Positions 1 to 64,000 of a stretch of 64,000 bases of DNA are shown here, one piece after another. The notes beneath the pieces were generated by a model that saw nothing but the letters and a program-made list of their open reading frames with translations, was not told the DNA's origin and did no database searches. Source of the stretch: Halorussus litoreus (lineage in GTDB: Archaea; Halobacteriota; Halobacteria; Halobacteriales; Haladaptataceae); assembly GCF_003382685.1 (NCBI RefSeq), contig NZ_KZ859512.1:28141-92140 (forward strand). The letters run 5' to 3'. Positions within the stretch are counted from its first letter, which is position 1. Each line of letters starts with the position of its first letter. The translations under genes and the position numbers were made by a program.

Positions 1-61
1 TGTCGTGTGGCGGGGTGGTGGGGTGCCCCCCTGGGGCGGTGCGGTGTGCTGCGCGGGACGC

Positions 62-3000
62 TCACTCCTCGACGATCTCCACGTCCGTGAACTCGAACCG
101 GGCACCGCCCGCTTCGCTCTCGGCGATCTCGCAGTTCCAGTCGTGAGCCTCGACGAGCTGCTGGACCACCGCGAGGCCGAAGCCGATGCCGACGTTGCTG
201 GTCGAGTAGCCGGGCTCGAACACCTGCTCGCGCTCCTCGGCCGGGATGCCCTGGCCGTCGTCCTCGACGTAGAATCCGTCGGGCAGGTCGCCGACGCGGA
301 CCGTCACGCCCGCGCCGCCGTGTTCCTCTGCATTCCGATAGAGGTTCTCCAGAAGCTGGCGCAGCCGCGAGGCGTCGGCTCGGACGTCGGCGTCGGTCTC
401 GACCGCGAGCGTGCCGTCGAGGTCGAGGTCGTCCCACCACTCGGCCGCCGTCGCTCCGAGGTCCACGACTTCGGTGGTGTCGACCGTGCCCCCGCGACGG
501 GTTACGACCAGCAGGGTCTCGATCATCTCCTCGATGCGGTCGAGCGCCTGCTCGACCTCCCGGAACGCTCGACCGGTGTCGTGGTCGACGCCGTCGGTTC
601 CCATGCCGAGGTAGATCTGGGCGATCTCGAGGGGGTTGCGGAGTTCGTGAGCCAGCATGCTGGCGAACGTGTCGAGACGTTCGTTCTGGGCTTCGAGTTC
701 GCGCTCGTGTTCGCGGCGCTCGCGCTCGCGCTCGACGCGGTCGAGTGCAGCCTCCGCGGTGGCTGCCAGTAGGTCGGCGAGCTCTTCCTCCTCGGGGCCG
801 AACGCGGCCGGCTCCCCGGAGACCACAGCGAGGACGCCGTGGTCCCCGAGCGGAATCCACAGGCCGCTCCGGATCGGGGTGTCATCGCGGGAGGCCACTT
901 CCGTCTCCGCAACGTCCTCGATGGAGACGGTCTCGCCGTCGGCGAACGCCTGCCACGTGAGCGCCTCGTCGCCCGCTCGGAACGCCGGCACGTCGCCGAA
1001 TAGCTCCTCGATGCGGTCGGACACCGCGGCCGGACCGAGTTCCTCCGCGTCGTCGTCCCAGAGGTAGATGCCGGCCTTTGGGAGTCCGAGCACGTCGGTC
1101 AGGGTCCGGAGCACGGACTCGGCCACCGCTTCGTCGGTCTCGATGCCGAGCAGTTCGCGACTCGACTCGTGGAGCGCGGCCAGCGTCCGCTCGAACCGCT
1201 TGCGCTCGGAGATATCCCGGACCACGCCAGTGCGTGCGAACTCGCCGCTCTCGTGGTGATACGGTCCGAATCGACTTTCGACCGGGACTACGCCGCCGTT
1301 TTTGGTTTGCAGGTCGAACTCGAGGGTCGCGCTCCCGAGGTCGTCGGTCGCGTCGGCACTGAGGTCGGCCGCCCGCTCGTTGATCTCGTCGCTGTGGACC
1401 AGCGAGGCGTGCGAACCGAGCAGTTCCTCCCGGTCGTAGCCCGTCATCTCGCAGAAGGCGGTGTTGACCATCACGAATCGCTGGTCGGGCCCGAGGGCGT
1501 ACACGCCGTCCTCGACCGTTTCGGTGATGGTCTCGTACAGTTCGAGTTCGCGCTCGCGTTCCCGACGCCGGATCGCCGTGTACAGGATGTGGGCGATGCT
1601 CTGGACGAACTCCACGTCGTGGTCGCCGAAGGTGCGGTGGTCGGTCGCGTGGGTTTCGAGGATGCCCCACGGATCGGTCGGCGAACCGACGATCGTGCTG
1701 ATGCCGCTCACCAATCCCTTCTCGGCCTTCAGGTCGGGGTAGTCGAACCGCTCCTCGTTCGGGAAGTCGTTGACCACGATGGGTTCGTGGGACAGCAGGG
1801 TGTAGCCGGCCTGCGAGCCGTGCTCGGTGTCGAACGTGACGGAGCCGATGGCGTCGTCGTCCCAGCCGTGCCCGGCCTTCAGCAGGAGGTCGTCCTCGTC
1901 CGGTCGGAACTCCAGCACCTTCCCGTGCTCGTGGCCGAGCGTCTCGGCGACGAGGTCCGCCGCCTCGTCCATCAGCTCCTCGATCTTCCGGTCTTCGAGC
2001 GCCTGCCGCGAGAACGACGAGAGTGCGCGCTGTTGTTCGACTCGGTCGTGGAGCTCCGCTTCGCGGTGTTTCTGCTGGGTCACGTCGCGGATCACGCCGA
2101 TGTACTCGACATCGTCGTCGGTCTCTCGGACGACGAACACTGCCTGTGCGGGGACCGTCTCCCCGTCGCGAGTCCGGAGGTCGACCTCGACGGTCGCGGC
2201 GCTTCGCTCGTCGGCGCGCAGGTCCTCGATGCGCCGGTCCACGAGGTCGCGGATCTCGGGGTCGTCGTCGATCACGTCCCACACCGACCGGTCGAGCAGC
2301 TCCGACCGGTCGTAGCCGGTCAGCTCGGTTAGCGCGGTGTTGACCATCGAGAACGCCATCTCGTCGTCGAGGATGTAGATGCCGTCGTCGGTGGTCTCCA
2401 CGATGGTCTCGTAACGTTCGAGTTCGCGCTCGCGCTCCTTGCGGTCGCTCACGTCCTGGAAGTACACCGACAGCCCCGTCTCGGAGGGGTACGCGCGGAC
2501 CTCGAACCACGTCGACAGCGGCGGGTAGAACGCTACGAACGAGACGGGCTCCTGGGTCTCCATCGCACGGCGGTACTCGTGCTCGAACGCCGTGCCCACC
2601 GCGGCAGAGAACACGTCCAAGAGGTTCTCCCCCACGAGTTCGCCCTCGTCGTATCCGAGCAGGTCCTCGGCCTCCTCGTTGACGTAGGTGAACGTCCAGT
2701 CGTCGTCGAGCGCGAAGAACGCGTCCGCGATGCGGGTGAACACCTCCGAGAGCTCGGTTTCGAGCTCCTCGCGGCGCTGTTCGAGTTCGTATTGGGTCCG
2801 CTTGAGTTCCGTGACGTCCTCGGCCGCGCTGACGACTCGCTCGACCTCGCCGTCCTCGACGACCGGGGCCGCGCTGACCGAGAGGTGGATCCGCTTGCTG
2901 GACGGCTTCTCGACCACGACCTCCTCGTTGTGGACGGGCTCGGCGGTTTCGAGCACCCGGTTCACGGGGTGCTCCTCGTGGGACAGCGGCTCCCCGTCGG

Positions 3001-3628
3001 CGTCGTACACCGTCCACTCGGCTGAATCGCCGTCCTCGGCGGCTGCATCGCTTTCGGCATCGAACGGGAGCTGGTCGTCGCCCACACCGACGAGTTCGGC
3101 GGCGCGTTCGTTCGCGCGGAGCAGATCCCCCTCGGCGTCCCTGACGGCGAGTGCGACCGGGCTCGTGTCGAACAGTTCCTCGACAAGCGCTTCCTCCTCG
3201 CGGAGCCGTTCGGCCGATTCGTCCCGGTCGGGAGCATCCCGGAGCAGGCCGGTGAACAGCTCTCGGCCGTCGCTCTCGTGGATGAACGCCGTGATGGAGA
3301 GGCGCGCCTCCTCGCCGTCGGCGGTCAGCCACGTGGCCTCGAAGCTCCCGTCGTCGAGCGGGGTCCCGGCGTCCCCCTCCGCGAAGCGCCGGTGCCACTG
3401 CTCGTAGCGGTCGCGGACGCGATCCGGGACGAAGTCCGCGAACTGCTCGCCCTGTAGCTCGGCGGGTGCGTAGCCAAGCAGGTCCTCGACCGCCGGGTTC
3501 GCGTAGACGACGGTGCCGTCGGCGTCGGCGGTGACGACGGCCTCCCCGGCCGACTCGACCAGCCCCTCGAAGAAGTCCTCGCCGGCGAGAGGGTCGTCTC
3601 CCGACGATTGGTCGCTGTGGCCCCTCAT
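62..3628 (-). CDS. Multi-PAS/GAF sensor histidine kinase
   Basis: A soluble sensor kinase of about 1188 aa with no clear membrane segment. Going along the protein I see about four PAS domains (roughly residues 20-525, with PAS-typical GYDRSELL and VIRDVTQQK-type motifs), a GAF-like domain (about 535-690), another PAS, a second GAF-like domain (about 815-960), a coiled linker, then the HisKA dimerisation helix with the phospho-acceptor in AHELRNP (His about 994). The ATPase domain follows, with the N box LYRNAEEHG (about 1096), G1 DDGQGIP (about 1123) and G2 GFGL. All kinase motifs look intact. An upstream GTG at 3667 is possible, but the ATG at 3628 starts a cleaner N-terminus. No cognate regulator is adjacent. 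The nearest receiver protein, at 7930-8289, is a possible but unproven partner. The sensed signal is unknown; the GAF/PAS mix suggests redox, light or a small ligand. Confidence 0.93.
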   Translation of the reverse strand: MRGHSDQSSGDDPLAGEDFFEGLVESAGEAVVTADADGTVVYANPAVEDLLGYAPAELQGEQFADFVPDRVRDRYEQWHRRFAEGDAGTPLDDGSFEATWLTADGEEARLSITAFIHESDGRELFTGLLRDAPDRDESAERLREEEALVEELFDTSPVALAVRDAEGDLLRANERAAELVGVGDDQLPFDAESDAAAEDGDSAEWTVYDADGEPLSHEEHPVNRVLETAEPVHNEEVVVEKPSSKRIHLSVSAAPVVEDGEVERVVSAAEDVTELKRTQYELEQRREELETELSEVFTRIADAFFALDDDWTFTYVNEEAEDLLGYDEGELVGENLLDVFSAAVGTAFEHEYRRAMETQEPVSFVAFYPPLSTWFEVRAYPSETGLSVYFQDVSDRKERERELERYETIVETTDDGIYILDDEMAFSMVNTALTELTGYDRSELLDRSVWDVIDDDPEIRDLVDRRIEDLRADERSAATVEVDLRTRDGETVPAQAVFVVRETDDDVEYIGVIRDVTQQKHREAELHDRVEQQRALSSFSRQALEDRKIEELMDEAADLVAETLGHEHGKVLEFRPDEDDLLLKAGHGWDDDAIGSVTFDTEHGSQAGYTLLSHEPIVVNDFPNEERFDYPDLKAEKGLVSGISTIVGSPTDPWGILETHATDHRTFGDHDVEFVQSIAHILYTAIRRRERERELELYETITETVEDGVYALGPDQRFVMVNTAFCEMTGYDREELLGSHASLVHSDEINERAADLSADATDDLGSATLEFDLQTKNGGVVPVESRFGPYHHESGEFARTGVVRDISERKRFERTLAALHESSRELLGIETDEAVAESVLRTLTDVLGLPKAGIYLWDDDAEELGPAAVSDRIEELFGDVPAFRAGDEALTWQAFADGETVSIEDVAETEVASRDDTPIRSGLWIPLGDHGVLAVVSGEPAAFGPEEEELADLLAATAEAALDRVERERERREHERELEAQNERLDTFASMLAHELRNPLEIAQIYLGMGTDGVDHDTGRAFREVEQALDRIEEMIETLLVVTRRGGTVDTTEVVDLGATAAEWWDDLDLDGTLAVETDADVRADASRLRQLLENLYRNAEEHGGAGVTVRVGDLPDGFYVEDDGQGIPAEEREQVFEPGYSTSNVGIGFGLAVVQQLVEAHDWNCEIAESEAGGARFEFTDVEIVEE

Positions 3629-3915
3629 AGGTGTCCTTCGGTGTTCATTGCCCCGGTTAAGCCCCACGGCGTAAATAATCTCACGCTCCGTAGGGTTGTC
3701 ACTGGGTGTTCCGTGGAGGACTCGAGATGATGGCTCAGGCTGACAGGCGGCGCGCTTTCGCGGAACCGGAACGCCGCGCGCCGCGCAACCGCGGATGCGT
3801 CCCGGCCGGACTCATGTCACGGGCCGGTTTCGTCCCGCCCTCGTATTTGAACCTTTGTGTGAATCTCTCGATAGTGTTTGTCCGAACGTTCTGTCGGCTA
3901 ACTCTTGGGCACGCG

Positions 3916-4309
3916 CTGATCTGTCCCCCCTTGGACTCGTACCGGACCGAAGCCCAGCGCGGCGACCTCCCGGACGGGCTCGCACGCCTGCACGAGCGCG
4001 GGGTCGAACTCGGTGCCGTCTGCACGGGCGGGCTGTTGTTCGCCGAGGCCGGCGCGCTCGACGGTCGGCCCGCGGTCACCCACGCCGAAGCGATGGCGGA
4101 CCTCCGAGAGACCTCCGCCGAGGTCGTGGACGCCCGCGTGGTCAACGATGGCGACGTGCTGACCGCAGGCGACGTGACTTCGGGGCTGACCTCGCGCTCC
4201 ACCTCGTCGAGAGCTCTGCGGGGAAGCTGTCGCTGACGAGGTGGCCACGGAGATGGAGTACGAGCGCCGGGGAGAAGTGTTCCGTGCGGCGAGGACTGAA
4301 TTCGGCTGA
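3916..4309 (+). pseudogene. Degraded DJ-1/PfpI family protein
   Basis: The reading frame through about 4190 encodes the DJ-1/PfpI nucleophile-elbow region (LGAVCTGGLLFAEAGAL, with Cys in AVCTGG) followed by GRPAVTHAE and VVNDGDVLTAGDVTSGL. After about 4190 the family's next segment (DLALHLVE) continues only in the +1 frame, and the family's C-terminal end (DEVATEMEYERRGEVFRA) is found in a third frame from about 4226 to the stop at 4307-4309. So there are at least two frameshifts. The N-terminal strand with the start codon is also missing upstream. The intact family members are glutamine-amidotransferase-fold hydrolases or chaperone-like proteins. This copy is very probably dead. Confidence 0.75.
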
Positions 4310-4355
4310 CCAACCGTTCGAGCCTGACAGAACGACGATGCGAATTGGACGGCAG

Positions 4356-6278
4356 TCAGTTCCGGACCGACTGGAGCGCGTTGTACGCGGCGACCTGCAC
4401 GCCCTTGTGCTGGTCCTCGTCGGCGAGCTCCTCCAGCTTCTCCGCCCCGGCGTTCGCGCCGACCGCGTCGAGCGTGCGACACGCCGCCGTCCTGACCTTG
4501 GGGTTGTCGTCGTCGAGGCGGTCGACGACGCCGTCGGTCACGTCGGCCACCGCGTCCGGGCGGCTCTCGGCGAGCCGCTGGAGCGTGACGGTGGCCTCCT
4601 GGCGCACCTCCCCGTCGTCGGACTCGAGCAGTCCCGCGACCGACCGCACCGACCCCGCCACCGTGTCGGGCTGGTCTCTCACCGACTGGCGGAGCCCCCG
4701 GATGGCCGACCGGCGTTCGCTCGGCGAGGAGGCGTCGAGGAACGAGGTGAGTCGCTCGACCCGCTCGGGCGTCGCCGACTGCTGGACCGCGTCGGCCAAC
4801 TCGGCGGCGCTGTCGAACGACTCCTTCCCGCCGACGGCGTCTTGGCCGCCCCCGCCGCTACCTCCGTCGCCGGAGCCGCCGAACACCTTGCTCGCAGCGC
4901 TGGACGCCGCCGACACCGCTCCCGACCCCTCGTCGGCGTCGGAGCCCGACGCCGACGAGGGGTCGGATGCGCCCGCGTCGGCGTCGCCTGCGGTGCCCGC
5001 ACCGCCCGCGCCACCCGCGTTCGCGCCAGCCGTCGTGGTTCCGCTCGGGGAGCCACTGCTACCGGCGCTACGGGCGCTACTCCCACTACCGCCACCGCTC
5101 TCGCCTCGGTCGCCGAACACGACCTCCGAGTCGGTGACCGAGACCGAGATCTCGTCGACCGAGTCGCGCTGGGGGTCGAACCGCTGGCCGGCCGACGGGC
5201 CGCCGTCGACGACGACGCCGACCTCGAACTGGGAGTCGGGGAGGTCGTCCCAGTCGGCGGTGTCGCCGGGGTCGAGCCGAACGTCGTCGGCGAGTCGCTT
5301 CTCGCCGTCGACCCGGCAGCCGACCCGCACCGACTTGGACGCGCTGGCGTCGTTCCGGACGACGAGTGTGGCGTTCGCCGAGTCCCCGGCCAGCCAGTCG
5401 GTCGAGACCGAGTCGGACGCTCCCGACGACCCGGACGCCCCGGACCCTGCCGAGTCGGACTGATCGCGACCGCGTCCCTGGCCCCCCGAATTCCCTTGCC
5501 GGCCAGCGTTTCGCTGTCTCTCACCGGTCTGCTGTCCGGCGGCGTTCCGCTGTCCACCGGCGTTTCGCTGGCTCCCGCCGGCCTGTTGGCCAGCCGCGGT
5601 CTGTTGGCCGCCTGCGCCCTGCTGGCCTCGCGAGGGCGCTCCCGACTGGGGCTGTCGCCGCCCCCGGCGAGCCTCGCGCATCTTCTGCTGGAGGTCGGAC
5701 TTCACGCGGTTGATGCCCGCGGTGTCCCGGCCGCGGATGCGCTCGGTGTCGCCGCTCGACAGCGAGATCTCCAGTTCGGCGTAGTTGTTGTAGTCCTCGG
5801 ACTGGACGTTCGAGATCTGGTCGTAGAACACCTCCTGCTGTTTCCCGCCCTTGCGCTGGGTCCGCTCTTTCATGTCGTACTTGTACTGGCGGTTGACCAC
5901 GACCGAGGTGTCGCCGAACAGCAGGTGGGCCGTGCTGTACTTGCGCGCGGGCTCGATTCCCATCGGCGAACTCCCTACGGCGCTGATGAACGTGTGGGCC
6001 GACGAGACCGTCATCCCGCCGGTCTCGCGCTCGACCTGCTTGCGGCTGCTGTCACGGAAGTCCTCCAGTAGCGTCGTGTACTTCGCGTTCACCTCGTGGC
6101 GACCCCACAGCCACACTGCGGTGCCCCCGATGAGCCCCACGATCCCGAGCTGACCCGCGACCTTTGCGGGCTCCTCGCCGCCCGCCATCGCTCCCACGAT
6201 GAACCCGACGACGAGCAGCGAAATAATGACGAGTTTCGGACTCCACCCGATTTTCCATCTCGTGCCGTTTATTGCCAT
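4356..6278 (-). CDS. Membrane-anchored protein with HEAT repeats
   Basis: A 640-aa protein of unrecognised function. Two hydrophobic segments (about residues 15-32 and 42-57) anchor it. They are followed by a basic-acidic folded region (about 60-195) ending in an RIRGRDTAGINRVKSDL helix. Next come a Gln/Gly-rich disordered stretch (about 205-285), a beta-rich CARDB-like segment (about 295-395), and a Ser/Gly/Ala linker (395-470). The C-terminus carries HEAT-type helical repeats (about 485-640; EVRQEATVTLQRLAES, KVRTAACRTLDAVG). HEAT repeats usually mediate protein contacts, so a membrane scaffold role is an inference. The start at 6278 fits a TATA-like element about 25-30 bp upstream. Confidence 0.85.
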   Translation of the reverse strand: MAINGTRWKIGWSPKLVIISLLVVGFIVGAMAGGEEPAKVAGQLGIVGLIGGTAVWLWGRHEVNAKYTTLLEDFRDSSRKQVERETGGMTVSSAHTFISAVGSSPMGIEPARKYSTAHLLFGDTSVVVNRQYKYDMKERTQRKGGKQQEVFYDQISNVQSEDYNNYAELEISLSSGDTERIRGRDTAGINRVKSDLQQKMREARRGRRQPQSGAPSRGQQGAGGQQTAAGQQAGGSQRNAGGQRNAAGQQTGERQRNAGRQGNSGGQGRGRDQSDSAGSGASGSSGASDSVSTDWLAGDSANATLVVRNDASASKSVRVGCRVDGEKRLADDVRLDPGDTADWDDLPDSQFEVGVVVDGGPSAGQRFDPQRDSVDEISVSVTDSEVVFGDRGESGGGSGSSARSAGSSGSPSGTTTAGANAGGAGGAGTAGDADAGASDPSSASGSDADEGSGAVSAASSAASKVFGGSGDGGSGGGGQDAVGGKESFDSAAELADAVQQSATPERVERLTSFLDASSPSERRSAIRGLRQSVRDQPDTVAGSVRSVAGLLESDDGEVRQEATVTLQRLAESRPDAVADVTDGVVDRLDDDNPKVRTAACRTLDAVGANAGAEKLEELADEDQHKGVQVAAYNALQSVRN

Positions 6279-6300
6279 ACGAGGGAAGATAACAGTAGCT

Positions 6301-6309
6301 CATATATTT
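6301..6309 (-). promoter_or_regulatory. TATA-like box, leaderless promoter
   Basis: On the minus strand this reads AAATATATG, in an otherwise GC-rich gap, centred about 27 bp before the ATG at 6278. That is the spacing expected for an archaeal TATA box feeding a leaderless mRNA. Confidence 0.5.
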
Positions 6310-6410
6310 GTTTTGCTGGGAATTCGCAAGCAGAAATACGGCGAGCTGACACGACAGTGGAACGGCCGCGCGCGTCACTTCCGACTGCTCCTTCCGAGCT
6401 ACGCGCTCGA

Positions 6411-7322
6411 CTACTTCTCGCGGCGCGCGACCTCGTGGCGACCGAAGCCGTAGCGCAGTCGGTTCGCCAGCCGCCGGGAGAACCGGCCCGCTCCGTCGCT
6501 GGTCGCCCGCGAGCCGAACCGCTCGGAGAGCGCGGCGTAGATGAGCGGCAGGGGAACCTCCTGTTCGAGCGCCTCCTGGACGGTCCACGTGCCGGTCGAC
6601 CCGCCGGCCACGTGGTCGTCCACGTCGCCCAGATCCGACCCCTCCTCGCGGAACGCCTCCTCGCAGAGTTCGAGCAGCCACGACCGGATGACCGCGCCGT
6701 TGTTCCACGTCCGCGCGACGGCTTCGAGGTCGAGGTCGTACCGGCCTTCCGCCAGCAGCTCGAACCCCTCGCCGTACGCCTGCATGAGCGCGTACTCGAC
6801 GCCGTTGTGGACCATCTTGACGTAGTGGCCCGACCCCACGGGCCCCATCCGGTCGTGGCCCGCCGGCCCGGTCGCCACCGCGTCGAAGACGGGGGTCAGC
6901 TCGTCGTACGCCCACGCAGGCCCGCCGATCATCAGCGAGAAGCCGAGCTCCGCGCCGGCGGGACCCCCGGAGGTGCCGCAGTCGAGGTACGCCGCGTCGG
7001 TCGACTCCGCGCGGCGAACCGAGTCCTCGAAGTGGGAGTTGCCGCCGTCCACGACGACGTCCGAGTCGGTCAGCGAGGGTTCGAGGTCGTCGAGCGCGGC
7101 GTCGACGGCCTCCCCGGCGGGCACCATCAGCCAGATGCGCTTGTCCTCGCCCAGCTTCTCGGCGAGGTCGGTCACGGAGTCGGCGGGGGTCGCGCCCGCG
7201 TCTGCGACGGCCTCGACCGCATCCGCGTCGAGGTCGAAGGCCACGACCTCGTGACCCGCGTCCAGCGTTCGCTCCGCGACGATGCGACCCATCCGTCCGA
7301 GTCCGACGAGGCCCAGTTGCAT
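6411..7322 (-). CDS. gnd: 6-phosphogluconate dehydrogenase (decarboxylating)
   Basis: A 303-aa short-type 6-phosphogluconate dehydrogenase, oxidising 6-phosphogluconate to ribulose 5-phosphate in the oxidative pentose phosphate route used by haloarchaea for pentose and NADPH supply. The N-terminus carries the Rossmann glycine motif GLVGLGRMG (residues 3-11). GGNSHFEDS, the substrate-binding GTSGGPAGAE, and the catalytic Lys in GSGHYVKMVHNGVEYA follow in the family order. The length matches the short YqeC/GndA-like form. The open frame runs upstream to 7505 through a poly-Gly stretch made by the poly-C tract, but the family begins at MQLGLVG, so the ATG at 7322 is chosen. Downstream at 6278 is the HEAT-repeat protein on the same strand. 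Confidence 0.93.
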   Translation of the reverse strand: MQLGLVGLGRMGRIVAERTLDAGHEVVAFDLDADAVEAVADAGATPADSVTDLAEKLGEDKRIWLMVPAGEAVDAALDDLEPSLTDSDVVVDGGNSHFEDSVRRAESTDAAYLDCGTSGGPAGAELGFSLMIGGPAWAYDELTPVFDAVATGPAGHDRMGPVGSGHYVKMVHNGVEYALMQAYGEGFELLAEGRYDLDLEAVARTWNNGAVIRSWLLELCEEAFREEGSDLGDVDDHVAGGSTGTWTVQEALEQEVPLPLIYAALSERFGSRATSDGAGRFSRRLANRLRYGFGRHEVARREK

Positions 7323-7466
7323 GTGCCAAGGTGGGAGGACTCGGCAGGTAGTGGTTGCGGTTCCGCGCTCGGGGGGAAGGCTGTTTCGCGCTCTGCGTGC
7401 AAGCCAGTTCCGTGCTCTGGCAGGAATCGTGGCTCGCTGGCGGTTGCGCGGGTGGGGGGCCGCCCG

Positions 7467-7505
<39 letters not shown>

Positions 7506-7526
7506 ACCGCCTCGGACGGTCCGTGT

Positions 7527-7775
7527 CTACCGCGTAGCGAAGTAGTAGAGCGGCACGAAACCCGGGAGAATGAACGGATACACGATGGGACCGGCGATAG
7601 CCGACTCCGCTCTGGCTATGCCGACGATTCCTCCCAACGTGACGAGACCGTATCCGACGCACGCCGCGAGCAAGCCCTTGGTCGCTCCGAGCGACCAGCA
7701 CGCGGCCGCGAGGGCGACCGTCACGAGCTGTCCCCACGCCCCGACGCGGGTCAACGCGGCCGGCTCGACGTTCAT
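7527..7775 (-). CDS. Small two/three-TM membrane protein
   Basis: An 82-aa hydrophobic protein with Ala/Gly/Leu-rich membrane segments at about residues 15-34, 36-53 and 60-78. No family is recognised. It precedes gnd on the same strand, separated by the poly-C tract. It is accepted because its composition is that of a genuine membrane protein and the opposite-strand frame is not. Confidence 0.6.
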   Translation of the reverse strand: MNVEPAALTRVGAWGQLVTVALAAACWSLGATKGLLAACVGYGLVTLGGIVGIARAESAIAGPIVYPFILPGFVPLYYFATR

Positions 7776-7929
7776 ACTCGGTCCGTAGTCGCCGTCGAGT
7801 GATTACTGTGCCGAATCTACTCCGAACGACGGCATCGCGCTTCGCTGGACAGCAGGTCGGTCGTGACGCTTCTCGTCACAGTTCGAGTCGTCACTGTTCC
7901 GAAATAGTCGCGTCGGGGGCCGACTGCCG

Positions 7930-8289
7930 TCAGGTCGAGAGGGTACTGGCCAGCAACTCCTCGACCGTCTCCTGCACGGCGTCGGTGCCCGCGAGCGGTT
8001 TCGTGACGTACGTGTCACAGTCGAGGTTCGGGTCTGGGGACTCGCCCGAGACCATGGCGACTCGATAGTCGTGGTCTCGGTCGCGTATCTCTTCGAGGAG
8101 TTCGTCGCCCGAGCCGTCCGGGAGACGGCGGTCGAGGAGCACGGCGTCGATGTCGGGGTCGAGCGACTCCCGCGCTTGCTCGACCGAGTAGGCGGTTCGT
8201 ACGTCGTACTCCGACGAGAGCGCCCGGGCGAACCCGTCCGCGAGCGGTCGGTCGTCGTCGATTACCAATACTTTCTCTTTGTCTGGCAT
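7930..8289 (-). CDS. Stand-alone response regulator receiver domain
   Basis: A 119-aa CheY-like receiver with no output domain. The acidic pocket is VLVIDDDRP (residues 7-15), the phospho-acceptor Asp is in AVLLDRRLPDGSG (about residue 53), and Thr/Lys-type residues (MVSGE, VTKPLAG) complete the fold. The start at 8289 (MPDKEKVLVIDD) is fixed by the family N-terminus. The longer upstream frame has no homology-like character. It is divergent from the HTH gene at 8472. The cognate kinase is not adjacent. Confidence 0.9.
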   Translation of the reverse strand: MPDKEKVLVIDDDRPLADGFARALSSEYDVRTAYSVEQARESLDPDIDAVLLDRRLPDGSGDELLEEIRDRDHDYRVAMVSGESPDPNLDCDTYVTKPLAGTDAVQETVEELLASTLST

Positions 8290-8471
8290 TATGGGGTCGG
8301 AGGCCACCGCGTGCCCTGTTGGGCACTGGAACCGCACGAATATCCGTTGGGGAGTCCGTTGCGCATCGTTGCAGTCCGTTCCGGTCGTTTCGTCCGTGCG
8401 GGTAGGGAGCGAATACGATCGCGCGACCGAAACAAACTGTTTATCCACGCGCCGGTGCGAAAATCGATGCG

Positions 8472-8849
8472 ATGGTCCGCGACCCGCTGGGCTCGGAAGA
8501 CGTCTCTGATCTCGAATCCGTCCTCGCCGCGCTCGACGACCCCGACTGCAGACGCATCGTCCGCCAACTCGACGAACCCATGACTGCAAGCCAGATTTCG
8601 ACTGCGTGCGACATCCCGTCCTCGACGGCGTATCGAAAGCTCGACAGGCTCACCGACGCTTCCATCCTGAACGAGCAGACCACCATCCGATCTGACGGCC
8701 ACCACACCTCGGAGTACGTCCTCGCGTTCGAGGAGGTCACGGTGTTCCTCGACGACCGGCGGGAGTTCGAGGTGTCGATCAGCCGACCGACCACGTCGGC
8801 CGACCAACAGCTCGCGGGCATCTGGGCCGAAGTCCGCAAGGAGACCTGA
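8472..8849 (+). CDS. Winged-helix transcriptional regulator
   Basis: A 125-aa ArsR/TrmB-type winged HTH protein. Residues 15-75 (SVLAALDDPDCRRIVRQL, TASQISTACDIPSSTAYRKLDRL) form the HTH and recognition helix, followed by a wing (ILNEQTTIRSDGHHTSEYVLAFEEV) and a short C-terminal strand. It sits 2 bp upstream of the small membrane protein at 8852, an arrangement I recall as common in haloarchaea. The two are probably one transcript, and the regulator may respond to a membrane or ligand signal. Confidence 0.88.
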   Translation: MVRDPLGSEDVSDLESVLAALDDPDCRRIVRQLDEPMTASQISTACDIPSSTAYRKLDRLTDASILNEQTTIRSDGHHTSEYVLAFEEVTVFLDDRREFEVSISRPTTSADQQLAGIWAEVRKET

Positions 8850-8851
8850 CG

Positions 8852-9127
8852 ATGGCCCACGTTCCATCCGCCATCGTCGCTCTCAAGACGACCACGCTGA
8901 TACTCGGCGGTCTCATCACCTACTTCGCGTTCAAGGCGTACCGCCGGACAGGCTCCCGGCCACTCCGTGCGCTCGCGCTCGGGTTCGGCGCGGTCACTCT
9001 CGGGTCGATGGCCGCGGGCGTGCTCGACCGACTGGTCGCTACGGGCGGCGAGTACGCCCTCGTCGTCGAGAGCGCCTTGACCGCGGTCGGGTTCGCTATC
9101 GTCCTCTACTCGCTGTACGCGGAGTGA
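8852..9127 (+). CDS. Small membrane protein (DUF7521-like)
   Basis: A 91-aa protein with three hydrophobic helices (about residues 8-27, 37-57 and 68-88), resembling the haloarchaeal DUF7521 family, which I recall as encoded next to HTH regulators. The start lies 2 bp after the stop of the HTH gene, so translation is probably coupled. The function is unknown. A membrane sensor or modulator of the regulator is only an inference from the pairing. Confidence 0.8.
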   Translation: MAHVPSAIVALKTTTLILGGLITYFAFKAYRRTGSRPLRALALGFGAVTLGSMAAGVLDRLVATGGEYALVVESALTAVGFAIVLYSLYAE

Positions 9128-9175
9128 GCCGGTCGCGACCGTCGGACCCGGTTTCCGACCGACCGATACGCCGAC

Positions 9176-9646
9176 CTACCAGCCGGATTTGGCCCGTGAT
9201 TCTTCGACCGTGGCGGACTGGCGGACGATGAGCACGTCGAAGGCGTCGGCGGCCGCGACGGTGCTCCCGACGCTGCGTATCGAGGCGACCATGCTCCCGG
9301 CGTTGTCGCTTCCGATGACGACCAGCGAAGCGCCGACCTCCTTCGCCATCTCGCGAAGCCGCCGGGCGATGGTGCCCGTCGAGGCGTACCGGTCCACGAA
9401 CTCGTGGCGGAAGTCAGCGGACGGTGACACGCCGGTCATCTGCTCGTGGAGTTGGCCGACGACCCGCCCGTCGTCGTACTCCTCCTCGGGACCGAGCCAG
9501 TCGCGTTCGCGGGCATAGGTCGCGTTTCCAGTCGGAACGACGCTGAGGGCGAGTACCTGCTCGCCGAAGACGTCGCCGAGCGCGGTCGCCCGAACGAGCG
9601 CGGACTCCGAGAGCTCGGATCCGTCGAACGGAACGAGTATGGTCAT
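9176..9646 (-). CDS. Universal stress protein (UspA family)
   Basis: A 156-aa single-domain Usp fold. It has N-terminal ILVPFDGSELSESAL, a central VVIGSDNAGSM and C-terminal VAAADAFDVLIVR. The nucleotide loop normally reads G-2x-G-9x-G-S/T; here it is GSDNAGSMVASIRSVGST, so ATP binding is plausible. It is divergent from a second Usp gene at 9871, and the gap of about 220 bp carries the promoters of both. Confidence 0.88.
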   Translation of the reverse strand: MTILVPFDGSELSESALVRATALGDVFGEQVLALSVVPTGNATYARERDWLGPEEEYDDGRVVGQLHEQMTGVSPSADFRHEFVDRYASTGTIARRLREMAKEVGASLVVIGSDNAGSMVASIRSVGSTVAAADAFDVLIVRQSATVEESRAKSGW

Positions 9647-9870
9647 AAATGAACGTTCTTTCTCCCGCCTTTAACTTCCTTTTTCTTTCCCAGAAACCAG
9701 AAAGAGGTAATATAAATCAAAAAAGAATCAACTCTCTCCAACGGATCTACGGTTGTCTCCCGGGCGCTTCTGCGGTCGTCTCGGGACTCCGTCGGGTCGT
9801 CCGACGAGTTCCCGTGGCCCGAGAACCGCGACTTTCTTATTTACTCGCCGACTGTGAACAGCCGAACGAG

Positions 9871-10302
9871 ATGTACGACACGGTGTTGCTCCCGACGGAC
9901 GGAAGCGAGTCTGCCGAGACGGTGGTCGAACACGCCCGCGATGTCGCGGTCCGGCGCGGGGCCGACGTCCACGTCCTCTACGTGGTCGACGACCGGGCGT
10001 TCCTGACGATGGACGACGACCGAGTACCGGAGGTCACCGATCAGCTCCAAGCGGAGGGCGAACGGGCGACCAGCGAGGTCGCGGCCGCGTTCGAGCGCGA
10101 GGACCTCGACGTGACGACCGAACTCCGACAGGGCGACCCCGCCGACGAGATCCTCGCGGCCGCCGCCGACCGCGACGCCGACCTCGTGGTGATGGGCTCG
10201 CACGGCGCTGACCCGACGCGAAATCTGCTCGGCAGCGTCTCTCAAGAGGTCGTCACCCGGTCGTCGGTCCCCGTGCTGACCGTAAACGTCGCGGATCAGT
10301 AG
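9871..10302 (+). CDS. Universal stress protein (UspA family)
   Basis: A 143-aa Usp domain beginning MYDTVLLPTDGSESAE, with VVMGSHGADPTRNLLGSVSQEVV matching the G-2x-G-9x-G-S/T-like nucleotide loop (here slightly altered), and a last strand VPVLTVNV. The ATG at 9871 is chosen because the family starts there; the longer frame from 9649 is not protein-like. It lies directly before the nitrite-respiration island. Usp genes are often stress or anaerobiosis-induced, but no island palindrome precedes this one. Confidence 0.9.
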   Translation: MYDTVLLPTDGSESAETVVEHARDVAVRRGADVHVLYVVDDRAFLTMDDDRVPEVTDQLQAEGERATSEVAAAFEREDLDVTTELRQGDPADEILAAAADRDADLVVMGSHGADPTRNLLGSVSQEVVTRSSVPVLTVNVADQ

Positions 10303-10357
10303 CGAACGTGGTAGATCAGTAAAGAAAATCGTCGTTCTGAAGCACTCGCCTTTTCGG

Positions 10358-10630
10358 CTACTCCTCGCGCCAGATAGCGGTCAGGACGGCGTCCTCGCCC
10401 TCGACCGTTTCGAAGACGTACCCTCGGTCGTCGAGCTTGGGGTAGAGATGCTGTGGCGCGCGGTCGTTCACCTGCACGAGGACCACGTCGTCGTCCAGTT
10501 CCGGAAGAGTTTCCAGCGTCTCGCTCAGGGGTTTCGGCGGCCCGAGCTCCCGCACGTCGAGCACCTCGCGGGGCCGGTCGCTCGGGGCGTCGGTGCGTGA
10601 GATCGCTCGCTCGGAGTAGTTCGTCTGCAT
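10358..10630 (-). CDS. DUF2249 protein
   Basis: A 90-aa protein with a DUF2249 domain, a TusA-like small alpha/beta fold: LDVRELGPPKPLSETLETL (about residues 23-41), DDDVVLVQVNDRAPQHLYPKL, and a last strand DAVLTAIWREE. It is one of three DUF2249 proteins in the island. The ATG at 10630 is chosen because the palindrome at 10669-10680 then sits 39 bp upstream, the same spacing as for the other island genes. The upstream in-frame start at 10717 would run the coding region through two palindromes. DUF2249 proteins are linked by genomic context to anaerobic nitrogen-oxide metabolism, but their biochemical role is not established. Confidence 0.85.
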   Translation of the reverse strand: MQTNYSERAISRTDAPSDRPREVLDVRELGPPKPLSETLETLPELDDDVVLVQVNDRAPQHLYPKLDDRGYVFETVEGEDAVLTAIWREE

Positions 10631-10668
10631 GGTCGAATAGACGGCTTGCGGGGACACGTCGATTGCGC

Positions 10669-10680
10669 CGAACCAGTTCG
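10669..10680. promoter_or_regulatory. Island palindrome site 1 (perfect)
   Basis: CGAAC-CA-GTTCG, 39 bp upstream of the DUF2249 start at 10630, on the left side of a 130-bp divergent promoter holding three such sites. Confidence 0.75.
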
Positions 10681-10710
10681 GCTGGGAAACCGGTCTCCGC
10701 GGCCCTATTT

Positions 10711-10722
10711 CGAACATGTTCG
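10711..10722. promoter_or_regulatory. Island palindrome site 2 (perfect)
   Basis: CGAAC-AT-GTTCG, a fully self-complementary 12-mer, 39 bp upstream of the Bat-type regulator start at 10761. Confidence 0.78.
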
Positions 10723-10747
10723 GGAAGACTTATGGGGCCGTGTGGGT

Positions 10748-10759
10748 CGAACGTGTTCG
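10748..10759. promoter_or_regulatory. Island palindrome site 3 (perfect)
   Basis: CGAAC-GT-GTTCG, ending one base before the ATG of the Bat-type regulator. Its position suggests autorepression or a role in the leaderless start, unlike the upstream-positioned sites. Confidence 0.7.
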
Positions 10760-10760
10760 T

Positions 10761-11384
10761 ATGCCCACCGCGAAGCTGCACATCACGCTCCCCGAGAACG
10801 TCTGGATTCACCAGGTGTCGTCGGCCCACCCCGACGCCGAGTTCCGCGTGCTGGCTGCGTTCCCCGCCGAGGAGACGGGCGTCGGCCTGCTGGAGATCAC
10901 GGCCGAGAACCTGCCGCCGGTCGTGGGCGACATCGACGACCGCGACGACATCGTGCGCCTCGACCTCCATCAGGCCTCCGAGGAGACCGCGCTGGTGGAG
11001 TTCGAGACGACCGAACCGCTCCTGTTGCTCTCGGTCAGGGAGGCCGGACTTCCGCTCGAACTCCCGTTCACCATCCGGGACGGCGAGGCCGAGGTCGAGA
11101 TCACGGCCGCGCGCGACCGGCTCTCGGCGTTCACGTCCCAGCTGGAGGCGTTCGGGATGACCTTCGACGTGGAGTACGTCCGCGAACTCGTCAACTCCGA
11201 GAGCCTGCTGACCGACCGCCAGCAGGAACTGCTCGACGCCGCGGTCGAGGCGGGCTACTACGACACCCCGCGGGAGTGCTCGCTGACCGAGCTCGCCGAG
11301 CAGGCCGGCGTGGCGAAGTCGACCGCGAGCGAGACACTTCACCGCGTCGAGGAGAAGATCATCAAGGAGTACGTGTCGGGGTAG
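10761..11384 (+). CDS. Bat-type HTH_10 regulator (NarO/DmsR-like)
   Basis: A 207-aa regulator of the bacterio-opsin-activator class. Residues about 1-135 form a beta-rich N-terminal module, and the C-terminus (about 145-205) is an HTH_10 domain: LLTDRQQELLDAAVEAGYYDTPRECSLTELAEQAGVAKSTASETLHRVE. Haloarchaeal relatives NarO and DmsR control denitrification and DMSO respiration. NarO is described as carrying an N-terminal four-cysteine motif. This protein has only one Cys, in the HTH region, so if it is the island regulator it does not sense oxygen that way. It begins at the ATG at 10761; the frame upstream is blocked by palindromes. It is the only DNA-binding protein in the island and the best candidate to bind the palindromes. 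Confidence 0.88.
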   Translation: MPTAKLHITLPENVWIHQVSSAHPDAEFRVLAAFPAEETGVGLLEITAENLPPVVGDIDDRDDIVRLDLHQASEETALVEFETTEPLLLLSVREAGLPLELPFTIRDGEAEVEITAARDRLSAFTSQLEAFGMTFDVEYVRELVNSESLLTDRQQELLDAAVEAGYYDTPRECSLTELAEQAGVAKSTASETLHRVEEKIIKEYVSG

Positions 11385-11390
11385 CAGCCG

Positions 11391-12710
11391 TCACGCAGAA
11401 CGCGGTGGGGTAATTTCGCTCCGTTTCTCCCGGTTCGCCAACTCCTCGGCAACCGTCTTCGCCTCCCGAATCCGTCCTGGAATCCCGGCACGCGCGGTGT
11501 AGTTCGTCGCCAGCCGAACGCCCTCGGGCACCGAAACGCTGTCTAACGCCGCCCAGCTTCGGTCGTAGGCGGGCATCCCGCGCTCCAGCCGGTCGACCGC
11601 CAATGCGCGCGCGGCGTGGCCGGTGATCTCCTCGAACTCCTCGCACGCCACCGATTTCAGTTTCTCGTCCGACCACTCGACCGCGTCCGGATTCTTGAAT
11701 CCGCCCAGATAACTGGTGTACACCCCGTCGCGGTCGAGCAGGCTCGCGTTCCACGTCACGCCGAGTGTGTCGAACCCCTCGTCGTACTGAACCTGATAGC
11801 CCGCACCGGTGCGGTCGGCCTCGGAGTGGAGGTGGACGAGCACCTGCGGGTTGTAGTTCAGTTCCCGAAGCGCGTCCGCGGATTCGGTTCCGAATCGCGG
11901 CAATCCGCCGAGCAGGTCCGCGGTTACATCTGCAGGCGTGGTCACGACGAGCCGGTCGACTACCGTATCGCCGCCGGGCGTTTCGAGGCGGAACAGCTCG
12001 CCGTCACCACCGCCGACGCGCCGGACCTCTTCCACCGGCGTGCCGAGGCGCACGCTGTCGGCGTGCGCCTCGGCGAGCGCGGCGGGGAGTCGCTGGAGTC
12101 CGGCGTCGAACGAGACGATGGGCGGCGCTTCGCGCCCGCGGAGCACCTTTCGGAGAACGGAAACGAGTACACTTCCCTCGATGCCCGCCGAGTCGAGCGC
12201 CTTCGCCAGCGAGTGCTCGACCGGCATCTCGTCGGGGTGCGAGCCGTAGATGCCGCCGTACAGCGGCCCGAAGTAGTACCGCGCGACCTCCGACCCGAAC
12301 TTGCGGGTCAGAAATTCCTCGACCGTCTCGCCCTCGCGGGCGGGGTCGGTCAGGGGTTCGAGCAGTGCGCGGGCCTTCCCCCGCCACGAGAGCAGGTCCG
12401 TGGTCAGGGCTTCCCGCGGGCGCTGTGGCACCAGCCGGAGCGTGCCGTCGCGGTAGACGTACAGCGGTACGTCGTCGGCCTCTCGGAGTTCGTCGCTCAG
12501 TTCGAGCGACTCCACGAGGTCGCGGATACTGGGCGTCAGCCGGGTCCGCTGCGGGCCGAGGTCGAGGATTCGCCCCTCGACGGTCCGGCTCCGGACGACA
12601 CCGCCGGGCTCGTCGGCGGCCTCGAAGACGACGCTCTCGATGCCCGACTTCCGGAGGTAGTGGTTGATCGCCAGTCCGGTCACGCCCCCGCCGACGATGC
12701 CCACGGTCAT
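11391..12710 (-). CDS. Protoporphyrinogen/coproporphyrinogen oxidase-like flavoprotein
   Basis: A 439-aa FAD amine-oxidase-fold enzyme. The N-terminal dinucleotide motif is VGIVGGGVTGLAINHYL, then VVFEAADEPGGVVRS; the middle has YFGPLYGGIYGSHPDEMPVEHS, typical of HemG/HemY-type porphyrinogen oxidases; the C-terminal FAD motif is NYTARAGIPGRIREAKTVAEEL. Members oxidise porphyrinogens to porphyrins in heme synthesis. The ATG at 12710 is preferred over the GTG-initiated extension from 12755, because the glycine motif then begins at residue 3 and the palindrome 12749-12760 falls 39 bp upstream. Its place in the island suggests supply of heme or a related tetrapyrrole under anaerobic growth. Which porphyrinogen it uses cannot be told. 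Confidence 0.85.
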   Translation of the reverse strand: MTVGIVGGGVTGLAINHYLRKSGIESVVFEAADEPGGVVRSRTVEGRILDLGPQRTRLTPSIRDLVESLELSDELREADDVPLYVYRDGTLRLVPQRPREALTTDLLSWRGKARALLEPLTDPAREGETVEEFLTRKFGSEVARYYFGPLYGGIYGSHPDEMPVEHSLAKALDSAGIEGSVLVSVLRKVLRGREAPPIVSFDAGLQRLPAALAEAHADSVRLGTPVEEVRRVGGGDGELFRLETPGGDTVVDRLVVTTPADVTADLLGGLPRFGTESADALRELNYNPQVLVHLHSEADRTGAGYQVQYDEGFDTLGVTWNASLLDRDGVYTSYLGGFKNPDAVEWSDEKLKSVACEEFEEITGHAARALAVDRLERGMPAYDRSWAALDSVSVPEGVRLATNYTARAGIPGRIREAKTVAEELANREKRSEITPPRSA

Positions 12711-12748
12711 AGTCGGTGGTTCGCGTTTCACTGTGGTACGCCCATCCC

Positions 12749-12760
12749 CGAACACGTTCG
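12749..12760. promoter_or_regulatory. Island palindrome site 4 (perfect)
   Basis: CGAAC-AC-GTTCG, 39 bp upstream of the porphyrinogen-oxidase start at 12710. Its right half is the first copy of a 24-bp tandem array. Confidence 0.75.
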
Positions 12761-12817
12761 GCTATTCGGCCGGCGACGGGTTCGGCTATTCGGCCCGTGA
12801 CGAGTTCGGCTATTCGG
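12756..12817. repeat. 24-bp direct repeats of a half-site
   Basis: The 14-mer GTTCGGCTATTCGG starts at 12756, 12780 and 12804, an exact 24-bp period, about two helical turns plus. Each copy contains the right half of the palindrome. The third copy overlaps the stop codon of the gene ending at 12810. Confidence 0.85.
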
Positions 12818-13136
12818 TCAACAGGTCGAGCGCGATCTCTGGATCTACTGCGCTGTCCCGGAGCGGACCGGTCCACTGCTCGACGAGGACGCCCGCGATG
12901 GCCGCCGAGAGTTCCACGACGGCGCGGCGCTGTTCCGGCGTGATCTCTTCTCGGGCTTCCAGTTTCCCGAGCGCGGCGTCGAGTTCCCGGCGACGGACGC
13001 GCTCGGCCCGATTCCGAATCTCCGCGACGACCGATTCGGAATCCAATTTCGCGTCCGTGTCCGCGTCTGCACCGCTCTCGGAGATTTCGGGGGATTCGGT
13101 GGCCGTCTCGCCGCGGGGCTCTACGAGATCGCTCAC
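12810..13136 (-). CDS. Glutamyl-tRNA-reductase dimerisation-domain-like protein
   Basis: A 108-aa protein whose middle (about residues 38-95: EIRNRAERVRRRELDAALGKL, ITPEQRRAVVELSAAIAGVLVEQWTGPLRDSA) matches the C-terminal dimerisation helix bundle of HemA glutamyl-tRNA reductase. The catalytic and NADPH domains are absent. I choose the GTG at 13136 (SDLVEPRGE...). It places the perfect palindrome 13175-13186 exactly 39 bp upstream, while the longer frame from 13274 runs through the palindrome and into repeat DNA. It is transcribed toward the porphyrinogen oxidase gene. It may be a regulator or partner of full-length HemA (not in the window) or a diverged heme-pathway accessory; this is inference. 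Confidence 0.7.
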   Translation of the reverse strand: MSDLVEPRGETATESPEISESGADADTDAKLDSESVVAEIRNRAERVRRRELDAALGKLEAREEITPEQRRAVVELSAAIAGVLVEQWTGPLRDSAVDPEIALDLLTE

Positions 13137-13174
13137 GTCGACTGCTTGGACTGGCGGCTTCGAGTCGACTGTCC

Positions 13175-13186
13175 CGAACCTGTTCG
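13175..13186. promoter_or_regulatory. Island palindrome site 5 (perfect)
   Basis: CGAAC-CT-GTTCG, 39 bp upstream of the GTG start at 13136. Confidence 0.75.
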
Positions 13187-13194
13187 GTTGATTT

Positions 13195-13460
13195 CGGTTC
13201 TGGCTGGGTGGTCGTGATGGTGTGCAGTGGTGTTGCGGTGGTCTGTAGTGCGGTTGCTGTGTTCCTAGGCGCAAACGCTAGTCTCTGGTTGTCCGAGAAG
13301 CTAGCTACTGCTTGAGCCTAGGAGACACCGCAACCGCTACCGCACAGCACCGCACCGCAACGCACGGGCCTCACACCTCCCCAGCCTCCTGCGCTTCTCG
13401 GGCTTCGCCCTGCGATGCTCGTCCCTCGCGCGCGTTGCTCGCACGCGCCGGGCCGAACGG
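13195..13460. repeat. Dispersed GC-rich repeat, copy R1 (two-armed)
   Basis: This gene-free gap (13187-13614) holds a two-armed repeat. The core at about 13264-13322 has CCTAGGC...GCTAG on the left and CTAGCTACTGCTTGAGCCTAGG on the right. The left arm is rich in GTGGTGTTGCGGTGG-type sequence. The right arm reads ACCGCAACCGC, CGCACAGCAC, CTCCCCAGCCTCCTGCG, CTTCTCGGGCTTCG, then GCTCGTCCCTCGCGCGCG. The same order of blocks recurs at 20.64-20.99 and 22.19-22.72 kb. After 13460 come two AGCGYACGCC-type motifs also seen near 60.1 kb. No coding region is credible here. Confidence 0.8.
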
Positions 13461-13614
13461 TGAAATTCAGCGTACGCCGGGTGGAAGGTGGTACCAGCGC
13501 ACGCCCGTCGAAAAGTCAATCGTCGGGCGGCGAACACGGCGATGTCGAACTGCGAGCGCCCGAGGAAAAAACGGGGCACCCGGAAAAATGGAGATTCGGG
13601 CCGTCCGATTCTCT

Positions 13615-14715
13615 TCAGGCCTCGCCGTACCCCTCCTCCCACGGCAGCGGGCCGTCGTAGCCCTCCGGAACGAACGAGCAGAGCGGGTCGCTTTCCAGCG
13701 GGTCACCAGTGGTGGCGTAGGCTCGCGACCGGCTGCCGCCGCAGACGGTCCGGTACTGACAGGCCCCGCACTTGCCGCGCAGGGCGTCGGCGTCCCGCAG
13801 CGACTCGAACAGCTCCGAGTCCCGGTAGAGGTCCACGACGCTGTCCTCGCGGACGTGACCGGCCGACTCGGGTAGGAACCCCGAGGGGAACACCTCGCCG
13901 ACGTGGCTCACGAACGCGAAGCCGTCGCCTGCGGTGATGCCCATCTGTCGTTGAGGGGACTCGTCGGTATGCTGGACCGCGACCCGGCGGTAGTGGGGCG
14001 CTTCCGTGGTCTTGACGCCGAACGGCCACTCCTCGCGGCCGTCGACCAGCCACTCCATCACGCGCTCGGCGCGGTTGGGCGAGATGGCCCGGAGCGCGGC
14101 TCCCCGGCCCACGGGCACGAGGAAGAACACGCTCCACAGCACCGCGCCGAGGTCGGTCACGAGCTCCGCGATGTCGGGCAGATCGGCGATGGTCTGCTGG
14201 CAGACCGTGGTGTTGACCTGCAGCGGAATCCCCTCGTCGCGGGCGGCCTGCGCGGCCCGCATGGTGTCGGCGAAACTGCCCTGCTCGCCCCGGAAGGCGT
14301 CGTGGCGCTCGGCGGTCGCGCCGTCGACGCTGAGCGCCATCCGGCGGAGTCCGGCGTCCGCGAGGTCGGACACCGCGTCGCGAGTGAGCGAGTCGGTCCC
14401 GCTCGGAGTCATCGTCACGTTCAGCCCGAGGTCGGTGCCGTACTCCACGAGGTGGACCGCGTCGTCGCGCTTGAGCGGGTCGCCTCCGGAGAACACGACG
14501 AGCTGGCCCTCGCCGAACTCCCGGACGTCGTCGAGCAGGTCCTCGGCCTCCGCCGTCGTAAGCTCGTCCGGGTGGCGGTCGGGCTGGGCGTCGGCCCGGC
14601 AGTGTTCGCAGGTCAGCTCGCACGCCTGCGTGAGCTCCCAGATGAGCACGAGCGGTCGCTCGTCGGTGTCGACTCGCCGGGGCGGACCGGCCGAACGACG
14701 CGGTGAACTCGCCAT
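13615..14715 (-). CDS. Radical SAM/SPASM protein (AhbD/NirJ-like)
   Basis: A 366-aa radical SAM enzyme. The [4Fe-4S] SAM cluster motif CX3CX2C is at Cys32, Cys36 and Cys39 (ACELTCEHC), with the GGDP SAM motif at 77-80. The C-terminal SPASM-type cluster is formed by Cys316, Cys319, Cys325 and Cys346. The architecture is that of heme-pathway enzymes AhbC/AhbD and the heme d1 enzyme NirJ, as well as of peptide-modifying PqqE-like proteins. Beside a porphyrinogen oxidase and a HemA-like protein, a tetrapyrrole role is the best guess. No cd1 nitrite reductase is present here, so heme d1 synthesis is unlikely. It starts 10 bp after the halocyanin stop, so the two are probably one transcript. Confidence 0.85.
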   Translation of the reverse strand: MASSPRRSAGPPRRVDTDERPLVLIWELTQACELTCEHCRADAQPDRHPDELTTAEAEDLLDDVREFGEGQLVVFSGGDPLKRDDAVHLVEYGTDLGLNVTMTPSGTDSLTRDAVSDLADAGLRRMALSVDGATAERHDAFRGEQGSFADTMRAAQAARDEGIPLQVNTTVCQQTIADLPDIAELVTDLGAVLWSVFFLVPVGRGAALRAISPNRAERVMEWLVDGREEWPFGVKTTEAPHYRRVAVQHTDESPQRQMGITAGDGFAFVSHVGEVFPSGFLPESAGHVREDSVVDLYRDSELFESLRDADALRGKCGACQYRTVCGGSRSRAYATTGDPLESDPLCSFVPEGYDGPLPWEEGYGEA

Positions 14716-14725
14716 AGTGTGGTCC

Positions 14726-15226
14726 TTATTCCACGACGACCGCGCCCTTCATCCCCATCGTCTCGTGGGGGACGCAGATGTACTCGTACGTGCCGGTGCT
14801 GTCGAACGTCTGCTCGAAGGTGAACCCCTCCTCGCTGGTCTGCTCGCTCTCGAACGAACCGTCCTCCGCGACCACGTTGTGCATGCTTCCCTTCCCGGTC
14901 CACTCCCAGACCACGTTCGTCCCGGAGGAGATCTTCACTGCGGCGGGCGAGAACGCGAAGTTCCCGCCGTTGCCCTGGGCTCCGACCTCGACCGTGACCT
15001 CGTCGGAGCCGGTCTCGTCGACCACGCCGTCGAAGTTGCCTACGTTTTCGAACCAGCCGCCGAAGTCGGTCGAACCGTCGCCGGAGCCGTCGTCGGATCC
15101 GTCACCGTCTCCGCCGTCGTTGCCGTCACCGTCTCCGCCGCCGCTCGAACAGCCGGCCAGCGCGACGCTCGCGCCGACCGCCATCGCCTTCAGTGCCGTA
15201 CGTCGGGTGGGGTTGTACTCGGTCAT
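14726..15226 (-). CDS. Halocyanin (blue copper electron carrier)
   Basis: A 166-aa secreted lipoprotein cupredoxin. The N-terminus has twin Arg (residues 8-9), a hydrophobic stretch and the lipobox LAGC with Cys26. An acidic Gly/Asp/Ser linker (about 29-52) leads to a plastocyanin-like domain. The type 1 copper ligands are visible: His116 (GSMHNVV), Cys151, His154 and Met159 (YICVPHETMGMKG). Halocyanins carry electrons on the outer face of the membrane and are the likely donor to NirK. It shares a transcript with the radical SAM gene. A TATA-like element at 15249-15257 and a perfect palindrome at 15296-15307 lie upstream. Confidence 0.93.
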   Translation of the reverse strand: MTEYNPTRRTALKAMAVGASVALAGCSSGGGDGDGNDGGDGDGSDDGSGDGSTDFGGWFENVGNFDGVVDETGSDEVTVEVGAQGNGGNFAFSPAAVKISSGTNVVWEWTGKGSMHNVVAEDGSFESEQTSEEGFTFEQTFDSTGTYEYICVPHETMGMKGAVVVE

Positions 15227-15248
15227 CGTCGTTCTCGGCTTTGGGGGC

Positions 15249-15257
15249 TACATAAAT
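15249..15257 (-). promoter_or_regulatory. TATA-like box of the halocyanin gene
   Basis: It reads ATTTATGTA on the minus strand, about 27 bp before the halocyanin start at 15226, consistent with a leaderless transcript. The nearest palindrome is a further 40 bp upstream. Confidence 0.5.
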
Positions 15258-15295
15258 GGGACTGACTCTGATTCCCACTCCATGAAAATGGCGTG

Positions 15296-15307
15296 CGAAC
15301 CCGTTCG
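15296..15307. promoter_or_regulatory. Island palindrome site 6 (perfect)
   Basis: CGAAC-CC-GTTCG, 70 bp upstream of the halocyanin start. It overlaps a second inverted repeat CGTTCGG-TAGG-CCGAACG at 15302-15319, so half-sites are stacked here. Confidence 0.7.
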
Positions 15308-15361
15308 GTAGGCCGAACGCTCGGCTATTTTATGTCCACGCGCGTGCGGGCCGCTTCGGGT

Positions 15362-15373
15362 CGAACGTAGTCG
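15362..15373. promoter_or_regulatory. Imperfect island palindrome
   Basis: CGAAC-GT-AGTCG. The left half is perfect and the right half has two mismatches. It lies 25 bp before a near-identical imperfect site, so the two form a tandem pair. Confidence 0.45.
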
Positions 15374-15386
15374 ACACTCCTCGCGT

Positions 15387-15398
15387 CGAACATAGTCG
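15387..15398. promoter_or_regulatory. Imperfect island palindrome
   Basis: CGAAC-AT-AGTCG, 39 bp upstream of the GTG start at 15437, the same spacing as the perfect sites. This supports both the site and the start. Confidence 0.55.
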
Positions 15399-15436
15399 GC
15401 ACAACCGATAGGCGAGCAAATCCCGGAGGTTGGAAC

Positions 15437-15652
15437 GTGACCGCGAACGAACTCGACGCTCGGGAGATAGACGGCGAACCGTTCGACGACATCGTGGCCG
15501 CACTCGGGGATCTCGGCGACGACGACACGCTGGTGCTCGTCAACAGTTTCGAGCCCGAACCGCTGTACGATGTGCTCGACGACCGGGGGTTCGACCACGA
15601 GTCCGAGCAGGTCGCGGCCGACGAGTGGCGGGTCGAGATCACGCCGCGGTAA
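15437..15652 (+). CDS. DUF2249 protein
   Basis: A 71-aa protein with GTG start that is entirely one DUF2249 domain: LDAREIDGEPFDDIVAALGDL, DDDTLVLVNSFEPEPLYDVLDDRGF and a last strand EWRVEITPR. It is the same family as the proteins at 10358 and 16215 but clearly diverged from both. It is divergent from halocyanin and followed by a cupin gene. The family's conserved EP.PL.. and DVRE patterns are kept; the function is unknown. Confidence 0.85.
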   Translation: MTANELDAREIDGEPFDDIVAALGDLGDDDTLVLVNSFEPEPLYDVLDDRGFDHESEQVAADEWRVEITPR

Positions 15653-15668
15653 GCGCCTCCGCAGAAGC

Positions 15669-15680
15669 CGAACCTGTTCG
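15669..15680. promoter_or_regulatory. Island palindrome site 7 (perfect)
   Basis: CGAAC-CT-GTTCG, 38 bp upstream of the cupin start at 15718. Confidence 0.75.
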
Positions 15681-15717
15681 GGAAAGCCGCCACGGCCGCG
15701 CGGTCCGACCCTCCCAC

Positions 15718-16098
15718 ATGGTCGCGACAGACTTCGACGCCGAGCGCGAGTACGACGACGAGCGATTCTCGGCCCAGTCGACCTTCCGGAGCGACCGGAT
15801 GAAGGTGGTGCTGGGCTACTTCGAGCCGGGACAGTTCATCCCCGTCCACGCGCCCGACAGCGACGTAGCCATCACGGTCCGGGAGGGCTCGGGGGTCGTG
15901 CGCGACGGCGACGACGAGCACGCGGTCGGGCCGGGCGACGTGGTGGTCGTCCCGGCCGGCGAGGACCGCGGCGTGAAGGCGGGCGAGGAGCGACTGGAGG
16001 CGACGCTCGTGACCGCGCCGCCGCCGACCGACGCCGAACACGACCCCGTGCGCGAGGGACTGAAGCGCGGCGAGTTCGTCCCGCGCGCGGACGACTGA
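15718..16098 (+). CDS. Cupin-domain protein
   Basis: A 126-aa small cupin. Strands MKVVLGYFEPGQFIPVHAPDSDVAITVREGSGVV and HAVGPGDVVVVPAGEDRGVKAG give cupin motifs 1 and 2. The usual HxH...E of motif 1 is reduced: a single His in PVHAPDSDV, with no clear Glu before the turn, so metal binding may be weakened. It is preceded by its own palindrome and followed by a DUF2249 and a second cupin. It may bind a metal, ligand or nitrogen oxide. The function is not known. Confidence 0.85.
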   Translation: MVATDFDAEREYDDERFSAQSTFRSDRMKVVLGYFEPGQFIPVHAPDSDVAITVREGSGVVRDGDDEHAVGPGDVVVVPAGEDRGVKAGEERLEATLVTAPPPTDAEHDPVREGLKRGEFVPRADD

Positions 16099-16161
16099 AA
16101 GGAGAGAAACGGAGAGAGCGACGACAAACGGAGCGGAGAGAAACGCCGCTCCTTCTCTAAC

Positions 16162-16173
16162 CGAACATATTCG
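16162..16173. promoter_or_regulatory. Island palindrome site 9 (one mismatch)
   Basis: CGAAC-AT-ATTCG, one mismatch in the right half, 42 bp upstream of the DUF2249 start at 16215. Confidence 0.65.
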
Positions 16174-16214
16174 GGAGAGGGGCGAAGGTCGGTGGTCGAC
16201 TACGTTCTCCTGTC

Positions 16215-16442
16215 ATGCCGACCTTAGACGTCCGCGAGATTCCACCGCCGGAACGCCACCCGAAGATCCACGACACCTTCGCGGAGATGGACAGCGGCGA
16301 GGTGCTCGAGATCGTCAACGATCACGAGCCAAAGCCCCTGTTCTACGAGATGCAGGCCGAGGTCGAGGCGTTCGACGCCGACGCGTACGAGGCCGAACGC
16401 GAAGGCGACGCGAAGTTCGTGGCGCGATTTCCCAAGAAATGA
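16215..16442 (+). CDS. DUF2249 protein
   Basis: A 75-aa protein consisting of one DUF2249 domain: LDVREIPPPERHPKIHDTFAEM, GEVLEIVNDHEPKPLFYEMQAE, and a C-terminal strand DAKFVARFPKK. Its VNDHEPKPL block includes a His that is typical of DUF2249 proteins with possible metal or heme association. It is the third DUF2249 paralogue of the island. It lies between the two cupins and is separated from the next cupin by a 75-bp gap with an imperfect 28-bp tandem repeat. Confidence 0.88.
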   Translation: MPTLDVREIPPPERHPKIHDTFAEMDSGEVLEIVNDHEPKPLFYEMQAEVEAFDADAYEAEREGDAKFVARFPKK

Positions 16443-16517
16443 CCCTGGCGCGATTCCCGAACAGATGACCGGACTGCGAGGGTCCGAAGAAACGACCGGA
16501 TTGCGAGGTTTCGAACG

Positions 16518-16829
16518 ATGACGGTCGAGACCGCTACGCTGGACGACCTGACCGTGACGCCCCGCGAGGTGGCGTTCCCGGGGTCCGAGCCGAAGACGGT
16601 CCGGCTCGCGCTCGACGAGGGCGACGAGGTGCCCGCCCACCGCCACCCCGAGCGCGAGATCGTGGTGTATCTGGTGTCGGGCCGCCTCGACGTGCAGGTA
16701 GAGGGAGAGTCGAACGTGCTGGAACCGGGCGATCTCCTGCGGTTCGACGGTCGAGACGAGGTGTCGCCGAAGGCCGAAGCCGACAGCGTCGCGCTGCTGG
16801 TGCTGGCTCCTCGGTCCGACGAGGAGTGA
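16518..16829 (+). CDS. Cupin-domain protein
   Basis: A 103-aa small cupin with a better kept metal site than its neighbour: motif 1 reads VPAHRHPEREIVVYLVSGRLDV (two His and a Glu) and motif 2 VLEPGDLLRFDGRDEVSPKAE. It probably binds a divalent metal. It is likely co-transcribed with the DUF2249 gene upstream, as no palindrome lies in the 75-bp gap. It is the last gene before the repeat-rich gap and nirK. Confidence 0.86.
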   Translation: MTVETATLDDLTVTPREVAFPGSEPKTVRLALDEGDEVPAHRHPEREIVVYLVSGRLDVQVEGESNVLEPGDLLRFDGRDEVSPKAEADSVALLVLAPRSDEE

Positions 16830-16904
16830 GTCGTTTTCTATTTTTGCCGCAGTTACGGTGGCGTCTCTACTGAGTGGAGTCTGGGCAGTTGTGACGGGGA
16901 GCGG

Positions 16905-17150
16905 TCCACGAAGCCAGCTACTGCTTGCGCCTCGCAGAACCCGCACAGCACCGCAACAGCACAGCACCGCAACAGCACAGCACTGCAACGGCACAGCACC
17001 GCAACCGCCCAGCACTGCAACCGCCCAGCACCGCAACAGCACAGCACTACAACGGCACAGCACCGCGCCCGCACCGCGCCTCGTGCCCCCCTGCCGCGCC
17101 TGCGCGCGCCTTCGTGAAGGCGCGCGCAGGCGTGACGCGTACCCGTGGAC
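16905..17150. repeat. Dispersed repeat, copy R4 (one arm) with CACAGCACCGCAA tandem array
   Basis: The gap 16830-17382 has no credible gene. From about 16905 it carries the repeat core (CAGCTACTGCTTGCGCCTCG). This is followed by roughly ten irregular tandem units of CACAGCACCGCAACAG or CACAGCACTGCAACGG type (about 16945-17070), then a GC-rich tail with the hairpin GCGCGCCTTC-GTG-AAGGCGCGCGC near 17107. Two direct repeats of CACGGAGTGCARGC follow (about 17157 and 17189). The tandem array is an expansion of a block present once or twice in the other copies. Confidence 0.75.
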
Positions 17151-17382
17151 CGGTTCACGGAGTGCAGGCAGTCAGTTCTGAAGTCCACGGAGTGCAAGCG
17201 GTCGGCTCTGAAGGCGGTCGGTTCTCGCGGACTGCGGAGTCGTGCGTCGTCGGCCGGGGTATCCGGTCGGCCAGTTCGTGCGACGACTGAACGCCGCCCT
17301 CGCTCTCCTGTTCGCGATCACTGAGCTCTCCGGCCGTGTTCGGTTCGTTACCAGCCTCGATTCTCAGAACCCGAGAACGCCG

Positions 17383-17394
17383 CGAACACGTTCG
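17383..17394. promoter_or_regulatory. Island palindrome site 8 (perfect), nirK promoter
   Basis: CGAAC-AC-GTTCG, 81 bp before the nirK start. The longer distance suggests that nirK has a 5' leader, unlike most island genes, and a GGTGA ribosome-binding-like sequence lies at about 17466. Confidence 0.75.
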
Positions 17395-17474
17395 TCAGCC
17401 TTCTAACCGGCCGAGAATCGCCGTCTCTGTTGAAGGGGGTTCGTCGTCTATCCACGAGTGTAAGGTGACAGACG

Positions 17475-18557
17475 ATGACCGGAACCAACCGACGAACGGT
17501 CCTGCAGGGTATCGGCGTGGGCGGAGCCGCGGCGCTCGCTGGCTGTGCGACCGAGTCCGCCCCGCAAGCGAGTACCGAGACGACCCGACAGACGACGGAA
17601 CAAGCCATGAACCAGCAAAAACAGACGACGGCCGACCGCGTCGCCGCCGACCCGACTGACATCCCAGACCCCATCGACCGCGACGAGCCCGCCGAGGTCG
17701 ACGTGACGCTTCGTGCCGAGGAGGTCACGGCCGAGATCGAGGAGGGAGTCACGTTCAACTTCATGACCTTCAACGGGCGGATTCCCGGGCCGATGGTCCG
17801 GGTCCGGCAGGGTGACACGGTCAACCTGACGTTCGAGAACCCCGAGGAGAACGACTTGCCGCACAACGTGGACTTCCACGCGTGCTACGGGCCGGGCGGC
17901 GGTGCCGACGCCACGACGGTTCCGCCGGGCGAGACGGCCAACCTGAAGTTCAAGGCGACCTACCCCGGCGCGTTCATCTACCACTGCGCGGTCCCGAACA
18001 TGGACATGCACATCTCGGCGGGTATGTTCGGCACCATCCTCGTCGAACCCAAAGAAGGCCTGCCCGAGGTCGACCACGAGTTCTTCCTCGGCCAGCACGA
18101 GATCTACACCGACAAGCGCGCGGGCGAGTCGGGCCACCACAAGTTCGACATGAAGTCGATGCCCCGCGAGGAGCCGACCTACGTCGTGATGAACGGCGAG
18201 CAGTACGCGCTCACGCCCGACAAGTACGGCGCGATGAACGTCGAGACGGGCGACACCGCGCGGGTGTACTTCGTCACGGGCGGCCCGAACCTCACCAGCA
18301 GCTTCCACCCCATCGGTAACGTGTGGAAGGAACTCTACCCGCGGGGATCGCTGGCGTCCGAGACCCAGAAGTACGTCGAGACCACACCGGTCGCGCCCGG
18401 TACCACGACCGTCGCGACCATGGAGTTCCCGGTGCCGGGCGGGGTCAAGCTGGTCGACCACGCGCTCAGCCGGGTCGCTCGCAAGGGCTGCATGTCGGTC
18501 ATCGCCGCCGAGGGCGAGGAGAAGCCCGAGATATTCGACCCCGAGCCGAACGCGTGA
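17475..18557 (+). CDS. nirK: Copper-containing nitrite reductase
   Basis: A 360-aa NirK reducing nitrite to nitric oxide outside the membrane. The N-terminus is a Tat lipoprotein signal (Arg-Arg at 6-7, lipobox LAGC, Cys24) and a Gln/Thr linker. Two cupredoxin domains follow. All copper ligands are present by alignment to the family pattern: type 1 His130, Cys171, His179 and Met184; type 2 His135, His170 and His278. The family Asp and His catalytic region is kept (NVDFHAC near 131-137). Unusual is CYGPGGG where relatives usually have a VTGPGGG-like sequence, which adds a Cys (137) beside the type 2 copper loop. The likely electron donor is the halocyanin at 14726. No nitrate, NO or N2O reductase is in the window. 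Confidence 0.95.
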   Translation: MTGTNRRTVLQGIGVGGAAALAGCATESAPQASTETTRQTTEQAMNQQKQTTADRVAADPTDIPDPIDRDEPAEVDVTLRAEEVTAEIEEGVTFNFMTFNGRIPGPMVRVRQGDTVNLTFENPEENDLPHNVDFHACYGPGGGADATTVPPGETANLKFKATYPGAFIYHCAVPNMDMHISAGMFGTILVEPKEGLPEVDHEFFLGQHEIYTDKRAGESGHHKFDMKSMPREEPTYVVMNGEQYALTPDKYGAMNVETGDTARVYFVTGGPNLTSSFHPIGNVWKELYPRGSLASETQKYVETTPVAPGTTTVATMEFPVPGGVKLVDHALSRVARKGCMSVIAAEGEEKPEIFDPEPNA

Positions 18558-18763
18558 CGAGAGCCGATATCTTTCCGTTCCGTCGATTTCCGTGGAGAAG
18601 CCAGCAACCGTGAGGCAGATGCGGCGGAGGGTTTCCCTGTGATTTTCGTTAGGTCTGCTGACCGCGGCCAGTATTACTGACGATTCGTTAGACTGCCCGT
18701 AGTTGGCAGTAGAAATCGCAGGCTGTTGTACGGGGGAGGTAACTACTGAAGTAACAGAGAACA

Positions 18764-18835
18764 AGCCTAGGCCGGGATTTGAACCCGGGCTCTCGTCCTT
18801 ACCAAGGACGCGCTTTACCGCTAAGCTACCCAGGC
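18764..18835 (-). tRNA. tRNA-Thr (GGT)
   Basis: The minus strand folds as a cloverleaf: acceptor GCCTGGG with CCTAGGC (one G-T pair), a D arm, an anticodon stem CGTCC/GGACG around TTGGTAA (anticodon GGT), and a T arm GCCCGGG-TTCAAAT-CCCGGC. The discriminator is T, as usual for archaeal tRNA-Thr. No intron is seen and CCA is not encoded. Confidence 0.93.
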
Positions 18836-18929
18836 ACGCCGCAACTGAGTGCATCCATTCCTATGCCCGGAACACTCTTTAGGAGTTTCGATTCCCGGCG
18901 GACCCCTGCCTTCGAAACCCGTCTCCCGC

Positions 18930-19691
18930 TCAGGGGTCGGTCGCCGAGGGCTGCGGGTCCTCCGCCGGGGTGAATCGCCGCGGGTCGGGCGCGTCGGCCA
19001 TCGCCTGCTCGACCTCCTCGGGCACCGGCTCGGGCGGTTCGGGGTGGTCGCCGTCGAGCGACGCCGCGAGGTCCCCGGCGTAGGCCAGCAGGGCGTCCGC
19101 GGGTCGGACGCCGAACGCGGTCGTGCCCGCCAGCACCGCGAGTTCGAACACGTCGGTCTCCAGCGCGTGGGGTCGCGTGGTCCGGCCCTGCTGGCCGTCG
19201 GTCTCGTCGCGGCCGAACGACTGGACCGTCTCGACCGCCTTGTCGGCAGCCTCGGTCCGCGCGAGCAAGGAGAACCCGCGCGCGACCATCACGTCCGCGG
19301 CGAGGATATCGATGTTGCTCTCGGTGTGTGGCGGTTCGTGCTCCCACGGCGGGTCGTCGGCGAGCGCGCGGGTGAGCCCAAGTCCCTCGTAGATGAGCTG
19401 GACGCCCGCGGCGCGCTCCTCGATCCCGACCGGGCCGGTCGCCGCGGTGGTCTCGCTGGCGGTCGCGCCGACAGTCCCGGCGTCGTCGCTCGCATCTCGT
19501 CCGTCGCTCTGATTTCCGTCGCTCCGGCTCCCGTTCTTCCCGTCGACGGCTCGGGCCGCGCTCAGCGCGAGCACGCCCGGCACCATCGCCGATTCGTCGA
19601 GGAGGGAACGGATGCGCTCTCGGAGGGGGTCGGGCGAGACGTCCTGCACTGCTCGCCGTCCCGCTCGTCGTGCCCGGAGGGCCGGTTCCAT
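18930..19691 (-). CDS. Isoprenoid-synthase-like protein (DUF7114-like)
   Basis: A 253-aa helical protein. The pattern VQLIYEGLGLTRALADDPPW followed by DILAADVMVARGFSLLARTEAADKAVETVQSFG resembles the core of polyprenyl-synthetase-fold proteins, but no DDxxD metal motif is present. So it is probably a non-catalytic relative, of the haloarchaeal DUF7114 kind. The ATG at 19691 (MEPALRARRAG) is chosen over the longer frame. It is divergent from an enoyl-CoA hydratase-like gene with about 90 bp between them. A variable Ser/Asp-rich insertion lies at about residues 50-85. Confidence 0.7.
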   Translation of the reverse strand: MEPALRARRAGRRAVQDVSPDPLRERIRSLLDESAMVPGVLALSAARAVDGKNGSRSDGNQSDGRDASDDAGTVGATASETTAATGPVGIEERAAGVQLIYEGLGLTRALADDPPWEHEPPHTESNIDILAADVMVARGFSLLARTEAADKAVETVQSFGRDETDGQQGRTTRPHALETDVFELAVLAGTTAFGVRPADALLAYAGDLAASLDGDHPEPPEPVPEEVEQAMADAPDPRRFTPAEDPQPSATDP

Positions 19692-19780
19692 TGAGCGTGT
19701 CTTATGACGGAGTCGCCAAAGACCTTTGGAAACCGCCTCCGAGATGCGAACGTGACGCGACCGTGGAACGTGATTCGCCA

Positions 19781-20560
19781 GTGATCCGGATCGACGACGA
19801 AGCGACCGGCGACGATGGTGGACGAGCGACTGGCGACGCTGGCGAACGACCGGCCGGCGACGCTGACGAACGAGCACACGGCGACGTGTGCGTGGTGACA
19901 CTCGCCCGTCCCGAGCGGCGCAACGCGCTCACGCCCGCGGGGCTCGACGCGCTCGAAGCCGCGGTGACCGAGGCCGACGCGCCGGTGGTCTACCTCCGGG
20001 GCGAGGGGCCGGCGTTCTGCGCCGGGGCGGACCTGGACGTGGTCGCGGACCTCGACCGCGAGTCGGCCGAAGCCTTCGCCGAGCGCGGTCAGCGGGTCGC
20101 CGACGCCATCGAGGACGCCGACAGCGTGGTCGTCGCGGGCGTCGACGGGCCGGCGCGCGGCGGCGGGGTGGAACTCGCGCTCGCGTGCGACCTCCGAGTC
20201 GCGACGCCGAAAGCCACCTTCGCCGAGCCGGGCGTGACTCTCGGGCTGTTCGGCGCGTGGGGCGGGACGGTCCGGCTCCCGCGAATCGTCGGCGAGGGCG
20301 AGGCGCTCGATCTGATGCTCTCGGGCCGGACGGTCGACGCCGAGGACGCTCACCGGATGGGGCTGGTCTCGCGCGTGACCGACGACCCGCGCGCCGTCGC
20401 GAACGAAATCGCGGCCAGCGATCCCGAGACGCTGCGGGTCGTCAAAGCCCGGATGCGCGACGACTCCCCGCCGGCCGAACAGGCCCGCCGGGAGGCCGCG
20501 GCGTTCGCGGACCTGGTCGACCGCCACGGCGATAGTATTGCTGACCAGCGCGATTCGTGA
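19781..20560 (+). CDS. Enoyl-CoA hydratase/isomerase family protein
   Basis: A 259-aa crotonase-fold protein. The oxyanion-hole motifs are present (APVVYLRGEGPAFCAGADLD and VDGPARGGGVELALACDLRVAT). The second acidic catalytic position is in EPGVTLGLFGAWGGTVRLPR. C-terminal VVKARMRDD is typical. The start is uncertain: GTG at 19781 (VIRIDDE) is chosen, with GTG at 19763 as alternative. Near the N-terminus an Asp/Gly-rich insertion (ATGDDGGRATGDAGERPAGDAD) with a roughly 10-residue repeat interrupts the first strands. The acyl-CoA substrate is unknown. Confidence 0.85.
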   Translation: MIRIDDEATGDDGGRATGDAGERPAGDADERAHGDVCVVTLARPERRNALTPAGLDALEAAVTEADAPVVYLRGEGPAFCAGADLDVVADLDRESAEAFAERGQRVADAIEDADSVVVAGVDGPARGGGVELALACDLRVATPKATFAEPGVTLGLFGAWGGTVRLPRIVGEGEALDLMLSGRTVDAEDAHRMGLVSRVTDDPRAVANEIAASDPETLRVVKARMRDDSPPAEQARREAAAFADLVDRHGDSIADQRDS

Positions 20561-20639
20561 TTTTGTGAGTCTACGGCGACTCGATGTTGGCGTTTCCCCA
20601 CTGACACACGCTGGCTTCCGCGTTCCACACCGGCGCGTA

Positions 20640-20995
20640 CAGCGCGGCGCTCTCGTGCGCCGCGCAAATCGCGCGAGGGACGAGGACCGCAACGCAGTGA
20701 GGACCGCAGGAGGCTGGGGAGGTCTGCGGCCCGCGGTCGCGGTTGCGGTCGCGGTGCGGTGCTGTGCGGTCACGCCGAGGCTCAAGCAATAGCTAGCTGC
20801 TTGACTCCGGTTTCTTCTATCTTGAATTCGTCTGAGCTAGCTACTGCCGAGGCATATGAGAAACCGCAACCGCTCCGCGACTGCACTGCACCTCGTCCTC
20901 CCCAGCCTCCTGCGGTCCTCAGCCTCCGCTTCGCTCCGGCTTGCGGTCCTCGTCCCTCGCGCGCGTTGCTCGCGCGCGCTGAGTTTATCACAACA
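20640..20995. repeat. Dispersed GC-rich repeat, copy R2 (two-armed, head-to-head)
   Basis: This fills most of the convergent gap 20561-21046. The centre has GGCTCAAGCAATAGCTAGCT (about 20779-20798) facing GAGCTAGCTACTGCCGAGGC (20834-20853), with a 35-bp AT-richer spacer containing TTCTATCTTGAATTCG. Each arm runs outward through CGCAACCGC/CACAGCAC-type sequence to CTCCCCAGCCTCCTGCGG, then CCTCGTCCCTCGCGCG. No gene is credible here. Confidence 0.8.
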
Positions 20996-21046
20996 GTCGG
21001 AACTCGACCTCAAGACCAACAGTCGGAACTCGACCAACGTTCCTCC

Positions 21047-22003
21047 TCAAATCACAACGCCGGCCTTCAGAATCGCGATCAGGGCAGTCAGCGTCACGAC
21101 GCTGCCGACGGTCGTGACGAATATCGACGTGCTGACGTACTCCGGCGCGGACAGCCCCTCGCTCTCGCCGGTGTCGTACTCGATGGCGAGCAGCAGCGGG
21201 GTGATCGCGACGGGGGTCGCACACTCCAGCACGAACACCCGTGCCACGTCGGTGTCGGCGGTCAGGCCGAACGCCATCGCGACGCCGACGCCGACCACGG
21301 GCGCGACGAACAGCTTGATGCCGTTCGCGACGCCGGTCCGCGAGAAGCTCGAACTGTGCTGGGTGTTGGCCAGCTGGATGCCGAGCATCAGGAGCATCAC
21401 CGGGATGGCCGAGTCGCCGACGAGCTGGAGCGTCTCCATCGCGGCGGTGTCCGAAGCGGGGACGACGCCGAGCCAGCGGGCCGCCCACGCGGCGATGACG
21501 GCGTAGACGAGCGGGAGGCGGAACACCTCCATGACCGCGCTGCCGGTCGAGGTCTCGGTCCCGCGGGAGGCGATGAACACGCCGACGGTGTACATCATGA
21601 CCGACTGGGCCGCGATGAACAGCACGGCGGTCGAGCGCCCCGTCGCGCCGAACGCGAACGCCGCCAGCGGGATGCCGTAGTTGCCAGCGTTCGAGAACGC
21701 CGACGAGAGCACCATCGCGCCCAGCAGCGGCTCGCTCTCGCCGATCAGCCGCCCGGCGATCTCCGCGATCACGATCATGACGAGCGAGAAGGCGACTACG
21801 CCGAGTATGACCCGCGCGGCCAGCCCGCCCGACATCGACGACGTGGCGAGGCTGTGGACGATGAGCGCGGGCGTCAGCACGTAGATGGTGACGGTGCTCA
21901 GCGGCTCCATGGCGACGTCCTTGGTCTTCCCCAGCAGGAAGCCCACCGCTGCTACCGACAGCACCGGCAGGATGGCCGTCCCGAGCGCTGAGAGGAGCGA
22001 CAC
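21047..22003 (-). CDS. AEC-family transporter
   Basis: A 318-aa membrane protein of the auxin efflux carrier family (bacterial and archaeal malonate/organic-acid carriers). About ten hydrophobic helices are arranged in two halves. Typical motifs are VTIYVLTPALIVHSLA in the first half, SSAFSNAGNYGIPLAAF in helix 4, and IPVMLLMLGIQLA at the start of the second half. The substrate cannot be assigned; an organic anion is the usual family role. It is isolated between two copies of the dispersed repeat. Confidence 0.88.
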   Translation of the reverse strand: MSLLSALGTAILPVLSVAAVGFLLGKTKDVAMEPLSTVTIYVLTPALIVHSLATSSMSGGLAARVILGVVAFSLVMIVIAEIAGRLIGESEPLLGAMVLSSAFSNAGNYGIPLAAFAFGATGRSTAVLFIAAQSVMMYTVGVFIASRGTETSTGSAVMEVFRLPLVYAVIAAWAARWLGVVPASDTAAMETLQLVGDSAIPVMLLMLGIQLANTQHSSSFSRTGVANGIKLFVAPVVGVGVAMAFGLTADTDVARVFVLECATPVAITPLLLAIEYDTGESEGLSAPEYVSTSIFVTTVGSVVTLTALIAILKAGVVI

Positions 22004-22189
22004 GCTTGTCCCCCTCGCGGGTGGCCGTTACAAATGTGACGGATGCGGCCATGTGTGGGGGTAACATCCGGCTCTACGTGTTGGAATCTGTAGCAGTTCT
22101 TGCTCTCGATGAAGACGAGTCGTGAACCAGCGAACTCCTCGCCGCCCTCGTGACGAATAGGTGGGATTTCAGCCGGGATTCGCTGCGGT

Positions 22190-22720
22190 GATTTCTCCGG
22201 CTCGGCGCGCGCTGCGCGGCGTCTCGGCGAGCGTCGCGAGCCGAGGCTCGTGGGAGCTGTGCGCCCACGGCGTCTCGACGAGTGAAACGAGGCGAGGGTC
22301 GTCAGCGCGTGCGCTGACGGCGCTCTCATGCGCCGCGCCAAGCGCGCGAGGGACGAGCATGGCGAGGCCCAGTGCGCCTCGCGTGCCGTGCGGGCGACTC
22401 GGGGGTCGCCCGCAGACATCGCAGGCCGAAGGCCGAGAAGCGCAGGAGGCTGGGAAGGTCCGAGGCCCGTGCTGTGCGGTCGCGGTTGCGGTTACGCCGA
22501 GGCTCAAGCAGTAGCTAGCTCCGCGATTGCAGACTTTTCCGTTGAAGAGAGTAGAGCTAGCTATTGCCGAGGCACATGAGTCGCCGCAGCCTCACACCTC
22601 CCCAGCCTCCTCGTTCGCTTCGCTCACTCGTCCACCGTCGGAGCACGCTCCGACGAGCCTGCGCTCGTTCCACTCGCCCAGACCTCGCGCGCGTTGCTCG
22701 CGCGCGCCTAATCGAAAATT
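22190..22720. repeat. Dispersed GC-rich repeat, copy R3 (two-armed, head-to-head)
   Basis: It fills the gap 22004-22779. The core is GGCTCAAGCAGTAGCTAGCTC (about 22502-22522) facing GAGCTAGCTATTGCCGAGGC (22555-22574) around a 32-bp AT-richer spacer. The left arm is the longest seen: GCAACCGC, CACAGCACGGG, CTTCCCAGCCTCCTGCGCTTCTCGG, GCTCGTCCCTCGCGCG, then two further short inverted pieces. The right arm has CACCTCCCCAGCCTCC and ends CGCGCGTTGCTCGCGCGCG. No coding region is supported. Confidence 0.8.
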
Positions 22721-22779
22721 GTGCTGTCGAGAAACAACTGGTCAACCAACTCAATCGCGACGTCGAGAACTCCAAAATC

Positions 22780-23685
22780 TCACTCCTCGCCCGGCGGCGT
22801 CAGATCGCGCTGGAACTCGTCGTACACGTCCAGATCGGCCGGGATCTCGCTCTCGATGCGCCGCTCCTCTTTCGGCGTCTCCACGTCGGCGTCGACCGGC
22901 TCGGCTACGTCCTCCCAGCCGGGCTTGATCTTCACACTTTTCGCTGGCTGGCCGACCGCGACGTGGTGGGCCGGCACGTCGCGCTGGACGATGGACTTCG
23001 CGCCGACGATGGCGTTCTCGCCGATGCGCACGCCCGCCCGGACCATCGAGTCGAAGGTGATGCGGGCGTCGTCCTCGACGATGGTGTGGTAGTTGGTCAC
23101 CTCGGTCTGGTCGACCACGTCGTGGTCGTGGGTGTACACGTGCGCCGAGTCCGAGATGGACACCCGGTCGCCGATGGTCAGCTTCCCGCGGTCGTCCAGA
23201 TGCACGTCGTCGTGGACCACGACGTTGTCGCCGACGGTGACGTTGTGGCCGTAGGTAAAGGAGATACCCTTGAAGAACCGGCAGTCGTCGCCACACTCCT
23301 CGAACAGGTGGTCGGCGAGCATCCGCCGAAAGCGGAGTGCGAACGTCACGTTGTCGGCCATCGGCGTGGCGTCGAACTGCCGCCAGAGCCACTGGAGGTG
23401 CTTGGACTCGCGGAACGTCTCCTCGTCCTTCTCGGCGTAGTACTCGCTTTCGAGGGTCGCGTTGCACGGGTCGTAGCTCTGGAGTCGCACCCGTTCAGCG
23501 GGCGAGACGCGTTCGCCGTCCTGCCAGCGCTCGTAGGCGTCGCGGTCGCCGTGGAGGTCGACCAGCACCTCCTCGACGACGTCGCAGGTGTCCTCCTCGC
23601 CTCGGAGTCGGTCGTCGACCTCGGTGATGAACTCCTCGAGCGAGTCCTCCATCTCCTCGGGGAGGGTTACGTGTCGTTTGGTCAT
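22780..23685 (-). CDS. Hexapeptide-repeat acyltransferase-like protein
   Basis: A 301-aa protein. The N-terminal half (about 1-125) is charged and helical. Residues about 130-250 form a left-handed beta-helix of hexapeptide repeats (VTVGDNVVVHDDVHLDDRGKLTIGDRVSISDSAHVYTHDHDV, ARITFDSMVRAGVRIGENAIVGAKSIVQRDVPAHHVAVGQPAKSV). The VGQPAK end is typical of maltose/galactoside O-acetyltransferases. The His in YTHDHD may be catalytic. The acceptor is unknown. The N-terminal extension, longer than in simple acetyltransferases, is seen in haloarchaeal members. Confidence 0.85.
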   Translation of the reverse strand: MTKRHVTLPEEMEDSLEEFITEVDDRLRGEEDTCDVVEEVLVDLHGDRDAYERWQDGERVSPAERVRLQSYDPCNATLESEYYAEKDEETFRESKHLQWLWRQFDATPMADNVTFALRFRRMLADHLFEECGDDCRFFKGISFTYGHNVTVGDNVVVHDDVHLDDRGKLTIGDRVSISDSAHVYTHDHDVVDQTEVTNYHTIVEDDARITFDSMVRAGVRIGENAIVGAKSIVQRDVPAHHVAVGQPAKSVKIKPGWEDVAEPVDADVETPKEERRIESEIPADLDVYDEFQRDLTPPGEE

Positions 23686-23835
23686 GTAGAGTCCTCCGTG
23701 GTCACTTACTCTACCTTGATAGGCTGACTTGATGGGGGTTTTGGTTGCGGCGCTACGGGTCGGTACTTTTCGGTGGCCGAGGAGTCGATTCCAAGTGGTC
23801 GGAGTAGACGGCCCGAAGAAAACTGGTCGCGAGTT

Positions 23836-25359
23836 TCAGGCGAGGAAGACGTGGCGCGGCCGGTCCGCCAGCACGTCGCGGCCCCAGTCCACCGTGTCCG
23901 AGAAGGCGTCGCTCCGGAAGAAGGACATGGCGTCGTCTTTCGACTCCCACTGGCTCGCGATGAACATGTCGTTCTCGTCCTCGCGGTTCGCCAGCAGGTC
24001 GGTGTCGAGGTGGCCGTCCATGTCCGCGAGCAGGCCGCCGACCGTCTCGAACTTCGCCACGAAGTCCTCGCGCTTGTCGGGCTTGGTGGTGTAGAACATC
24101 CCCATCGTGCCGAAGCCGCTCTCTTCACCAGCACGACCGACGATGCCCGGCAGGTCCGCGAGGAACCCGCCGGCGGTGTCGGCCGCGCTCTGGGTGTCCC
24201 AGATGCTCACGACCGCCGAGCGGTCGTTGTCGCTCACTTCCTCCCGAGTTTCGTACACCGCAGTCTTGACGTGCGTGTCGTAGTGGTCGAAGTTCTTGCG
24301 CAGGCCGGTCACCTCTTCGAACAGCTCGTCCGGGTCGGCCTCCGAGTATAGCACCATCGCGTACACATCCTCGCCGTGAGGCTGGCCCGCGTAGATGTCG
24401 AGGTCTTCGAGTTCGCCGCGGATGCTCCCCTCGTCGTCCGCGGACGACGACTCGTCGCCGCCGTGGTGGTCGCCGTCCCCGCCGTGGTGGTGTCCGTCAC
24501 CCTCGCCGTGCCCGTGGTGACTCTCGGACTCGCCGTGGGGGTGGCCCGACCCGCCGTCGTCGCTCGCCTCACCTTCCGCCGGCACCGCTTCGCCGGCCAT
24601 GAACTGTGGCAGGTCCTCCGGCGGGAACTGCCGGCCGAAGTAGAACGGGCCGAACTCGGCGTACTTCGAACTGCTCTCGTCGAACCGGAGTTCGTACAGC
24701 AGGTCCTTGATGTCCGTCGCGTCGTTGCTGAACAGGTCGACGCCCCACTCGTAGTCGTCGAAGCCGATGGAGCCGCTGATGACCTGCGAGACCTGTCCGG
24801 CGTACGTCTTGCCGATCTCGCCGTGGGTGTCCATCATCTCTGCGCGCTCGTCGAACGGCAGGTCGTACCAGTTCTCGCCGGGCGCGCGGCGCTTGTCCAT
24901 CGGATAGAAGCAGACGAACTCCGCGTCCGGAACGTCGGGGTAGAGCTTGCTCTCGGCGTAGCGCGCGAGCCCGGTGTCCTCGATTTCGGACGGCTCCTTG
25001 GTCATCTCCTCGTTGGTGTAGCCACCGACCTCGGTCACGGAGACGTAGGAGTTCGATTGGTCGGTGTACTCGGCGAACGCGGTGTCCTCGAACGCGCGCT
25101 CGGCGGTGTCGAGGTCGGCCATCGTCGGCCGGAAGTGGAGCACGAGCAGGTCGGCCTTGTGGCCCATGATCGTGAACACGGCCGACGAGCCCTCCTCGGC
25201 GTCGGTCACGTCCACGCGGTCGCGCAGGAACGAGACGCCCTCGTCGAGCGCCCGCTCGCGAACGCGTTCGGGCGCGGCCCGCCACGCGTCCCAGTCGACT
25301 GTCCGGAAGTCGTGCAGCGCGTACCAGCCCTCGTTGGTCGCCGGGGGTTCCCTGGTCAT
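23836..25359 (-). CDS. pitA: PitA-type chlorite dismutase/monooxygenase fusion
   Basis: A 507-aa haloarchaeal fusion. The N-terminal chlorite-dismutase/HemQ-like domain (about 1-250) has the probable heme-ligand His179 in MMDTHGEIGKTYAG. A His-rich acidic linker follows (about 262-311, with many His-Gly-His groups at 273-299). The C-terminus is an antibiotic-biosynthesis-monooxygenase-like dimeric alpha/beta domain (about 320-507). HemQ relatives decarboxylate coproheme to heme b, so with the porphyrinogen oxidase at 11391 this could be a late heme step; the native role of PitA is not settled. The His-rich linker could bind metal. It is divergent from a PadR regulator. Confidence 0.88.
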   Translation of the reverse strand: MTREPPATNEGWYALHDFRTVDWDAWRAAPERVRERALDEGVSFLRDRVDVTDAEEGSSAVFTIMGHKADLLVLHFRPTMADLDTAERAFEDTAFAEYTDQSNSYVSVTEVGGYTNEEMTKEPSEIEDTGLARYAESKLYPDVPDAEFVCFYPMDKRRAPGENWYDLPFDERAEMMDTHGEIGKTYAGQVSQVISGSIGFDDYEWGVDLFSNDATDIKDLLYELRFDESSSKYAEFGPFYFGRQFPPEDLPQFMAGEAVPAEGEASDDGGSGHPHGESESHHGHGEGDGHHHGGDGDHHGGDESSSADDEGSIRGELEDLDIYAGQPHGEDVYAMVLYSEADPDELFEEVTGLRKNFDHYDTHVKTAVYETREEVSDNDRSAVVSIWDTQSAADTAGGFLADLPGIVGRAGEESGFGTMGMFYTTKPDKREDFVAKFETVGGLLADMDGHLDTDLLANREDENDMFIASQWESKDDAMSFFRSDAFSDTVDWGRDVLADRPRHVFLA

Positions 25360-25532
25360 ACCGACAACTGGGGCGCGCGGCGGTAATAGGTTTTTGAGTC
25401 GGCGACGCCTGCGCGTCCGTTTCGCGAGCCGCTCGCCCGGCTTCGACGACTGAGTTCGTGGGTCTTATCCCTCGAATTCGACGGTTTCTCCGACCGAAAG
25501 CCTTTCAAAATGCCGGTAGCAACGTCCTGTCA

Positions 25533-26060
25533 ATGCGGAAAAGTGGTCCGCCGAAAGGACTCATCGCGTATCTCGTGCTGGAACTGTTGGACGAGAAACC
25601 ACGGTACGGCTACGAGATCCTCAAGGAGATCCGCTCGATCAGCGGCGGCCACTGGGAGCCCTCCTACGGCTCGGTGTACCCTATCCTCTACAAGTTCGAG
25701 GAGAAAGGCTGGGCCGAGCGCATCGAGCGCGAGGACGAACCCGACCGGAAGTACTTCGAGTTGACCGACTCGGGGCGCGACGAGTTGGCCGAGAAGCGCG
25801 AGGAGACCGGCGGGAAGGCGCGAGACTTCGCGGACGTCATCTTGGGCTTCTACCACGTCTTCGCGGCGTTCGCCACCGACGAGCGGTTTCAGGTCGAGGA
25901 CCGGGCCGACGAGTGGCGCTTCGACGACGACTTCAACGCGTGGATCGTCGAACAGCTCATCCGCCACTACGAGCGGGACTTCGGTGACTTCGAGCGCATT
26001 TCGGACACGCCCGAGGAGTTCGCCGAGCGGATGGGACTGGACGACGACGAGGACGAGTAG
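25533..26060 (+). CDS. PadR-family transcriptional regulator
   Basis: A 175-aa PadR protein. Residues 1-80 form the winged HTH (PPKGLIAYLVLELLDEKPRYGYEILKEI, GHWEPSYGSVYPILYKFEEKGW, wing EREDEPDRKYFELTDSGRDELAEK). The C-terminal part is a helical effector/dimer region of acidic character. The ATG at 25533 (MRKSGPPKG) is chosen over the long frame from 25458. It is divergent from pitA, with about 170 bp shared upstream DNA, so pitA is a candidate target. Confidence 0.9.
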   Translation: MRKSGPPKGLIAYLVLELLDEKPRYGYEILKEIRSISGGHWEPSYGSVYPILYKFEEKGWAERIEREDEPDRKYFELTDSGRDELAEKREETGGKARDFADVILGFYHVFAAFATDERFQVEDRADEWRFDDDFNAWIVEQLIRHYERDFGDFERISDTPEEFAERMGLDDDEDE

Positions 26061-26083
26061 AGCGGGCGCAGGTCGTCCGAACG

Positions 26084-26337
26084 TTCGCCAAATCAACCAT
26101 CGAGGTGCTAAACTGCGCGCTTTTGCGACGTGGTGTCGTGAGGGGCAGCGAGAGGTTCTCGTCGTTCACTTCGTGTATCGAAAGCGCAACGAACAGCGAC
26201 ATTTCAGGCGACTCGACGACTACGACGAGTAGGGGAGACAGTTCAAAGAACAGTTCCGTGAGTTGCGCGATGACGAGTTCGAGGCGTGGCGTCGGTCCGC
26301 CCGCGCCAGCGATGAGGTGATTCTCGTCGAATCCTGA
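26084..26337 (+). pseudogene. Remnant of a small toxin-like protein with in-frame stop
   Basis: One frame encodes GAKLRAFATWCREGQREVLVVH, FVYRKRNEQRHFRRLDDYDE, then a TAG at 26230, then GRQFKEQFRELRDDEFEAWRRSARASDEVILVES to the TGA at 26335. The two halves read as one protein in the same frame, so the TAG is a nonsense mutation. The N-terminus has no start codon at a sensible place. The basic/acidic make-up resembles haloarchaeal toxin-antitoxin toxin C-termini, but I cannot name the family. Confidence 0.55.
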
Positions 26338-28122
26338 CTACCCCGACAGCAACTGCGGCCCGAACACCATCAGGACGAGGCTTACGAGCATCACCAGCCC
26401 GATGGTCGTCGTGACCATCGTCGCCAACTGCCGGCTCTGGTTCGTCGGGAGCCGCGAGACGACCGCCTCCGTGCTCGCCCGGAGGATGTGCCCGCCGTCG
26501 AGGGGGAACGCTGGGATGCAGTTGAAGAAGCCGAGGTTGAGGTTGACCCAGCCGGTCCAGAACAGCACGTTCGCCAGCACGAACAGCCCCCACTCGCCGA
26601 GGAACGAGAGCGGCCCGCCCGTCGCGGTGTAGAAGGCGGCGTTGGTGCCGACGAACCCCGCGAAGTCGAACCCCGCGCCGAGCGAGATGCTGGCGAACGG
26701 GAGCAGGAGGACGCCGAACACGCCCGAGAGGAACGAGACCACGGGGCTGTCGTTCTCGAGCAGGAAGCCGCCGAACCCGCCGCCGAGCAGTTCGAGGAAC
26801 GCCCCGGCCGGGTAGGCCTTGATGCCGAACTCGCTGGTCGACAGCCCGCTGATGCCCGACGAAGCGCTGCTGATGCCGCCGTCGCCGTTCGAGAGCGTGA
26901 CCGAGGCGGTCCGACGCTCCCCGCCGACGTAGGCGGTCACCGACACCGTCTCGCCCGCGTTGGCCGAGAGCGCGTCGGTGAGTTCCGACCGGTCGAGGAC
27001 GCGCTGGTCGCCGATTGCGGTGACGACCAGCGTCTCGTCGGCTGGGAACGCCTCGGCCGCAGGGCTGTCGGGCGCGACGGTCGCCAGCGCGCCCACCGCG
27101 CCGGTGGCCGACTCGCCGTCGGCGGTCCGGAGCGTCGCCACCGGTCGGTCGGCCACCGCGTCGCGGAACTCGGCTTCGGTGTGGACAGCCGTGCCGTTGA
27201 CCGACGCGATGGTCGTGGTGTCGTCGGGCTTCACCGAGATTGCCGACTCGAACGGGGAGTCGGGGTGAGCGCCCGTAACCAGCAGCGAGCGTTCGAGTTG
27301 GGCCTCCCGGCCGCTGGCGAGCGTAACCGTCACCGTCCGGCCCTCGATGCCCGACAGCGTTTCGTCGAGGTCCGTGTTGCTCTCGATCCGCTGGTCGTCG
27401 ACCGCGACGATGCGGTCGCCCTGTCCGATGTCGGCCGCCTCGGCCGCCGAGTCGGCGAACGACCCGCCCACCGCCGCGCCGGGAGTGACCGCGATGGAGC
27501 CGACGACCGGGCCGAACAGCAGGAGGAAGGTCACGACCGTCACCGCGAAGTTGTTGGTGACGCCCGCTGCGAACATCCGGCTCTGGGCCCCGCGGTCGGC
27601 CGCCCCGCGGCTCTCCTCGTCGGGTTCCACGAACGCGCCGATGGGCAGGATGGCGAGCGCGACGAGCCCCATCGACTTGATCTCGATGTCCTCGACCCGG
27701 GACATCAGGCCGTGGCCGCCCTCGTGGACCACGAGGCCGACCAGCAGGCCGAACAGGATCTCGGGCGCGACCGAGGGCGGGAGGAACTGGTTGACGCCGG
27801 GAATCACGAGGACGTTCTGTGGCTCGGTCGCGGCGGTGGGCGCTGGCGGGTTCTGCACCACGAGTATCGCCTGCACGACCAGCAGAAGGAACGTGCCGAC
27901 CATGACGACCAGCGCGACGCCCAGCCCGAAGTTGCCCCACGCGCGCCACAGCCGCTTGGGACCGGCGAGCCAGTCGAGGAACGCCTTCCCGCGCTGGGTG
28001 TGAATCGTCAGGATCGGCCCCTGCGTGCTGACGAAGTCTGGCAACAGGCTCTTCGAGTCGAGGTAGAGCACGGCGAACCAGTAGAGCCCGATGCCGGCGA
28101 CTATCCACGCGAGCGTGTTCAT
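26338..28122 (-). CDS. Site-2 protease family membrane metalloprotease with PDZ domains
   Basis: A 594-aa M50 intramembrane protease. There are several membrane helices at the N-terminus. The zinc motif HEGGH is at residues 133-137, and the second conserved motif (FPLDGGHIL) near the C-terminus supplies the Asp ligand. Between them are two PDZ-like segments (for example SIAVTPGAAVGGSFADSAAEAADIGQGDRIVAVDDQRI, and a second near SPAAEAFPADETLVVTAIGDQRV). Such proteases cut membrane-anchored regulators. A second, shorter site-2 protease is at 37779. Its substrate is unknown. Confidence 0.92.
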   Translation of the reverse strand: MNTLAWIVAGIGLYWFAVLYLDSKSLLPDFVSTQGPILTIHTQRGKAFLDWLAGPKRLWRAWGNFGLGVALVVMVGTFLLLVVQAILVVQNPPAPTAATEPQNVLVIPGVNQFLPPSVAPEILFGLLVGLVVHEGGHGLMSRVEDIEIKSMGLVALAILPIGAFVEPDEESRGAADRGAQSRMFAAGVTNNFAVTVVTFLLLFGPVVGSIAVTPGAAVGGSFADSAAEAADIGQGDRIVAVDDQRIESNTDLDETLSGIEGRTVTVTLASGREAQLERSLLVTGAHPDSPFESAISVKPDDTTTIASVNGTAVHTEAEFRDAVADRPVATLRTADGESATGAVGALATVAPDSPAAEAFPADETLVVTAIGDQRVLDRSELTDALSANAGETVSVTAYVGGERRTASVTLSNGDGGISSASSGISGLSTSEFGIKAYPAGAFLELLGGGFGGFLLENDSPVVSFLSGVFGVLLLPFASISLGAGFDFAGFVGTNAAFYTATGGPLSFLGEWGLFVLANVLFWTGWVNLNLGFFNCIPAFPLDGGHILRASTEAVVSRLPTNQSRQLATMVTTTIGLVMLVSLVLMVFGPQLLSG

Positions 28123-28174
28123 CGCCCGAAAGAAGGGACGCGCCGCTCAAATGCGTTTGGGAACGCCCGAACCG

Positions 28175-28648
28175 TCACCGATTCGTCGATTCGGAGGGGT
28201 CCATCGACGAACTCCCCGTTCCCGTCCCTGTCGAGGTCGAGGTGTCCGCAGTCTGCCACTCGTCGTCGATCTCCTGCTGCTCGGAGCCGGCCTTCCGGCG
28301 CTGTCGGAGCTTGCGCGCGGCGGCCACGCCCGCGGCGGTGCCGCCGAGCAGGACCATCCGGCGACCGTACTTCCGGAAGCGGCTCTTGCCGCCGGACTGG
28401 TCGGAGTCTGCCTCGGACTGATAGTCGTCCATCGCGGACTCACCGGTCGACTCCACACTGCTCGTTCCCACGCCGGACGTGCTCGTCCCCACGCTGGAGG
28501 TGTCCGTCTCCGTGCCGAACGCCCCCGTCTCCATCTCGGAGTGGTGGCTCGACGACTCGGTTCCCATGCCGGACTGCGATTCTCGTTTCCCGCCCGATTC
28601 GACCCGCTTGAGCGCGGGTTTCTCGAGATTGAGTTCGATTATTGCCAT
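28175..28648 (-). CDS. Low-complexity protein with one membrane segment
   Basis: A 157-aa protein of unrecognised family. After MAIIELNLEKPALKR comes a Ser/Thr/Gly/Glu-rich disordered stretch (about 20-80). A short basic patch (KSRFRKYGRRM) and a single hydrophobic segment (about 97-110, VLLGGTAAGVAAARK) follow, then a second disordered tail. Its acidic, disordered style is that of real haloarchaeal proteins rather than of a shadow frame. The function is unknown. Confidence 0.65.
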   Translation of the reverse strand: MAIIELNLEKPALKRVESGGKRESQSGMGTESSSHHSEMETGAFGTETDTSSVGTSTSGVGTSSVESTGESAMDDYQSEADSDQSGGKSRFRKYGRRMVLLGGTAAGVAAARKLRQRRKAGSEQQEIDDEWQTADTSTSTGTGTGSSSMDPSESTNR

Positions 28649-28794
28649 CGTAAGTCTCCTCTGGTCGCGCGACGAGAACCGCCGCCCGACTCTCGGATGG
28701 ACCGACGGCCCGGAGACACTTTGTTATGCTGGCCCTGAAAATGCCGTAGGGGGCGGTTATCCCTCGGGAAAAGCCAACCGTTATCCCTCATGAC

Positions 28795-28919
28795 GAAGCC
28801 GCGCTCTATTCCCCGCGGCGAAGCCCCGCTTTGTTCCCCGCGGCAGGTCCGCGCTCTGTTCCCCGCGGCAAGGCCGCGCTTCGTTCCCCGCGGCGAAGCC
28901 GCGCTACTTTTCGCGGCGG
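28795..28919. repeat. 25-bp tandem array, five units, at the lysS 3' end
   Basis: Five consecutive 25-bp units start at 28795, 28820, 28845, 28870 and 28895, of consensus GAAGCCGCGCTNTGTTCCCC plus GCGGC. Each unit contains an inverted repeat (GCGGCGAAGCCGC spans unit borders) that can form a hairpin. The last unit encodes the lysS stop and C-terminal residues, so the array has grown out of the gene end. It may act as terminator or mRNA 3' stabiliser. The rest of the gap to 28649 shows no gene. Confidence 0.9.
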
Positions 28920-30757
28920 AGCCGCGCTTCCACGAACTCCTCGTCGAGCTTCGCGAGGAACGGCCCGAGCTTCGGTCCCTGGTCGTCGTCGAAGAAGAGT
29001 CGATAGCCGACCGCGAAGAACTCGCCGACGTCGACGTCGTGGCGCTTGGCAGTCTCGTAGATCTCGCCCTGGATCTCGTCGGGGTCGTCGTGGGTCGCCA
29101 CGAAGTCCGCGAGTTCGTCGAGCGCGGCCTCGATCTCGGGGTCGAGGTCCGCTGCGCCGTCGGGTATCTCTGCGCGCTTGAGCTCGTAGTCGAACTCGTT
29201 GCCGGTCCGGCGCGCCCACTCCTGAGCGCCCTCGACGCGGTCGAGGGCGTACGCGACCGCCCACTCGGGCGCGCCTTCGGGCACGTGGCCCTCCCGGCGG
29301 ACGATCTCCTCGCGGAGCGCGGGGTCGTCGGTCATCCCGAGCACGGCGGCGAACGTGTACGGCAGGCGGACCCGCTCGCGGAACTGCCCGTCGACGAGTT
29401 CGTTCGCCTGCGCGCGCTGGCCGTCGCCGACGACCGGGCGGCTCGCGGGTTCGACCGGGCGATTCGCCGGCTCGCGGTCCGCAACGGGTTCGCCGTCCTC
29501 GTCGAACAGCGCGGCCACGGTCGGCCGGGCGACCGGCGGGTAGGCGGCGTCCGCGATCTCTGCGGTCCCCTCGTCGGCGTCCTCGTCGTAGTAGTCGCGT
29601 TCGAAGCCGTCGAATTCGTCGGCGAGCTGGTCGAGGTGTTCGACGCTGAAGTCCCGGGACTTGCTCGGGTCCTTGGTGAAGAAGTACCGGAGGACCTCGG
29701 GGTCGAGCATCTCCAGTGCGTCCTGGACCATGATTACGTGGCCCGACGACGAGGAGAACGGCTCGCCGTCGAGCGTGAACCACTCGTAGGCCATCGGGAC
29801 TGGCGGCTCGACCTCGAGGACGTTCCGGGCCACGTCGGCCCCGCTGGGCCACGAGCCCTCGGCGTGATCCTTGCCGAACGGCTCGTGGTCGACGCCGAGC
29901 ACCTGCCACTGGGCGGGCCACTCGAAGCGCCACGGTAGCTTGCCCTCGCGGAGGGTGGCCGTCCCCTCGTGGCCGCAGCCCTCGATTGTCTGGTCGCCCG
30001 CCTCCATGTCGGTGCAGGTGTACTCGACGGTGGTCTCTTCTGGAGTCTCGCCGAGGTTCACTGCCGTTACGGTCTCGGTGATCTTGCCACAGTCCTCGCA
30101 GATGGGATTGAACGGCACGTACTCGGCGTCGACCTTGTCCTGATAGTGCGAGAGGACCTCCCGCGCATTCTCCCGGTTTTCGAGCAGGTAGCGAGTTACG
30201 TCCTCGAACTCGCCGGACTCGTAGAGTTCGGTGTTCGAGACCATCTCGACCGGGATGCCGAGCAGTTCGGCGCTCCGCTCGATGAGGTTCGAGAAGTGCT
30301 CGCCGTACGAGTCACAGCAGCCGAACGGGTCCGGAATCGCGGTGTACGGCTTGCCGAGGTTGCGCCCGAGCGCCCCGGCGTCGACTTCGCCGAGACCGAC
30401 GACGTTGCCGTCCAGATCCGCGAGCTTTCGCGGGAGGCCCCGGAGCGGGTCGCGGTCGTCGGCGGTGAACACCTGCCGGACCTCGTGGCCCCGGTCGCGC
30501 AGGGCCTCGGCGACGAAGTAGCCCCGCACGATCTCGTTCATGTTGCCGAGGTGCGGGACGCCCGAGGGCGAGATGCCGCCCTTGATTACGATTGGGTCGG
30601 AGCTGTCGCGGTCGGCGTCGCCCTCGACTCGCTCCAAGATCTTCTCGGCGACCGATTCGGCCCAGAACGGGTGGGGTTGGCGTCCCTGGAGGACGTACGG
30701 GTCGTCGTCGGGGTGCATCTCGCGCTCCTGTCGGTCCCGCTCCGCGTCGTCGCTCAT
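28904..30757 (-). CDS. lysS: Lysyl-tRNA synthetase, class I
   Basis: A 617-aa archaeal class I LysRS, charging tRNA-Lys in the cytoplasm. The HIGH-like motif appears in GGISPSGVPHLGNMNE (about residues 60-75). The KMSKS counterpart is FSSSSGHV (about 340). A zinc-ribbon-like region (CEDCGKITETV...CTDMEAGDQTIEGCGHEG) sits about 225-275, and a helical anticodon-binding C-terminal part follows. The start overlaps the stop of the UMP kinase gene upstream (ATGA type), so the two are translationally coupled. The C-terminus ends in the 25-bp tandem array. Confidence 0.95.
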   Translation of the reverse strand: MSDDAERDRQEREMHPDDDPYVLQGRQPHPFWAESVAEKILERVEGDADRDSSDPIVIKGGISPSGVPHLGNMNEIVRGYFVAEALRDRGHEVRQVFTADDRDPLRGLPRKLADLDGNVVGLGEVDAGALGRNLGKPYTAIPDPFGCCDSYGEHFSNLIERSAELLGIPVEMVSNTELYESGEFEDVTRYLLENRENAREVLSHYQDKVDAEYVPFNPICEDCGKITETVTAVNLGETPEETTVEYTCTDMEAGDQTIEGCGHEGTATLREGKLPWRFEWPAQWQVLGVDHEPFGKDHAEGSWPSGADVARNVLEVEPPVPMAYEWFTLDGEPFSSSSGHVIMVQDALEMLDPEVLRYFFTKDPSKSRDFSVEHLDQLADEFDGFERDYYDEDADEGTAEIADAAYPPVARPTVAALFDEDGEPVADREPANRPVEPASRPVVGDGQRAQANELVDGQFRERVRLPYTFAAVLGMTDDPALREEIVRREGHVPEGAPEWAVAYALDRVEGAQEWARRTGNEFDYELKRAEIPDGAADLDPEIEAALDELADFVATHDDPDEIQGEIYETAKRHDVDVGEFFAVGYRLFFDDDQGPKLGPFLAKLDEEFVEARLRREK

Positions 30758-31479
30758 CGTTCGTCTTCCGCCCAGTAGGTCATCTGGTCGGTCGCACCGT
30801 CCGGAACGACGTCGGTGCCGGCGTGGTCGCCGTACCGGACCGCGTCGGCGATGCGCTCGGGCTCGGTGCCGTCGAGGACGATGGTGCGCACGCCCGACCG
30901 CTGGATGAGCTTGGCGGCGAGGATGTCAACCGGCGCGGAACTCCCGGCGTTCATCTCCAGGTCGGCGATGACGTCCACGAGTTCGCCCCCGTTGAGCTCG
31001 TCGTACTTCTGGGCGTCGGGGTTCTCGTTGGGGTCGTCGCTGTACACGCCGTCGACGCTGGTGGCGTACACGAGCAGGTCGGCGTTCGTGTACTCGGCCA
31101 GCGCCGCGCTCACGGCGTCGGTGGTCTGGCCGGGGGTCACGCCGCCCATCACCGCGATGTCGCCCCGGTGCATGGCGGCCCCGGCGGACTCGTAGTCCTC
31201 CGGCGGGCTGGGCGCGGCCTGCTCGGAGAGCGCCGCGATGAGCAGCCGGGCGTTGAGCCGCGTCACGTCGATGCCGATGTCGTCGAGTTCGATCTCGTTC
31301 GCGCCGAGGTCGCGCGCGCTGGCGATGTACTCCCGGGCGACGCCGCCGCCCCCGACGACGGCTCCGACGGTGCAGCCTTCGGCGGCGAGGTCCTCGATCA
31401 CGTCGGCGTGGGCGCTGACTCGCTCGGAGCCGAGGTCGGGCGCGAGTACGCTCCCGCCGATGGAGACGACTACTTTCAT
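30754..31479 (-). CDS. pyrH: UMP kinase
   Basis: A 241-aa archaeal-type UMP kinase of the amino-acid kinase fold, phosphorylating UMP to UDP. It has N-terminal VVSIGGSVLAPD, the glycine loop AVVGGGGVAREYI, and a nucleotide-site region DGVYSDDPNENPDAQKYDEL. The ATG at 31479 starts right at the fold's first strand. It overlaps lysS by 4 bp in an operon. It is divergent from the ThiL-like kinase gene. Confidence 0.94.
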   Translation of the reverse strand: MKVVVSIGGSVLAPDLGSERVSAHADVIEDLAAEGCTVGAVVGGGGVAREYIASARDLGANEIELDDIGIDVTRLNARLLIAALSEQAAPSPPEDYESAGAAMHRGDIAVMGGVTPGQTTDAVSAALAEYTNADLLVYATSVDGVYSDDPNENPDAQKYDELNGGELVDVIADLEMNAGSSAPVDILAAKLIQRSGVRTIVLDGTEPERIADAVRYGDHAGTDVVPDGATDQMTYWAEDER

Positions 31480-31594
31480 TCTGTGGCCGAGTAACCGGGA
31501 AGCGGCCTTAAGGATTGCCAACTGTCCGGAGCCGTGGTGTTCGACCACTACCGCGGACCACAGCCCTTTCACCCCCGCCCGTCAACGACGGAGC

Positions 31595-32521
31595 ATGGAC
31601 GAGCGGGCGGCACTGGCGATGCTTGCCGACGACCTCCCCGCGGCGGGCGACGACGCGGCGGTGGTGGACGGACAGGTACTGACGACCGACATGCTCCACG
31701 AGACCACCGACTTCCCCGCGGGGACCACCCGGTACACCGCGGGCTGGCGGTCGGTCGGCGCGTCGCTGTCGGACGTGGCCGCGATGGGTGCGGAGGCCAC
31801 CGCTGCGGTCGCGGTGTACGCCGCGCCCGAGTTCGATCCCGCGGACCTCTCGGAGTTCGTCGCGGGCGCGAGCGACGCCTGCGAGGCGGTCGACGCGGAG
31901 TACGTCGGCGGCGACCTCGACGAGAGCCGGGAGTTCACCGCCGCGACGACCGCGCTCGGTAGGACCGACGACCCCGTGCTCCGGTCGGGCGCGAGCCCCG
32001 GCGAAGCGGTCTGCGTCACCGGCACGCTCGGGCGCACGGGCGCGGCGCTCCGGCTGTTCGAAGACGGAAAAATCGAGCGCGCCAACGACCTGTTTCGGTT
32101 CGAGCCCCGGGTCGCGGCCGGGCGAGCGGTCGCACCTCACGCCACGGCGATGATGGACTCCAGCGACGGCCTCGCGCGGTCGCTCCACCAGCTCGCCGAG
32201 GCCAGCGACTGTGGCTTTTCGGTCGAGTTCGACGCCCTGCCGGTCGACGACGCGGTGAGGGACGTAGTCGAGGGCGACGCCGATGCGGAGGTCGCGGCGG
32301 AGGGCGACGCTGACGGGGAACGCGACGCCGACCTGCGGGAACTCGCCGTCTTCTTCGGCGAAGACTTCGAACTCGTGTTCACCGTCGCGGACGAGGACCT
32401 CCCTGCCGTGCGCGAGGCCTCGCCGACGCCCATCTCTGCGGTCGGCAAAGTCACCGACTCCGGCGTCGAAATGGAAGGCGAGCCGCTGGCGGACCGCGGA
32501 TTCACCCACGGCGGAGAGTAG
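31595..32521 (+). CDS. thiL: AIR-synthase-fold kinase, ThiL-like
   Basis: A 308-aa protein with the PurM/ThiL fold. Conserved pieces are AAGDDAAVVDGQVLTTDMLHETTDF (Mg/ATP-binding Asp cluster), RSVGASLSDVAAMGAEATAAVAV, EYVGGDLDES and MDSSDGLARSLHQLAEAS. These match thiamine-monophosphate kinase, which makes thiamine pyrophosphate. It has an acidic insertion near 230-250 (DAEVAAEGDADGERDAD). The ThiL assignment rests on family motifs; a related AIR-synthase-like kinase is possible. The start is the ATG at 31595. Confidence 0.8.
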   Translation: MDERAALAMLADDLPAAGDDAAVVDGQVLTTDMLHETTDFPAGTTRYTAGWRSVGASLSDVAAMGAEATAAVAVYAAPEFDPADLSEFVAGASDACEAVDAEYVGGDLDESREFTAATTALGRTDDPVLRSGASPGEAVCVTGTLGRTGAALRLFEDGKIERANDLFRFEPRVAAGRAVAPHATAMMDSSDGLARSLHQLAEASDCGFSVEFDALPVDDAVRDVVEGDADAEVAAEGDADGERDADLRELAVFFGEDFELVFTVADEDLPAVREASPTPISAVGKVTDSGVEMEGEPLADRGFTHGGE

Positions 32522-32773
32522 GCCGGACGTTCGAGTAACGGATTTTCGGCTGGCAGATCGATTTCGGGTTCCAGACCGGCGGAGCAACGCTTTCGTCCCG
32601 ACGACCGCGAATCCCAGACCCGAGGATATTTCCACACCTCCGGGATGACATAACATAAGAAATTTACTCTGAATAGTTACAGGATTTTAGCTTTTCTGTA
32701 GATAAGGAATAATCCTATTAACGGTTTTAAGTACCCAAAGCCATATTTATTATGGGGGAGAAGGTGCTTGCGT

Positions 32774-34144
32774 ATGTCACACAATCGGCGTCGATTTCTG
32801 AAGCGTACGGGTGGGTTAGCGGCCGTAACGATGTTGGCCGGGTGTACCGGGGGCGACGGTGACGGCAACCAAGACACGACTGACGAAGGGGAGACCACCG
32901 AGAGCGAGACGACCGAGGCCGACTCGGGCGGTGACGACTCGACGACGACCGAGAGTAGCGGCGGCGGGGGGGAAGCGATAAACATCGGCGTTCCGCTGCC
33001 GTTCTCGGGCGACTACGCGTGGGTCGGCGCGAACGTCCTGCCGGTCGTGAACATGATCGCCGAGGAGATAAACGGACAGGGCGGCATCGACGGCCGGAAC
33101 GTCAACGTCGTGCAGGCCGACACCGAGGCGTCGCCGGACGCGGCGGTGTCGGCGGTCAACCGACTCGTCAATATCGAGAACGTGCAGGGGGTCATCGGGC
33201 CGACGAGCATCACGATGTCGGCGGTCATCGACACGCTGGTGGAGAACGAGGTGCCGGTCGTGACGCCGACGGCGGGCACGACCTCGCTCGACACGCGCGG
33301 CGGCGACTACGTGTTCCGGACCGTGTCGTCGGACTCGCTCGGCGGTCGCGCCATCGCGAGAGCGGCCCGCGACCAGCAGTACAACTCCATCCAGGACTAC
33401 GAGCGGATGGCGCTCATGGTCGGGAACAAGGAGGTGTTCCAGTCGTTCAAGGAGCCGGTCCGCTCGTCGTTCGAGGAGTTCGGCGGCACCGTCACGACCG
33501 CGATGGACGTCCGGACCGGCAAGGCCTCGTACACGTCCGAGGTCCAGCAGATGATGGACTCGGACCCCGAGATTACGGTGCTCATCATGTCGGCCGAGGA
33601 CAGCGTCAAGATCACGGAAGCCGGGTTCCAGGCTGGCTACGAGGGCAACTGGTTCGCCACGCAGGACCAGACCAACCAGGACTTCCTCTCCCAGAGCGAG
33701 AATCAGGTCACGAACGGTATGCTCGGGCTGAACGCCGCCACGTACCAGGCGGCGGAGGAGGCCGGGCGCCTCGAGGAGTTCTTCCAGCGCATCACGGAGT
33801 ACGCTGGCTGGGACGAGGGCTCGAAGACGTTCGCCACGAACACGTACGACGCGATGAACGTCATGGGCCTCGCGCTGAAGCAGGTCGCCGCGGACGGTGA
33901 CGACCTGATCGGAGCGAACATCGCCTCGGCCATCCCCACGGTCGCGAAACCGCCGGAGGAGACGGTCACCGGTTACACCCAAGGGGCCGAAGCCATCGAC
34001 GGCGGAACCGACGTCGACTACGAGGGGCTGGTCGGTCCCATCAACTTCGACGAGAACGGCGACATCGTCGCGCCCTTCTCCATCAAGAAGGCCCAGGACG
34101 GCACGTGGACCGAGGCAGCTCGACTGCCGCCAGAGGCACTGTAA
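32774..34144 (+). CDS. Branched-chain amino acid ABC transporter substrate-binding protein
   Basis: A 456-aa secreted lipoprotein. Its Tat signal (RRRFLKRTGG) and lipobox LAGC with Cys near residue 24 precede a Thr/Glu/Ser-rich linker and a type 1 periplasmic-binding fold (about 60-440; INIGVPLPFSGDYAWVG, GRNVNVVQADTEASPDAAVSAVNRLV, GVIGPTS, FRTVSSDSLGGRA). It starts the five-gene liv-type operon. The gap 32522-32773 upstream is AT-rich with TTTTAAGTAC near 32732 and TATTTATTATG near 32743 as promoter candidates. Confidence 0.93.
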   Translation: MSHNRRRFLKRTGGLAAVTMLAGCTGGDGDGNQDTTDEGETTESETTEADSGGDDSTTTESSGGGGEAINIGVPLPFSGDYAWVGANVLPVVNMIAEEINGQGGIDGRNVNVVQADTEASPDAAVSAVNRLVNIENVQGVIGPTSITMSAVIDTLVENEVPVVTPTAGTTSLDTRGGDYVFRTVSSDSLGGRAIARAARDQQYNSIQDYERMALMVGNKEVFQSFKEPVRSSFEEFGGTVTTAMDVRTGKASYTSEVQQMMDSDPEITVLIMSAEDSVKITEAGFQAGYEGNWFATQDQTNQDFLSQSENQVTNGMLGLNAATYQAAEEAGRLEEFFQRITEYAGWDEGSKTFATNTYDAMNVMGLALKQVAADGDDLIGANIASAIPTVAKPPEETVTGYTQGAEAIDGGTDVDYEGLVGPINFDENGDIVAPFSIKKAQDGTWTEAARLPPEAL

Positions 34145-34162
34145 GGCCCCTTCTCCCCCAGA

Positions 34163-35044
34163 ATGGTTCTTGACAACCTCTTGCAGACGGTCGTGTTCGG
34201 TCTGATAGAAGGGAGTGTCATCGCGGTCGGCGCGGTCGGACTGACGCTGTCGTACGGCGTCACGCGATTCATCAACTTCGCGTACGGCGAGTTCCTGACG
34301 TACGGCGCGTACCTGACGGTGTTTCTCGCGGCCGGACTGTTCGGGTCGTCGCTCCCGCTGCCGGTCGCGGCCGTCGTCGCCATCGTCCTCGTCGGCCTGC
34401 TCGGCGTGGCGGTGTCCCGCGTCTTCTTCGAACCCATCTCCCAGCGGGGCGCGCTCCCCCTGCTCATCACCTCGATTGGCGTCTCGTTCATCCTGCGGAA
34501 CATGTTGCAGGGCTGGGTCGGCGTCTCGGCGAAGCAGCTGCCGGTCCCGCTGATGCGCCGACAGGACTACTTCGGGCTCGTCCGGCTCACGGATCTGGAG
34601 CTGGGGGTCATCGTCGTCGGTGTCGTGACGATGCTGGCCATCCACCTGCTGCTCCAGCGGACGATGCTCGGCAAGCGGATGCGCGCGACCAGCGGCAACC
34701 GGTCGCTGGCCGAGGTCGCCGGCATCGACACCACGAACGTCGTCCGACAGACGTGGTTCATCTCGGCGGCCGCCGGCGCGCTGTCGGGCGTGCTGTACGC
34801 GGTGCTGTTCTCGCCGTTCCGGCCGGTGGTCGGGTTCGAGTACCTCATCGTCATCTTCGCGGCGACGCTGCTCGGCGGTATCGGGCGGCCGTACGGCGCG
34901 ATGCTCGGTGCCCTGTTCATCGGGCTCGCGATGAACTTCGGCTCGACGTACCTGTCGGCGAACTACACGCGAGCGTACGCCTTCCTCATCCTCGTCGGGG
35001 TACTCCTCGTCAGGCCCGAAGGCATCAGAGGGGGTGAGTTCTGA
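34163..35044 (+). CDS. livH: Branched-chain amino acid ABC permease, LivH type
   Basis: A 293-aa inner-membrane permease with about eight hydrophobic helices. LivH-type motifs are seen: GLTLSYGVTRFINFAYGEFLTYGAYL near the N-terminus and the ATPase-contact EAA-like loop in RMRATSGNRSLAEVAGIDTTNVV. The ending RPEGIRGGEF is typical. It overlaps livM by 1 bp (TGATG), so translation is coupled. The amino-acid or amide substrate of the whole system cannot be told from sequence. Confidence 0.93.
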   Translation: MVLDNLLQTVVFGLIEGSVIAVGAVGLTLSYGVTRFINFAYGEFLTYGAYLTVFLAAGLFGSSLPLPVAAVVAIVLVGLLGVAVSRVFFEPISQRGALPLLITSIGVSFILRNMLQGWVGVSAKQLPVPLMRRQDYFGLVRLTDLELGVIVVGVVTMLAIHLLLQRTMLGKRMRATSGNRSLAEVAGIDTTNVVRQTWFISAAAGALSGVLYAVLFSPFRPVVGFEYLIVIFAATLLGGIGRPYGAMLGALFIGLAMNFGSTYLSANYTRAYAFLILVGVLLVRPEGIRGGEF

Positions 35045-36087
35045 TGGCGCTGCTGAGCGGTGGACTGTCCTTCCTCGTCACCATCGCGACCATCGGCTGC
35101 ATCTACGGGCTGCTCACGCTCGGACTGAACGTCCACTACGGCTACACCGGGCTGTTGAACTTCGGGCACGTGGCCTTCTTCGCCGCGGGCGCGTACACCT
35201 CGGCCATCGTGACGATGCCGCCGCCGTCGACGGTCACGAACGCGAGCTACGAGATCTGGTTCAACCTCCCGATGCCGTTCGGGTTCCCGGTCAGCCTCGC
35301 GGCCGCGGCCGTCGTCGGCGGGCTGTTGGCCTTCCTCATCGGACTGACCAGCGTCAGGCTCGGCACCCACTACCTCGCCATCGCGACGTTCGCCCTCGCG
35401 GGCGTGTTCAGCGACGTGCTGGTCAACGAGGCGTGGCTGACCAACGGGTCGTTCGGGATGAACAGCGTCCCGAAACCCGCCAGAGCGATGCTATCGGCCG
35501 ACGCGTGGCAGCTCGCGTATCTCGGCTTCGCCGTGGCCACCCTGGCCGGCACGTACCTCGTGCTGACGCGGTTGATGGACGCCCCGTTCGGTCGACTGCT
35601 GAAGGGCGTCCGCGAGAGCGAGCCCGCCGCCAAGACGCTCGGCAAGGACGCCAACGTGGTGAAACTCAAGTCGTTCGTCATCGGCGGCATGATCGCCGGG
35701 CTGGCCGGCGGTATCTACGCCCACTACCTCGGGAGCGTGGTGACCGCGCAGTTCGTCCCCCACGTGACGTTCACCGTCTGGGCCGCGATGCTGCTCGGCG
35801 GCGCGGCCTCGAACACGGGCGCGGTCGCCGGCGCGTTCCTCGTGGTGGCGTTCGAGGAGTCGACGCGGTTCATCACGACGCTGTACAACTGGATCCAGTC
35901 GGTGCTCCCGGAGGTGCTGAGCGGGATCTTGCCCGCGCTGTTCGGTCCGCTGCCGAACAACCCCTCGTTCATCCCGAGTATGCGCTTCGTGGTCATCGGC
36001 ATCCTGTTCGTGCTCGTCGTCAGGTACCGGCCGGAAGGACTGTTCGGCGACCCAGCCGAAATCGACGCGCTGGGGGAGGAGGACTGA
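35044..36087 (+). CDS. livM: Branched-chain amino acid ABC permease, LivM type
   Basis: A 347-aa membrane permease with about nine to ten helices and the LivM-family pattern: GLNVHYGYTGLLNFGHVAFFAAGAY, GLTSVRLGTHYLAIATFALA, a cytoplasmic coupling loop GRLLKGVRESEPAAKTLGKD, and C-terminal FVLVVRYRPEGLFG. It pairs with LivH. It is followed after 3 bp by the LivG-type ATPase. Confidence 0.93.
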   Translation: MALLSGGLSFLVTIATIGCIYGLLTLGLNVHYGYTGLLNFGHVAFFAAGAYTSAIVTMPPPSTVTNASYEIWFNLPMPFGFPVSLAAAAVVGGLLAFLIGLTSVRLGTHYLAIATFALAGVFSDVLVNEAWLTNGSFGMNSVPKPARAMLSADAWQLAYLGFAVATLAGTYLVLTRLMDAPFGRLLKGVRESEPAAKTLGKDANVVKLKSFVIGGMIAGLAGGIYAHYLGSVVTAQFVPHVTFTVWAAMLLGGAASNTGAVAGAFLVVAFEESTRFITTLYNWIQSVLPEVLSGILPALFGPLPNNPSFIPSMRFVVIGILFVLVVRYRPEGLFGDPAEIDALGEED

Positions 36088-36090
36088 CCG

Positions 36091-36909
36091 ATGACCGGAA
36101 ACTCACCAACCGAGGACTCTCCGGCCGGCAACGGAACCGACGACTCACAGGACCTCCTCGAAGTCGACGGGATCGTGAAGTCGTTCGGCGGCCTCGTCGC
36201 GGTCGATGGCGTCTCGTTCGGCGTCGAGGAGGCCTCGATCACGGGCCTCATCGGCCCGAACGGCGCGGGGAAGTCGACGCTGTTCAACTGCATCGGTGGC
36301 GTCTACCAGCCCGACGACGGCGAGATCCGACTCGACGGCGAGCCCATCCAGGGGCGCTCGCCCACGGAGATCTCCCGGCGGGGACTCGGTCGGACGTTCC
36401 AGACGCCCGAGACGTTCCGCGGGATGACCGTCCGCGAGAACATGGCGTTCGCCGCGAAGAACCAGACGGGCGAGCGGGCGCTCGGCGCGCTGCTTCGGCC
36501 CGGAACCGTCCGCGAGGAGGAGGCGGCGGTCCAGGAGCGGGTCGACGAGACGCTCGACTTCCTCGAACTCGACCATCTGGCCGACGACTACGCCAGCGGG
36601 CTCTCGGGCGGCCAGCGCAAGCTGCTCGAACTGGGCCGCGTGCTGATGCTCGACCCCGAGATCATCCTGCTCGACGAGCCGGTGGCGGGCGTCAACCCGT
36701 CGCTCACGGACGACCTGCTGGCGCGACTGCGCGAACTGAACGACCGCGGGCGGACGATACTGTTCATCGAACACGACATGGACGTAGTGATGGAGAACTG
36801 TGACAGAGTCGTCGTGATGCACAACGGCCAGACGCTGGCGTCCGGACCGCCGGAGATCGTGCAGGAAGACGAGCGCGTGGTCGAAGCGTATCTCGGGGGG
36901 TACGACTGA
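36091..36909 (+). CDS. livG: Branched-chain amino acid ABC ATPase, LivG type
   Basis: A 272-aa ABC ATPase. An N-terminal low-complexity tail (about 25 residues) precedes the nucleotide domain with Walker A GPNGAGKST (about residues 56-64), the LivG-characteristic GRTFQTPETFRGMTVRENM (Q-loop region), signature LSGGQRKLLELGR, Walker B IILLDEP and switch His in FIEHDMDVV. It overlaps LivF by 1 bp. Confidence 0.95.
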   Translation: MTGNSPTEDSPAGNGTDDSQDLLEVDGIVKSFGGLVAVDGVSFGVEEASITGLIGPNGAGKSTLFNCIGGVYQPDDGEIRLDGEPIQGRSPTEISRRGLGRTFQTPETFRGMTVRENMAFAAKNQTGERALGALLRPGTVREEEAAVQERVDETLDFLELDHLADDYASGLSGGQRKLLELGRVLMLDPEIILLDEPVAGVNPSLTDDLLARLRELNDRGRTILFIEHDMDVVMENCDRVVVMHNGQTLASGPPEIVQEDERVVEAYLGGYD

Positions 36910-37643
36910 TGGCCGACATCGGGACTATCCGCCGGTTCGACGACGCGCTGTTCTCCGCGCGCGGCATCGAGACGGGCTACGGCGACCTGCAGGTGCTGTA
37001 CGGCGTGGACGTAGACGTTCAGGCCGACGAGATCGTGTTGCTGTTCGGCCCGAACGGTGCCGGAAAGTCGACGCTGATGCGGGCGCTGTTCAAACAGCTC
37101 CCGCTCTGGGACGGCACCATCGAGATGGACGGGCAGGACTTCTCGACGCTCACCTCGAACGAGATGGTGCCCAACGGGGTGGCGTACGTCCCGCAGACAG
37201 AGAACGTGTTCCCGAACCTGACCGTCGGGGAGAACCTCGACATCGGGTCCATCCACGCGGCCGACCCCGAGGAGCGCCGCGAGACGATGTTCGACCTGTT
37301 TCCGAAGCTCGGCGAGCGCCGGAGTCAGGACGCCTCGACGCTGTCGGGCGGCGAGCGCCAGATGCTCGCGATGGCGCGGGCGCTCATGCCGGACCCGGAC
37401 CTACTGCTCATCGACGAACCGTCGGCGGGGCTCGCGCCACAGCTCATCGAGCGGGCGTTCGAGCACGTCGACACGATTCGGCAGGCCGGCACCGCGGTGC
37501 TGATGGTCGAACAGAACGTGAAGGCCGCGCTCGAAGTGACCGACCGCGCGTACGCCCTCGACATGGGCGAGAACAAGTTCGAGGCCGACGCCGACACCAT
37601 CCGGGACTCCGAGCGAGTTCGGGACCTCTACCTCGGGAAGTAG
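36909..37643 (+). CDS. livF: Branched-chain amino acid ABC ATPase, LivF type
   Basis: A 244-aa ABC ATPase with Walker A GPNGAGKST, Q-loop VPQTENVFPNLTVGENL, signature LSGGERQMLAMARAL, Walker B LLIDEPSAGL, and Gln-containing switch (VEQNVKAAL) typical of LivF, where the His is replaced by Gln. It is the last gene of the operon. A strong hairpin follows at 37680-37730. Confidence 0.95.
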   Translation: MADIGTIRRFDDALFSARGIETGYGDLQVLYGVDVDVQADEIVLLFGPNGAGKSTLMRALFKQLPLWDGTIEMDGQDFSTLTSNEMVPNGVAYVPQTENVFPNLTVGENLDIGSIHAADPEERRETMFDLFPKLGERRSQDASTLSGGERQMLAMARALMPDPDLLLIDEPSAGLAPQLIERAFEHVDTIRQAGTAVLMVEQNVKAALEVTDRAYALDMGENKFEADADTIRDSERVRDLYLGK

Positions 37644-37679
37644 GGGTCGGCCCCGGAAGTCGACCCCGATAACCGCGAA

Positions 37680-37730
37680 AAACGACCGCGACCGCGGGTC
37701 GCAGTCCGCGACCCGCGATCGCGGTCGTTT
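37680..37730 (+). terminator. Long hairpin after livF
   Basis: A 23-bp inverted repeat (37680-37702 with 37708-37730, one mismatch) with a 5-nt loop, ending in TTT. It lies between the livF stop and the convergent site-2 protease gene, so it can end transcription from both sides. Confidence 0.75.
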
Positions 37731-37778
37731 CCTGCCGGTTGAAAAATCACGCTCCAGAGAAACGTTCTCCGACCACGC

Positions 37779-38903
37779 TCACGCGCCGGCCAGAATCTCG
37801 ATGGGAACCGGCGTGAAACAGAGGACGCCGAGGGCGAACGTGAGGACGCCCACCGCTTTCCGGCGGGGGTCGAGGCCCGCCTCGTCGATGGGGTCGGCTG
37901 GGCCGACGTACGCGACGTAGGTCGCCAGCAGGCCCCAGAACGCCCAGAGGATGGAGGCGTTCGAGACGTTCTCCACGTAGAAGACGTACGCTGCGAGGCC
38001 GAACAGCGCGACCGGGACGAGCGCGGCGATGCGCTCTTGCTGCTCGCCGAACATCGCCCGGAGGATGTGGCCGCCGTCGAGCTGGCCGACGGGGATGAGG
38101 TTGAGGAACGTGACGAACATGCCGACCCAGCCGCCGATGACCACCGGGCTGACCGACTGGCCCGGCCCGTAGGTGGTCTGCTCGCCCAGCGCCCACGCGA
38201 TGAGTTCCAGCAGCGGCGGGTAGCCGAACTCCAGTTGGATCGCGTTGGGGTTGTTCACGAGGCTCTGGGGCACCGTCTCGGGCGGTAGCGACAGCCCGAT
38301 GGCGGTCACGACGACGGTGGCGACGAGACCCGCGAGCGGCCCCGCGACGCCGATGTCGAACAGCGCCTTCCGGTCGGGCATCTGGCCCTTCATCCGGATG
38401 ACAGCGCCCATCGTCCCGATGATGCTGAGCGGGAGCGGGATGAAGTACGGTAGCGAGGCGTTCACGTCGTGGTACCGCGTCATCACGTAGTGGCCCAACT
38501 CGTGGGTGAGCAGCACGCCGACCACGGCGGCCATGAACGGCCACGCTTCGAGCACTCCCATCGGGTTCTCGACGAGGTCGACGTGGTACCACGACGCGCC
38601 GGCCCACAGCGTCGAGAGTATCGTGAGGACGAACAGCGCGACGTTCGTCCACGGAATGCCGTCGATGCCGGTGTCGGCGGGCTCGGCCACGAGGACGTAC
38701 TCGCCGGTGTCGGTGGTGAGCTGGACCTCGTAGCCGCGCTCGCGGAACAGCGGCCACGTGGTCTCCATGAGCCGGTCGCGAGCCACTAGCGGCTCGCCGT
38801 AGTAGAGGAGTCGGTCACCCTCGCGGCGGGCCTCGTACACGCGGAACACGGCGGCGAGTCGCTCCAGCGACGGACCGTCGGCGGGCGGGTCGCTCGAACC
38901 CAT
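37779..38903 (-). CDS. Site-2 protease family membrane metalloprotease
   Basis: A 374-aa M50 intramembrane protease without PDZ domains. The first about 85 residues form a soluble module (LERLAAVFRVYEARREGDRLLYYG). Then come about six to eight helices with the zinc motif HELGH (residues 134-138) and NLIPVGQLDGGHILRAM with the Asp ligand. The start at 38903 (MGSSDPPADGP) is a good ATG. It resembles the haloarchaeal and plant EGY-type S2Ps. The substrate is unknown. Confidence 0.92.
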   Translation of the reverse strand: MGSSDPPADGPSLERLAAVFRVYEARREGDRLLYYGEPLVARDRLMETTWPLFRERGYEVQLTTDTGEYVLVAEPADTGIDGIPWTNVALFVLTILSTLWAGASWYHVDLVENPMGVLEAWPFMAAVVGVLLTHELGHYVMTRYHDVNASLPYFIPLPLSIIGTMGAVIRMKGQMPDRKALFDIGVAGPLAGLVATVVVTAIGLSLPPETVPQSLVNNPNAIQLEFGYPPLLELIAWALGEQTTYGPGQSVSPVVIGGWVGMFVTFLNLIPVGQLDGGHILRAMFGEQQERIAALVPVALFGLAAYVFYVENVSNASILWAFWGLLATYVAYVGPADPIDEAGLDPRRKAVGVLTFALGVLCFTPVPIEILAGA

Positions 38904-39052
38904 TCACCACGGCATACGGCGCGATAGTTGATAAACCCCCGGACGGAGCGACGGCACGGCGTGGCGGGAGGTGTCGAAAATCGCCCCCACGAGCCAAAGA
39001 CTGAAAAGCTCACAATCCTACCCCTGACCATGGGAACGGGAGCGTTCGGGCC

Positions 39053-39673
39053 ATGAGCGTCGAGAACTGCGACCACTGCGACGCGGAGTTCGGCGACGAG
39101 GAGGCGTACCTCCGCCACCTCCGGGACGAGCACGGCGACGACCTCGGACCGATAGAGCAGCGCCGGGTCGCGGGACTCGGCGACGAGGGTGGCGGTGGCG
39201 TCGTCGCGTACGCGGCTGCGGTGGGCGCGCTCGCGCTCGTGGGGCTGCTGGCGTACGTACTCTTTTTCTCCGGTGGCGGAGCCAGCGGTGGGCCGGGTGG
39301 CGGGGGCGACGGCCCCTCCGCGATCGGGTCGGTCCACTACCACGGGACGATAGATGTCTCCATCGGCGGCCAACAGATCGACTTCAGCCAGCCTCGATTC
39401 CAGGTTCGGAACACCGGGAACAACGCGTTCCACTTCGAGAACGGCAACGGAACCCATTGGCACGGCCATGCACAGGACGTGACGCTCGCGTACGCGATGG
39501 GAACGCTCGACATCGAGGTGACCGACGAGACGGTGACCTACGACGGCACGACCTACGGCGACGACTCTGGCGAGCGGGCGATCGTCGAGGTGAACGGCGA
39601 GTCGGTCGACCCCGCCTCGTACGTCCTGCAGAAGGGCGACCACGTCCGCATCGTGGCGAACGAATCGGGATAG
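39053..39673 (+). CDS. C2H2-type zinc-finger, membrane-anchored protein
   Basis: A 206-aa protein. At the N-terminus is a single zinc-finger-like motif (CDHCDAEFGDEEAYLRHLRDEH, ligands Cys6, Cys9, His22, His27). A membrane segment lies at about residues 50-72 and is followed by a Gly-rich linker. The extracytoplasmic domain (about 90-206) contains a His cluster (FHFENGNGTHWHGHAQD) that could bind metal. The pairing of a cytoplasmic C2H2 finger with an external His-rich domain is unusual. The family is not recognised by name. Confidence 0.75.
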   Translation: MSVENCDHCDAEFGDEEAYLRHLRDEHGDDLGPIEQRRVAGLGDEGGGGVVAYAAAVGALALVGLLAYVLFFSGGGASGGPGGGGDGPSAIGSVHYHGTIDVSIGGQQIDFSQPRFQVRNTGNNAFHFENGNGTHWHGHAQDVTLAYAMGTLDIEVTDETVTYDGTTYGDDSGERAIVEVNGESVDPASYVLQKGDHVRIVANESG

Positions 39674-39721
39674 GAGAGTGTGGTTCGGGCTGAGAGCGAG
39701 CGACTCAGCCGAGCGAGCGAC

Positions 39722-40534
39722 TCAGTCCAGCGGCTCGGGCGACGCCGGGACCTGTCGTTTGTGCTCGCTGCGCTCGTACAGCTCGCGGACGCGCCGGACC
39801 GTTTCCTCGGTCACGTCTTCGTCGGACGCCTCGTCAACGCTGCGGGCCGTCGCGGCCACCGACAGCGGGCCGTCGACGTGGAGCGCGAGGATGGCGTCGA
39901 GCAGGTCGTAGCCCAGGCCGAGCTCTTCCTCGTCGGTTTGGCCAGCCCAGAGTCCGGCGGTCGGGGGCTTGTCGACGATCTCCTGCGGGACGCCGACGTG
40001 GGTCGCTAACTGGCGGACCTGCTGTTTGTACAGGTTGCCGATGGGGTGACAGTCGACCGCGCCGTCGCCGTACTTGGTGAAGTAGCCGACCAGCGCCTCG
40101 CTCCGGTTGCCCGTCCCGAGCACCATCGACCCCTCGTGGTTCGCGACGAGGTAGTTCAGGACGCCTCGCGTGCGCGCTCTCGCGTTGCCGACCGCCATCC
40201 GGTCGTCCTCGGCCTCGGGAACGGCGTCGAGGAACTCGTCGACGATGGGGTTGATCTCCAGCACGTCGTAGGGGATCTCCAGTTCCTGTGCGACCCACTC
40301 GGCGTCGCTCATGTTGTCGTCGCGGCTCACCTCGCCGGGCATGACCAGTCCGTGAAGGTTCTCCTCGCCGAGCGCGTCGACCGCGAGGTGGGCCGTGAGC
40401 GAGCTGTCGATGCCGCCCGAGAGCCCGAGCACCGCCTGCTCGGTTCCGGCGTCTGCGGCGGTGTCAGCGATGAACTCGACGATGTGGTTCCGGCGGGCTT
40501 CGAGTTCCGACTCCGAGAATCGAAGGTCTATCAT
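39722..40534 (-). CDS. nadE: NAD+ synthase (NH3-dependent)
   Basis: A 270-aa NadE, converting deamido-NAD to NAD+ with ATP and ammonia. The PP-loop SGGIDSSLTAHLA is at about residues 40-52. NARARTRGVLNYLVAN, VLGTGNRSEALVGYFTKYGDGAVD, LYKQQVRQLA and KPPTAGLW follow in the family order. No glutaminase domain is present. The ATG at 40534 (MIDLRFSE) is the family start; the longer frame to 40792 is repeat DNA. Confidence 0.95.
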   Translation of the reverse strand: MIDLRFSESELEARRNHIVEFIADTAADAGTEQAVLGLSGGIDSSLTAHLAVDALGEENLHGLVMPGEVSRDDNMSDAEWVAQELEIPYDVLEINPIVDEFLDAVPEAEDDRMAVGNARARTRGVLNYLVANHEGSMVLGTGNRSEALVGYFTKYGDGAVDCHPIGNLYKQQVRQLATHVGVPQEIVDKPPTAGLWAGQTDEEELGLGYDLLDAILALHVDGPLSVAATARSVDEASDEDVTEETVRRVRELYERSEHKRQVPASPEPLD

Positions 40535-40680
40535 GGACGAGCGTAGGGTCGGCGGTGACAAAAAGCCGTGTGGCAGGCCGCAATTTCTGGACGAATGGGC
40601 AGGTCTACGTGCGGGGAAGGGCCGGGTTGAAGCGCTACGTTGAAGTGCGACGGGGCGGAAACGAAGGACGCAAGCGCAGT

Positions 40681-40791
40681 GCGCCGGTGGTGAGCAAATC
40701 CGAAGGATTTGCGAGCCTCGGCGCATAAGCGAACGCAGTGAGCGCAATGCGCCGGTGTCTTGCCGAGCGAAGCGAGGCAAGGCTCGGCGCA
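40681..40791 (+). repeat. Two tRNA-acceptor-like hairpin units before tRNA-Gly
   Basis: Units 40681-40725 and 40749-40791 each begin GCGCCGGTG and end CTCGGCGCA. They copy the first and last bases of the adjacent tRNA-Gly acceptor stem and enclose a single internal hairpin (GCAAATCC-GAA-GGATTTGC; CTTGCC-GAGCGAAGC-GAGGCAAG). Unit starts at 40681 and 40749 and the tRNA at 40815 are 68 and 66 bp apart, joined by similar linkers (AAGCGAACGCAGTGAGCGC-type). Confidence 0.8.
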
Positions 40792-40814
40792 CAAGTGAAC
40801 AAAGTGAACGCCGT

Positions 40815-40885
40815 GCGCCGGTGGTCTAGTGGTAGGACATGAGCTTCCCAAGCTCATAGCCCGGGTTCAATTCCCGGCCGGCGCA
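40815..40885 (+). tRNA. tRNA-Gly (CCC)
   Basis: A 71-nt cloverleaf: acceptor GCGCCGG with CCGGCGC plus discriminator A, a D arm TCTAGTGGTAGGA, an anticodon stem TGAGC/GCTCA around TTCCCAA (anticodon CCC), and a T arm GCCCGGG-TTCAATT-CCCGGC. It is the integration target of the element on its 3' side and remains complete because the element restores the 3' half. Confidence 0.95.
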
Positions 40886-40886
40886 T
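40840..40886 (+). repeat. attL, 47-bp direct repeat in tRNA-Gly
   Basis: The 3' part of tRNA-Gly, from the anticodon stem to one base past the discriminator. It is repeated exactly at 51530-51576. This is the signature of tyrosine-recombinase integration in a tRNA gene. Confidence 0.93.
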
Positions 40887-41043
40887 ACCGGCTTCACACC
40901 TGTTCTTGACGGTGATTTCAACGGTTCGCAAAGCCACATACGAGTGTGGCACTCAAACGGCCACCTTGCCAATGCCATCGATCATGGTAATGCACCGCAT
41001 ACCATACGAAATGCGCGGCTCAGACACAGGACACTGTAGACAC

Positions 41044-42153
41044 ATGCCTGCAAAATACCGAAACGTACCGTTGTCAACTGAACAGACTGAAGCTCAACTG
41101 ACCCCCCGGCAACTCAAATCGTACCATGACCATCGGAAACGGCTGATCGACTGGCTGCTCACGCGGGGGAAAGACCCGGACCGCGGTCACGGCTATGCCG
41201 AGGCCACCGCCCAAATACGGGCGTACCGCCTTGACAAGTTCTACCGCGCCGTCTGGGATGCCGAAGACCGATACACCGAATACGTCACCACGTCCCACGC
41301 CGATGCGTGGCTGCTCCACCTCGACGACCGGGACCTCTCCAACTCGTACAAGGCGAGCTGCATGAAAGCACTCCAATCCCTGTTCGAGTGGAAAGCCGAC
41401 ACCACAAACACGGACTGGAACTGGGAGCCAGTCAAACACTTCAGTTCCGACCCTGCACACCAGCCCCGGGATTTCCTGACCCGGGAGGAACGGGACCAGC
41501 TCCGGGAAGCCGCGTTAACCTATAACGCACTTCCAAACTACTACGAGGCTGACGATGACGAACGGGACAAACATTTGCGGGACTTGGCCATGCGGTTCGG
41601 GAAACCCCAAGCGGAGATCGGTGTCGAGGAATGGCAGCAAGTAAGCAACTGGAAGGTGCCGTCACTCATCTGGACGACATTGGACGCGGGCCTGCGACCG
41701 GTCGAAATCGGGAAGGCACGTGTTTCGTGGGTGGACACCGAAAACGGCGTGTTACGGATTCCGAAGGAGGATTCGGCGAAGAACACGGAGAACTGGCACA
41801 CCCCGATCCGTGACCGGACAGTGATGGCACTCGAACAATGGCTGACCAACCGGAACCGACTGGACAAGTACAACGGGACGGATGCGTTGTGGCTGACCCG
41901 ATACGGTAATCCGTACGATAGCAATGCGTTGAATGGGTTGCTTCGCCGGGTGTTGGAGGAAACGGAGATTGCGACGGAGGACCGGGATTTGACGTGGTAT
42001 TCGATCCGGCACAGTGTGGGGACGTATATGACCCGGGAGGAGGATTTGACGGCGGCAGCCTCCCAGCTCCGGCATAAATCAACGCGGACCACCGTCAAGT
42101 ACGATCAGACGCCCGTGGAGGACCGCCGTGATGCGTTAGACAAGATGGGGTGA
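41044..42153 (+). CDS. Tyrosine recombinase (integrase)
   Basis: A 369-aa integrase that should recombine the tRNA-Gly att sites. The N-terminal SAM-like/core-binding region (about 20-130) is followed by the catalytic domain with Arg218 (DAGLRPVEIGKA), Arg322 (WYSIRHSVGTYM, where the usual His of the HxxR box is Tyr319), His344 (SQLRHKSTRTT) and nucleophile Tyr353 (TTVKYDQTP). The ATG at 41044 (MPAKYRN) is chosen. In-frame upstream starts exist to 40906, next to attL. The gene is not split by integration, unlike SSV-type integrases. Confidence 0.92.
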   Translation: MPAKYRNVPLSTEQTEAQLTPRQLKSYHDHRKRLIDWLLTRGKDPDRGHGYAEATAQIRAYRLDKFYRAVWDAEDRYTEYVTTSHADAWLLHLDDRDLSNSYKASCMKALQSLFEWKADTTNTDWNWEPVKHFSSDPAHQPRDFLTREERDQLREAALTYNALPNYYEADDDERDKHLRDLAMRFGKPQAEIGVEEWQQVSNWKVPSLIWTTLDAGLRPVEIGKARVSWVDTENGVLRIPKEDSAKNTENWHTPIRDRTVMALEQWLTNRNRLDKYNGTDALWLTRYGNPYDSNALNGLLRRVLEETEIATEDRDLTWYSIRHSVGTYMTREEDLTAAASQLRHKSTRTTVKYDQTPVEDRRDALDKMG

Positions 42154-42192
42154 AGCGAACGACATATGCAGGTGCGCGCCATATGTTCCCGT

Positions 42193-42354
42193 ATGGCGCA
42201 AACGGATAGCCAGCAGTCGGTCTCGCACTGCAAGGCGTGTGGGTTCGAGGCTGCAACAGGCGGCGAGGATTGGGACCGGGTTGATTCACCGTCCTTTATG
42301 CGGATGACGAGCTGTCCGGAGTGCGACAGTACGAATGTGACGCTCCGCCGGTGA
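42193..42354 (+). CDS. Small zinc-ribbon protein
   Basis: A 53-aa protein with two CxxC knuckles (CKACGFEA and CPECDSTNV) spaced about 25 residues apart, a typical zinc ribbon of haloarchaeal mobile elements. The ATG at 42193 is preferred over 42166. It lies downstream of the integrase, in the same direction. Confidence 0.75.
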   Translation: MAQTDSQQSVSHCKACGFEAATGGEDWDRVDSPSFMRMTSCPECDSTNVTLRR

Positions 42355-42361
42355 CTGGCAA

Positions 42362-42688
42362 ATGGCGCACTACATCGTCCGGGCAACCCCAAAGATGGAG
42401 AAGTTGGCCGAGCTCCGTGAGCGACTCGACCGTGAAGAGTTCAGAGATATGAATCCGTTCGGCCGGGCGTTGACGCAGTCATTGGAAAACGCCCGATTTG
42501 ATCCGGAGACTGAAGAGGCGGTCTGGGAAGAAGAGGACTACTGCAGTCCGCCGTTAGCGATGGAACGCGACGCTGTCCTTGAGGAATACTTCGAAAAGCT
42601 ATTGGTCGAAGAGGTGCGTTCAGGGAAGGGCTGGGAGCGCATTGACGACCTACCCTCGTTGTGGGAATCATCGTTGGCCTTAGGATAG
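42362..42688 (+). CDS. Uncharacterised element protein
   Basis: A 108-aa acidic protein (MAHYIVRATPKMEKLAELRERLDREEFRDM...) of mixed alpha/beta prediction, with no recognised domain. It starts 7 bp after the zinc-ribbon gene, so it is probably in the same transcript. Names used for similar short proteins in haloarchaeal proviruses give no function. Confidence 0.75.
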   Translation: MAHYIVRATPKMEKLAELRERLDREEFRDMNPFGRALTQSLENARFDPETEEAVWEEEDYCSPPLAMERDAVLEEYFEKLLVEEVRSGKGWERIDDLPSLWESSLALG

Positions 42689-42749
42689 TAGGCCGTCTGT
42701 CTGATCAGATGGCGGCACTTATTTAAGCGTTCTTACATAGTTCGTACCT

Positions 42750-42881
42750 ATGGCGACGGAACAGTGGGCCGAAACACGCGACGCCAAACAATGCGGCAAC
42801 TCCGCCCACATCCTCCTCCCCAAACGCTTCCGCGGCAAAACATTCCGCATCGAATTAGCTGAGGACGATAGCGGTGGATGA
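42750..42881 (+). CDS. DUF2080-like/AbrB-like micro-protein
   Basis: A 43-aa protein (MATEQWAETRDAKQCGNSAH...). The segment CGNSAHILLPKRFRGKTFRIEL matches the short DUF2080 'transposon-encoded' family, a SpoVT/AbrB-like DNA-binding strand-turn pattern. Its stop overlaps the GTG of the next gene by 8 bp. An AT-rich promoter region (TTATTTAAGCG, ACATAG) lies at 42719-42740. Confidence 0.75.
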   Translation: MATEQWAETRDAKQCGNSAHILLPKRFRGKTFRIELAEDDSGG

Positions 42882-43092
42882 CGATACGATTGTTGCATTA
42901 AAGCGAATGAATAGGGAGCGAGGAATTGTTCTTAAGCGACTGTACAAGTCTCTTAATCGGGTGGAGGAGCAGATTCGGAACGGTCAGTCCAGGTCTGAGA
43001 TGCTTGCACAGGAAGTGGATCACTTACTCATTGAAATTGAGACAAACGGCGTACTTGACGCAAATAGTGCGGAGGAGATGGTCGGTGAGTGA
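42874..43092 (+). CDS. Helical micro-protein
   Basis: A 72-aa, GTG-started, mostly helical, probably coiled-coil protein (IVALKRMNRERGIVLKRLYKSLNRVEEQIRNGQ). No family is recognised. It overlaps the genes on both sides (8 bp each), showing coupled translation in a polycistron. Confidence 0.7.
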   Translation: MDDDTIVALKRMNRERGIVLKRLYKSLNRVEEQIRNGQSRSEMLAQEVDHLLIEIETNGVLDANSAEEMVGE

Positions 43093-43348
43093 GACGCAGG
43101 TACGATCGCCATGGACGCAGCAGACGTATGAGAAGTTCGTGGGCGAGTACGGGATACCGGAGCGGTGGCTAATGATCGCTGGCGCGGGGAACATGGCTCA
43201 AATTGTCACCGCGGGACCGGTGGGCGATGCCGTCCGGCAGACGCTCGACGAACTGAGCTACGATTGGGAGATACAGAAGACACCGCCTAGAAAGCTCGGT
43301 ATACCTGCACTCGTATTCCAAATTAGCAAGGGTGGTGACCACGGGTGA
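43085..43348 (+). CDS. Uncharacterised micro-operon protein
   Basis: An 87-aa protein read from the GTG at 43085 (VSETQVRSPWTQQTYEKFVGEYGIPERW). No domain is recognised; the centre (VGDAVRQTLDELSYDWEIQKTPPRKLGIPALVFQISKG) looks alpha/beta. It overlaps the previous gene by 8 bp and is followed 4 bp later by a zinc-binding micro-gene. Confidence 0.65.
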   Translation: MSETQVRSPWTQQTYEKFVGEYGIPERWLMIAGAGNMAQIVTAGPVGDAVRQTLDELSYDWEIQKTPPRKLGIPALVFQISKGGDHG

Positions 43349-43352
43349 AGAC

Positions 43353-43448
43353 ATGTGGCCGAGTACGGTAAAGTACGAGAATCCGAAACCCTGTCCGGAC
43401 TGCGACCAGCAGGATTGTACATGTGACAACGGTGATCACAATGGCTGA
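43353..43448 (+). CDS. Cys-rich micro-protein
   Basis: A 31-aa ORF, MWPSTVKYENPKPCPDCDQQ then DCTCDNGDHNG. It has two Cys pairs (CPDC and CTC) that could hold zinc. Its stop overlaps the ATG of the next gene (TGGCTGA in an ATGGCTGA context). Confidence 0.6.
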   Translation: MWPSTVKYENPKPCPDCDQQDCTCDNGDHNG

Positions 43449-43581
43449 AATACCGATTCTAGCTGTCACCATTGCAGTGACCGTAGCCTTCTGGATCGGG
43501 CTGGAACTCGGGCGGACGCAAGAATACGTGGACGGCTTCAGAGCAGGACTGGCAATTACTGAGGATGAGCACGATGGCTGA
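43441..43581 (+). CDS. Single-TM micro-protein
   Basis: A 46-aa protein with one membrane helix (ILAVTIAVTVAFWIGLELG, residues 6-24) and an acidic tail (GLAITEDEHDG). It is embedded in the overlapping train, sharing 8 bp with the gene before and 17 bp with the one after. Confidence 0.6.
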   Translation: MAEIPILAVTIAVTVAFWIGLELGRTQEYVDGFRAGLAITEDEHDG

Positions 43582-43762
43582 GATGCATATCGACGACATC
43601 GAACTGGAGGTTATCGAGATTGAGTGGACGTGTAAGTGCGGCCACTCCAACGCAAACGGTCTCAGCGGCGGCTTCACGGAGAAAGTAGCTTGCCAAGAGT
43701 GTCGAACCGAGTACGAGCTAATACCGGAGAACGACACGCACATTGAGGTGCATCCGTGGTGA
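43565..43762 (+). CDS. Zinc-ribbon micro-protein
   Basis: A 65-aa protein with CKCGHSN (Cys23 and Cys25) and CQEC (Cys43 and Cys46), a small zinc-ribbon pattern, and acidic ends. An internal ATG at 43574 is an alternative start. Its TGA overlaps the GTG of the next gene. Confidence 0.7.
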   Translation: MSTMAEMHIDDIELEVIEIEWTCKCGHSNANGLSGGFTEKVACQECRTEYELIPENDTHIEVHPW

Positions 43763-43965
43763 GTGGCAACCAACAGGATGGGAGGAAAGTCCGCGCACGC
43801 CGGAACCTGGAGCGCAACTTGCAGGCTTTGATCACCGAGCATTTGGAGGAGGTTCGACGGTACGCCGAGCGCTCTACCTACACGTACAAACAGGTGCTTG
43901 AACGGTATCTCCAAACGTTGGACGACCGCACACAGCACCATTTAGCACCGGGTGACTTGAAGTGA
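43759..43965 (+). CDS. Helical micro-protein
   Basis: A 68-aa basic helical protein (RKVRARRNLERNLQALITEHLEEVRRYAERSTYTYKQVLERYLQTL) from the GTG at 43759. Basic residues in the first helix suggest nucleic-acid contact, but there is no recognised family. Confidence 0.65.
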   Translation: MSGNQQDGRKVRARRNLERNLQALITEHLEEVRRYAERSTYTYKQVLERYLQTLDDRTQHHLAPGDLK

Positions 43966-44078
43966 CCTCCGAGACAGCTGCTATCTTCGGGTTTGCTGGG
44001 GGAACGGTGTTCGGAGTCTGGCTGGCCGAGTACAGTCCATTCCAACCGATTCGGCTTGATGAGGCAGATCAAAAGTGA
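43962..44078 (+). CDS. Single-TM micro-protein
   Basis: A 38-aa protein from GTG (VTSETAAIFGFAGGTVFGVW...), with one hydrophobic segment (residues 5-20). Overlap with its neighbours is 4 bp on each side. Confidence 0.55.
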   Translation: MTSETAAIFGFAGGTVFGVWLAEYSPFQPIRLDEADQK

Positions 44079-44200
44079 GCTGGATTTGTCCCCAGTGTGA
44101 CGACCAGCCGCTCGCTGTGCAGCAGCCGAACACGGGCGAGCCCACTACGTACTACTGCACAAACTGTGACGCAGAATATTACGGAGAAGTAGAATTATAG
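44075..44200 (+). CDS. Zinc-ribbon micro-protein
   Basis: A 41-aa protein from GTG: WICPQCDDQ and YYCTNCDAEY give two CxxC knuckles, a complete minimal zinc ribbon. It is the last gene of the micro-train. The AT-rich gap to 44324 (AATCTAGCC repeats, GCTAGCCTAGCAGC, TTTATGTAGATGT) is a promoter candidate for the methyltransferase. Confidence 0.65.
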   Translation: MSWICPQCDDQPLAVQQPNTGEPTTYYCTNCDAEYYGEVEL

Positions 44201-44324
44201 CGCAGCTATATGCCCGTGTAAATCTAGCCGGACAGCCGCTAGCATACAGAATGAGGCTAGCCTAGCAGCTTTATGTAGATGTATTGATAGATATTTTCCG
44301 GGCCACCGGGTACGCTGAGATGCA

Positions 44325-45437
44325 ATGCCCGGAACAGACGCGGAGGGGGTTGCAATCAGTGCCGATTATCACAACAAAGGACACCCAGAACAAGAGCCGA
44401 TCCGGTTCATCGACCTGTTTGGTGGGATTGGCGGGTTCCGTCTTGGCCTCGAACAGGCGGATGACCGGTACGAGTGCGTCGGCTACTATGATCAGGACCG
44501 GTTTGCGGTAGACAGTTATAACGCCATATTCGGTGAAACCCATGAACCAACAGACGTTACACAACTGGACGCTGAACAGATTCCGGGCCACGACCTCCTG
44601 TGCGCAGGGTTTCCGTGTCAAGCTTTCAGCCTTGCTGGAGAACGAGGTGGATTCGACGACACGCGAGGAACTCTGTTCTTTGAAGTCGCTCGGATTGCTC
44701 GACGAAAGCTACCTCAGGTACTGCTCCTTGAAAACGTCAAAGGACTACTTAATCACGCCGACGGGGCAACGTTCCGAACGATCCTCTCGACGCTGGATGA
44801 ATTGGGGTATGATGCGGAATGGCAGGTGCTTAACAGCAAATATCACGGAGTACCGCAAAACCGAGAGCGTGTCTTCATTGTCGCATATCTTAGAGATGGA
44901 CCCCGACCCCAAGTATTCCCTATCCGAGGACCGGCAGGAGAGGATATTCCAAGAGATGGAGGAACGCCGATTATAGATAACAATGGTCGGCGAAGGGACT
45001 ACTTCAAGACTATCTCCTCGGGCGGGAATAGCGCGATGGATGACTCGGATGCGGACTTCATCCTCCAGCAACCACGAGGAGATAACGATGGACGGGTTCG
45101 GAAGACCGCCCCAACTGTTACCTCGGGCGGAAGATACGAACAGAATAACTTTGTCACAGGACTCGTTCAATCCCGCGGGTTCGAGACGAGACAAGATGAT
45201 GTCAGTCATGCAGTGAAGGGTGACGGTGGAAGCTCGGTGGTCCATGCGACCGATGGTGTTTGCATCCGGAAACTGACACCGCGGGAGTGCTGGCGGCTTC
45301 AAGGATTTCCAGACTGGGCATTCGAGGCAGCACAAGAGGTCAACAGTGATACGCAGTTGTACCAGCAGGCGGGGAATGCCGTGACCGTGAACGTAATTGA
45401 GGTTCTGGGGGTGCGATTACTTACTGCGTTCAAGTAA
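44325..45437 (+). CDS. dcm: DNA (cytosine-5) methyltransferase
   Basis: A 370-aa C5-cytosine methyltransferase using S-adenosylmethionine. All hallmark motifs are in order: I FGGIGGF (32-38), IV with nucleophile Cys98 in AGFPCQAFS, VI ENVKG (136-140), VIII QNRERVF (178-184), IX RKLTPRECWRLQGFP and X YQQAGNAVTVNV. The target-recognition region between VIII and IX is about 120 residues, enough for a single specificity, which cannot be read from sequence. It is convergent with the two-gene unit at 45446-47628 with only 8 bp between stops, so a restriction-modification or protection role is plausible. Confidence 0.95.
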   Translation: MPGTDAEGVAISADYHNKGHPEQEPIRFIDLFGGIGGFRLGLEQADDRYECVGYYDQDRFAVDSYNAIFGETHEPTDVTQLDAEQIPGHDLLCAGFPCQAFSLAGERGGFDDTRGTLFFEVARIARRKLPQVLLLENVKGLLNHADGATFRTILSTLDELGYDAEWQVLNSKYHGVPQNRERVFIVAYLRDGPRPQVFPIRGPAGEDIPRDGGTPIIDNNGRRRDYFKTISSGGNSAMDDSDADFILQQPRGDNDGRVRKTAPTVTSGGRYEQNNFVTGLVQSRGFETRQDDVSHAVKGDGGSSVVHATDGVCIRKLTPRECWRLQGFPDWAFEAAQEVNSDTQLYQQAGNAVTVNVIEVLGVRLLTAFK

Positions 45438-45445
45438 GAGTCTGA

Positions 45446-46531
45446 TTAGGAGAACTCTTCGAGCGAGGATTGACCAGTTGGTGCGGAATCCCGGCTGTAC
45501 CTGCAGTATCGTTTGATGAGTTTGAGAGCAAGTTCAGTGGCTCGACGATACTCGCGCGCGAGTCTGTTGTTTCCAGTCATGTCGATGTCTTGAACAACTC
45601 CTGTATACATCACGTTGTATGACTGGCTTGATTCCTCTGCGTACCGAGTCGTGCAAAGGAATTCCAGTGTCTCCTCGATCCACTCCTCCTTCACGTCCCC
45701 GTCGTTGATTCGCTGAGTGTTCAGCTTGTTAGTCAGCTGGCTACAGTCCACCGTAATCTGCTGCTTCTTGTTGATTTGTCCTTTTCTCCACTCGGTGAAG
45801 TCTTCCTCTGAGAGTTCCGTTGGGAATTCCTTCATCCAAAGGTAGGTGGCTAGGTAGGAATGCGGTGGCTTCGTATTGTAGATGGGTTTCGTGCTCTTCG
45901 GTCGGAGGAACTCTTTTGTCCCTAGTTTATACGACTTATAACCGCCGTCGGGACCAATGGTTTCGTTTAACGATTCCTCGTCGGGCAGATGCTTTTCCCG
46001 GAATTCGTCCTCTAGCGAGGTCTCCCGCTGGAATATGTAATTTGCCCGTTGGTCATCCATGCCGTACCGAATCAACACGACATTGTTCTCTAATCCCGGT
46101 TCGTCGTTACTGAGTCTCGTATTCAGAATATTTCCGAACTCAGATGAGTAGCTGTCGGGGACGAAGGCCACGAAGTCCGTCATTGCCGTGTCAACGAATG
46201 CACCATCATCGTCAACGACATCGTAGCTATCGTCACACTCTGCTAGCATATTCAGTAGCTGTTCTGCGATTGTTGCTGGTTCATTCTCCAATGCTTTCGG
46301 CAGGATTTTCCCGATTATACTGTAGTTGCTGTCGAAGTGAACCGTGAAGTCGGGTGTGTATTCAATATCGTCTGCGGTGTCTTGGGGAAAACGGTCAAAG
46401 TAGTATTTGTCGAAGTGACGGTCAAACACGCCAAATACCGTTTCCCAGCCACTGATGACGTCGACACTATCATTGTATGTTCTAAAGTTGTGATGCTGCC
46501 AATCTACACAACCAACATCTTCCCCGCTCAT
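45446..46531 (-). CDS. Unrecognised protein with degenerate nuclease-like motif
   Basis: A 361-aa protein beginning MSGEDVGCVDWQ. No named family is recognised. Residues about 57-80 read EYTPDFTVHFDSNYSIIGKI, the spacing of a PD-(D/E)XK nuclease core (PD, then a strand with the usual E-x-K); here the second motif is G-K-I, so an active site is uncertain. The rest is mostly helical, ending in RATELALKLIKRYCRYSRDS. It starts 2 bp after the stop of the gene at 46534, so the two are translated together. It faces dcm, so one model is the restriction half of a restriction-modification system. Confidence 0.7.
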   Translation of the reverse strand: MSGEDVGCVDWQHHNFRTYNDSVDVISGWETVFGVFDRHFDKYYFDRFPQDTADDIEYTPDFTVHFDSNYSIIGKILPKALENEPATIAEQLLNMLAECDDSYDVVDDDGAFVDTAMTDFVAFVPDSYSSEFGNILNTRLSNDEPGLENNVVLIRYGMDDQRANYIFQRETSLEDEFREKHLPDEESLNETIGPDGGYKSYKLGTKEFLRPKSTKPIYNTKPPHSYLATYLWMKEFPTELSEEDFTEWRKGQINKKQQITVDCSQLTNKLNTQRINDGDVKEEWIEETLEFLCTTRYAEESSQSYNVMYTGVVQDIDMTGNNRLAREYRRATELALKLIKRYCRYSRDSAPTGQSSLEEFS

Positions 46532-46533
46532 GT

Positions 46534-47628
46534 TTAGGCAACGAAGTCGGTAAGGCTGTACTCCGGTTCTGCACGCAGGTTCAGTACACCTTCCTGGAAT
46601 TCCTTAGACATTTGATTCGCAATCCTCATCAGTGAGTTAACGGAGCCTTTGTATCCGGGGACGATAGAAACCGAGTCCGATCCTGTCACGTATATATCGC
46701 AGTTTGAACCGTCGACAAAGTCCACGAGAGAGACGTGTGCGTAGGGATTGTCGTGGTAGACCGTCATCGTGCTTTTTTCTAAGTTGCTGAGTGCTTCGAT
46801 GAGCTCTTGATTGTCGGAGGGTGAGTTCAGCACGTTTGATTGAAACTCAAGTTCTATTTCACTGATTTCACCAGACTCGCTGCGATCACTATGGGAGAGA
46901 ATATCCAATTTGTCTGTGACCGTGTTCACGAAAGACCCGAGCAAATATTCACGGTAGAGGTCAGGATCTCCGCTCTCTAATTTAGTCACCCCTTCACGAC
47001 TGATGAAGCCACTAAAGAACTCGTTGTCTTGCCGGCGGACGGTGAAGTTGAGTTTATCAACGTAGCCATTTTCGAGCTGTTCATCTCGGAAAACCTCTTT
47101 ATATGGCCGTGTTCGGAAAGAAATTGTCCCCTCCTCCTTTCGGGAGTAAACAACTGCTTTGCTGACTAGAATCTCTGCAGAGAGTTCCTCTTCGATGCTA
47201 CGGAGTACTTGCTTCAGCTCCTCGGAATCGGCGAAGAAGTCAGAGATATGCGGCTCAGCACGGTCAAAAAGCCACGTTAGTCCGTTGTCAAAGAAGTCAG
47301 GATCGTATCCTGTTACGGCAGTCCAGATCGGGGAGTCCCCATGTTGGAAAAAGGCGAATGAACCCTCAACCTCACGGTCGCTTCGTTCAATGGTTCGCTC
47401 AACCCGAACGCTATAGAAGTCTGTTTCCTCTTTGATTTTGACCGCTCCGGACTCATGGTAGTCCAGGGCTGCTCTCAGGATCGGGATGGGGTCCTCATGG
47501 GAGATTACTGTTTTGTACCTTGCTTTGTTGCGTGGTTTGCGGTTTACCTCCGCATCGATTAATTCCTCTAAAGAACCCCGGTCAATCTCGCCATAGTCTA
47601 ACGCAGATCCATCAACAAACCCGTGCAT
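46534..47628 (-). CDS. Unrecognised protein paired with the nuclease-like gene
   Basis: A 364-aa acidic protein of unknown family (MHGFVDGSALDYGEIDRGSLEELID...). It has alternating strands and helices, for example SAEILVSKAVVYSRKEEGTISFRTRPYK and HVSLVDFVDGSNCDIYVTGSDSVSIVPG, and no membrane segment. Residues near 185-200 (KLNFTVRRQDNEFFSGFISREG) give no catalytic hint. It is tightly coupled to the downstream gene (2 bp), a strong sign of a two-component unit. Its codon use and GC are lower than in the chromosomal flanks. Confidence 0.7.
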   Translation of the reverse strand: MHGFVDGSALDYGEIDRGSLEELIDAEVNRKPRNKARYKTVISHEDPIPILRAALDYHESGAVKIKEETDFYSVRVERTIERSDREVEGSFAFFQHGDSPIWTAVTGYDPDFFDNGLTWLFDRAEPHISDFFADSEELKQVLRSIEEELSAEILVSKAVVYSRKEEGTISFRTRPYKEVFRDEQLENGYVDKLNFTVRRQDNEFFSGFISREGVTKLESGDPDLYREYLLGSFVNTVTDKLDILSHSDRSESGEISEIELEFQSNVLNSPSDNQELIEALSNLEKSTMTVYHDNPYAHVSLVDFVDGSNCDIYVTGSDSVSIVPGYKGSVNSLMRIANQMSKEFQEGVLNLRAEPEYSLTDFVA

Positions 47629-47730
47629 GACAGTTCGGCAGTCTGTTACCGTGTCAAGGACCGGAGGCAGAGTAGAAAAGTATTACGAACCAGAAATTTA
47701 GAAATTGAGTCAGTTTTATCTGGATTTCGT

Positions 47731-49050
47731 TTACTTCTGAGCATATCCATGGAAAAAACCTAGGGCGGCAATAAGGATGAGGAGAAGGAGAAGGGACTTC
47801 ACGGAAAGGGTTACTGATGTAGCCTCATAGAACTCCTGTGGAACATTATTTAAAAAGAACTCGACGATAGCGATTACTGCAAGAAGAATCGTTAGATTCC
47901 GTACCGAGTTCTGGAGCTGAAGATTCGACTTTGTAGCCCTTGACTGGATTTGATCCTGTACTACTGCTGTGAACATCTCAAGCTTGTTGCCCACTCGTTC
48001 CAGAGTATCGGAAAGTGTATTCAGTTTCTCCGTTGTTCGCCGTATGTTCCTTGCCAAGTATGTCTCATGATATCCGCCCAATGAATCGTCGAACACCGTG
48101 CTTCCTTGATTCTCCTGATAGTTCTCAAGGATATCATCCATCTCCTGATATTCGTCTGCCGTAGAAGAATGCGTTTCCACCCAGTCTCTCCGTAATTCTT
48201 CTAGCTCTTCTTCGGTTTCGCTTACTTCCTCAACAGAGTCTCCCAACTCCAGAGACCCCATACTATAATTATATGACTCAGAATCAATATTTTGGATCTC
48301 GTTTTTTCGCCAAGTTAACCAATGATTCACAAGAAAAATGTTCGTCACGGCCTTCAGTTTTCGGTATTCAAATCCAAACCACTGCTCCCAATACTCTTCA
48401 TCAGCCGATAATGGGTTACCTTGATAATTGATATTAAGTACAGGAAGAGGGCTGGAGAGCAGTTCCTTCTCTGTGATGAGATAGGAGGAGTCAAGAAGAC
48501 TCACCTCCGATAACGGATTAAAGCCCCACCCATCAAGTTTGCTTGCATTATCCTTTAGAAACTCTGTGACTTGCTTAGAGGAATTGGTAGAAAACCCCTT
48601 CAACTCGTCCTGAGTTGGATTTACAAGGAGTAGTAAGGGTTTCGGCGCTGAGTCCTGAATAAGGCTAGCGGAGAAGTGATTACTTATCCCCTCAATTTTC
48701 TCACGCCATTCTGCTCGGCAACTACGGTTTGCAGTTATATCCCCGGGAGTAATTCTCTTGGTTTCCGATTCAGTGAGCGTGGCTACCGTAATCTGATGGA
48801 AGAAATATTGACTCTCTGTATCCTGAACAAGGTATGAGTGGAGTGAATCGAACTCATCGAAGGCAATAGGATCTCGTGGTCTACTGAAATGAATTGCTTC
48901 AACCTCAAGTTCACTATTCCCAAAATCTACTGTTTGGTCGGGAAGTTCTGCTTTCTGATTAAATAAGCTGCTTAGGACATTTGTGACCTCGTTATGTGAG
49001 ACCCGTTGATAGAAATCGTATCTCACTATTTGAGCCGATTGAATGTCCAT
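47731..49050 (-). CDS. Protein with C-terminal two-TM anchor
   Basis: A 439-aa protein from the ATG at 49050 (a TTG at 49065 is possible). The N-terminal about 260 residues are a soluble alpha/beta region (DIQSAQIVRYDFYQRVSHNE, WEQWFGFEYRKLKAVTNIFLVNHWLTWR). Next comes a long helical stretch (about 270-375) with heptad-like spacing. Two closing hydrophobic helices (TILLAVIAIVEFFL and SLLLLLILIAALGFFHGY) are separated by a short loop. The order is soluble sensor, coiled coil, then two-TM hairpin, like CorA-type and two-TM effector proteins of defence systems. The function is an inference. It lies about 100 bp upstream of the paired genes. Confidence 0.7.
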   Translation of the reverse strand: MDIQSAQIVRYDFYQRVSHNEVTNVLSSLFNQKAELPDQTVDFGNSELEVEAIHFSRPRDPIAFDEFDSLHSYLVQDTESQYFFHQITVATLTESETKRITPGDITANRSCRAEWREKIEGISNHFSASLIQDSAPKPLLLLVNPTQDELKGFSTNSSKQVTEFLKDNASKLDGWGFNPLSEVSLLDSSYLITEKELLSSPLPVLNINYQGNPLSADEEYWEQWFGFEYRKLKAVTNIFLVNHWLTWRKNEIQNIDSESYNYSMGSLELGDSVEEVSETEEELEELRRDWVETHSSTADEYQEMDDILENYQENQGSTVFDDSLGGYHETYLARNIRRTTEKLNTLSDTLERVGNKLEMFTAVVQDQIQSRATKSNLQLQNSVRNLTILLAVIAIVEFFLNNVPQEFYEATSVTLSVKSLLLLLILIAALGFFHGYAQK

Positions 49051-49210
49051 CAAGGTGATATGCAAAGACGGAACTTATGTTTCTATCGTTAGACACGCAC
49101 GCCGTAATTACACATCGTATTACTGGGGGCCAGTCTACCGGCGAACTCCTCTGAGGTAGAATTTACGGTGTGTTCCGCCTCACACTCTTTTCGGCGAATA
49201 TTGTCGATGG

Positions 49211-49414
49211 TCAGAGTTTGTTTGCTTCTTTCAATTCGGCGATCTGCCGGGCCATGTCCTCTGTCGCCCGCGCTGCAGAGTTCCCTGTCCCTACTATATC
49301 GAGTCCGGTCTGTGTCGCTTCCCACGTCCCGTCCTGGCGCTTGGCGAGTTCGACCAGCGTGGTGCCGTAGGCCATCGTGCGTTGTACTGCCTGTTTGTCA
49401 TCGCTTTTCGACAT
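49211..49414 (-). CDS. Small acidic/basic mixed protein
   Basis: A 67-aa protein from the ATG at 49414 (MSKSDDKQAVQR). The middle (TMAYGTTLVELAKRQDGTWEATQTGLDIVGTG) resembles small haloarchaeal proteins of viral elements that I cannot name, and it ends in a helix RATEDMARQIAELKEANKL. A longer reading frame to 49585 is less likely. It could be a regulator of the block. Confidence 0.55.
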   Translation of the reverse strand: MSKSDDKQAVQRTMAYGTTLVELAKRQDGTWEATQTGLDIVGTGNSAARATEDMARQIAELKEANKL

Positions 49415-49604
49415 ATCCCAGTGGTGGTACTGCCGTCTACTTAGTGGCTGTCCGTCCACGTTGAAAGTGAAATTATTATCTCCACGTGGAAATTGATACG
49501 CCACCGTTCTTGCGCGAAGAGACCGATTGAAGTACAGGGAATTCCTGCTGCTTTCCCGGTAGGAAGAAGTCCAGGAGTTCAGCATTAGGTTTGCTGATGC
49601 GAAG

Positions 49605-50780
49605 TCATTCTTCGCCAGTTACGATTCTCCTACGTAAGTAGGGTGCGAGGAACGAGGCCATGGCAGCAAACACCGGGTTCCCTGTTAGATGTAGCGTGAT
49701 AGAAAAGAGCATAAATCTAAGTACCATAATCTGATAGTCCTGGGATAACGACGTGAACCACGTCCTGGCCTGTCCTGTGTTCAATATCGATTCGGCAACC
49801 AGCGCCGGAATCTCAAACACCAGTTCCGTTGAAAACGCGTCCTGATCCGGTAATGTAGCATCAACCGTTGTACCCGTTGCTCCATTGATCGAAGTGGTCG
49901 AGGAGTTGGAGGCCTCTGTTGGGGTTATCTCTGCCGTCGTTGGTGAGGCTTCTGCAACCGTCGAAGCCTGTGGAGAAGGCGAGGTTCCAGTAGCAGTCCC
50001 AGCATTGGCTGGGTGGAGTGAAGCAAGATCCGCTATTACAGGTGCGGGAAACTGTATCTCTGGCAGTGACTGGATTAATGACTCTGTAGTATGTTCCAGA
50101 ATCGCTTGGTGCTGACGATTGATGTGTGCCAGGGTCGGCGATAGGGCTGACTGGAGTACGTCAACTTGTTGATTCAACACCGGCTGCGTTACCGTCTGAA
50201 CGAGACTAGCCTGGGATTGAATCATCGGTTCGAGTAGGCTGTCCATCCCGCTGGCCGCCATGTATGTTTTTGTCGGAGGGGTAATGCTCTCCTCTATCGT
50301 CTCTCGAACTGTGTCAATGTCAAGTGGAAATGAAGGGGCCGTACGCTCAACCGGGTCTCCTACTGATTCATCTTCTACTTCATAATCCAAATAGACCGTT
50401 CCAACATACTCACGCAAAATCTGTTCAACTGGTTCATCCAGTTCAATGGTTTCGGCAGCTTCCTCCACGTCTTTCCCCACTGTGAAGAAAGCCTGACCAA
50501 GACTGGCTACTTTCGTGGACACCGTCGTTGGCGGCTCTTCAAATATCAGGCGGTAGACCGTCAGCGCTTCTCGAACATCCTCTTCTGAGTGTTCTACTTC
50601 CTCAGAAACGGATTCGATGTCCTCAAGGTCACGATAGAGTTCCCCCGCCTGCCGAATGGTTTCACACCATTCAAAAGAAACTTGTTCCCGCCGTTTTTCC
50701 CGACGATCCTCCATCTCTTCCATGAATTTCTCGAAGTCGAACTCTTTCGATTTTTCATCGGAGCGTTCCTGATCGTCCAT
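49605..50780 (-). CDS. Helical protein with HTH-like N-terminus and hydrophobic C-terminus
   Basis: A 391-aa protein. Residues 1-140 are acidic and helical with two HTH-like stretches (DIESVSEEVEHSEEDVREALTVYRLI, and GKDVEEAAETIELDEPVEQILREY). Helices with Gln/Ser runs follow (about 170-240), then a Thr/Ser/Ala-rich disordered linker (about 245-310). The end has a hydrophobic pair (about 350-385, YQIMVLRFMLFSITLHLTG and FAAMASFLAPYLRRR), maybe a membrane-inserting part. No family name is given. It is the 5' gene of the minus-strand block. Confidence 0.65.
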   Translation of the reverse strand: MDDQERSDEKSKEFDFEKFMEEMEDRREKRREQVSFEWCETIRQAGELYRDLEDIESVSEEVEHSEEDVREALTVYRLIFEEPPTTVSTKVASLGQAFFTVGKDVEEAAETIELDEPVEQILREYVGTVYLDYEVEDESVGDPVERTAPSFPLDIDTVRETIEESITPPTKTYMAASGMDSLLEPMIQSQASLVQTVTQPVLNQQVDVLQSALSPTLAHINRQHQAILEHTTESLIQSLPEIQFPAPVIADLASLHPANAGTATGTSPSPQASTVAEASPTTAEITPTEASNSSTTSINGATGTTVDATLPDQDAFSTELVFEIPALVAESILNTGQARTWFTSLSQDYQIMVLRFMLFSITLHLTGNPVFAAMASFLAPYLRRRIVTGEE

Positions 50781-50851
50781 TTATCTGTCGTTCGTAGTGC
50801 ATCACTAAAGAATCCCGATTAACCAGATGCCTTTCCTCAGATGACGACATC

Positions 50852-50974
50852 GTGACGACCTACGTGCCGACCGACAAACTTGCTGATGCACGGGCATTAG
50901 AACACGTCGAGGTCAAGGTTGTCGAGGAATACGAGCACGAGTACCTGATCTCCGTGACGGCACCGAGTACGTAG
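50852..50974 (+). CDS. Short ORF of unknown function
   Basis: A 40-aa GTG-started frame (VTTYVPTDKLADARALEH...), acidic and of protein-like composition with repeated VEVKVVEEYEHEY. It may be a real micro-gene or the tail of a lost gene. It is divergent from the 49605-50780 gene across 71 bp. Confidence 0.35.
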   Translation: MTTYVPTDKLADARALEHVEVKVVEEYEHEYLISVTAPST

Positions 50975-51529
50975 GGATACTCCCTTGGTGCAGGAGACTA
51001 GTAGCTACCTTGAACTTTATCCGAACGGGTGTCTATCGATACAAAAAATGTGATGATCTAGGTGAGAGAAACTGTTCCACTGTCTCTTGCCCGTGTAACT
51101 TGTACAAAGTAGTGTTGCTCCCCCGAATTGGTTAAAGCAAACGGGCTTAACGACGCAGGGGTGCCCCGGGATGTGAGCCCTCCGGTAATGGCTCAACGAC
51201 GTGGGGTAGCCACCACAACCTTTGGACATTGAGCGAACGGCTCAAATCGGGTGGTAGGAAGCTTTACCCCGCGTTCTGGGGTGTGTGCCACGCTGAGCGA
51301 ACACTGATCGCACGCTGGATTACCTCTGATTTATGAAAGCCGTAGCATGATGGTAGAATGGCTCATGTCCCAGCGGTTTTATCCGGGATGCCGGTGTAGC
51401 TGGCGCTACAAGCAGGGTGGATCAAGAACACAAATCGTCGTTGAGAACGGTGTGAGGCCGCCGGATTCACCGGTTTCGAAGAGAGGTGTTGGCGAACGGT
51501 GATGTGCGGGACCCCACGTGTTAGTAGGC
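50975..51529. other. Gene-free right end of the element
   Basis: Lower-GC DNA with no credible ORF. A short hairpin ACCCC-GCGTTCTG-GGGT sits at 51266-51282, and several TGAGCGAAC-type short repeats occur around 51230 and 51293. This could hold recombination arm sites or a small RNA; neither can be shown here. Confidence 0.4.
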
Positions 51530-51576
51530 TGAGCTTCCCAAGCTCATAGCCCGGGTTCAATTCCCGGCCGGCGCAT
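51530..51576 (+). repeat. attR, 47-bp copy of tRNA-Gly 3' part
   Basis: Identical to 40840-40886. It lacks the 5' half of the tRNA, so it is not a functional tRNA gene, and marks the right junction of the element with the chromosome. Confidence 0.93.
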
Positions 51577-51588
51577 CTCTACCTTCGA

Positions 51589-52314
51589 TTAGAGGATGTC
51601 GGGCAGCCCGTCGGTCTTGTTCGTTGCAGCGTGGAGCTCGGAGACGCCTTCGAAGGTCAAGAACTCGACGCGGTCGCTGATGGGGTCGAAGCCGCTCTGG
51701 CCGATCCGTTTCTCGAACTGGCTCTTTCGGGATTCGTCCGCGACGATGACGAAGTTCGCGTAGTAGTCCCGGAGGTCCAGAAACTTGTGCAGCGAGTTCT
51801 GGAAGTCCGTGGAGAACTCGACTTCGAAGAGGCTGTCGGGCATTTGGCGCTCGTTGAACCAGAGAACGTCGACCGTGCGGGCACGCCGCAGTAGTTCCTC
51901 ATACCCGAACTCGTGGATACTCTCTAGACTCCGAACGTCGCCCAACGTTCTGTCCAGAAATTCCCTGTTCTTGTCCTGGGAGGGAACCCACGTTTGAGCT
52001 CGCCGGACGTTTCCAACCTCCGCCAGCAACCCCTGAAAGTACCAGTGGTTGTACCGGTCCTGTTCCAGTTCCGAGGCGGATTCCGCGTAGACGTGCTCCG
52101 GTAACTCTTCGCGGTGATCTTCCAGCGCCCAGAGCCCCGGTCGAAGCTTGAAAAATCGGTCGTGATTCTGAACGATCCGGCGGATGCTGGCGTTCGGCGT
52201 CTTGGTCTTCCACTCGCTTCCGTCGACCTCCGGAGCGCGCTGATACAGTCGCTTCAGCGTCGCGTAGCCGTCGTTTTCCTGCATCACCTGTTCGACAGCC
52301 TCGTACTGGTACAT
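51589..52314 (-). CDS. HARE-HTH-like plus nuclease-like protein
   Basis: A 241-aa protein from the ATG at 52314 (MYQYEAVEQV). Residues 1-70 (EAVEQVMQENDGYATLKRLYQ... NASIRRIVQNHDRFFKLRPGLWALED) look like a HARE-HTH winged-helix domain. The second half (VDVLWFNERQMPDSLFEVEFSTDFQNSLHKFLDLRDYYANFVIVADES) has a D...E-x-E strand pattern as in PD-(D/E)XK-fold proteins. HARE-HTH domains are associated with chromatin and modified-DNA recognition, so a DNA modification-linked nuclease or reader is possible. It lies 13 bp outside attR and is transcribed toward it. Confidence 0.6.
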   Translation of the reverse strand: MYQYEAVEQVMQENDGYATLKRLYQRAPEVDGSEWKTKTPNASIRRIVQNHDRFFKLRPGLWALEDHREELPEHVYAESASELEQDRYNHWYFQGLLAEVGNVRRAQTWVPSQDKNREFLDRTLGDVRSLESIHEFGYEELLRRARTVDVLWFNERQMPDSLFEVEFSTDFQNSLHKFLDLRDYYANFVIVADESRKSQFEKRIGQSGFDPISDRVEFLTFEGVSELHAATNKTDGLPDIL

Positions 52315-52414
52315 TGTACTGCTCACCGAAGCCGAGAGATAAAGATCCTTGCCACCGACATCACACTGCCGGTTAGAAATCGACGACAACGTAGAAACAC
52401 TCGCGCCTCGGCAG

Positions 52415-53224
52415 TCACAACGGTTCCCGAAGCGTCCAGCGGTCGCTTCGAGGGTCCAGATTCGACGGTTCTGCCCCGCGCTCGGCTACAATTCCGGCGT
52501 GGTACAGCATCGCCTTCAGTTGGAACACGGTCGGCGAGTGATAGACGTTTCCGTCCGTCAGCTCGGCCAACTGAAGCTCACCGTCTCGGCTCAGCACTCG
52601 CTCTCTGGCGTCGTCGGTCCCTCGAACGAACAACTCGATGGCGAACGACGGGTGGCGTTCGTGGAGCCACTCGACGAGGTTCACGAGCGTCGGCTCCCTG
52701 ATCCCGTGCTCGTGCATCTCCTGGAGCTCCTCGACCAGCAGTTGGGTCGCCGGATACGCGAACACGACGCGTCGGGTCAGCTGTCCCCACGCGGGCGCGA
52801 GGTCGTAGAATCGCTGCGAACTCCCGTGCCACTCGGAGAACACCGCCAGCGCGTCCTCGACGGACCCGTACCGGTGTAGCGCGAAGCGGACGACCTCCCG
52901 GCCGAGCGGGGTCAACCGAACCCCCTCCGGCCTGTCGTCGATCAGGTTCAGGAACGCCGCGCCTCGCCGCGCGCTGTCGATCTCCCGAACCACGTCGTTG
53001 TCCATCATCAGGTCGTCGGTCGCCCCGTCGGCGTAGTGGGCGAGCGGATACCCGAGGTAGTTCTTGGGGTGGTTGAGTCCGAACGACTTGTTCGCGACGC
53101 CCTGCGCGCTCGCCTGAAATCGGATCGCCGAGGTCTCGGTGGTGGTGGGACTTCCGACGATTCGCGGCGTCTCCAGCGGTTCGACCGAGCCGTCGGTCTC
53201 GACGCCGAGCACGCCGACGTTCAA
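52415..53224 (-). CDS. Unrecognised protein with winged-helix-like parts
   Basis: A 269-aa protein, started by TTG at 53224 or GTG at 53212 (both weak). A winged-helix-like stretch is about residues 85-130 (AFLNLIDDRPEGVRLTPLGREVVRFALHRYG), and a second near the end (SPTVFQLKAMLYHAGIVAERGAEP). It lies between the HARE-like and the Nmad3-like gene in the same direction, 30 bp after the latter, so the three are probably transcribed together. The function is unknown. A DNA-recognition partner is a reasonable guess. Confidence 0.65.
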   Translation of the reverse strand: MNVGVLGVETDGSVEPLETPRIVGSPTTTETSAIRFQASAQGVANKSFGLNHPKNYLGYPLAHYADGATDDLMMDNDVVREIDSARRGAAFLNLIDDRPEGVRLTPLGREVVRFALHRYGSVEDALAVFSEWHGSSQRFYDLAPAWGQLTRRVVFAYPATQLLVEELQEMHEHGIREPTLVNLVEWLHERHPSFAIELFVRGTDDARERVLSRDGELQLAELTDGNVYHSPTVFQLKAMLYHAGIVAERGAEPSNLDPRSDRWTLREPL

Positions 53225-53254
53225 CTCGATCTGTTCAAGTATCTGTACACAGCG

Positions 53255-53962
53255 TCACTCGAATCCGTTCTCGACCAACTCCAGCAGTTCCGCCGTCTCG
53301 CGCTCGTCGAACGTCATCGGCCGTCTCCACCACGGTCCCTTGCCAGAATCGCTCGACAGTTCGGTGACGACGCGATTCGCTTCCGACCCCTGCTCGGGCG
53401 AACTCAGCGGAACTGCGGTCTCGTACAGGCCGGATTCGCCCTCGTCGCCCGCCAGCAGGACTGCGGCGTCGAACTCCTCGCGCTTGACGTGAGCGTTGTT
53501 CTCGAAGGTCGCGCGCTCGCTCGCGGACAGGGCCGCGTACGCGTCGCCGGGCACGGGGTCGCGCGCGAGGCGGAACTGGCCGACGAGGTACGCGCCCCAG
53601 TCGGGCGCGATCCACTCGCGCTCGGGCTCGCCGCGAGTCGTCAGCGTCGCGTAGAAGAGAGCGTAGTCGCCCTCGCGCAGGTCCAGCAAGGGCCGGGCCT
53701 TCACTCCGTACGGGTCTCCGTAGGTGTAGCGCTCGCACTCGGGGTACTCGGCGAACTCCGGGTCGAGGTGGACCGGTGACTCGACAGCCCCGTCCGGAAG
53801 GTCGGTTTCGAGCGAGAGGTCGGCGTAGGTCGGCACCGGCTCGGCGGTCGGCGCGTCCTCCGGGATGGGGACGAACTCGAACGAGCCGTCCGGGTGGACG
53901 GGACCACGGACGCCCGGCGCGTTCGTGTTGGCTCCGACGTTGATTGCGACTGCGCGGGGCAT
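53255..53962 (-). CDS. Nmad3-like nucleotide-modification-associated protein
   Basis: A 235-aa protein. MPRAVAINVGANTNAPGVRGPVHPDGSFEFVPIPED, YTYGDPYG and LREGDYALFYATL match the layout of the Nmad3 family (nucleotide modification associated domain), which was linked by gene context to modified DNA and phage defence. No catalytic role is proven for the family. The ATG at 53962 is fixed by the family N-terminus. It is followed by the unrecognised gene at 52415. Recognition is by pattern memory, so it carries moderate certainty. Confidence 0.6.
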   Translation of the reverse strand: MPRAVAINVGANTNAPGVRGPVHPDGSFEFVPIPEDAPTAEPVPTYADLSLETDLPDGAVESPVHLDPEFAEYPECERYTYGDPYGVKARPLLDLREGDYALFYATLTTRGEPEREWIAPDWGAYLVGQFRLARDPVPGDAYAALSASERATFENNAHVKREEFDAAVLLAGDEGESGLYETAVPLSSPEQGSEANRVVTELSSDSGKGPWWRRPMTFDERETAELLELVENGFE

Positions 53963-54030
53963 TCGAGTCGGGTCGACGACTCCGACCGAGAAAGGACTGT
54001 CGCTCCCGACGCGAAGCTCAGGAGGCCCCG

Positions 54031-54300
54031 CTACGGCGCGGCCATCGGATTGACGCAGTTCCGACAGTACGTGAATCCTGTCGCGTTTTCGGTGCCACAG
54101 CGGGGACAGACCACTACCGAGGGGTCGTCGCTGTGCGGTCGGTCGTCGGCGGCGAACTCCTCGAACGCGGCCGGGTCCCGGTTCGGCGTCGTCGAGTTGA
54201 ACAGCGGCGCGTCCTCGTCGCTCCGGAGGTAGCGGTAGATGAGCAACTGGACGAGCGAGAACGCGAGCACGTACAGCACGATCCACCCCCACACGCCCAT
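54031..54300 (-). CDS. One-TM zinc-ribbon protein
   Basis: An 89-aa protein. A membrane helix (WGWIVLYVLAFSLVQLLIYRYL, about 4-25) is followed by an acidic linker and a C-terminal zinc ribbon (VVCPRCGTENATGFTYCRNCV; two CxxC knuckles), a common haloarchaeal arrangement (DUF7577-like). The ATG at 54300 is chosen. It may be an adaptor at the membrane. Confidence 0.8.
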   Translation of the reverse strand: MGVWGWIVLYVLAFSLVQLLIYRYLRSDEDAPLFNSTTPNRDPAAFEEFAADDRPHSDDPSVVVCPRCGTENATGFTYCRNCVNPMAAP

Positions 54301-54373
54301 ATCGTGGTATAGGGTGTCATGGTACTTTGCTTTTCTGTCGGGAATTCGAGTACGGCGCGACGGCCGACCGAGC

Positions 54374-55480
54374 TTACGCCGGATGGATGCGGAGCACGCG
54401 GTCGTCCTGCGGTGCGGGCGTCCCGCGACCGTCCTGGTTGCTGGTCGTGACGTAGAGGTGGTCGTCCGGACCGGTGAAGACGGTCCGGAGGCGGCCGTAC
54501 CTGTCGTCGAGCAGACGCTCCTGTTCGACCACTTCGTCGTCGCCGTCGAACCGAACTCGCCGGAGGTGGACGCCGGCGAGCGTCCCGAAGAAGAAGTCGC
54601 CCTGCCAGTCGGCGATGGCTCCGTCGTAGAAGGTCGCGCTCCCGGGTGCAATGGTCGGGGTGTACGAGACGAGTGGGTCGGTAAATCGGTCGCCGTCGGT
54701 CGGTCCCATCACCTCGGGCCAGCCGTAGTTGCGGCCCGCGCGGAGGACGTTCACCTCGTCGTCGGTGTCCGGTCCGTGCTCGGTGCTGAAGAGGGTGTCC
54801 TCACGCCACGCGAGCCCCTGCGGGTTCCGGTGGCCGTAGGTGAACACTTCGTTGTCGAACGGGTTTTCGGGATGGGGCTCGCCGTCCGGGGTGAGCCGGA
54901 GGGTCTTCCCCGCGAGCGAGTCGACGTCCTGGGCACGCTCGCGCTCGCCCGCGTCGCCGGTCGTGACGTACAGCGCATCCTCCGGTCCGAACGCGATTCG
55001 GCCCCCGTCGTGAGTCGACCCGCCGGGAATCCCGTCGAGGACGACCGACTCGCGGGCGAACCCGTCGCTCACTCGGTGGCGGACGACCCGATTGGTGAGC
55101 TCGCCGCCGCTCCCGTCGGCGTCGCTCCGGTACGTCTGATAGGTGTACGCGAGGTCCGAATCCTCCGGATGGAACGCGAAGCCGAGTAGGCCGCCTTCCC
55201 CGCGCGGCGCAACCCGGCCGGTCAGGTCGGCGACCTCCTCCTTGAGGTCGGTCTCGGGCGAGACGCGCTGGATCCGACCGGGGCGCTCGGTGAGGTAGAG
55301 GTCGCCGTCGGGTCCGAACGCAGCGCCCCACGGGACTTCGAGGTTCATCGTCACCGTCTCGATGCGGAATCGCGGACGCTCCGTGGTCGTGGTGGGATCG
55401 CTGCCGGCCGACCGCAGACAGCCGGCGGTCCCGGTCAGTCCCGCCGCCGCCAGCGACCGAAGGTAGGAGCGCCGCTCCAT
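54374..55480 (-). CDS. PQQ-dependent sugar dehydrogenase-like lipoprotein
   Basis: A 368-aa secreted lipoprotein: signal MERRSYLRSLAAAGLTGTAGC with lipobox Cys near residue 21, then a six-bladed beta-propeller of the GDH/sorbosone dehydrogenase family (VPWGAAFGPDGDLYLTERPGRI, GEGGLLGFAFHPE, STHDGGRIAFGPEDALYVTTGDAG, SLAGKTLRLTPDG, YGHRNPQGLAWRED, LFSTEHGPD). The conserved His of the active site appears in STHDGG. It should oxidise aldose sugars with PQQ or a related cofactor. The ATG at 55480 starts the signal. Confidence 0.9.
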   Translation of the reverse strand: MERRSYLRSLAAAGLTGTAGCLRSAGSDPTTTTERPRFRIETVTMNLEVPWGAAFGPDGDLYLTERPGRIQRVSPETDLKEEVADLTGRVAPRGEGGLLGFAFHPEDSDLAYTYQTYRSDADGSGGELTNRVVRHRVSDGFARESVVLDGIPGGSTHDGGRIAFGPEDALYVTTGDAGERERAQDVDSLAGKTLRLTPDGEPHPENPFDNEVFTYGHRNPQGLAWREDTLFSTEHGPDTDDEVNVLRAGRNYGWPEVMGPTDGDRFTDPLVSYTPTIAPGSATFYDGAIADWQGDFFFGTLAGVHLRRVRFDGDDEVVEQERLLDDRYGRLRTVFTGPDDHLYVTTSNQDGRGTPAPQDDRVLRIHPA

Positions 55481-55674
55481 GCTCGGTCGAACGACAGCCC
55501 GGGAGAAAAGTAGCGTGGTTTCCGAGCGAAACGGGTCGCCAGAACTGTCACGAGCCGTCCGAAGGGGACCAAACGGACGGCGACGCGACGCAGGGGTGCG
55601 GTGGTGGGAGTCGCGGCGGCGGGGAGTCGCGGCGGTGGGACGCGGAATCGCCGCGACGGGGGTCGTGTCGGACG

Positions 55675-55926
55675 TTACGCGGGAGCGACGCGCCACGTGG
55701 TCGCGCTCGTGTACGACCACTTCTCGATCTCGAGGTCGGTCGCGGAGTCTTTGAGCTTCACCATGAGTGCGCCGATCTCCTTGGCGGACAGTTCGACCTC
55801 GTCGGCGATGAACTTGCTCTTGAAGTACATCTCGCCGTCGTCGGCCTTCTGCCGGAGGAACTGCTTGAGCCGCTGTTCCTTCGACCGCGGTTCGGGCGCA
55901 TCGGAGGGCTTCGTAGTTGCGCTCAT
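55675..55926 (-). CDS. DUF7123 family protein
   Basis: An 83-aa helical protein (KEQRLKQFLRQKADDGEMYFKSKFIADEVELSAKEIGALMVKLKDSATDLEIEKWSYTSATTWRV), a winged-helix-like small family widespread in haloarchaea. The end (WRVAPA) is the family end. The ATG at 55926 is chosen. Its conservation suggests a transcription-linked role, which is not proven. Confidence 0.85.
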   Translation of the reverse strand: MSATTKPSDAPEPRSKEQRLKQFLRQKADDGEMYFKSKFIADEVELSAKEIGALMVKLKDSATDLEIEKWSYTSATTWRVAPA

Positions 55927-56263
55927 CGTCGTTTCGGCGTAGGCGTCGGGGGATGATATAAAGGGGCGACGATTAGGATGGTTTTCCGCCGATTTCCATA
56001 ATGAAAACAACAAGACGACGGAAAATGAGATGAAAATGACTTTTCACGACGTTTTCTGAGAGCCCTTTATCGTTCAAAAACGTCTCTAAGTCTTTGTTTC
56101 GCCACTATCGTCCCTGTGGCCCTTCGGCTTGCGAGCGTCTGACATGGTTGAGGGGTGACGGTTCGGATTCAGGCCGCGGTCGGCGTTTGGTGGGGGTGTA
56201 CGGAGAACTAAGCGATCACGGCGACCAGCGAGGCGTTGCGCTACGTGCGCTCGCGCACCCGGA

Positions 56264-57112
56264 CTACGAGCGCTCGTGGACCCAGAACTGCTCGTCGGTC
56301 GTGACCTCCTTCTTGAATATCGGGACCTCCTCCTTCAGGCGGTCGATGCCGTCCTCGACCGTTCGGAACGCCTCCCCGCGGTGGCCCGCGAGCACCACGA
56401 CGAACACGATGTCCTCGCCGTACTCGATGACGCCGGTCCGGTGGTGCATCACCACCTCGAAGACGCCGTCGCGTTCCTCCAACTCCGCGGCGAGCGCTTC
56501 CATCCGCTCCTCGGCGACGCCCTCGTACTTCTCGAACTCGAGTCGCTCGGTGGGTTCGTCCTCGGGCTCGTCCTTCGCGCGGACTCGACCGGTGAACGTG
56601 GCGATAGCGCCGGAGTACGGCGCGTCCTCCGAGCGCTTCGCTTCCGCGACCAGCGATTCGAGCGTCTCGTACGGTTCGGTGGCGTCGAGTTTCGCACGGA
56701 CCTCGGCGGGGTCCACGTCGGCGGGACCGTCTTCGGCTACCAGCGTCTCGCCGCTCGGAACTTCGCCCCCAAGATCCCCGCCGCTCCGGTCCTCGTCCAC
56801 GACCACCCGCGGCGCGTCCGCGTCTGGGAATCCGATGAGGATCGCGTAGTCGTAGTCGGGCGCGAGGTCGTCGAGCAGGTCCGAGACCGACCGGTCCCGA
56901 CCGCTCGCCCGCCAGCCGTCCGCCGCGACCTCGTACGTCGCCGTTTCGGGGGCGTCGTGGACCGTCGCGCTCTCGGGCGCATCGCGGGCCGAGTCACCGG
57001 CTTCTGCTCGACGCAGTACCGCGACCCGGCCGTCCCTGCCGAGGTGGCTCGCGAGTCGGTCGGTGACCGTCCGCGTCGCGGCGTCCGCGCCGACGACGCT
57101 CAGTACGTGCAT
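56264..57112 (-). CDS. MobB-MoaE fusion (molybdopterin synthase large subunit)
   Basis: A 282-aa fusion. The first about 130 residues resemble MobB without a clear P-loop (MHVLSVVGADAATRTVTDRLASHLG, RRAEAGDSA). The C-terminal part (about 140-282) is MoaE: GAIATFTGRVR, LEFEKYEGVAEERMEALAAELE, VVMHHRTGVIEYGEDIVFVVVLAGHRGEAFRTVEDGIDRLKEEVPIFKKEV. MoaE with MoaD sulfurates precursor Z in molybdenum cofactor synthesis, needed by nitrate and DMSO reductases. This fusion is common in haloarchaea. The GTP-binding part may be inactive. Confidence 0.9.
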   Translation of the reverse strand: MHVLSVVGADAATRTVTDRLASHLGRDGRVAVLRRAEAGDSARDAPESATVHDAPETATYEVAADGWRASGRDRSVSDLLDDLAPDYDYAILIGFPDADAPRVVVDEDRSGGDLGGEVPSGETLVAEDGPADVDPAEVRAKLDATEPYETLESLVAEAKRSEDAPYSGAIATFTGRVRAKDEPEDEPTERLEFEKYEGVAEERMEALAAELEERDGVFEVVMHHRTGVIEYGEDIVFVVVLAGHRGEAFRTVEDGIDRLKEEVPIFKKEVTTDEQFWVHERS

Positions 57113-57245
57113 ACGCCGTCTTTGGTCGGGACCGCGCTTGTAGGCTTCGGTGACTCGCTTTTTCTCGGTGAACGATAACTCTCCACATACCTCGAACTTC
57201 CGTCTTCGGTGGCTTCAAGCCCCGACCCGCCGTCTGTCGGAGTCG

Positions 57246-58289
57246 ATGGGCGTAGATCTCGGGGACGCGCGATCGGTGGCCGTCGGGTTCGCCACCGGTA
57301 TCGTCGTCCTGCTGGCGCTGTACGCGTTCGTCGGCCTCGACAAGGTGGTGGCCGCGCTCTCGCGAGCCGATCCCGTGCTGATCGCCGCCGCGTGCGTCGC
57401 GTCGGTCGCGTGGCTGTTCGCGTGGGCGATGGCGCTCCGGACCGTGCTCGGGGTCATCGCGGTCAAGGTGTCGGTCCTGCGGGCGTTCATGCTGTTCGCG
57501 GGCGCGACGTTCGCTAACAACGTCACCCCGTTCGGACAGGCCGGGGGCGAGCCGTTCAGCGCGCTGCTCGTCTCGCGCACCACCGGGACCGAGTACGAGA
57601 ACGGCCTCGCAGCGGTCGCGAGCGTCGACACCCTCAACTTCGTCCCCTCCATCTCCTTCGCGCTGGTCGGCGTGGGCTACTACGCCACGGCGTTCACGGT
57701 GGGCGACAGGGTCGAGGTGGCCGCGGTCTCGCTCGCCGCGCTGGCGCTCGCGGTCCCGGTCGCGGTGTACCTCGGCTGGCACAACCGGAACCGGGTCGCG
57801 GACTTCGCCGTGGCGGCTATCGTTCCGGCTGCTCGGACGATCGGCCGGGTCGTCCCGCGCGTCCAGCCGCCAGCTGAAGCCGACCTCCGGCACCGCATCG
57901 AGGGCTTCTTCGGCGCGCTGGAGCGCGTGGCGGGCGACCGCCACCAGCTCGCGCTCGCGCTGTCGTTCTCGGCGCTCGGTTGGCTTCTGCTGGCCGTCTC
58001 GCTGTGGCTCTCCCTGCTTGCGCTCGGCCACGCGGTCCCCTTCGCCGCCGCGCTGTTCATCGTTCCGCTCGGGAGCGTCGCGAGCGTCACGCCCCTGCCC
58101 GGCGGACTCGGCGGCGTGGAGGCCGCGCTGGTGCTGCTCATCGTTCCGGTCACCGGCGTCGACACCGGGATCGCGGGCGCCGCGGCGCTGATCCATCGCG
58201 GGGCGACCTACTGGCTCCCCATCCTGCTCGGTGGGAGCGCGACCGCCATGCTCGAGGCTGACAACGTCGTCGAGTCCGCGAGCGATTGA
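57246..58289 (+). CDS. Flippase-like UPF0104/YbhN-type membrane protein
   Basis: A 347-aa polytopic protein with about eight helices of the lysylphosphatidylglycerol-synthase TM-region family (AglD-like flippase domain). Conserved parts are RAFMLFAGATFANNVTPFGQAGGEPFSALLVSR and PLGSVASVTPLPGGLGGVEAALVLLIVP. It probably moves a lipid-linked substrate. No enzyme domain is fused. The ATG at 57246 (MGVDLGDARS) is chosen over 57150. It is divergent from the MobB-MoaE gene. Confidence 0.88.
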   Translation: MGVDLGDARSVAVGFATGIVVLLALYAFVGLDKVVAALSRADPVLIAAACVASVAWLFAWAMALRTVLGVIAVKVSVLRAFMLFAGATFANNVTPFGQAGGEPFSALLVSRTTGTEYENGLAAVASVDTLNFVPSISFALVGVGYYATAFTVGDRVEVAAVSLAALALAVPVAVYLGWHNRNRVADFAVAAIVPAARTIGRVVPRVQPPAEADLRHRIEGFFGALERVAGDRHQLALALSFSALGWLLLAVSLWLSLLALGHAVPFAAALFIVPLGSVASVTPLPGGLGGVEAALVLLIVPVTGVDTGIAGAAALIHRGATYWLPILLGGSATAMLEADNVVESASD

Positions 58290-58369
58290 CCGGTGCGAGC
58301 GGACGGAAACGGGGCGCACGGTCGGACGCTAACGATGCCTTTAAACGCCGCGACCGGGAATTCGTGGGT

Positions 58370-58825
58370 ATGACGACGCTCTACGACGTTCCCGCGGAAG
58401 ACCTCATCGACGCGGTCGCCGCGAAGCTGGAGGACCGACTCGACGTACCGGACTGGACCGAATTCGTCAAGACCGGCGAGGGCAAGGAGCTCCCGCCCGA
58501 GCAGGAGGACTTCTGGCACCGCCGCGCCGCGAGCGTGCTCCGGAAGGTCGCCACCGAGGGCCCGGTCGGCGTCGAGCGCCTCGCCACCGAGTACGGCGGC
58601 AAGAAGGGCGGCTCGAACCGCTATCAGGTCGCCCCCGAGCACCGCACGGACGGGAGCCGGAAGATCATCCGGACCATCCTCCAGCAGCTCGAGGACGAGG
58701 ACTTCGTGGACACCGAGGGCAGCGCGGGCCGCATCGTGACCGGCGACGGCCGGAGCCTGCTCGACGACACCGCGGGCGAGGTCATGGAGGAGCTCGACCG
58801 CCCCGAACTCGAACGCTACGCGTAG
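58370..58825 (+). CDS. rps19e: Ribosomal protein S19e
   Basis: A 151-aa archaeal/eukaryotic small-subunit protein: TLYDVPAEDLIDAVAAKL, DWTEFVKTGEGKELPPEQEDFWHRRAASVLRKVATEGPVGVERLATEYGGKK, GSRKIIRTILQQLEDEDFVD. The ATG at 58370 fits a leaderless start, with the upstream frame lacking homology. It is followed by PDCD5 and a PP-loop gene, an order often kept in haloarchaea. Confidence 0.96.
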   Translation: MTTLYDVPAEDLIDAVAAKLEDRLDVPDWTEFVKTGEGKELPPEQEDFWHRRAASVLRKVATEGPVGVERLATEYGGKKGGSNRYQVAPEHRTDGSRKIIRTILQQLEDEDFVDTEGSAGRIVTGDGRSLLDDTAGEVMEELDRPELERYA

Positions 58826-58966
58826 ACGACCTCGGAAGCACGGCGTTTCTTTTCGACCGCGGCGTTCTTTCCGAACCAGGCTCGTTCCAGCCATTCTGTG
58901 CTCCATCCACCCCGTCCTGCGCTCCGTAATGGTTTTTGGCCGTGCCCCGTAACGTAACGATAACGC

Positions 58967-59308
58967 ATGAGCGAACAGCCCGACGACGAGCGACTCGAAG
59001 AACTCCGCAAGAAGAAGATGCAGGAGATGCAGGAGCAGGGCGGCGACGAGGAGGCCCAACAGCAGGCCCAGCAGCAGGCCGACGCCCAGAAGCAGGCCAT
59101 GCTCCGCAAGCATCTGACGGACGGCGCGCGCAAGCGGCTCAACTCCGTCCGGATGAGCAAGCCCGACTTCGCCGAGCAGGTCGAGCGCCAGATCCTCGCC
59201 ATCGCCCAGCGCGGGCAGGTCAACGGGAAGATCGACGAGGAGAAGATGAAGGAGCTCCTCCGGGAACTGAAGCCCGACTCAAAGAGCTTCAACATCCGTC
59301 GGCGGTAG
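58967..59308 (+). CDS. DNA-binding protein, PDCD5 family
   Basis: A 113-aa archaeal PDCD5/TFAR19 protein: an N-terminal coiled helix ([20 protein letters not shown]) with Gln-rich stretch, then the helical bundle [46 protein letters not shown]. These bind nucleic acid, and the human homologue is linked to apoptosis. It ends 1 bp before the next gene. Confidence 0.93.
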
Positions 59309-59309
59309 G

Positions 59310-59900
59310 ATGGAGCTCGGTCTGCTCTACAGCGGCGGGAAGGACTCGACGCTCGCCGCGCTCCTGCTCGAGGACTTCTACGACGTGACGCTCGTCACGG
59401 CCACGTTCGGCGTCACCGACGACCACGACCACGCCCGCGAGACGGCGAGCCGACTCGGATTCGACTTCGAGACGGTCGAACTCGACGAGAGCGTGGCCGA
59501 GGAGGCGGTCGAGCGCATGGTCGAGGACGGCTACCCCCGCGACGGCATCCAGCAGGTCCACCTCGCGGCGCTCGAAGCCGTCGCGGAGATGGACTTCGAC
59601 GCGGTGGCCGACGGCACCCGGCGCGACGACAGGGTTCCCTCGGTGTCGCGCGCGCAAGCCCAGAGTCTCGAAGATCGCCACGGCGTCGAGTACATCGTCC
59701 CGTTGGCGGGCTTCGGCCGCGGCGCGGTCGACTCGCTGGTCGAGGAGACTCTCGACGTGACCACCGGTCCGAGCGAGCAGATCCCGAAGGCCGACTACGA
59801 GGCCGAACTCCGGGCTCTGCTGGCGAGCGAGCACGGCGAGGACGCCGTGGCAGAGGTGTTCCCCGATCACACGCAGACGTCCGTGAACGGGCTACGCTGA
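59310..59900 (+). CDS. PP-loop ATPase, DUF7411-like
   Basis: A 196-aa PP-loop (ATP pyrophosphatase) protein. The loop LLYSGGKDSTLAALLL is at residues 5-20. HLAALEAVAEMDFDAVADGTRRDDRVPS follows, with the ADGTRRDD pattern of the diphthamide-ligase/asparagine-synthase relatives. It ends in PDHTQTSVNG. It probably adenylates a substrate, possibly tRNA or diphthamide, but the substrate is not known. It starts one base after the PDCD5 stop. Confidence 0.85.
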   Translation: MELGLLYSGGKDSTLAALLLEDFYDVTLVTATFGVTDDHDHARETASRLGFDFETVELDESVAEEAVERMVEDGYPRDGIQQVHLAALEAVAEMDFDAVADGTRRDDRVPSVSRAQAQSLEDRHGVEYIVPLAGFGRGAVDSLVEETLDVTTGPSEQIPKADYEAELRALLASEHGEDAVAEVFPDHTQTSVNGLR

Positions 59901-60233
59901 GTCTATGCGTCGCGGTTTGGCTGCACCGCTCTTCTACTTGTTCTCGCCGTTCCGAGTGTCGAATACGGGAACGTCTCGGTGACTGTACAGTACTTCGCTG
60001 CTTGCCTATTATAAACTCCTGCGCGCACTTGGGCGCGGCCACGAGAGGCCGCGCCGTGGGAGCGACGCTCCCACGAGCCTGCGCTCGGTGCCCTCGCGCA
60101 GACGCCAGCACGCGCCGGGTGGAATGATAACCAGCGCACGCCGAGTGGAAAGAGAATCCAGCGCACGTCAGGGTGGCCAGCAAGACGGACGAGAAGTAAA
60201 AGCTTCAAGCGCGCGCTCGCCCAACGACTCCCC
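59901..60233. other. Structured intergenic region before hisS
   Basis: Gene-free, with two hairpins near 60040-60080 (GCGCGGCC-ACGAGA-GGCCGCGC; GTGGGAGC-GAC-GCTCCCAC) and three imperfect 27-bp tandem units (about 60107, 60134 and 60161, consensus CCAGCGCACGCCGGGTGGAA). The unit is also found near 13466-13510. The hisS promoter must lie at the right end. Confidence 0.6.
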
Positions 60234-61541
60234 ATGTACGACCGAATCAAGGGGTTCCGGGACTTCTACCCGCCGGAGATGGGCGCGCGGCGGGAGATGT
60301 TCGACACGCTCGAAGACACCGCGCGCCGGTACGGCTTCCGGGAGATCGGCACGCCCGCGCTCGAACGCACCGAGATGTACGTCGACAAGAGCGGCGAGGA
60401 GATCGTCGAGGAGCTGTACGCCTTCGAGGATCAGGGCGGCCGCGAGGTCGCCATGACTCCCGAGCTCACCCCGACCGTCGCGCGGATGGTGGTGGCCAAA
60501 CAGCAGGCGCTGTCCAAGCCAATCAAGTGGTTCTCGACGCGGCCGTTCTGGCGGTACGAGGAGCCCCAGCAGGGTCGCTACCGCGAATTCTACCAGACCA
60601 ACGTCGACATCTTCGGCTCGACCGACCCCGCGGCCGACGCCGAGGTGCTCGCGTTCGCGGCCGACGCGCTGACCGGGCTCGGCCTCTCGGGCGAGGACTT
60701 CGAGTTCCGCGTGAGCCACCGCGACATCCTCGGCGGGCTGCTGGCGGCCTTCGACGCCGACGTGGACACTGGCGCGGCCATCCGCGCGGTGGACAAGAGC
60801 GCGAAGGTCGACCGCGAGGAGTACTACGGCCTGCTCTCTGACGCCGGGCTCTCCTACGACCAGGCCGAGGAGTTCGACGACCTGCTCGACACCCCGGAAG
60901 ACGACCTCGACGACCTCGTCGCGTTCGCCGGAACCGACCGCGTCGAGAACGCGGTCACGAACCTCCAGAACGTGCTCGACGCCACGGCGGACTTCGGCGC
61001 GCGCGAGTTCTGCGACCTCTCGCTCCGGACGGCCCGCGGTCTCGACTACTACACCGGCGTCGTGTTCGAGTGCTTCGACTCGACCGGCGAGGTCGGGCGG
61101 TCGGTGTTCGGTGGCGGCCGCTACGACGACCTCATCGAGAGCTTCGGCGGCCAGCCCACGCCCGCGGTCGGCGTCGCCCCGGGTGCCGCGACCCTCTCGC
61201 TGCTCTGCCAGCGCGCGGGCGTCTGGCCCGAGGAAGCGGCCACGACCGACTACTACGTCCTGCAGGTCGGCGACACCCGCGACGTAGCGGCCGCGATCAC
61301 CCGCGAGCTCCGTGCCGAGGGTCACGTGGTCGAGACCGACGTGTCGGGCCGGAGCTTCGGCGCGCAGCTGGACTACGCCGACTCCATCAACGCCGAGACG
61401 GTGGTCATCGTGGGCGAGCAGGACCTCGCAGACGGGAACGTGACGATCAAGGACATGGCGTCGGGCGACCAGACCGCCGTGCCGCTCGAGGACTTCCCGC
61501 CGGAGGACGAACCGCGGCCGACCTACGAGGACTTCGAGTAG
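60234..61541 (+). CDS. hisS: Histidyl-tRNA synthetase
   Basis: A 435-aa class II HisRS. Motif 1 is GARREMFDTLEDTARRYGFREIGTPALERTEMY, motif 2 is STRPFWRYEEPQQGRYREFYQTNVDIFG, the histidine-A motif appears as ARGLDYYTGVVFE, and motif 3 lies in GGGRYDDLIESFGGQPTPAVGVAPG. A C-terminal anticodon-binding domain follows (YYVLQVGDTRDVAAAIT to DFE). The ATG at 60234 is the expected start. Confidence 0.96.
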   Translation: MYDRIKGFRDFYPPEMGARREMFDTLEDTARRYGFREIGTPALERTEMYVDKSGEEIVEELYAFEDQGGREVAMTPELTPTVARMVVAKQQALSKPIKWFSTRPFWRYEEPQQGRYREFYQTNVDIFGSTDPAADAEVLAFAADALTGLGLSGEDFEFRVSHRDILGGLLAAFDADVDTGAAIRAVDKSAKVDREEYYGLLSDAGLSYDQAEEFDDLLDTPEDDLDDLVAFAGTDRVENAVTNLQNVLDATADFGAREFCDLSLRTARGLDYYTGVVFECFDSTGEVGRSVFGGGRYDDLIESFGGQPTPAVGVAPGAATLSLLCQRAGVWPEEAATTDYYVLQVGDTRDVAAAITRELRAEGHVVETDVSGRSFGAQLDYADSINAETVVIVGEQDLADGNVTIKDMASGDQTAVPLEDFPPEDEPRPTYEDFE

Positions 61542-61586
61542 TCCGCAAATCCAACTTTTTTGTCGCCGTCCAACGGACTGTCTTCC

Positions 61587-61964
61587 ATGTCCCGGAGTTC
61601 GGTGCAGTTCGAGAAGAAGCGTCTCGTCGGCATTCTGTCGGTCCTCACCTTTGGCCTGACGGCGCTGGCGGCGGTGCTGAGTCTAGAGTTCCTCGTCCCG
61701 GTAATCTTCGTCTTCGGCTTCTTCCTCGTCGTGCCGCTGGTTGCGCTTCTCGGAGACTCGCTGCCCATCGTCGAAAGCGAGGGGGACGACTCCCGTGTCG
61801 AGACGGTGAAATCGTCGGGTGACGATCCGGTCGAGCAACTCCGGGAGCGATACGCACGCGGTGACCTCACCGACGAGGAATTCGAGCGACGGCTCGAACG
61901 ACTGCTGGAGACAGAGGACACCGACGTCGGCGATTCGAGGGAGCGCGTGTTCGACCGGGAGTGA
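61587..61964 (+). CDS. SHOCT-domain membrane protein
   Basis: A 125-aa protein. Two hydrophobic helices (about 15-33 and 36-58) are followed by an acidic linker. The C-terminal SHOCT motif (PVEQLRERYARGDLTDEEFERRLERLLETE) is thought to mediate oligomerisation or membrane protein interaction. The ATG at 61587 (MSRSSVQFEKKR) is chosen over 61560. The function is unknown. Confidence 0.85.
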   Translation: MSRSSVQFEKKRLVGILSVLTFGLTALAAVLSLEFLVPVIFVFGFFLVVPLVALLGDSLPIVESEGDDSRVETVKSSGDDPVEQLRERYARGDLTDEEFERRLERLLETEDTDVGDSRERVFDRE

Positions 61965-62056
61965 GAGTCGCCGACGATGCTGAGGGAGTGTTCCCGGGAG
62001 CGAGCGGTATCGGTCGGAGCAACTGCTGGCGCGAATGGCGAACAGACGGCACGGGC

Positions 62057-62089
62057 GAGGCGCACGACCGCGTGGCGGTCGTGCGCCTC
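62057..62089. terminator. Perfect 15-bp hairpin
   Basis: GAGGCGCACGACCGC and GCGGTCGTGCGCCTC flank a GTG loop. It sits in the 278-bp gap between the SHOCT gene and truA. A terminator or RNA processing role is possible; there is no T run. Confidence 0.5.
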
Positions 62090-62242
62090 GTCGAAGCGAA
62101 GCGGTGTGCCGTACTCCCGCGGAGCCGCTTCGCGGCGATTCCTACGTCACGGGGCACTTTCGTCGCGCCCTCCGGTATAAACCTTCACGGGAACGCGAGC
62201 ATTTGACCCGGCGTTAAGTGACGACGGTGCGTACGAGTCTCC

Positions 62243-63037
62243 ATGCGCGCTTTCCGGGTCGCCTACGACGGCCGTCCCTTCCACGGGTTCCAGCGCCAGC
62301 CCGACGTCCCGACCGTCGAGGACCGGATCTTCGAGGCGTTGGCCGAACTCGGAGTCGCCGAAGGCAAACCCGAGGGCTACGCCGCGGCGGGCCGGACCGA
62401 CGCCGGGGTGTCAGCGGTCGCCCAGACGGTGGCCTTCGAGTCTCCCGACTGGCTGACGCCCGCCGCGCTGAACAGCGAACTCCCGGGGTCGATCCGAGCG
62501 TGGGCGAGTGCGGAGGCCTCCGCGGGGTTCCACGCGACCCACGACGCCGCGTTCCGGGAGTACGTCTATCACTGCTACGCGCCCGACGCCGACCTCGCGC
62601 GCGCCGAGCGCGCTCTCGACGCGCTCTGCGGGACGAACGACTTCCACAACCTCACGACGGACGACGAGGGGACCGTGCGGGAGTTACGAGGGGAAGTCAA
62701 TCGTGACGGCGAATATCTCGTCTTCCGACTCCATGCGGGCGGGTTCGTCCGCCAGATGGTCCGCCGGGTGGTGTCGCTGGTCCACGCGGTGGCGGCGGGC
62801 GACGCCCCGATGGCGAAGGTCGAGCGCGTCCTGGGTCCCGACACGGTCGAAGGGCCTGCTGGCGTCGCGCCTGCCCCGGCGTATCCTCTCGTCTTGATGG
62901 ACGTTGGCTACCCCGAACTGACGTTCACGGTGGACGAGGAGGCTGCCGCGAGCGCGCGCGAAGCGTTCGAGGCGCTGCGCGAGGAGCGGGCGACCGGGAC
63001 GCGGGTGACTCGGGAAGTCCTGCTCGGACTCGACTAG
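62243..63037 (+). CDS. truA: tRNA pseudouridine synthase A
   Basis: A 264-aa TruA, modifying U38-U40 of the anticodon stem-loop. Motifs are FRVAYDGRPFHGFQRQPDVPTVED, the catalytic Asp in AAGRTDAGVSAVAQTV, FREYVYHCYAP, CGTNDFHNLTT, and FRLHAGGFVRQMVRRVVSLVHAVAAGD. The ATG at 62243 is fixed by the family start. The archaeal form is slightly short but complete. Confidence 0.94.
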   Translation: MRAFRVAYDGRPFHGFQRQPDVPTVEDRIFEALAELGVAEGKPEGYAAAGRTDAGVSAVAQTVAFESPDWLTPAALNSELPGSIRAWASAEASAGFHATHDAAFREYVYHCYAPDADLARAERALDALCGTNDFHNLTTDDEGTVRELRGEVNRDGEYLVFRLHAGGFVRQMVRRVVSLVHAVAAGDAPMAKVERVLGPDTVEGPAGVAPAPAYPLVLMDVGYPELTFTVDEEAAASAREAFEALREERATGTRVTREVLLGLD

Positions 63038-63261
63038 TCGAACTCGGCTCCAGCCGCTCGGCCAGATTCCGGCCGCTTTCATCCCTTCTTCGTAGTTGCC
63101 CGACCGGAGGTTCTCGACCACGGTGTCGGACGGCCGGCGCGCGATTTCGTCGGTCGCGACGGATTCGGTCGGAACGGAGAGACTCCAGTTCGGTCGCCGG
63201 AACCAACGCCTATAACCGCCGCGCAGACCGACCGAAAACCAACGAGCGTGAGTTTCCGAGA

Positions 63262-63807
63262 ATGACCATCAGATTCGTGACGAGCAACGAGGGGAAGGTC
63301 GAGGAGGCCCGCGAGTACCTCGACCAGGCGGTCGAGCAGGTCAACTACGACTACACCGAGATCCAGAGCGACGACCTCGCGGCAATCGCGGTCGCCGGCG
63401 CGAAAGAGGCCTTCGAGGCGACCGGTGGCGAGGAACCAGTGGTCGTCGACGACTCGGGGCTGTTCGTCGACGCGCTCGGGGGGTTTCCCGGCCCGTACTC
63501 GGCCTACGTCGAGGACACCGTGGGCGTCGAGCGCGTCTGGCGGCTCGCCGAGGCCGAGGACAATCGCCGGGCGCGCTTCCGGGGCGTGGTCGCGTACTAC
63601 GACGGCGAGCGCGCCGAGACGTTCGCGGGGAGCGTGCCGGGCCGCATCGTAGCCCCGCGGGGCGAGGGTGGGTTCGGCTACGACCCCATCTTCGAGCACG
63701 AGGGAACCACGCTGGCCGAGATGAGCACCGAGCGCAAGAACGCTATCTCGCATCGGGGTCGCGCGCTGGCGAAACTCGCCGACTGGCTCGCCGAACGGGC
63801 CGAGTAA
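63262..63807 (+). CDS. XTP/dITP diphosphatase (Ham1/RdgB family)
   Basis: A 181-aa house-cleaning pyrophosphatase that removes ITP and XTP. Motifs are FVTSNEGKVEEAREYL (N-terminal SNxGK), VVVDDSGLFVDALGGFPGPYSAYVEDTVG, GSVPGRIVAPRGEGGFGYDPIF and AEMSTERKNAISHRGRAL. The start at 63262 (MTIRFVTSNE) is the family N-terminus. The 224-bp gap before it has no gene. Confidence 0.94.
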   Translation: MTIRFVTSNEGKVEEAREYLDQAVEQVNYDYTEIQSDDLAAIAVAGAKEAFEATGGEEPVVVDDSGLFVDALGGFPGPYSAYVEDTVGVERVWRLAEAEDNRRARFRGVVAYYDGERAETFAGSVPGRIVAPRGEGGFGYDPIFEHEGTTLAEMSTERKNAISHRGRALAKLADWLAERAE

Positions 63808-63875
63808 CTGGACTCTGCTCGTGTTGCAATTCATCAACGGTAGCCACGTTACTCGCAGAAAAGACGGACGAGTAG

Positions 63876-64000
63876 TCAGGGAGCCTGCGGGTCGTACATG
63901 CAGTACGGCAGGTCGCCGGGATGACTCAGGTCGGTGAGATACTGCCTGATGGCCTCTGTAGTGGTGTCACCGAGCCAGTAGGTTTCCGGCAGGGTGTAGC
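63876..64000 (-). CDS. C-terminal end of a gene running off the window
   Basis: The last 40 codons of an open minus-strand frame: YTLPETYWLGDTTTEAIRQY then LTDLSHPGDLPYCMYDPQAP and a stop at 63876-63878. The composition is protein-like. No family can be assigned from 40 residues; the start is outside the window. Confidence 0.5.
   Translation of the reverse strand, partial: YTLPETYWLGDTTTEAIRQYLTDLSHPGDLPYCMYDPQAP

Follow-up and report, generated by a model that had tools for sequence, protein, structure and literature searches.

The window, a 64,000-nucleotide stretch of Halorussus litoreus DNA, carries four small genes on the forward strand, flanked by a halocyanin gene on the opposite strand and by nirK (Table 1). 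By open reading frames and profile matches these genes alternate between DUF2249 and cupin families, and we refer to them as DUF1, CUP1, DUF2 and CUP2. The initial annotation had described this order, and the reading frames lie at essentially the coordinates it gave; its third DUF2249 gene beside a regulator was likewise recovered as DUFc, which diverges from the HTH_10 gene REG. All three DUF2249 genes exceed the PF10006 gathering cut-off of 29.5 bits and both cupins exceed that of Cupin_2 (PF07883, 27.2 bits); the genome holds no DUF2249 genes other than DUF1, DUF2 and DUFc. REG has a single cysteine and no known sensory domain at cut-off. A small GlutR-dimer-like gene sits between the PPOX-like and radical SAM genes and is kept in several relatives.

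Table 1. Genes, palindromes and repeats around the DUF2249-cupin cassette, in window coordinates
Feature	Position	Strand	Description
DUFc	10358-10630	-	third DUF2249 paralogue, best start 10630; NDRxPxxL type; PF10006 50.3 bits
Perfect palindrome	10669-10680	.	50 bp before DUFc
Perfect palindrome	10711		50 bp before REG
Perfect palindrome	10748
REG	10761-11384	+	HTH_10 (bacterio-opsin-activator-like) regulator, divergent from DUFc
Perfect palindrome	12749		47 bp before PPOX-like gene
GlutR-dimer-like gene	12810-13199	-	small protein; glutamyl-tRNA reductase dimerisation-domain match, 28 bits (cut-off 22.9)
Perfect palindrome	13175		GlutR-dimer-like gene
rSAM	13615-14715	-	radical SAM/SPASM TIGR04053 (AhbD/NirJ-like), downstream of halocyanin; 489 bits, above cut-off
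Halocyanin	14726-15226	-	Tat lipoprotein; TIGR03102 158 bits
Perfect palindrome	15296-15307	.	81 bp before halocyanin
7/8 palindrome CGAACATAGTCG	15387-15398	+	50 bp before DUF1 GTG start
DUF1	15437-15652	+	71-aa DUF2249, GTG start; PF10006 65.5 bits
Perfect palindrome CGAACCTGTTCG	15669-15680	.	49 bp before CUP1 start
CUP1	15718-16098	+	126-aa cupin, ATG 15718; Cupin_2 33.2 bits
Perfect palindrome CGAACATATTCG	16162-16173	.	53 bp before DUF2 start
DUF2	16215-16442	+	75-aa canonical DrpA-like DUF2249; PF10006 86.3 bits
CUP2	16518-16829	+	103-aa cupin; Cupin_2 41.3 bits
Tandem repeat	~16925-17084		16-bp repeat
Inverted repeat	17097-17132		perfect, 17 bp
Perfect palindrome CGAACACGTTCG	17383-17394	.	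92 bp before nirK start
nirK	17475-18557	+	copper nitrite reductase, Tat signal; TIGR02376 433 bits

We found no match to qNor anywhere in the window genome and, by tblastn, no qNor pseudogene in the window. Genus mates L011-L014 carry qNor between CUP2 and nirK, and L015 carries it between halocyanin and nirK; in its place, at 16830-17475, the window has the tandem and inverted repeats listed in Table 1. Contig 45 of G000 (L246:1179-2981) encodes a haem-copper oxidase subunit I that is divergent and reads GHGTQQ at the site of the oxidase motif GHPxVY. A substitution to glutamine has been described as typical of eNOR, which has been reported in Halobacteria (PMC8756737), and by its sequence this oxidase may be an eNOR standing in for the absent qNor.

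The perfect palindrome CGAAN4TTCG occurs 12 times in the 64 kb, and nine of the 12 lie within 10.3-17.48 kb (binomial p = 4.5e-7). As had been suggested earlier, most of the set have their own copy: CUP1, DUF2 and DUFc follow perfect boxes and DUF1 a 7/8 box, while CUP2 has no box of its own in the window and probably shares one transcript with DUF2. The nirK promoter carries the same box, in keeping with the proposal that this is a conserved set co-regulated with NirK, at least as judged by the motif. When orthologous loci were scored for a box matching at 7/8 or better 46-58 bp upstream, it was present at 40/98 loci for CUP1, 49/67 for DUF2, 24/38 for REG and 19/60 for CUP2. It was also seen at 14 of 41 "lone" CUP1 loci, defined by finding no nirK, qNor, DUF2249 or CUP2 within 6 kb, compared with 15 of 392 control stretches of equal width, which lay farther upstream of the full set of CUP1 genes (p = 1.4e-8). 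A search for a shared neighbour of these 41 loci returned genus-specific synteny only, with no common function. The same palindrome is required for nirK expression in Haloferax volcanii, where ahbD bears it too (PMC5746218), and the motif CGAAYATDKTYG is the mark of H. mediterranei denitrification promoters (PMC10062603, PMC11218638). Since the box stands at a fixed promoter distance and is kept in orthologues, even at lone CUP1 loci, the predicted membership of these genes in the denitrification regulon is well supported. REG, which matches E6P09_00735 of H. mediterranei in position and type (PMC11218638), is a candidate reader of the palindrome.

To characterize the proteins further, we compared their conserved residues and predicted structures. 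CUP1 forms a tight haloarchaeal family with 61-92% identity to the window copy (91-92% for the nearest named relatives, Halorussus halobius and H. aquaticus) and with FxPGQFIPVHxPxS, R62, R84-G85, PPP and H108 invariant. CUP2 is looser in sequence, with an invariant H41-x-H43-P (HxHP). The invariant residues of DUF2 are R14-H15 and N35-D36-H37-x-P-x-P-L; DUF1 is of a His-poor type that keeps FEPxPLY and lacks the RHP/NDH histidines (30 orthologues), and DUFc also lacks the conserved histidines of DUF2. Neither cupin has the four ligands of the classical metal-binding set (HxH...E in motif 1, H in motif 2): in CUP2 only H41 and H43 are invariant, and motif 1 of CUP1 retains only H44. The absence of most classical ligands from CUP1 counts against a metal-binding reading. 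Cysteine is absent from all four cassette proteins and inspection by eye revealed no signal peptide in them; Tat signals, by contrast, are present in NirK and halocyanin. The lack of a visible signal peptide points to a cytoplasmic location, and this, together with the absence of cysteine, makes copper loading of NirK unlikely.

A DUF2249-CUP2 fusion protein was modelled by AlphaFold with pLDDT 94 and a pTM of 0.70, so that the placement of its domains is less sure; in the CUP1 model the cupin core is good (overall pLDDT 78). The nearest solved cupins (2q30, 1v70 and 3fjs) come from structural genomics and have no function assigned to them. Sequence searches returned no solved relative of DUF2249, and the matches listed by the fold search with the fusion were taken up by its cupin part. 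For a TusA/SirA fold, profile scores in the window were 14.1 and 16.1 bits, with 21.9 for DrpB (cut-off 28.6); hhalign against one TusA-family protein gave a probability of 3%, and the predicted order of elements was b-a-b-a-b-b. The ScdA_N and hemerythrin domains of Ric/YtfE were not found in the cassette proteins.

The two families also occur as one protein. DUF2249-CUP2 is a single ORF of 180-220 aa in seven genomes (domains confirmed for one), and in Haloprofundus sp. MHR1 the fusion adjoins nirK, after two more DUF2249 genes. This natural fusion suggests that DUF2249 and CUP2 are functionally joined. In five loci DUF2249 forms the C-terminus of a NUBPL/Mrp-type iron-transfer NTPase (FeS_assembly_P and NUBPL matches), a type also known from the H. 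mediterranei nar operon (PMC11218638). In addition, four-DUF2249 proteins with ORF lengths of 340-675 aa are encoded at L051-L054, L071-L073, L094, L106, L108, L111 and L159; several adjoin CUP1, and one adjoins ric and a TusA-family gene.

Within the genus the order at L011 and L012 is NirK - qNor - CUP2 - DUF2 - CUP1 - DUF1 - halocyanin - rSAM. L015 (genome G273, same genus) has nirK, qNor, halocyanin, rSAM, the GlutR-like and PPOX-like genes and the regulator but not the four-gene cassette, and its genome gave zero DUF2249 or CUP1 matches; as nirK and qNor are retained there, the cassette is not essential. In another family the trio CUP1-DUF2-CUP2 is found again (L055, L056, L057, L062, L063, L088, L118, L126 and L127). 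CUP2 lies at most 2 kb from CUP1 in 39/98 loci (17/59 among the scored loci picked by rank only), typically -1 to +50 nt behind CUP1 or with DUF2 intervening. Other arrangements include CUP1-CUP2-nirK-DUF2249-rSAM in Halobellus limi; CUP2, a regulator, three DUF2249 genes and nirK together in Halomontanus; a CUP1-CUP2 pair in Natrinema sp. DC36, with TusA, DsrE and a multi-DUF2249 protein nearby; and both CUP1 and DUF2249 genes on plasmid pHH400 of Haloarcula hispanica. In Haloferax larsenii CUP1 lies directly upstream of ric, behind a siderophore biosynthesis operon (L158:709-7387); siderophore genes of H. mediterranei are strongly repressed during denitrification (PMC11218638). CUP1 directly precedes ric in L144 also, and ric is at most 6 kb away in L053, L108 and L111. 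No Ric match was found in the window genome, and Ric is absent from most of the genus mates tested. A CGCGG-family rSAM-modified RiPP precursor is often found near these nirK clusters, frequently with a TIGR04053 radical SAM gene (L015, L022-L025, L028, L040-L042, L045, L056, L057, L091, L157 and others); none was found in the window.

We then asked how the families are distributed among 391 haloarchaeal genomes, 208 with and 183 without nirK. DUF2249 was present in 195/208 nirK-positive and 74/183 nirK-negative genomes (odds ratio 22; Fisher p = 4e-32). CUP1, scored at E < 1e-20, a threshold at which it stands clearly apart from other cupins, was found in 149 genomes: 123 of the nirK-positive and 26 of the nirK-negative ones. 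DUF2249 accompanied it in 147 of the 149 (odds ratio 72). All three associations (DUF2249 with nirK, CUP1 with DUF2249, CUP1 with nirK) held under within-genus permutation (p <= 5e-4). The initial annotation had proposed that frequent occurrence of these genes where nirK is missing would refute its reading. For DUF2249 such occurrence is partly seen, in the 74 genomes above, yet qNor is over-represented among them: 43/74 have it, versus 13/80 of the nirK-negative genomes without DUF2249 (p = 6e-8; the 80 are the scored subset of 109). Split further, qNor was present in 19/24 nirK-negative genomes with CUP1, 24/50 with DUF2249 and no CUP1, and 13/80 with neither, and nirK or qNor was present in 142/147 scored CUP1 genomes. 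This enrichment suggests that the partner of the module is NO metabolism and not NirK itself. The 31/74 DUF2249-positive, nirK-negative genomes that also lack qNor, the one NO reductase that the survey covered, count against placing the module at the NO step.

Our best explanation, to which we give somewhat less than an even chance, is that the four genes and the third DUF2249 gene constitute a cytoplasmic accessory module within the denitrification regulon of haloarchaea, acting at the NO step. It draws on the co-regulation indicated by the box, the co-occurrence with genomes that produce or consume NO, the synteny and the fusions, while the adjacency of CUP1 to ric and the fusion of DUF2249 to an Fe-S carrier NTPase supply the link between iron and NO. 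The set has no catalytic step of its own, consistent with the earlier remark that no denitrification step is known for it. The module probably binds metal, and protection or repair of iron or Fe-S centres would be its task. In such a scheme the His-bearing DUF2249 and the HxH cupin CUP2 would form one functional unit alongside which CUP1 would act, and the three would jointly bind metal or an iron-nitrosyl species. Like Ric, the module would thereby guard or mend iron and Fe-S centres, at the same time as NO is being made by NirK across the membrane; the His-less DUF2249 paralogues might be partner or regulatory subunits. Cupins are reported to be induced by NO together with hcp in Desulfovibrio (PMC5701242) and as cupin-norB-nnrS2 in Sphingopyxis (PMC6472365), and the cupin NsrT accompanies the Ric-like NsrS in Thermus (PMC5748679); these are parallels and not proven orthologues of CUP1 or CUP2. 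More speculatively, and in our view rather improbably, DUF2249 and the HxH cupin could together make up a two-component protein, so far unrecognised, for capturing or dismantling iron-nitrosyl species or for bringing iron to Fe-S clusters damaged by NO, an archaeal counterpart of Ric in denitrifiers without Ric.

The main rival is a sensor or signal module, in which DrpA-like DUF2249 proteins and cupins would tune the adjacent HTH_10 regulator upon binding of nitrate, nitrite or NO. We regard this as possible but doubtful. Thermus DUF2249 proteins encoded downstream of nar, where DrpA lies, share 59% identity with DUF2 over 46 residues, and deletion of drpAB made nar expression independent of nitrate (PMC6282519); DUFc diverges from the regulator and is often near it, and REG, with its one cysteine, may need a separate signal input. 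On the other hand, maturation was also defective in the drpAB mutants, DrpA is reported to be periplasmic whereas the cassette proteins have no visible signal peptide, and a sensor would not be expected to comprise four or five separate small proteins, to be fused to an Fe-S NTPase or to adjoin ric. Supply or insertion of haem, with the module serving the AhbD-like rSAM, PPOX-like and GlutR-like genes and delivering haem to qNor, seems unlikely. In L011, L012 and L014 the halocyanin/rSAM/GlutR-like/PPOX-like genes form one block with the cassette, and they bear boxes in the window, and the palindrome of Haloferax volcanii ahbD would fit; however, the window genome retains the cassette though it has no qNor, L015 has lost the cassette yet still carries its haem genes, qNor and nirK, and in other families the CUP1-DUF2-CUP2 trio occurs without haem genes nearby (L055, L062).

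Chaperoning of copper, or maturation of NirK or halocyanin, could be imagined from the closeness of the cassette to both genes and from the ability of HxH cupins to bind copper (engineered TM1459 structures were among the fold matches). We consider it very unlikely, since NirK and halocyanin are Tat-exported while the cassette is predicted to be cytoplasmic, its proteins have no Cys and few Met, and DUF2249 occurs in 74 genomes without nirK. Copper delivery to NirK was set aside as belonging to the wrong compartment; of the roles offered by the initial annotation, handling of nitrite or NO and signal sensing stay live. It is most improbable that the genes are passengers that ride with nirK clusters and have no fixed role. 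L015 does without the cassette while retaining nirK and qNor, and some genomes have cassette genes and neither nirK nor qNor, but the invariant residues across 30-98 orthologues, the boxes at fixed distance even at lone CUP1 loci, the fusions and the co-occurrence within genera all speak against it.

The role of the set is not, as had been claimed, wholly unknown: the link between DUF2249 and denitrification is already published (PMC6282519, PMC11218638), including DrpA mutants in the former and DUF2249 induction in the latter, and so is the box. In the open-access literature we did not find the haloarchaeal CUP1 and CUP2 families, the fusions or the linkage to NO rather than NirK, an absence that argues only weakly for novelty. 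DUF2249, a domain that still lacks an explanation, is widespread in the neighbourhood of genes for nitrate, nitrite and NO, and the cupin fusion, the Fe-S carrier NTPase fusion and the ric neighbourhood narrow what it can be. CUP1 provides a clean marker family, nearly always found in genomes with DUF2249 and often under the denitrification box wherever it lies. If iron centres are indeed protected from NO by this module, that would explain how haloarchaeal denitrifiers lacking Ric survive the NO made by NirK.

Finally, we compared the cassette with the closest known systems. DrpA and DrpB of Thermus thermophilus belong to the DUF2249 family; DUF2 matches such proteins over the 46 residues and has the RH and NDH histidines in common with them, while DUF1 and DUFc lack these histidines. 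Like the cassette, the Drp proteins are linked to denitrification and induced with it, but the drp operon has no cupin partners and lies beside nar, not nir, and DrpB consists of DUF1858 and two DUF2249 domains. DrpA is the only DUF2249 protein with mutant data, which were read as nitrate sensing and nitrate reductase maturation (PMC6282519). In H. mediterranei the DUF2249 proteins E6P09_00770, _00795, _17395 and _17415 are under the same regulon motif; as in the window, DUF2249 genes there lie near nirK/nor, a bacterioopsin-activator-like regulator and halocyanins, and those near nirK/nor and nar/nos are induced under denitrification. That study mentions neither cupins nor DUF2249-cupin fusions nor a genome-wide link to qNor (PMC11218638). 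The NsrS-NsrT pair (ScdA_N and Cupin_2) of the Thermus nic cluster, proposed for repair of iron centres, likewise places a small cupin and a small partner beside nir/nor, but the partner of NsrT is the N-terminal domain of Ric and not DUF2249, and NsrT has two Cys (PMC5748679). Ric/YtfE/ScdA itself, whose gene immediately follows CUP1 in Haloferax larsenii and lies close to it at several loci, belongs to the di-iron hemerythrin-like proteins, and the cassette proteins have no domain of that kind.

Follow-up and report, generated by a model that had tools for sequence, protein, structure and literature searches.

An intact gene for a C5-cytosine DNA methyltransferase (Dcm) in Halorussus litoreus converges with a closely spaced pair of genes, referred to here as A and B, and the question raised by this arrangement is whether the three genes jointly encode a restriction system or whether A and B belong to a module of another kind. 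A sequence-only reading of this locus had proposed the former, with B as the nuclease and A as a separate recognition protein of a new restriction-modification type. The stretch of DNA analysed (the window) is 64,000 nucleotides long and is a segment of a haloarchaeal chromosome; the relatives returned by a scan of genome contigs were from haloarchaea only.

Genomic Setting of the Locus

At about 40–52 kb of the window the G+C content is 48–61%, as against 64–72% outside of this region, which contains the following features:

40840–40886, plus strand: attL, the 3' part of a tRNA-Gly(CCC) gene (40814–40886)
40906–42153, plus strand: tyrosine integrase of the element (PF00589, E 1.1e-16)
44325–45437, plus strand: C5-cytosine DNA methyltransferase (PF00145, E 6.5e-82), element cargo outside the conserved unit
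45446–46531, minus strand: gene B, 361 aa, a PD-(D/E)XK-fold protein (from fold order and weak Foldseek matches) with a degraded active site and a C-terminal clamp motif
46534–47628, minus strand: gene A, 364 aa, a predicted RdgC/CENP-L/N-like DNA-binding protein and putative sensor (family of 21; AlphaFold2, Foldseek)
47731–49065, minus strand: gene M, a putative effector of at most 444 aa (probable start codon ATG at 49050) that is soluble in its N-terminal part and has two membrane helices towards the C-terminus (homology, hydropathy)
51530–51576, plus strand: attR, where the 3' end of the tRNA-Gly gene is repeated perfectly over 47 bp

In a sister species of the same genus (locus L081) the site is empty, with the tRNA-Gly gene directly adjoining the gene that is found after attR in the window. 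Based upon the 47-bp repeat, the integrase, the dip in G+C content and this empty site, the region is an integrated element of 10.7 kb. Its boundaries at the 47-bp repeats and the M gene (47731–49065) are additional to what the sequence-only reading had recorded.

Conservation and Distribution of the A–B Pair

A and B are full-length open reading frames on the minus strand that are separated by 2 bp, and they form a two-gene unit as had been recognized earlier. Searches run independently with each of the two genes identified the identical 14 of 391 haloarchaeal genomes, in which the two genes were always adjacent and in the same order, a pairing that is far beyond chance. A search with a profile of the A family added five more genomes, and B adjoins A in all five. 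The pair is also present on two Arthrobacter plasmids, these bacterial copies being taken from plasmid records. The loci were divided into three groups: group 1 is comprised of five loci, including the window, with a membrane protein of about 450 aa upstream of A; group 2 of ten loci with a PycTM-like protein downstream of B; and group 3 of four archaeal loci (L032, L070, L071, and L072) in which no membrane gene adjoins the pair, as is likewise the case for the two Arthrobacter loci. Among the carriers are Haloarcula marismortui ATCC 43049 (on its plasmid pNG100), Haloferax marinum and, in group 3, Natronomonas gomsonensis (L072).

No match to a known defence or protein family was found for A, B, or M in Pfam, NCBIfam, PADLOC or PHROGs, nor any sequence match in the PDB, and the pair was correctly regarded as undescribed. 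In the annotated records A and B are labeled as hypothetical proteins, and literature searches by their accession numbers returned nothing. Relatives of A–B were not found in viral contigs or phage records, and a viral origin of the pair was rejected on this basis.

Membrane Proteins Associated with the Pair

The two predicted membrane segments of M are located as follows:

47752–47907, minus strand: residues 387–438 of M, predicted to contain the two transmembrane segments (hydropathy scan)

A homologue of M lies directly upstream of A in all five group 1 loci, and when groups 1 and 2 are considered together, all 15 loci have a membrane gene that adjoins A–B and is read in the direction of the pair. 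The constant companion of the pair in these groups is a membrane protein, not the methyltransferase. In the ten loci of group 2 this companion is a protein of 210–240 aa with several membrane helices, and five of the nine members tested matched the PADLOC PycTM model (best E 1.3e-6); M of the window matched neither this model nor any other family. By hydropathy scan, the group 2 proteins have two to five hydrophobic segments per member and those of the window's group one or two. A common origin of the two kinds of membrane protein was considered and was not seen by profile comparison (probability 1%). Of the genes of the unit M changes the fastest, with a pN value of 0.40 compared with 0.16 for A. 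It is nearly certain that A–B is a conserved unit which, in the window's group, has a membrane protein as its partner.

Fold and Active Site of B

The sequence-only reading had likened a TPDF...IIGKI pattern in B to a PD-(D/E)XK nuclease core with an altered second motif. This pattern is a real, altered core of this type:

46301–46351, minus strand: altered PD-(D/E)XK motif of B, residues D61–L77, in which D61 is kept, E75 is replaced by K and K77 by L (alignment with L032, L070, L071, and L072)

The four archaeal relatives of group 3 contain the intact form, TPDF...YG(L/I)IGE(I/V)KRT, with D61, E75, and K77 all kept. A structural model of B (AlphaFold2, from an alignment of 11 rows) has a pLDDT of 73.9 and a pTM of 0.77, and the predicted order of its elements, helix-strand-strand-strand-helix-strand, with D61 at the start of strand 2 and residues 75–77 at the end of strand 3, is the alpha-beta-beta-beta-alpha-beta order of the PD-(D/E)XK core. 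The nuclease fold that was looked for by structure prediction was thus recovered in the order of its elements. The Foldseek matches were weak (best E 0.02) and the sensible ones were mostly to PD-(D/E)XK proteins (SfsA, PaqCI, NucC, SduA, and McrC), while winged-helix regulators, whose resemblance was also weak, were among the others. The element order, the position of the motif and its intact form in group 3 place B within the PD-(D/E)XK superfamily, an assignment of fold that is moderately supported.

The three catalytic residues of this superfamily (D, D/E, and K) are not all present in B of the window. In group 1 these positions are occupied by D, K, and L, whereas in group 2 D61 has been lost from 9 of 10 proteins and K77 from all 10. 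An active nuclease in the window is unsupported, as both E75 and K77 are replaced, a small doubt being left by the shifted lysine at position 75. The invariant E30 is retained in all B proteins. Catalytic D-E-x-K is intact in the four archaeal loci that lack a membrane gene (4/4) and it is degraded in every one of the 15 that have one, and from this correspondence there is an apparent swap of effector from nuclease to membrane protein. The Arthrobacter proteins keep D and E and have A in place of K, though no membrane gene is present there.

In the trees each of groups 1, 2, and 3 had a branch of its own, group 3 being the sister of group 1 (90/95), an arrangement under which the active site would be lost twice. 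A single clade of groups 1 and 2, with one loss of the active site, could not be rejected (AU p of 0.126). Two losses are nevertheless favoured over one, since the residues were lost in two different patterns and the membrane partners of the two groups are unrelated. Because the tree is compatible with one or two losses, the association of intact and degraded sites with the membrane gene rests on few events. Synonymous sites were saturated and dN/dS was mostly not computable, and hence pN and pS were used in the comparisons. Between the window and L029 pN was 0.21 and pS 0.80, and between L031 and L073 these values were 0.09 and 0.80. After loss of the motif, the B proteins of group 1 have therefore remained under strong purifying selection, which argues that they are used for something other than cutting.

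The Methyltransferase and the Restriction Interpretation

The methyltransferase is intact (370 aa), it converges with the two-gene unit as had been noted, and its stop codon is 8 bp from that of B, with all of these genes lying within one element, which speaks for a restriction system. However, no C5 methyltransferase was found beside A–B in the first 13 relatives, and among five loci added later only one has such a gene within 1.5 kb (L070, 1.4 kb away); strains with A–B and no Dcm are the rule among the loci compared. The earlier inclusion of Dcm in the unit could hence not be upheld, and a restriction module formed with it was rejected, as the methyltransferase is unlinked to the pair in other genomes. 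Additionally, the linked third gene encodes a membrane protein, and neither of the two characteristics of type II restriction-modification systems that were looked for, viz. linkage of methyltransferase and endonuclease across homologues and intact catalytic residues, was found, B of the window having D61, K75, and L77. The interpretation of Dcm, B, and A as a new restriction-modification type is in our view highly improbable. The homologues, the fold prediction and the mobile context all speak for the broader suggestion that the module is of an undescribed defence type and contains a protein of PD-(D/E)XK fold.

Putative Clamp-Binding Motif at the C-Terminus of B

The C-terminus of B contains a short motif of possible functional significance:

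45452–45472, minus strand: putative PCNA-interacting (PIP) motif QSSLEEF, B residues 354–360 (C-terminal motif comparison)

The C-termini of archaeal B proteins (QSSLEEFS, QTSLVQFE, QSSLEEYF, QSGLGDFA, QPTIGEF, and QPELGEF) follow the PIP pattern. Of the 19 archaeal B proteins 12 have it at the very C-terminus, whereas one of the other ORFs in these loci, about 347 in number, has it (Fisher p 6e-17, a value that overstates the independence of these related copies). In the remaining 7 of 19 the motif is missing or weak. Some A proteins also have a PIP-like C-terminus (QTMADFF in L071), which is weaker evidence than that from B. The two Arthrobacter B proteins end in IPAQLSLF and NPEQPSLF, and the QLSLF and QPSLF in these sequences correspond to the bacterial beta-clamp pattern. 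At the level of motifs, B thus carries a C-terminal peptide suited to the clamp of its host, PIP in archaea and QL(S/D)LF in bacteria. A motif switch that follows the host's clamp is hard to explain except by clamp binding, and B, a worn-out nuclease, seems to clip onto the replication clamp.

Predicted Fold of A

A region near the C-terminus of A is conserved in the entire family:

46696–46755, minus strand: invariant C-terminal motif of A, residues 292–311, H-x-N-P-Y-x-H-x(4)-D-x-x-D-G-x(3)-D (21/21 sequences, including Arthrobacter)

The AlphaFold2 model of A (pLDDT 78.5, pTM 0.79) had as its best PDB match by Foldseek the E. coli RdgC protein (2owl; E 4.6e-5, probability 1.00), followed by Iml3-Chl4 and CENP-L/N. 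Similarly, phage RdgC proteins were among the best matches to a library of viral structures (probability 1.00). The TM-scores against RdgC were only about 0.3, and the whole-chain arrangement of A is therefore uncertain. Lambda RexA was not among the best 50 matches listed for A. No sequence relation was seen by hhalign when a profile of A was compared with either lambda RexA or E. coli RdgC (probability 0.2% in each case), and the Pfam RdgC family (PF04381) matched none of the A family members and nothing in the genome to which the window belongs. The structural models provide moderate support for an RdgC/CENP-L/N-like fold of A, which is also the fold of lambda RexA, and A is predicted to be a DNA-binding protein of the ring type. 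Due to this RdgC-like fold, a DNA-binding sensor acting with an effector is favoured over site-specific restriction.

Comparison with Known Systems

Lambda RexA is related to RdgC in structure and also resembles Iml3/Chl4, and it acts with RexB, a protein with four transmembrane segments (PMC11077077). Rex-like pairs from actinophages (Sbash gp30/gp31) and Pseudomonas (P. putida RexAB) defend against phages, and membrane depolarisation has been proposed for them (PMC6426596, PMC12894663). The likeness of M-A-B to RexAB and Rex-like systems (lambda, Sbash gp30/31, CarolAnn gp44/43, and P. putida PP_5643-5644) is that a soluble protein of predicted RdgC fold is encoded beside a membrane protein, that the genes are on mobile elements, and that a sensor and a membrane effector are proposed (PMC11077077, PMC6426596, PMC12894663). 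However, M-A-B includes a further subunit, of PD-(D/E)XK fold and bearing a clamp motif, that is conserved to an equal degree; A resembles RexA at the level of fold only and is without sequence relation to it; M of the window combines a large soluble part with two membrane helices, whereas RexB has four helices; and the A–B loci are cellular and plasmid-borne, phage records and viral contigs having given no match. As the sequence relation is lacking and there is a third conserved subunit, M-A-B was not classed as a member of the Rex group, and its likeness to Rex consists of the predicted fold of A and the membrane partner.

The best fold matches of A, viz. RdgC and CENP-L/CENP-N (Iml3/Chl4), differ from it as well; unlike RdgC, A does not match PF04381 and it is in an operon with B. 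The third gene of group 2 recalls PycTM of the Pycsar system through the model matches noted above, but no pyrimidine cyclase is present at the locus, A and B matching no cyclase family such as that of PycC, and M of the window does not match the PycTM model. The stand-alone PD-(D/E)XK defence nucleases Shedu SduA and NucC show weak fold similarity to B, which differs from them in the degraded active site (in the window), the clamp motif and the partner A. NucS/EndoMS has a PD-(D/E)XK fold and a C-terminal clamp motif. In B, by contrast, the nuclease-type domain is N-terminal and is followed by another domain, the protein is always paired with A, its distribution is patchy, and no match to the NucS family profile was obtained in Pfam scans.

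Proposed Function and Alternatives

Taking as its basis the A–B pair, the membrane partner, the degradation of the active site, the clamp motifs and the mobile element, all of them computational observations, the reading that we tentatively prefer, at a probability which we judge to be a little short of even, is that the three genes M-A-B (minus strand, 49065 to 45446) form a mobile unit for abortive infection, which would work in the manner of RexAB, with one subunit more, and would sense foreign DNA that is being replicated. In such a unit the RdgC/RexA-like A protein would bind, hold or encircle DNA, and B, docked to the sliding clamp by means of its C-terminal PIP motif, would distinguish viral or plasmid DNA that is actively replicating from other DNA. 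Engagement of such forks by A–B would switch on the effector. In the group 3 loci, which may be of the ancestral type, this effector would be B's own nuclease, whereas a membrane protein would replace the decayed nuclease of groups 1 and 2; in the window's group, where B is without its catalytic residues, M would take over this role and may depolarise or damage the membrane. The holding of DNA, the binding of the clamp, the triggering and the killing are steps that we infer.

The main rival to this proposal is that A–B, either alone or together with M, is a module for the maintenance or repair of genomes or plasmids, in which a clamp-associated factor for recombination or fork repair serves the replication or stability of mobile elements and not defence. 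E. coli RdgC has been linked to recombination and fork restart (PMC11077077), and the clamp-stimulated endonuclease NucS/EndoMS is known from the same two clades, Archaea and Actinobacteria, in which the pair occurs (PMC8228993). A resembles the former, B could be likened to a structure-specific nuclease such as the latter, and many copies of the pair are plasmid-borne. However, an effector system accounts better for the sparse and patchy spread (14/391), the two unrelated membrane partners and the degraded active sites, M is the fastest-changing protein, as effectors often are, and B is without a NucS family match; we regard a maintenance function as rather unlikely. A compact operon on an integrative element, encoding a membrane protein and soluble partners, might also be a toxin-antitoxin-like or superinfection-exclusion unit, in which M would be a toxin that is held by A–B and freed when replication of the element is disturbed, and RexB and PycTM provide precedents for membrane effectors. 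Against this, A and B differ from typical antitoxins in their large size and high degree of conservation, and in group 3 and the bacterial loci they occur without a membrane gene, from which it follows that A–B have a role of their own. An explanation of this kind is decidedly unlikely.

The abortive-infection proposal can be extended to a previously undescribed immune system that spans two domains, in which proteins of RdgC and PD-(D/E)XK fold would ride the sliding clamp of the host and sense foreign replication. Its nuclease effector would have been switched off and replaced by membrane effectors at least once, and probably twice independently, and the dead nuclease would persist as an adaptor bound to the clamp. 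In this extended form we consider the proposal to be somewhat unlikely.

If the proposal is correct, Rex-like exclusion would be extended to archaea and plasmids, with an added subunit through which sensing is linked to the sliding clamp. The loci would then represent a natural series, from an active nuclease to a dead nuclease with two kinds of membrane protein, and such a stepwise change of effector would be testable in tractable haloarchaea. Additionally, an archaeal protein would join the RdgC/CENP-L/N fold, which would have a bearing on the origin of kinetochore proteins.

Integrative element carrying the A-B pair

In the window, gene A (a predicted RdgC/CENP-L/N-like protein) and gene B (a PD-(D/E)XK-fold protein with a degraded active site) are carried by an integrative element, whose site is empty in the same-genus genome L081.

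40840-51576: complete 10.7-kb element, with tRNA-Gly attL/attR, an integrase and low G+C
49211-49585 (-): ORF of the element, without family match
49605-50780 (-): ORF of the element, without family match
51589-52389 (-): HARE-HTH protein, just beyond attR and outside the element

No counterparts of the element's two ORFs were found near A-B at other loci. The HARE-HTH protein, which weakly matched a type II restriction enzyme model, is kept next to the tRNA in a sister species.

Neighbours of the A-B pair at other loci

The following neighbours were observed (positions within each locus):

L029:3414-7391: Eco57I-type restriction-modification protein
L037:4939-7935: nSTAND NTPase with TPR repeats
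L071:7430-8242: protein weakly matching the AbiJ N-terminal domain
L032:6975-8654: DUF4143/DUF234-matching protein, divergent from A-B (Natronomonas aquatica)

The last of these also contains a second PD-(D/E)XK-like stretch, VECK. On the Halosegnis marinus plasmid, regularly spaced repeats (L071:10500-12000; in translation ASTPLRCVCN / LQPHYGASVT) adjoin the A-B pair and probably represent a CRISPR array.

Conserved motif of A

46696-46755: C-terminal motif of the A family, H-x-N-P-Y-x-H-x(4)-D-x-x-D-G-x(3)-D

This motif matches no recognised known motif and is invariant from haloarchaea through Arthrobacter; it looks like a candidate metal or ligand site.
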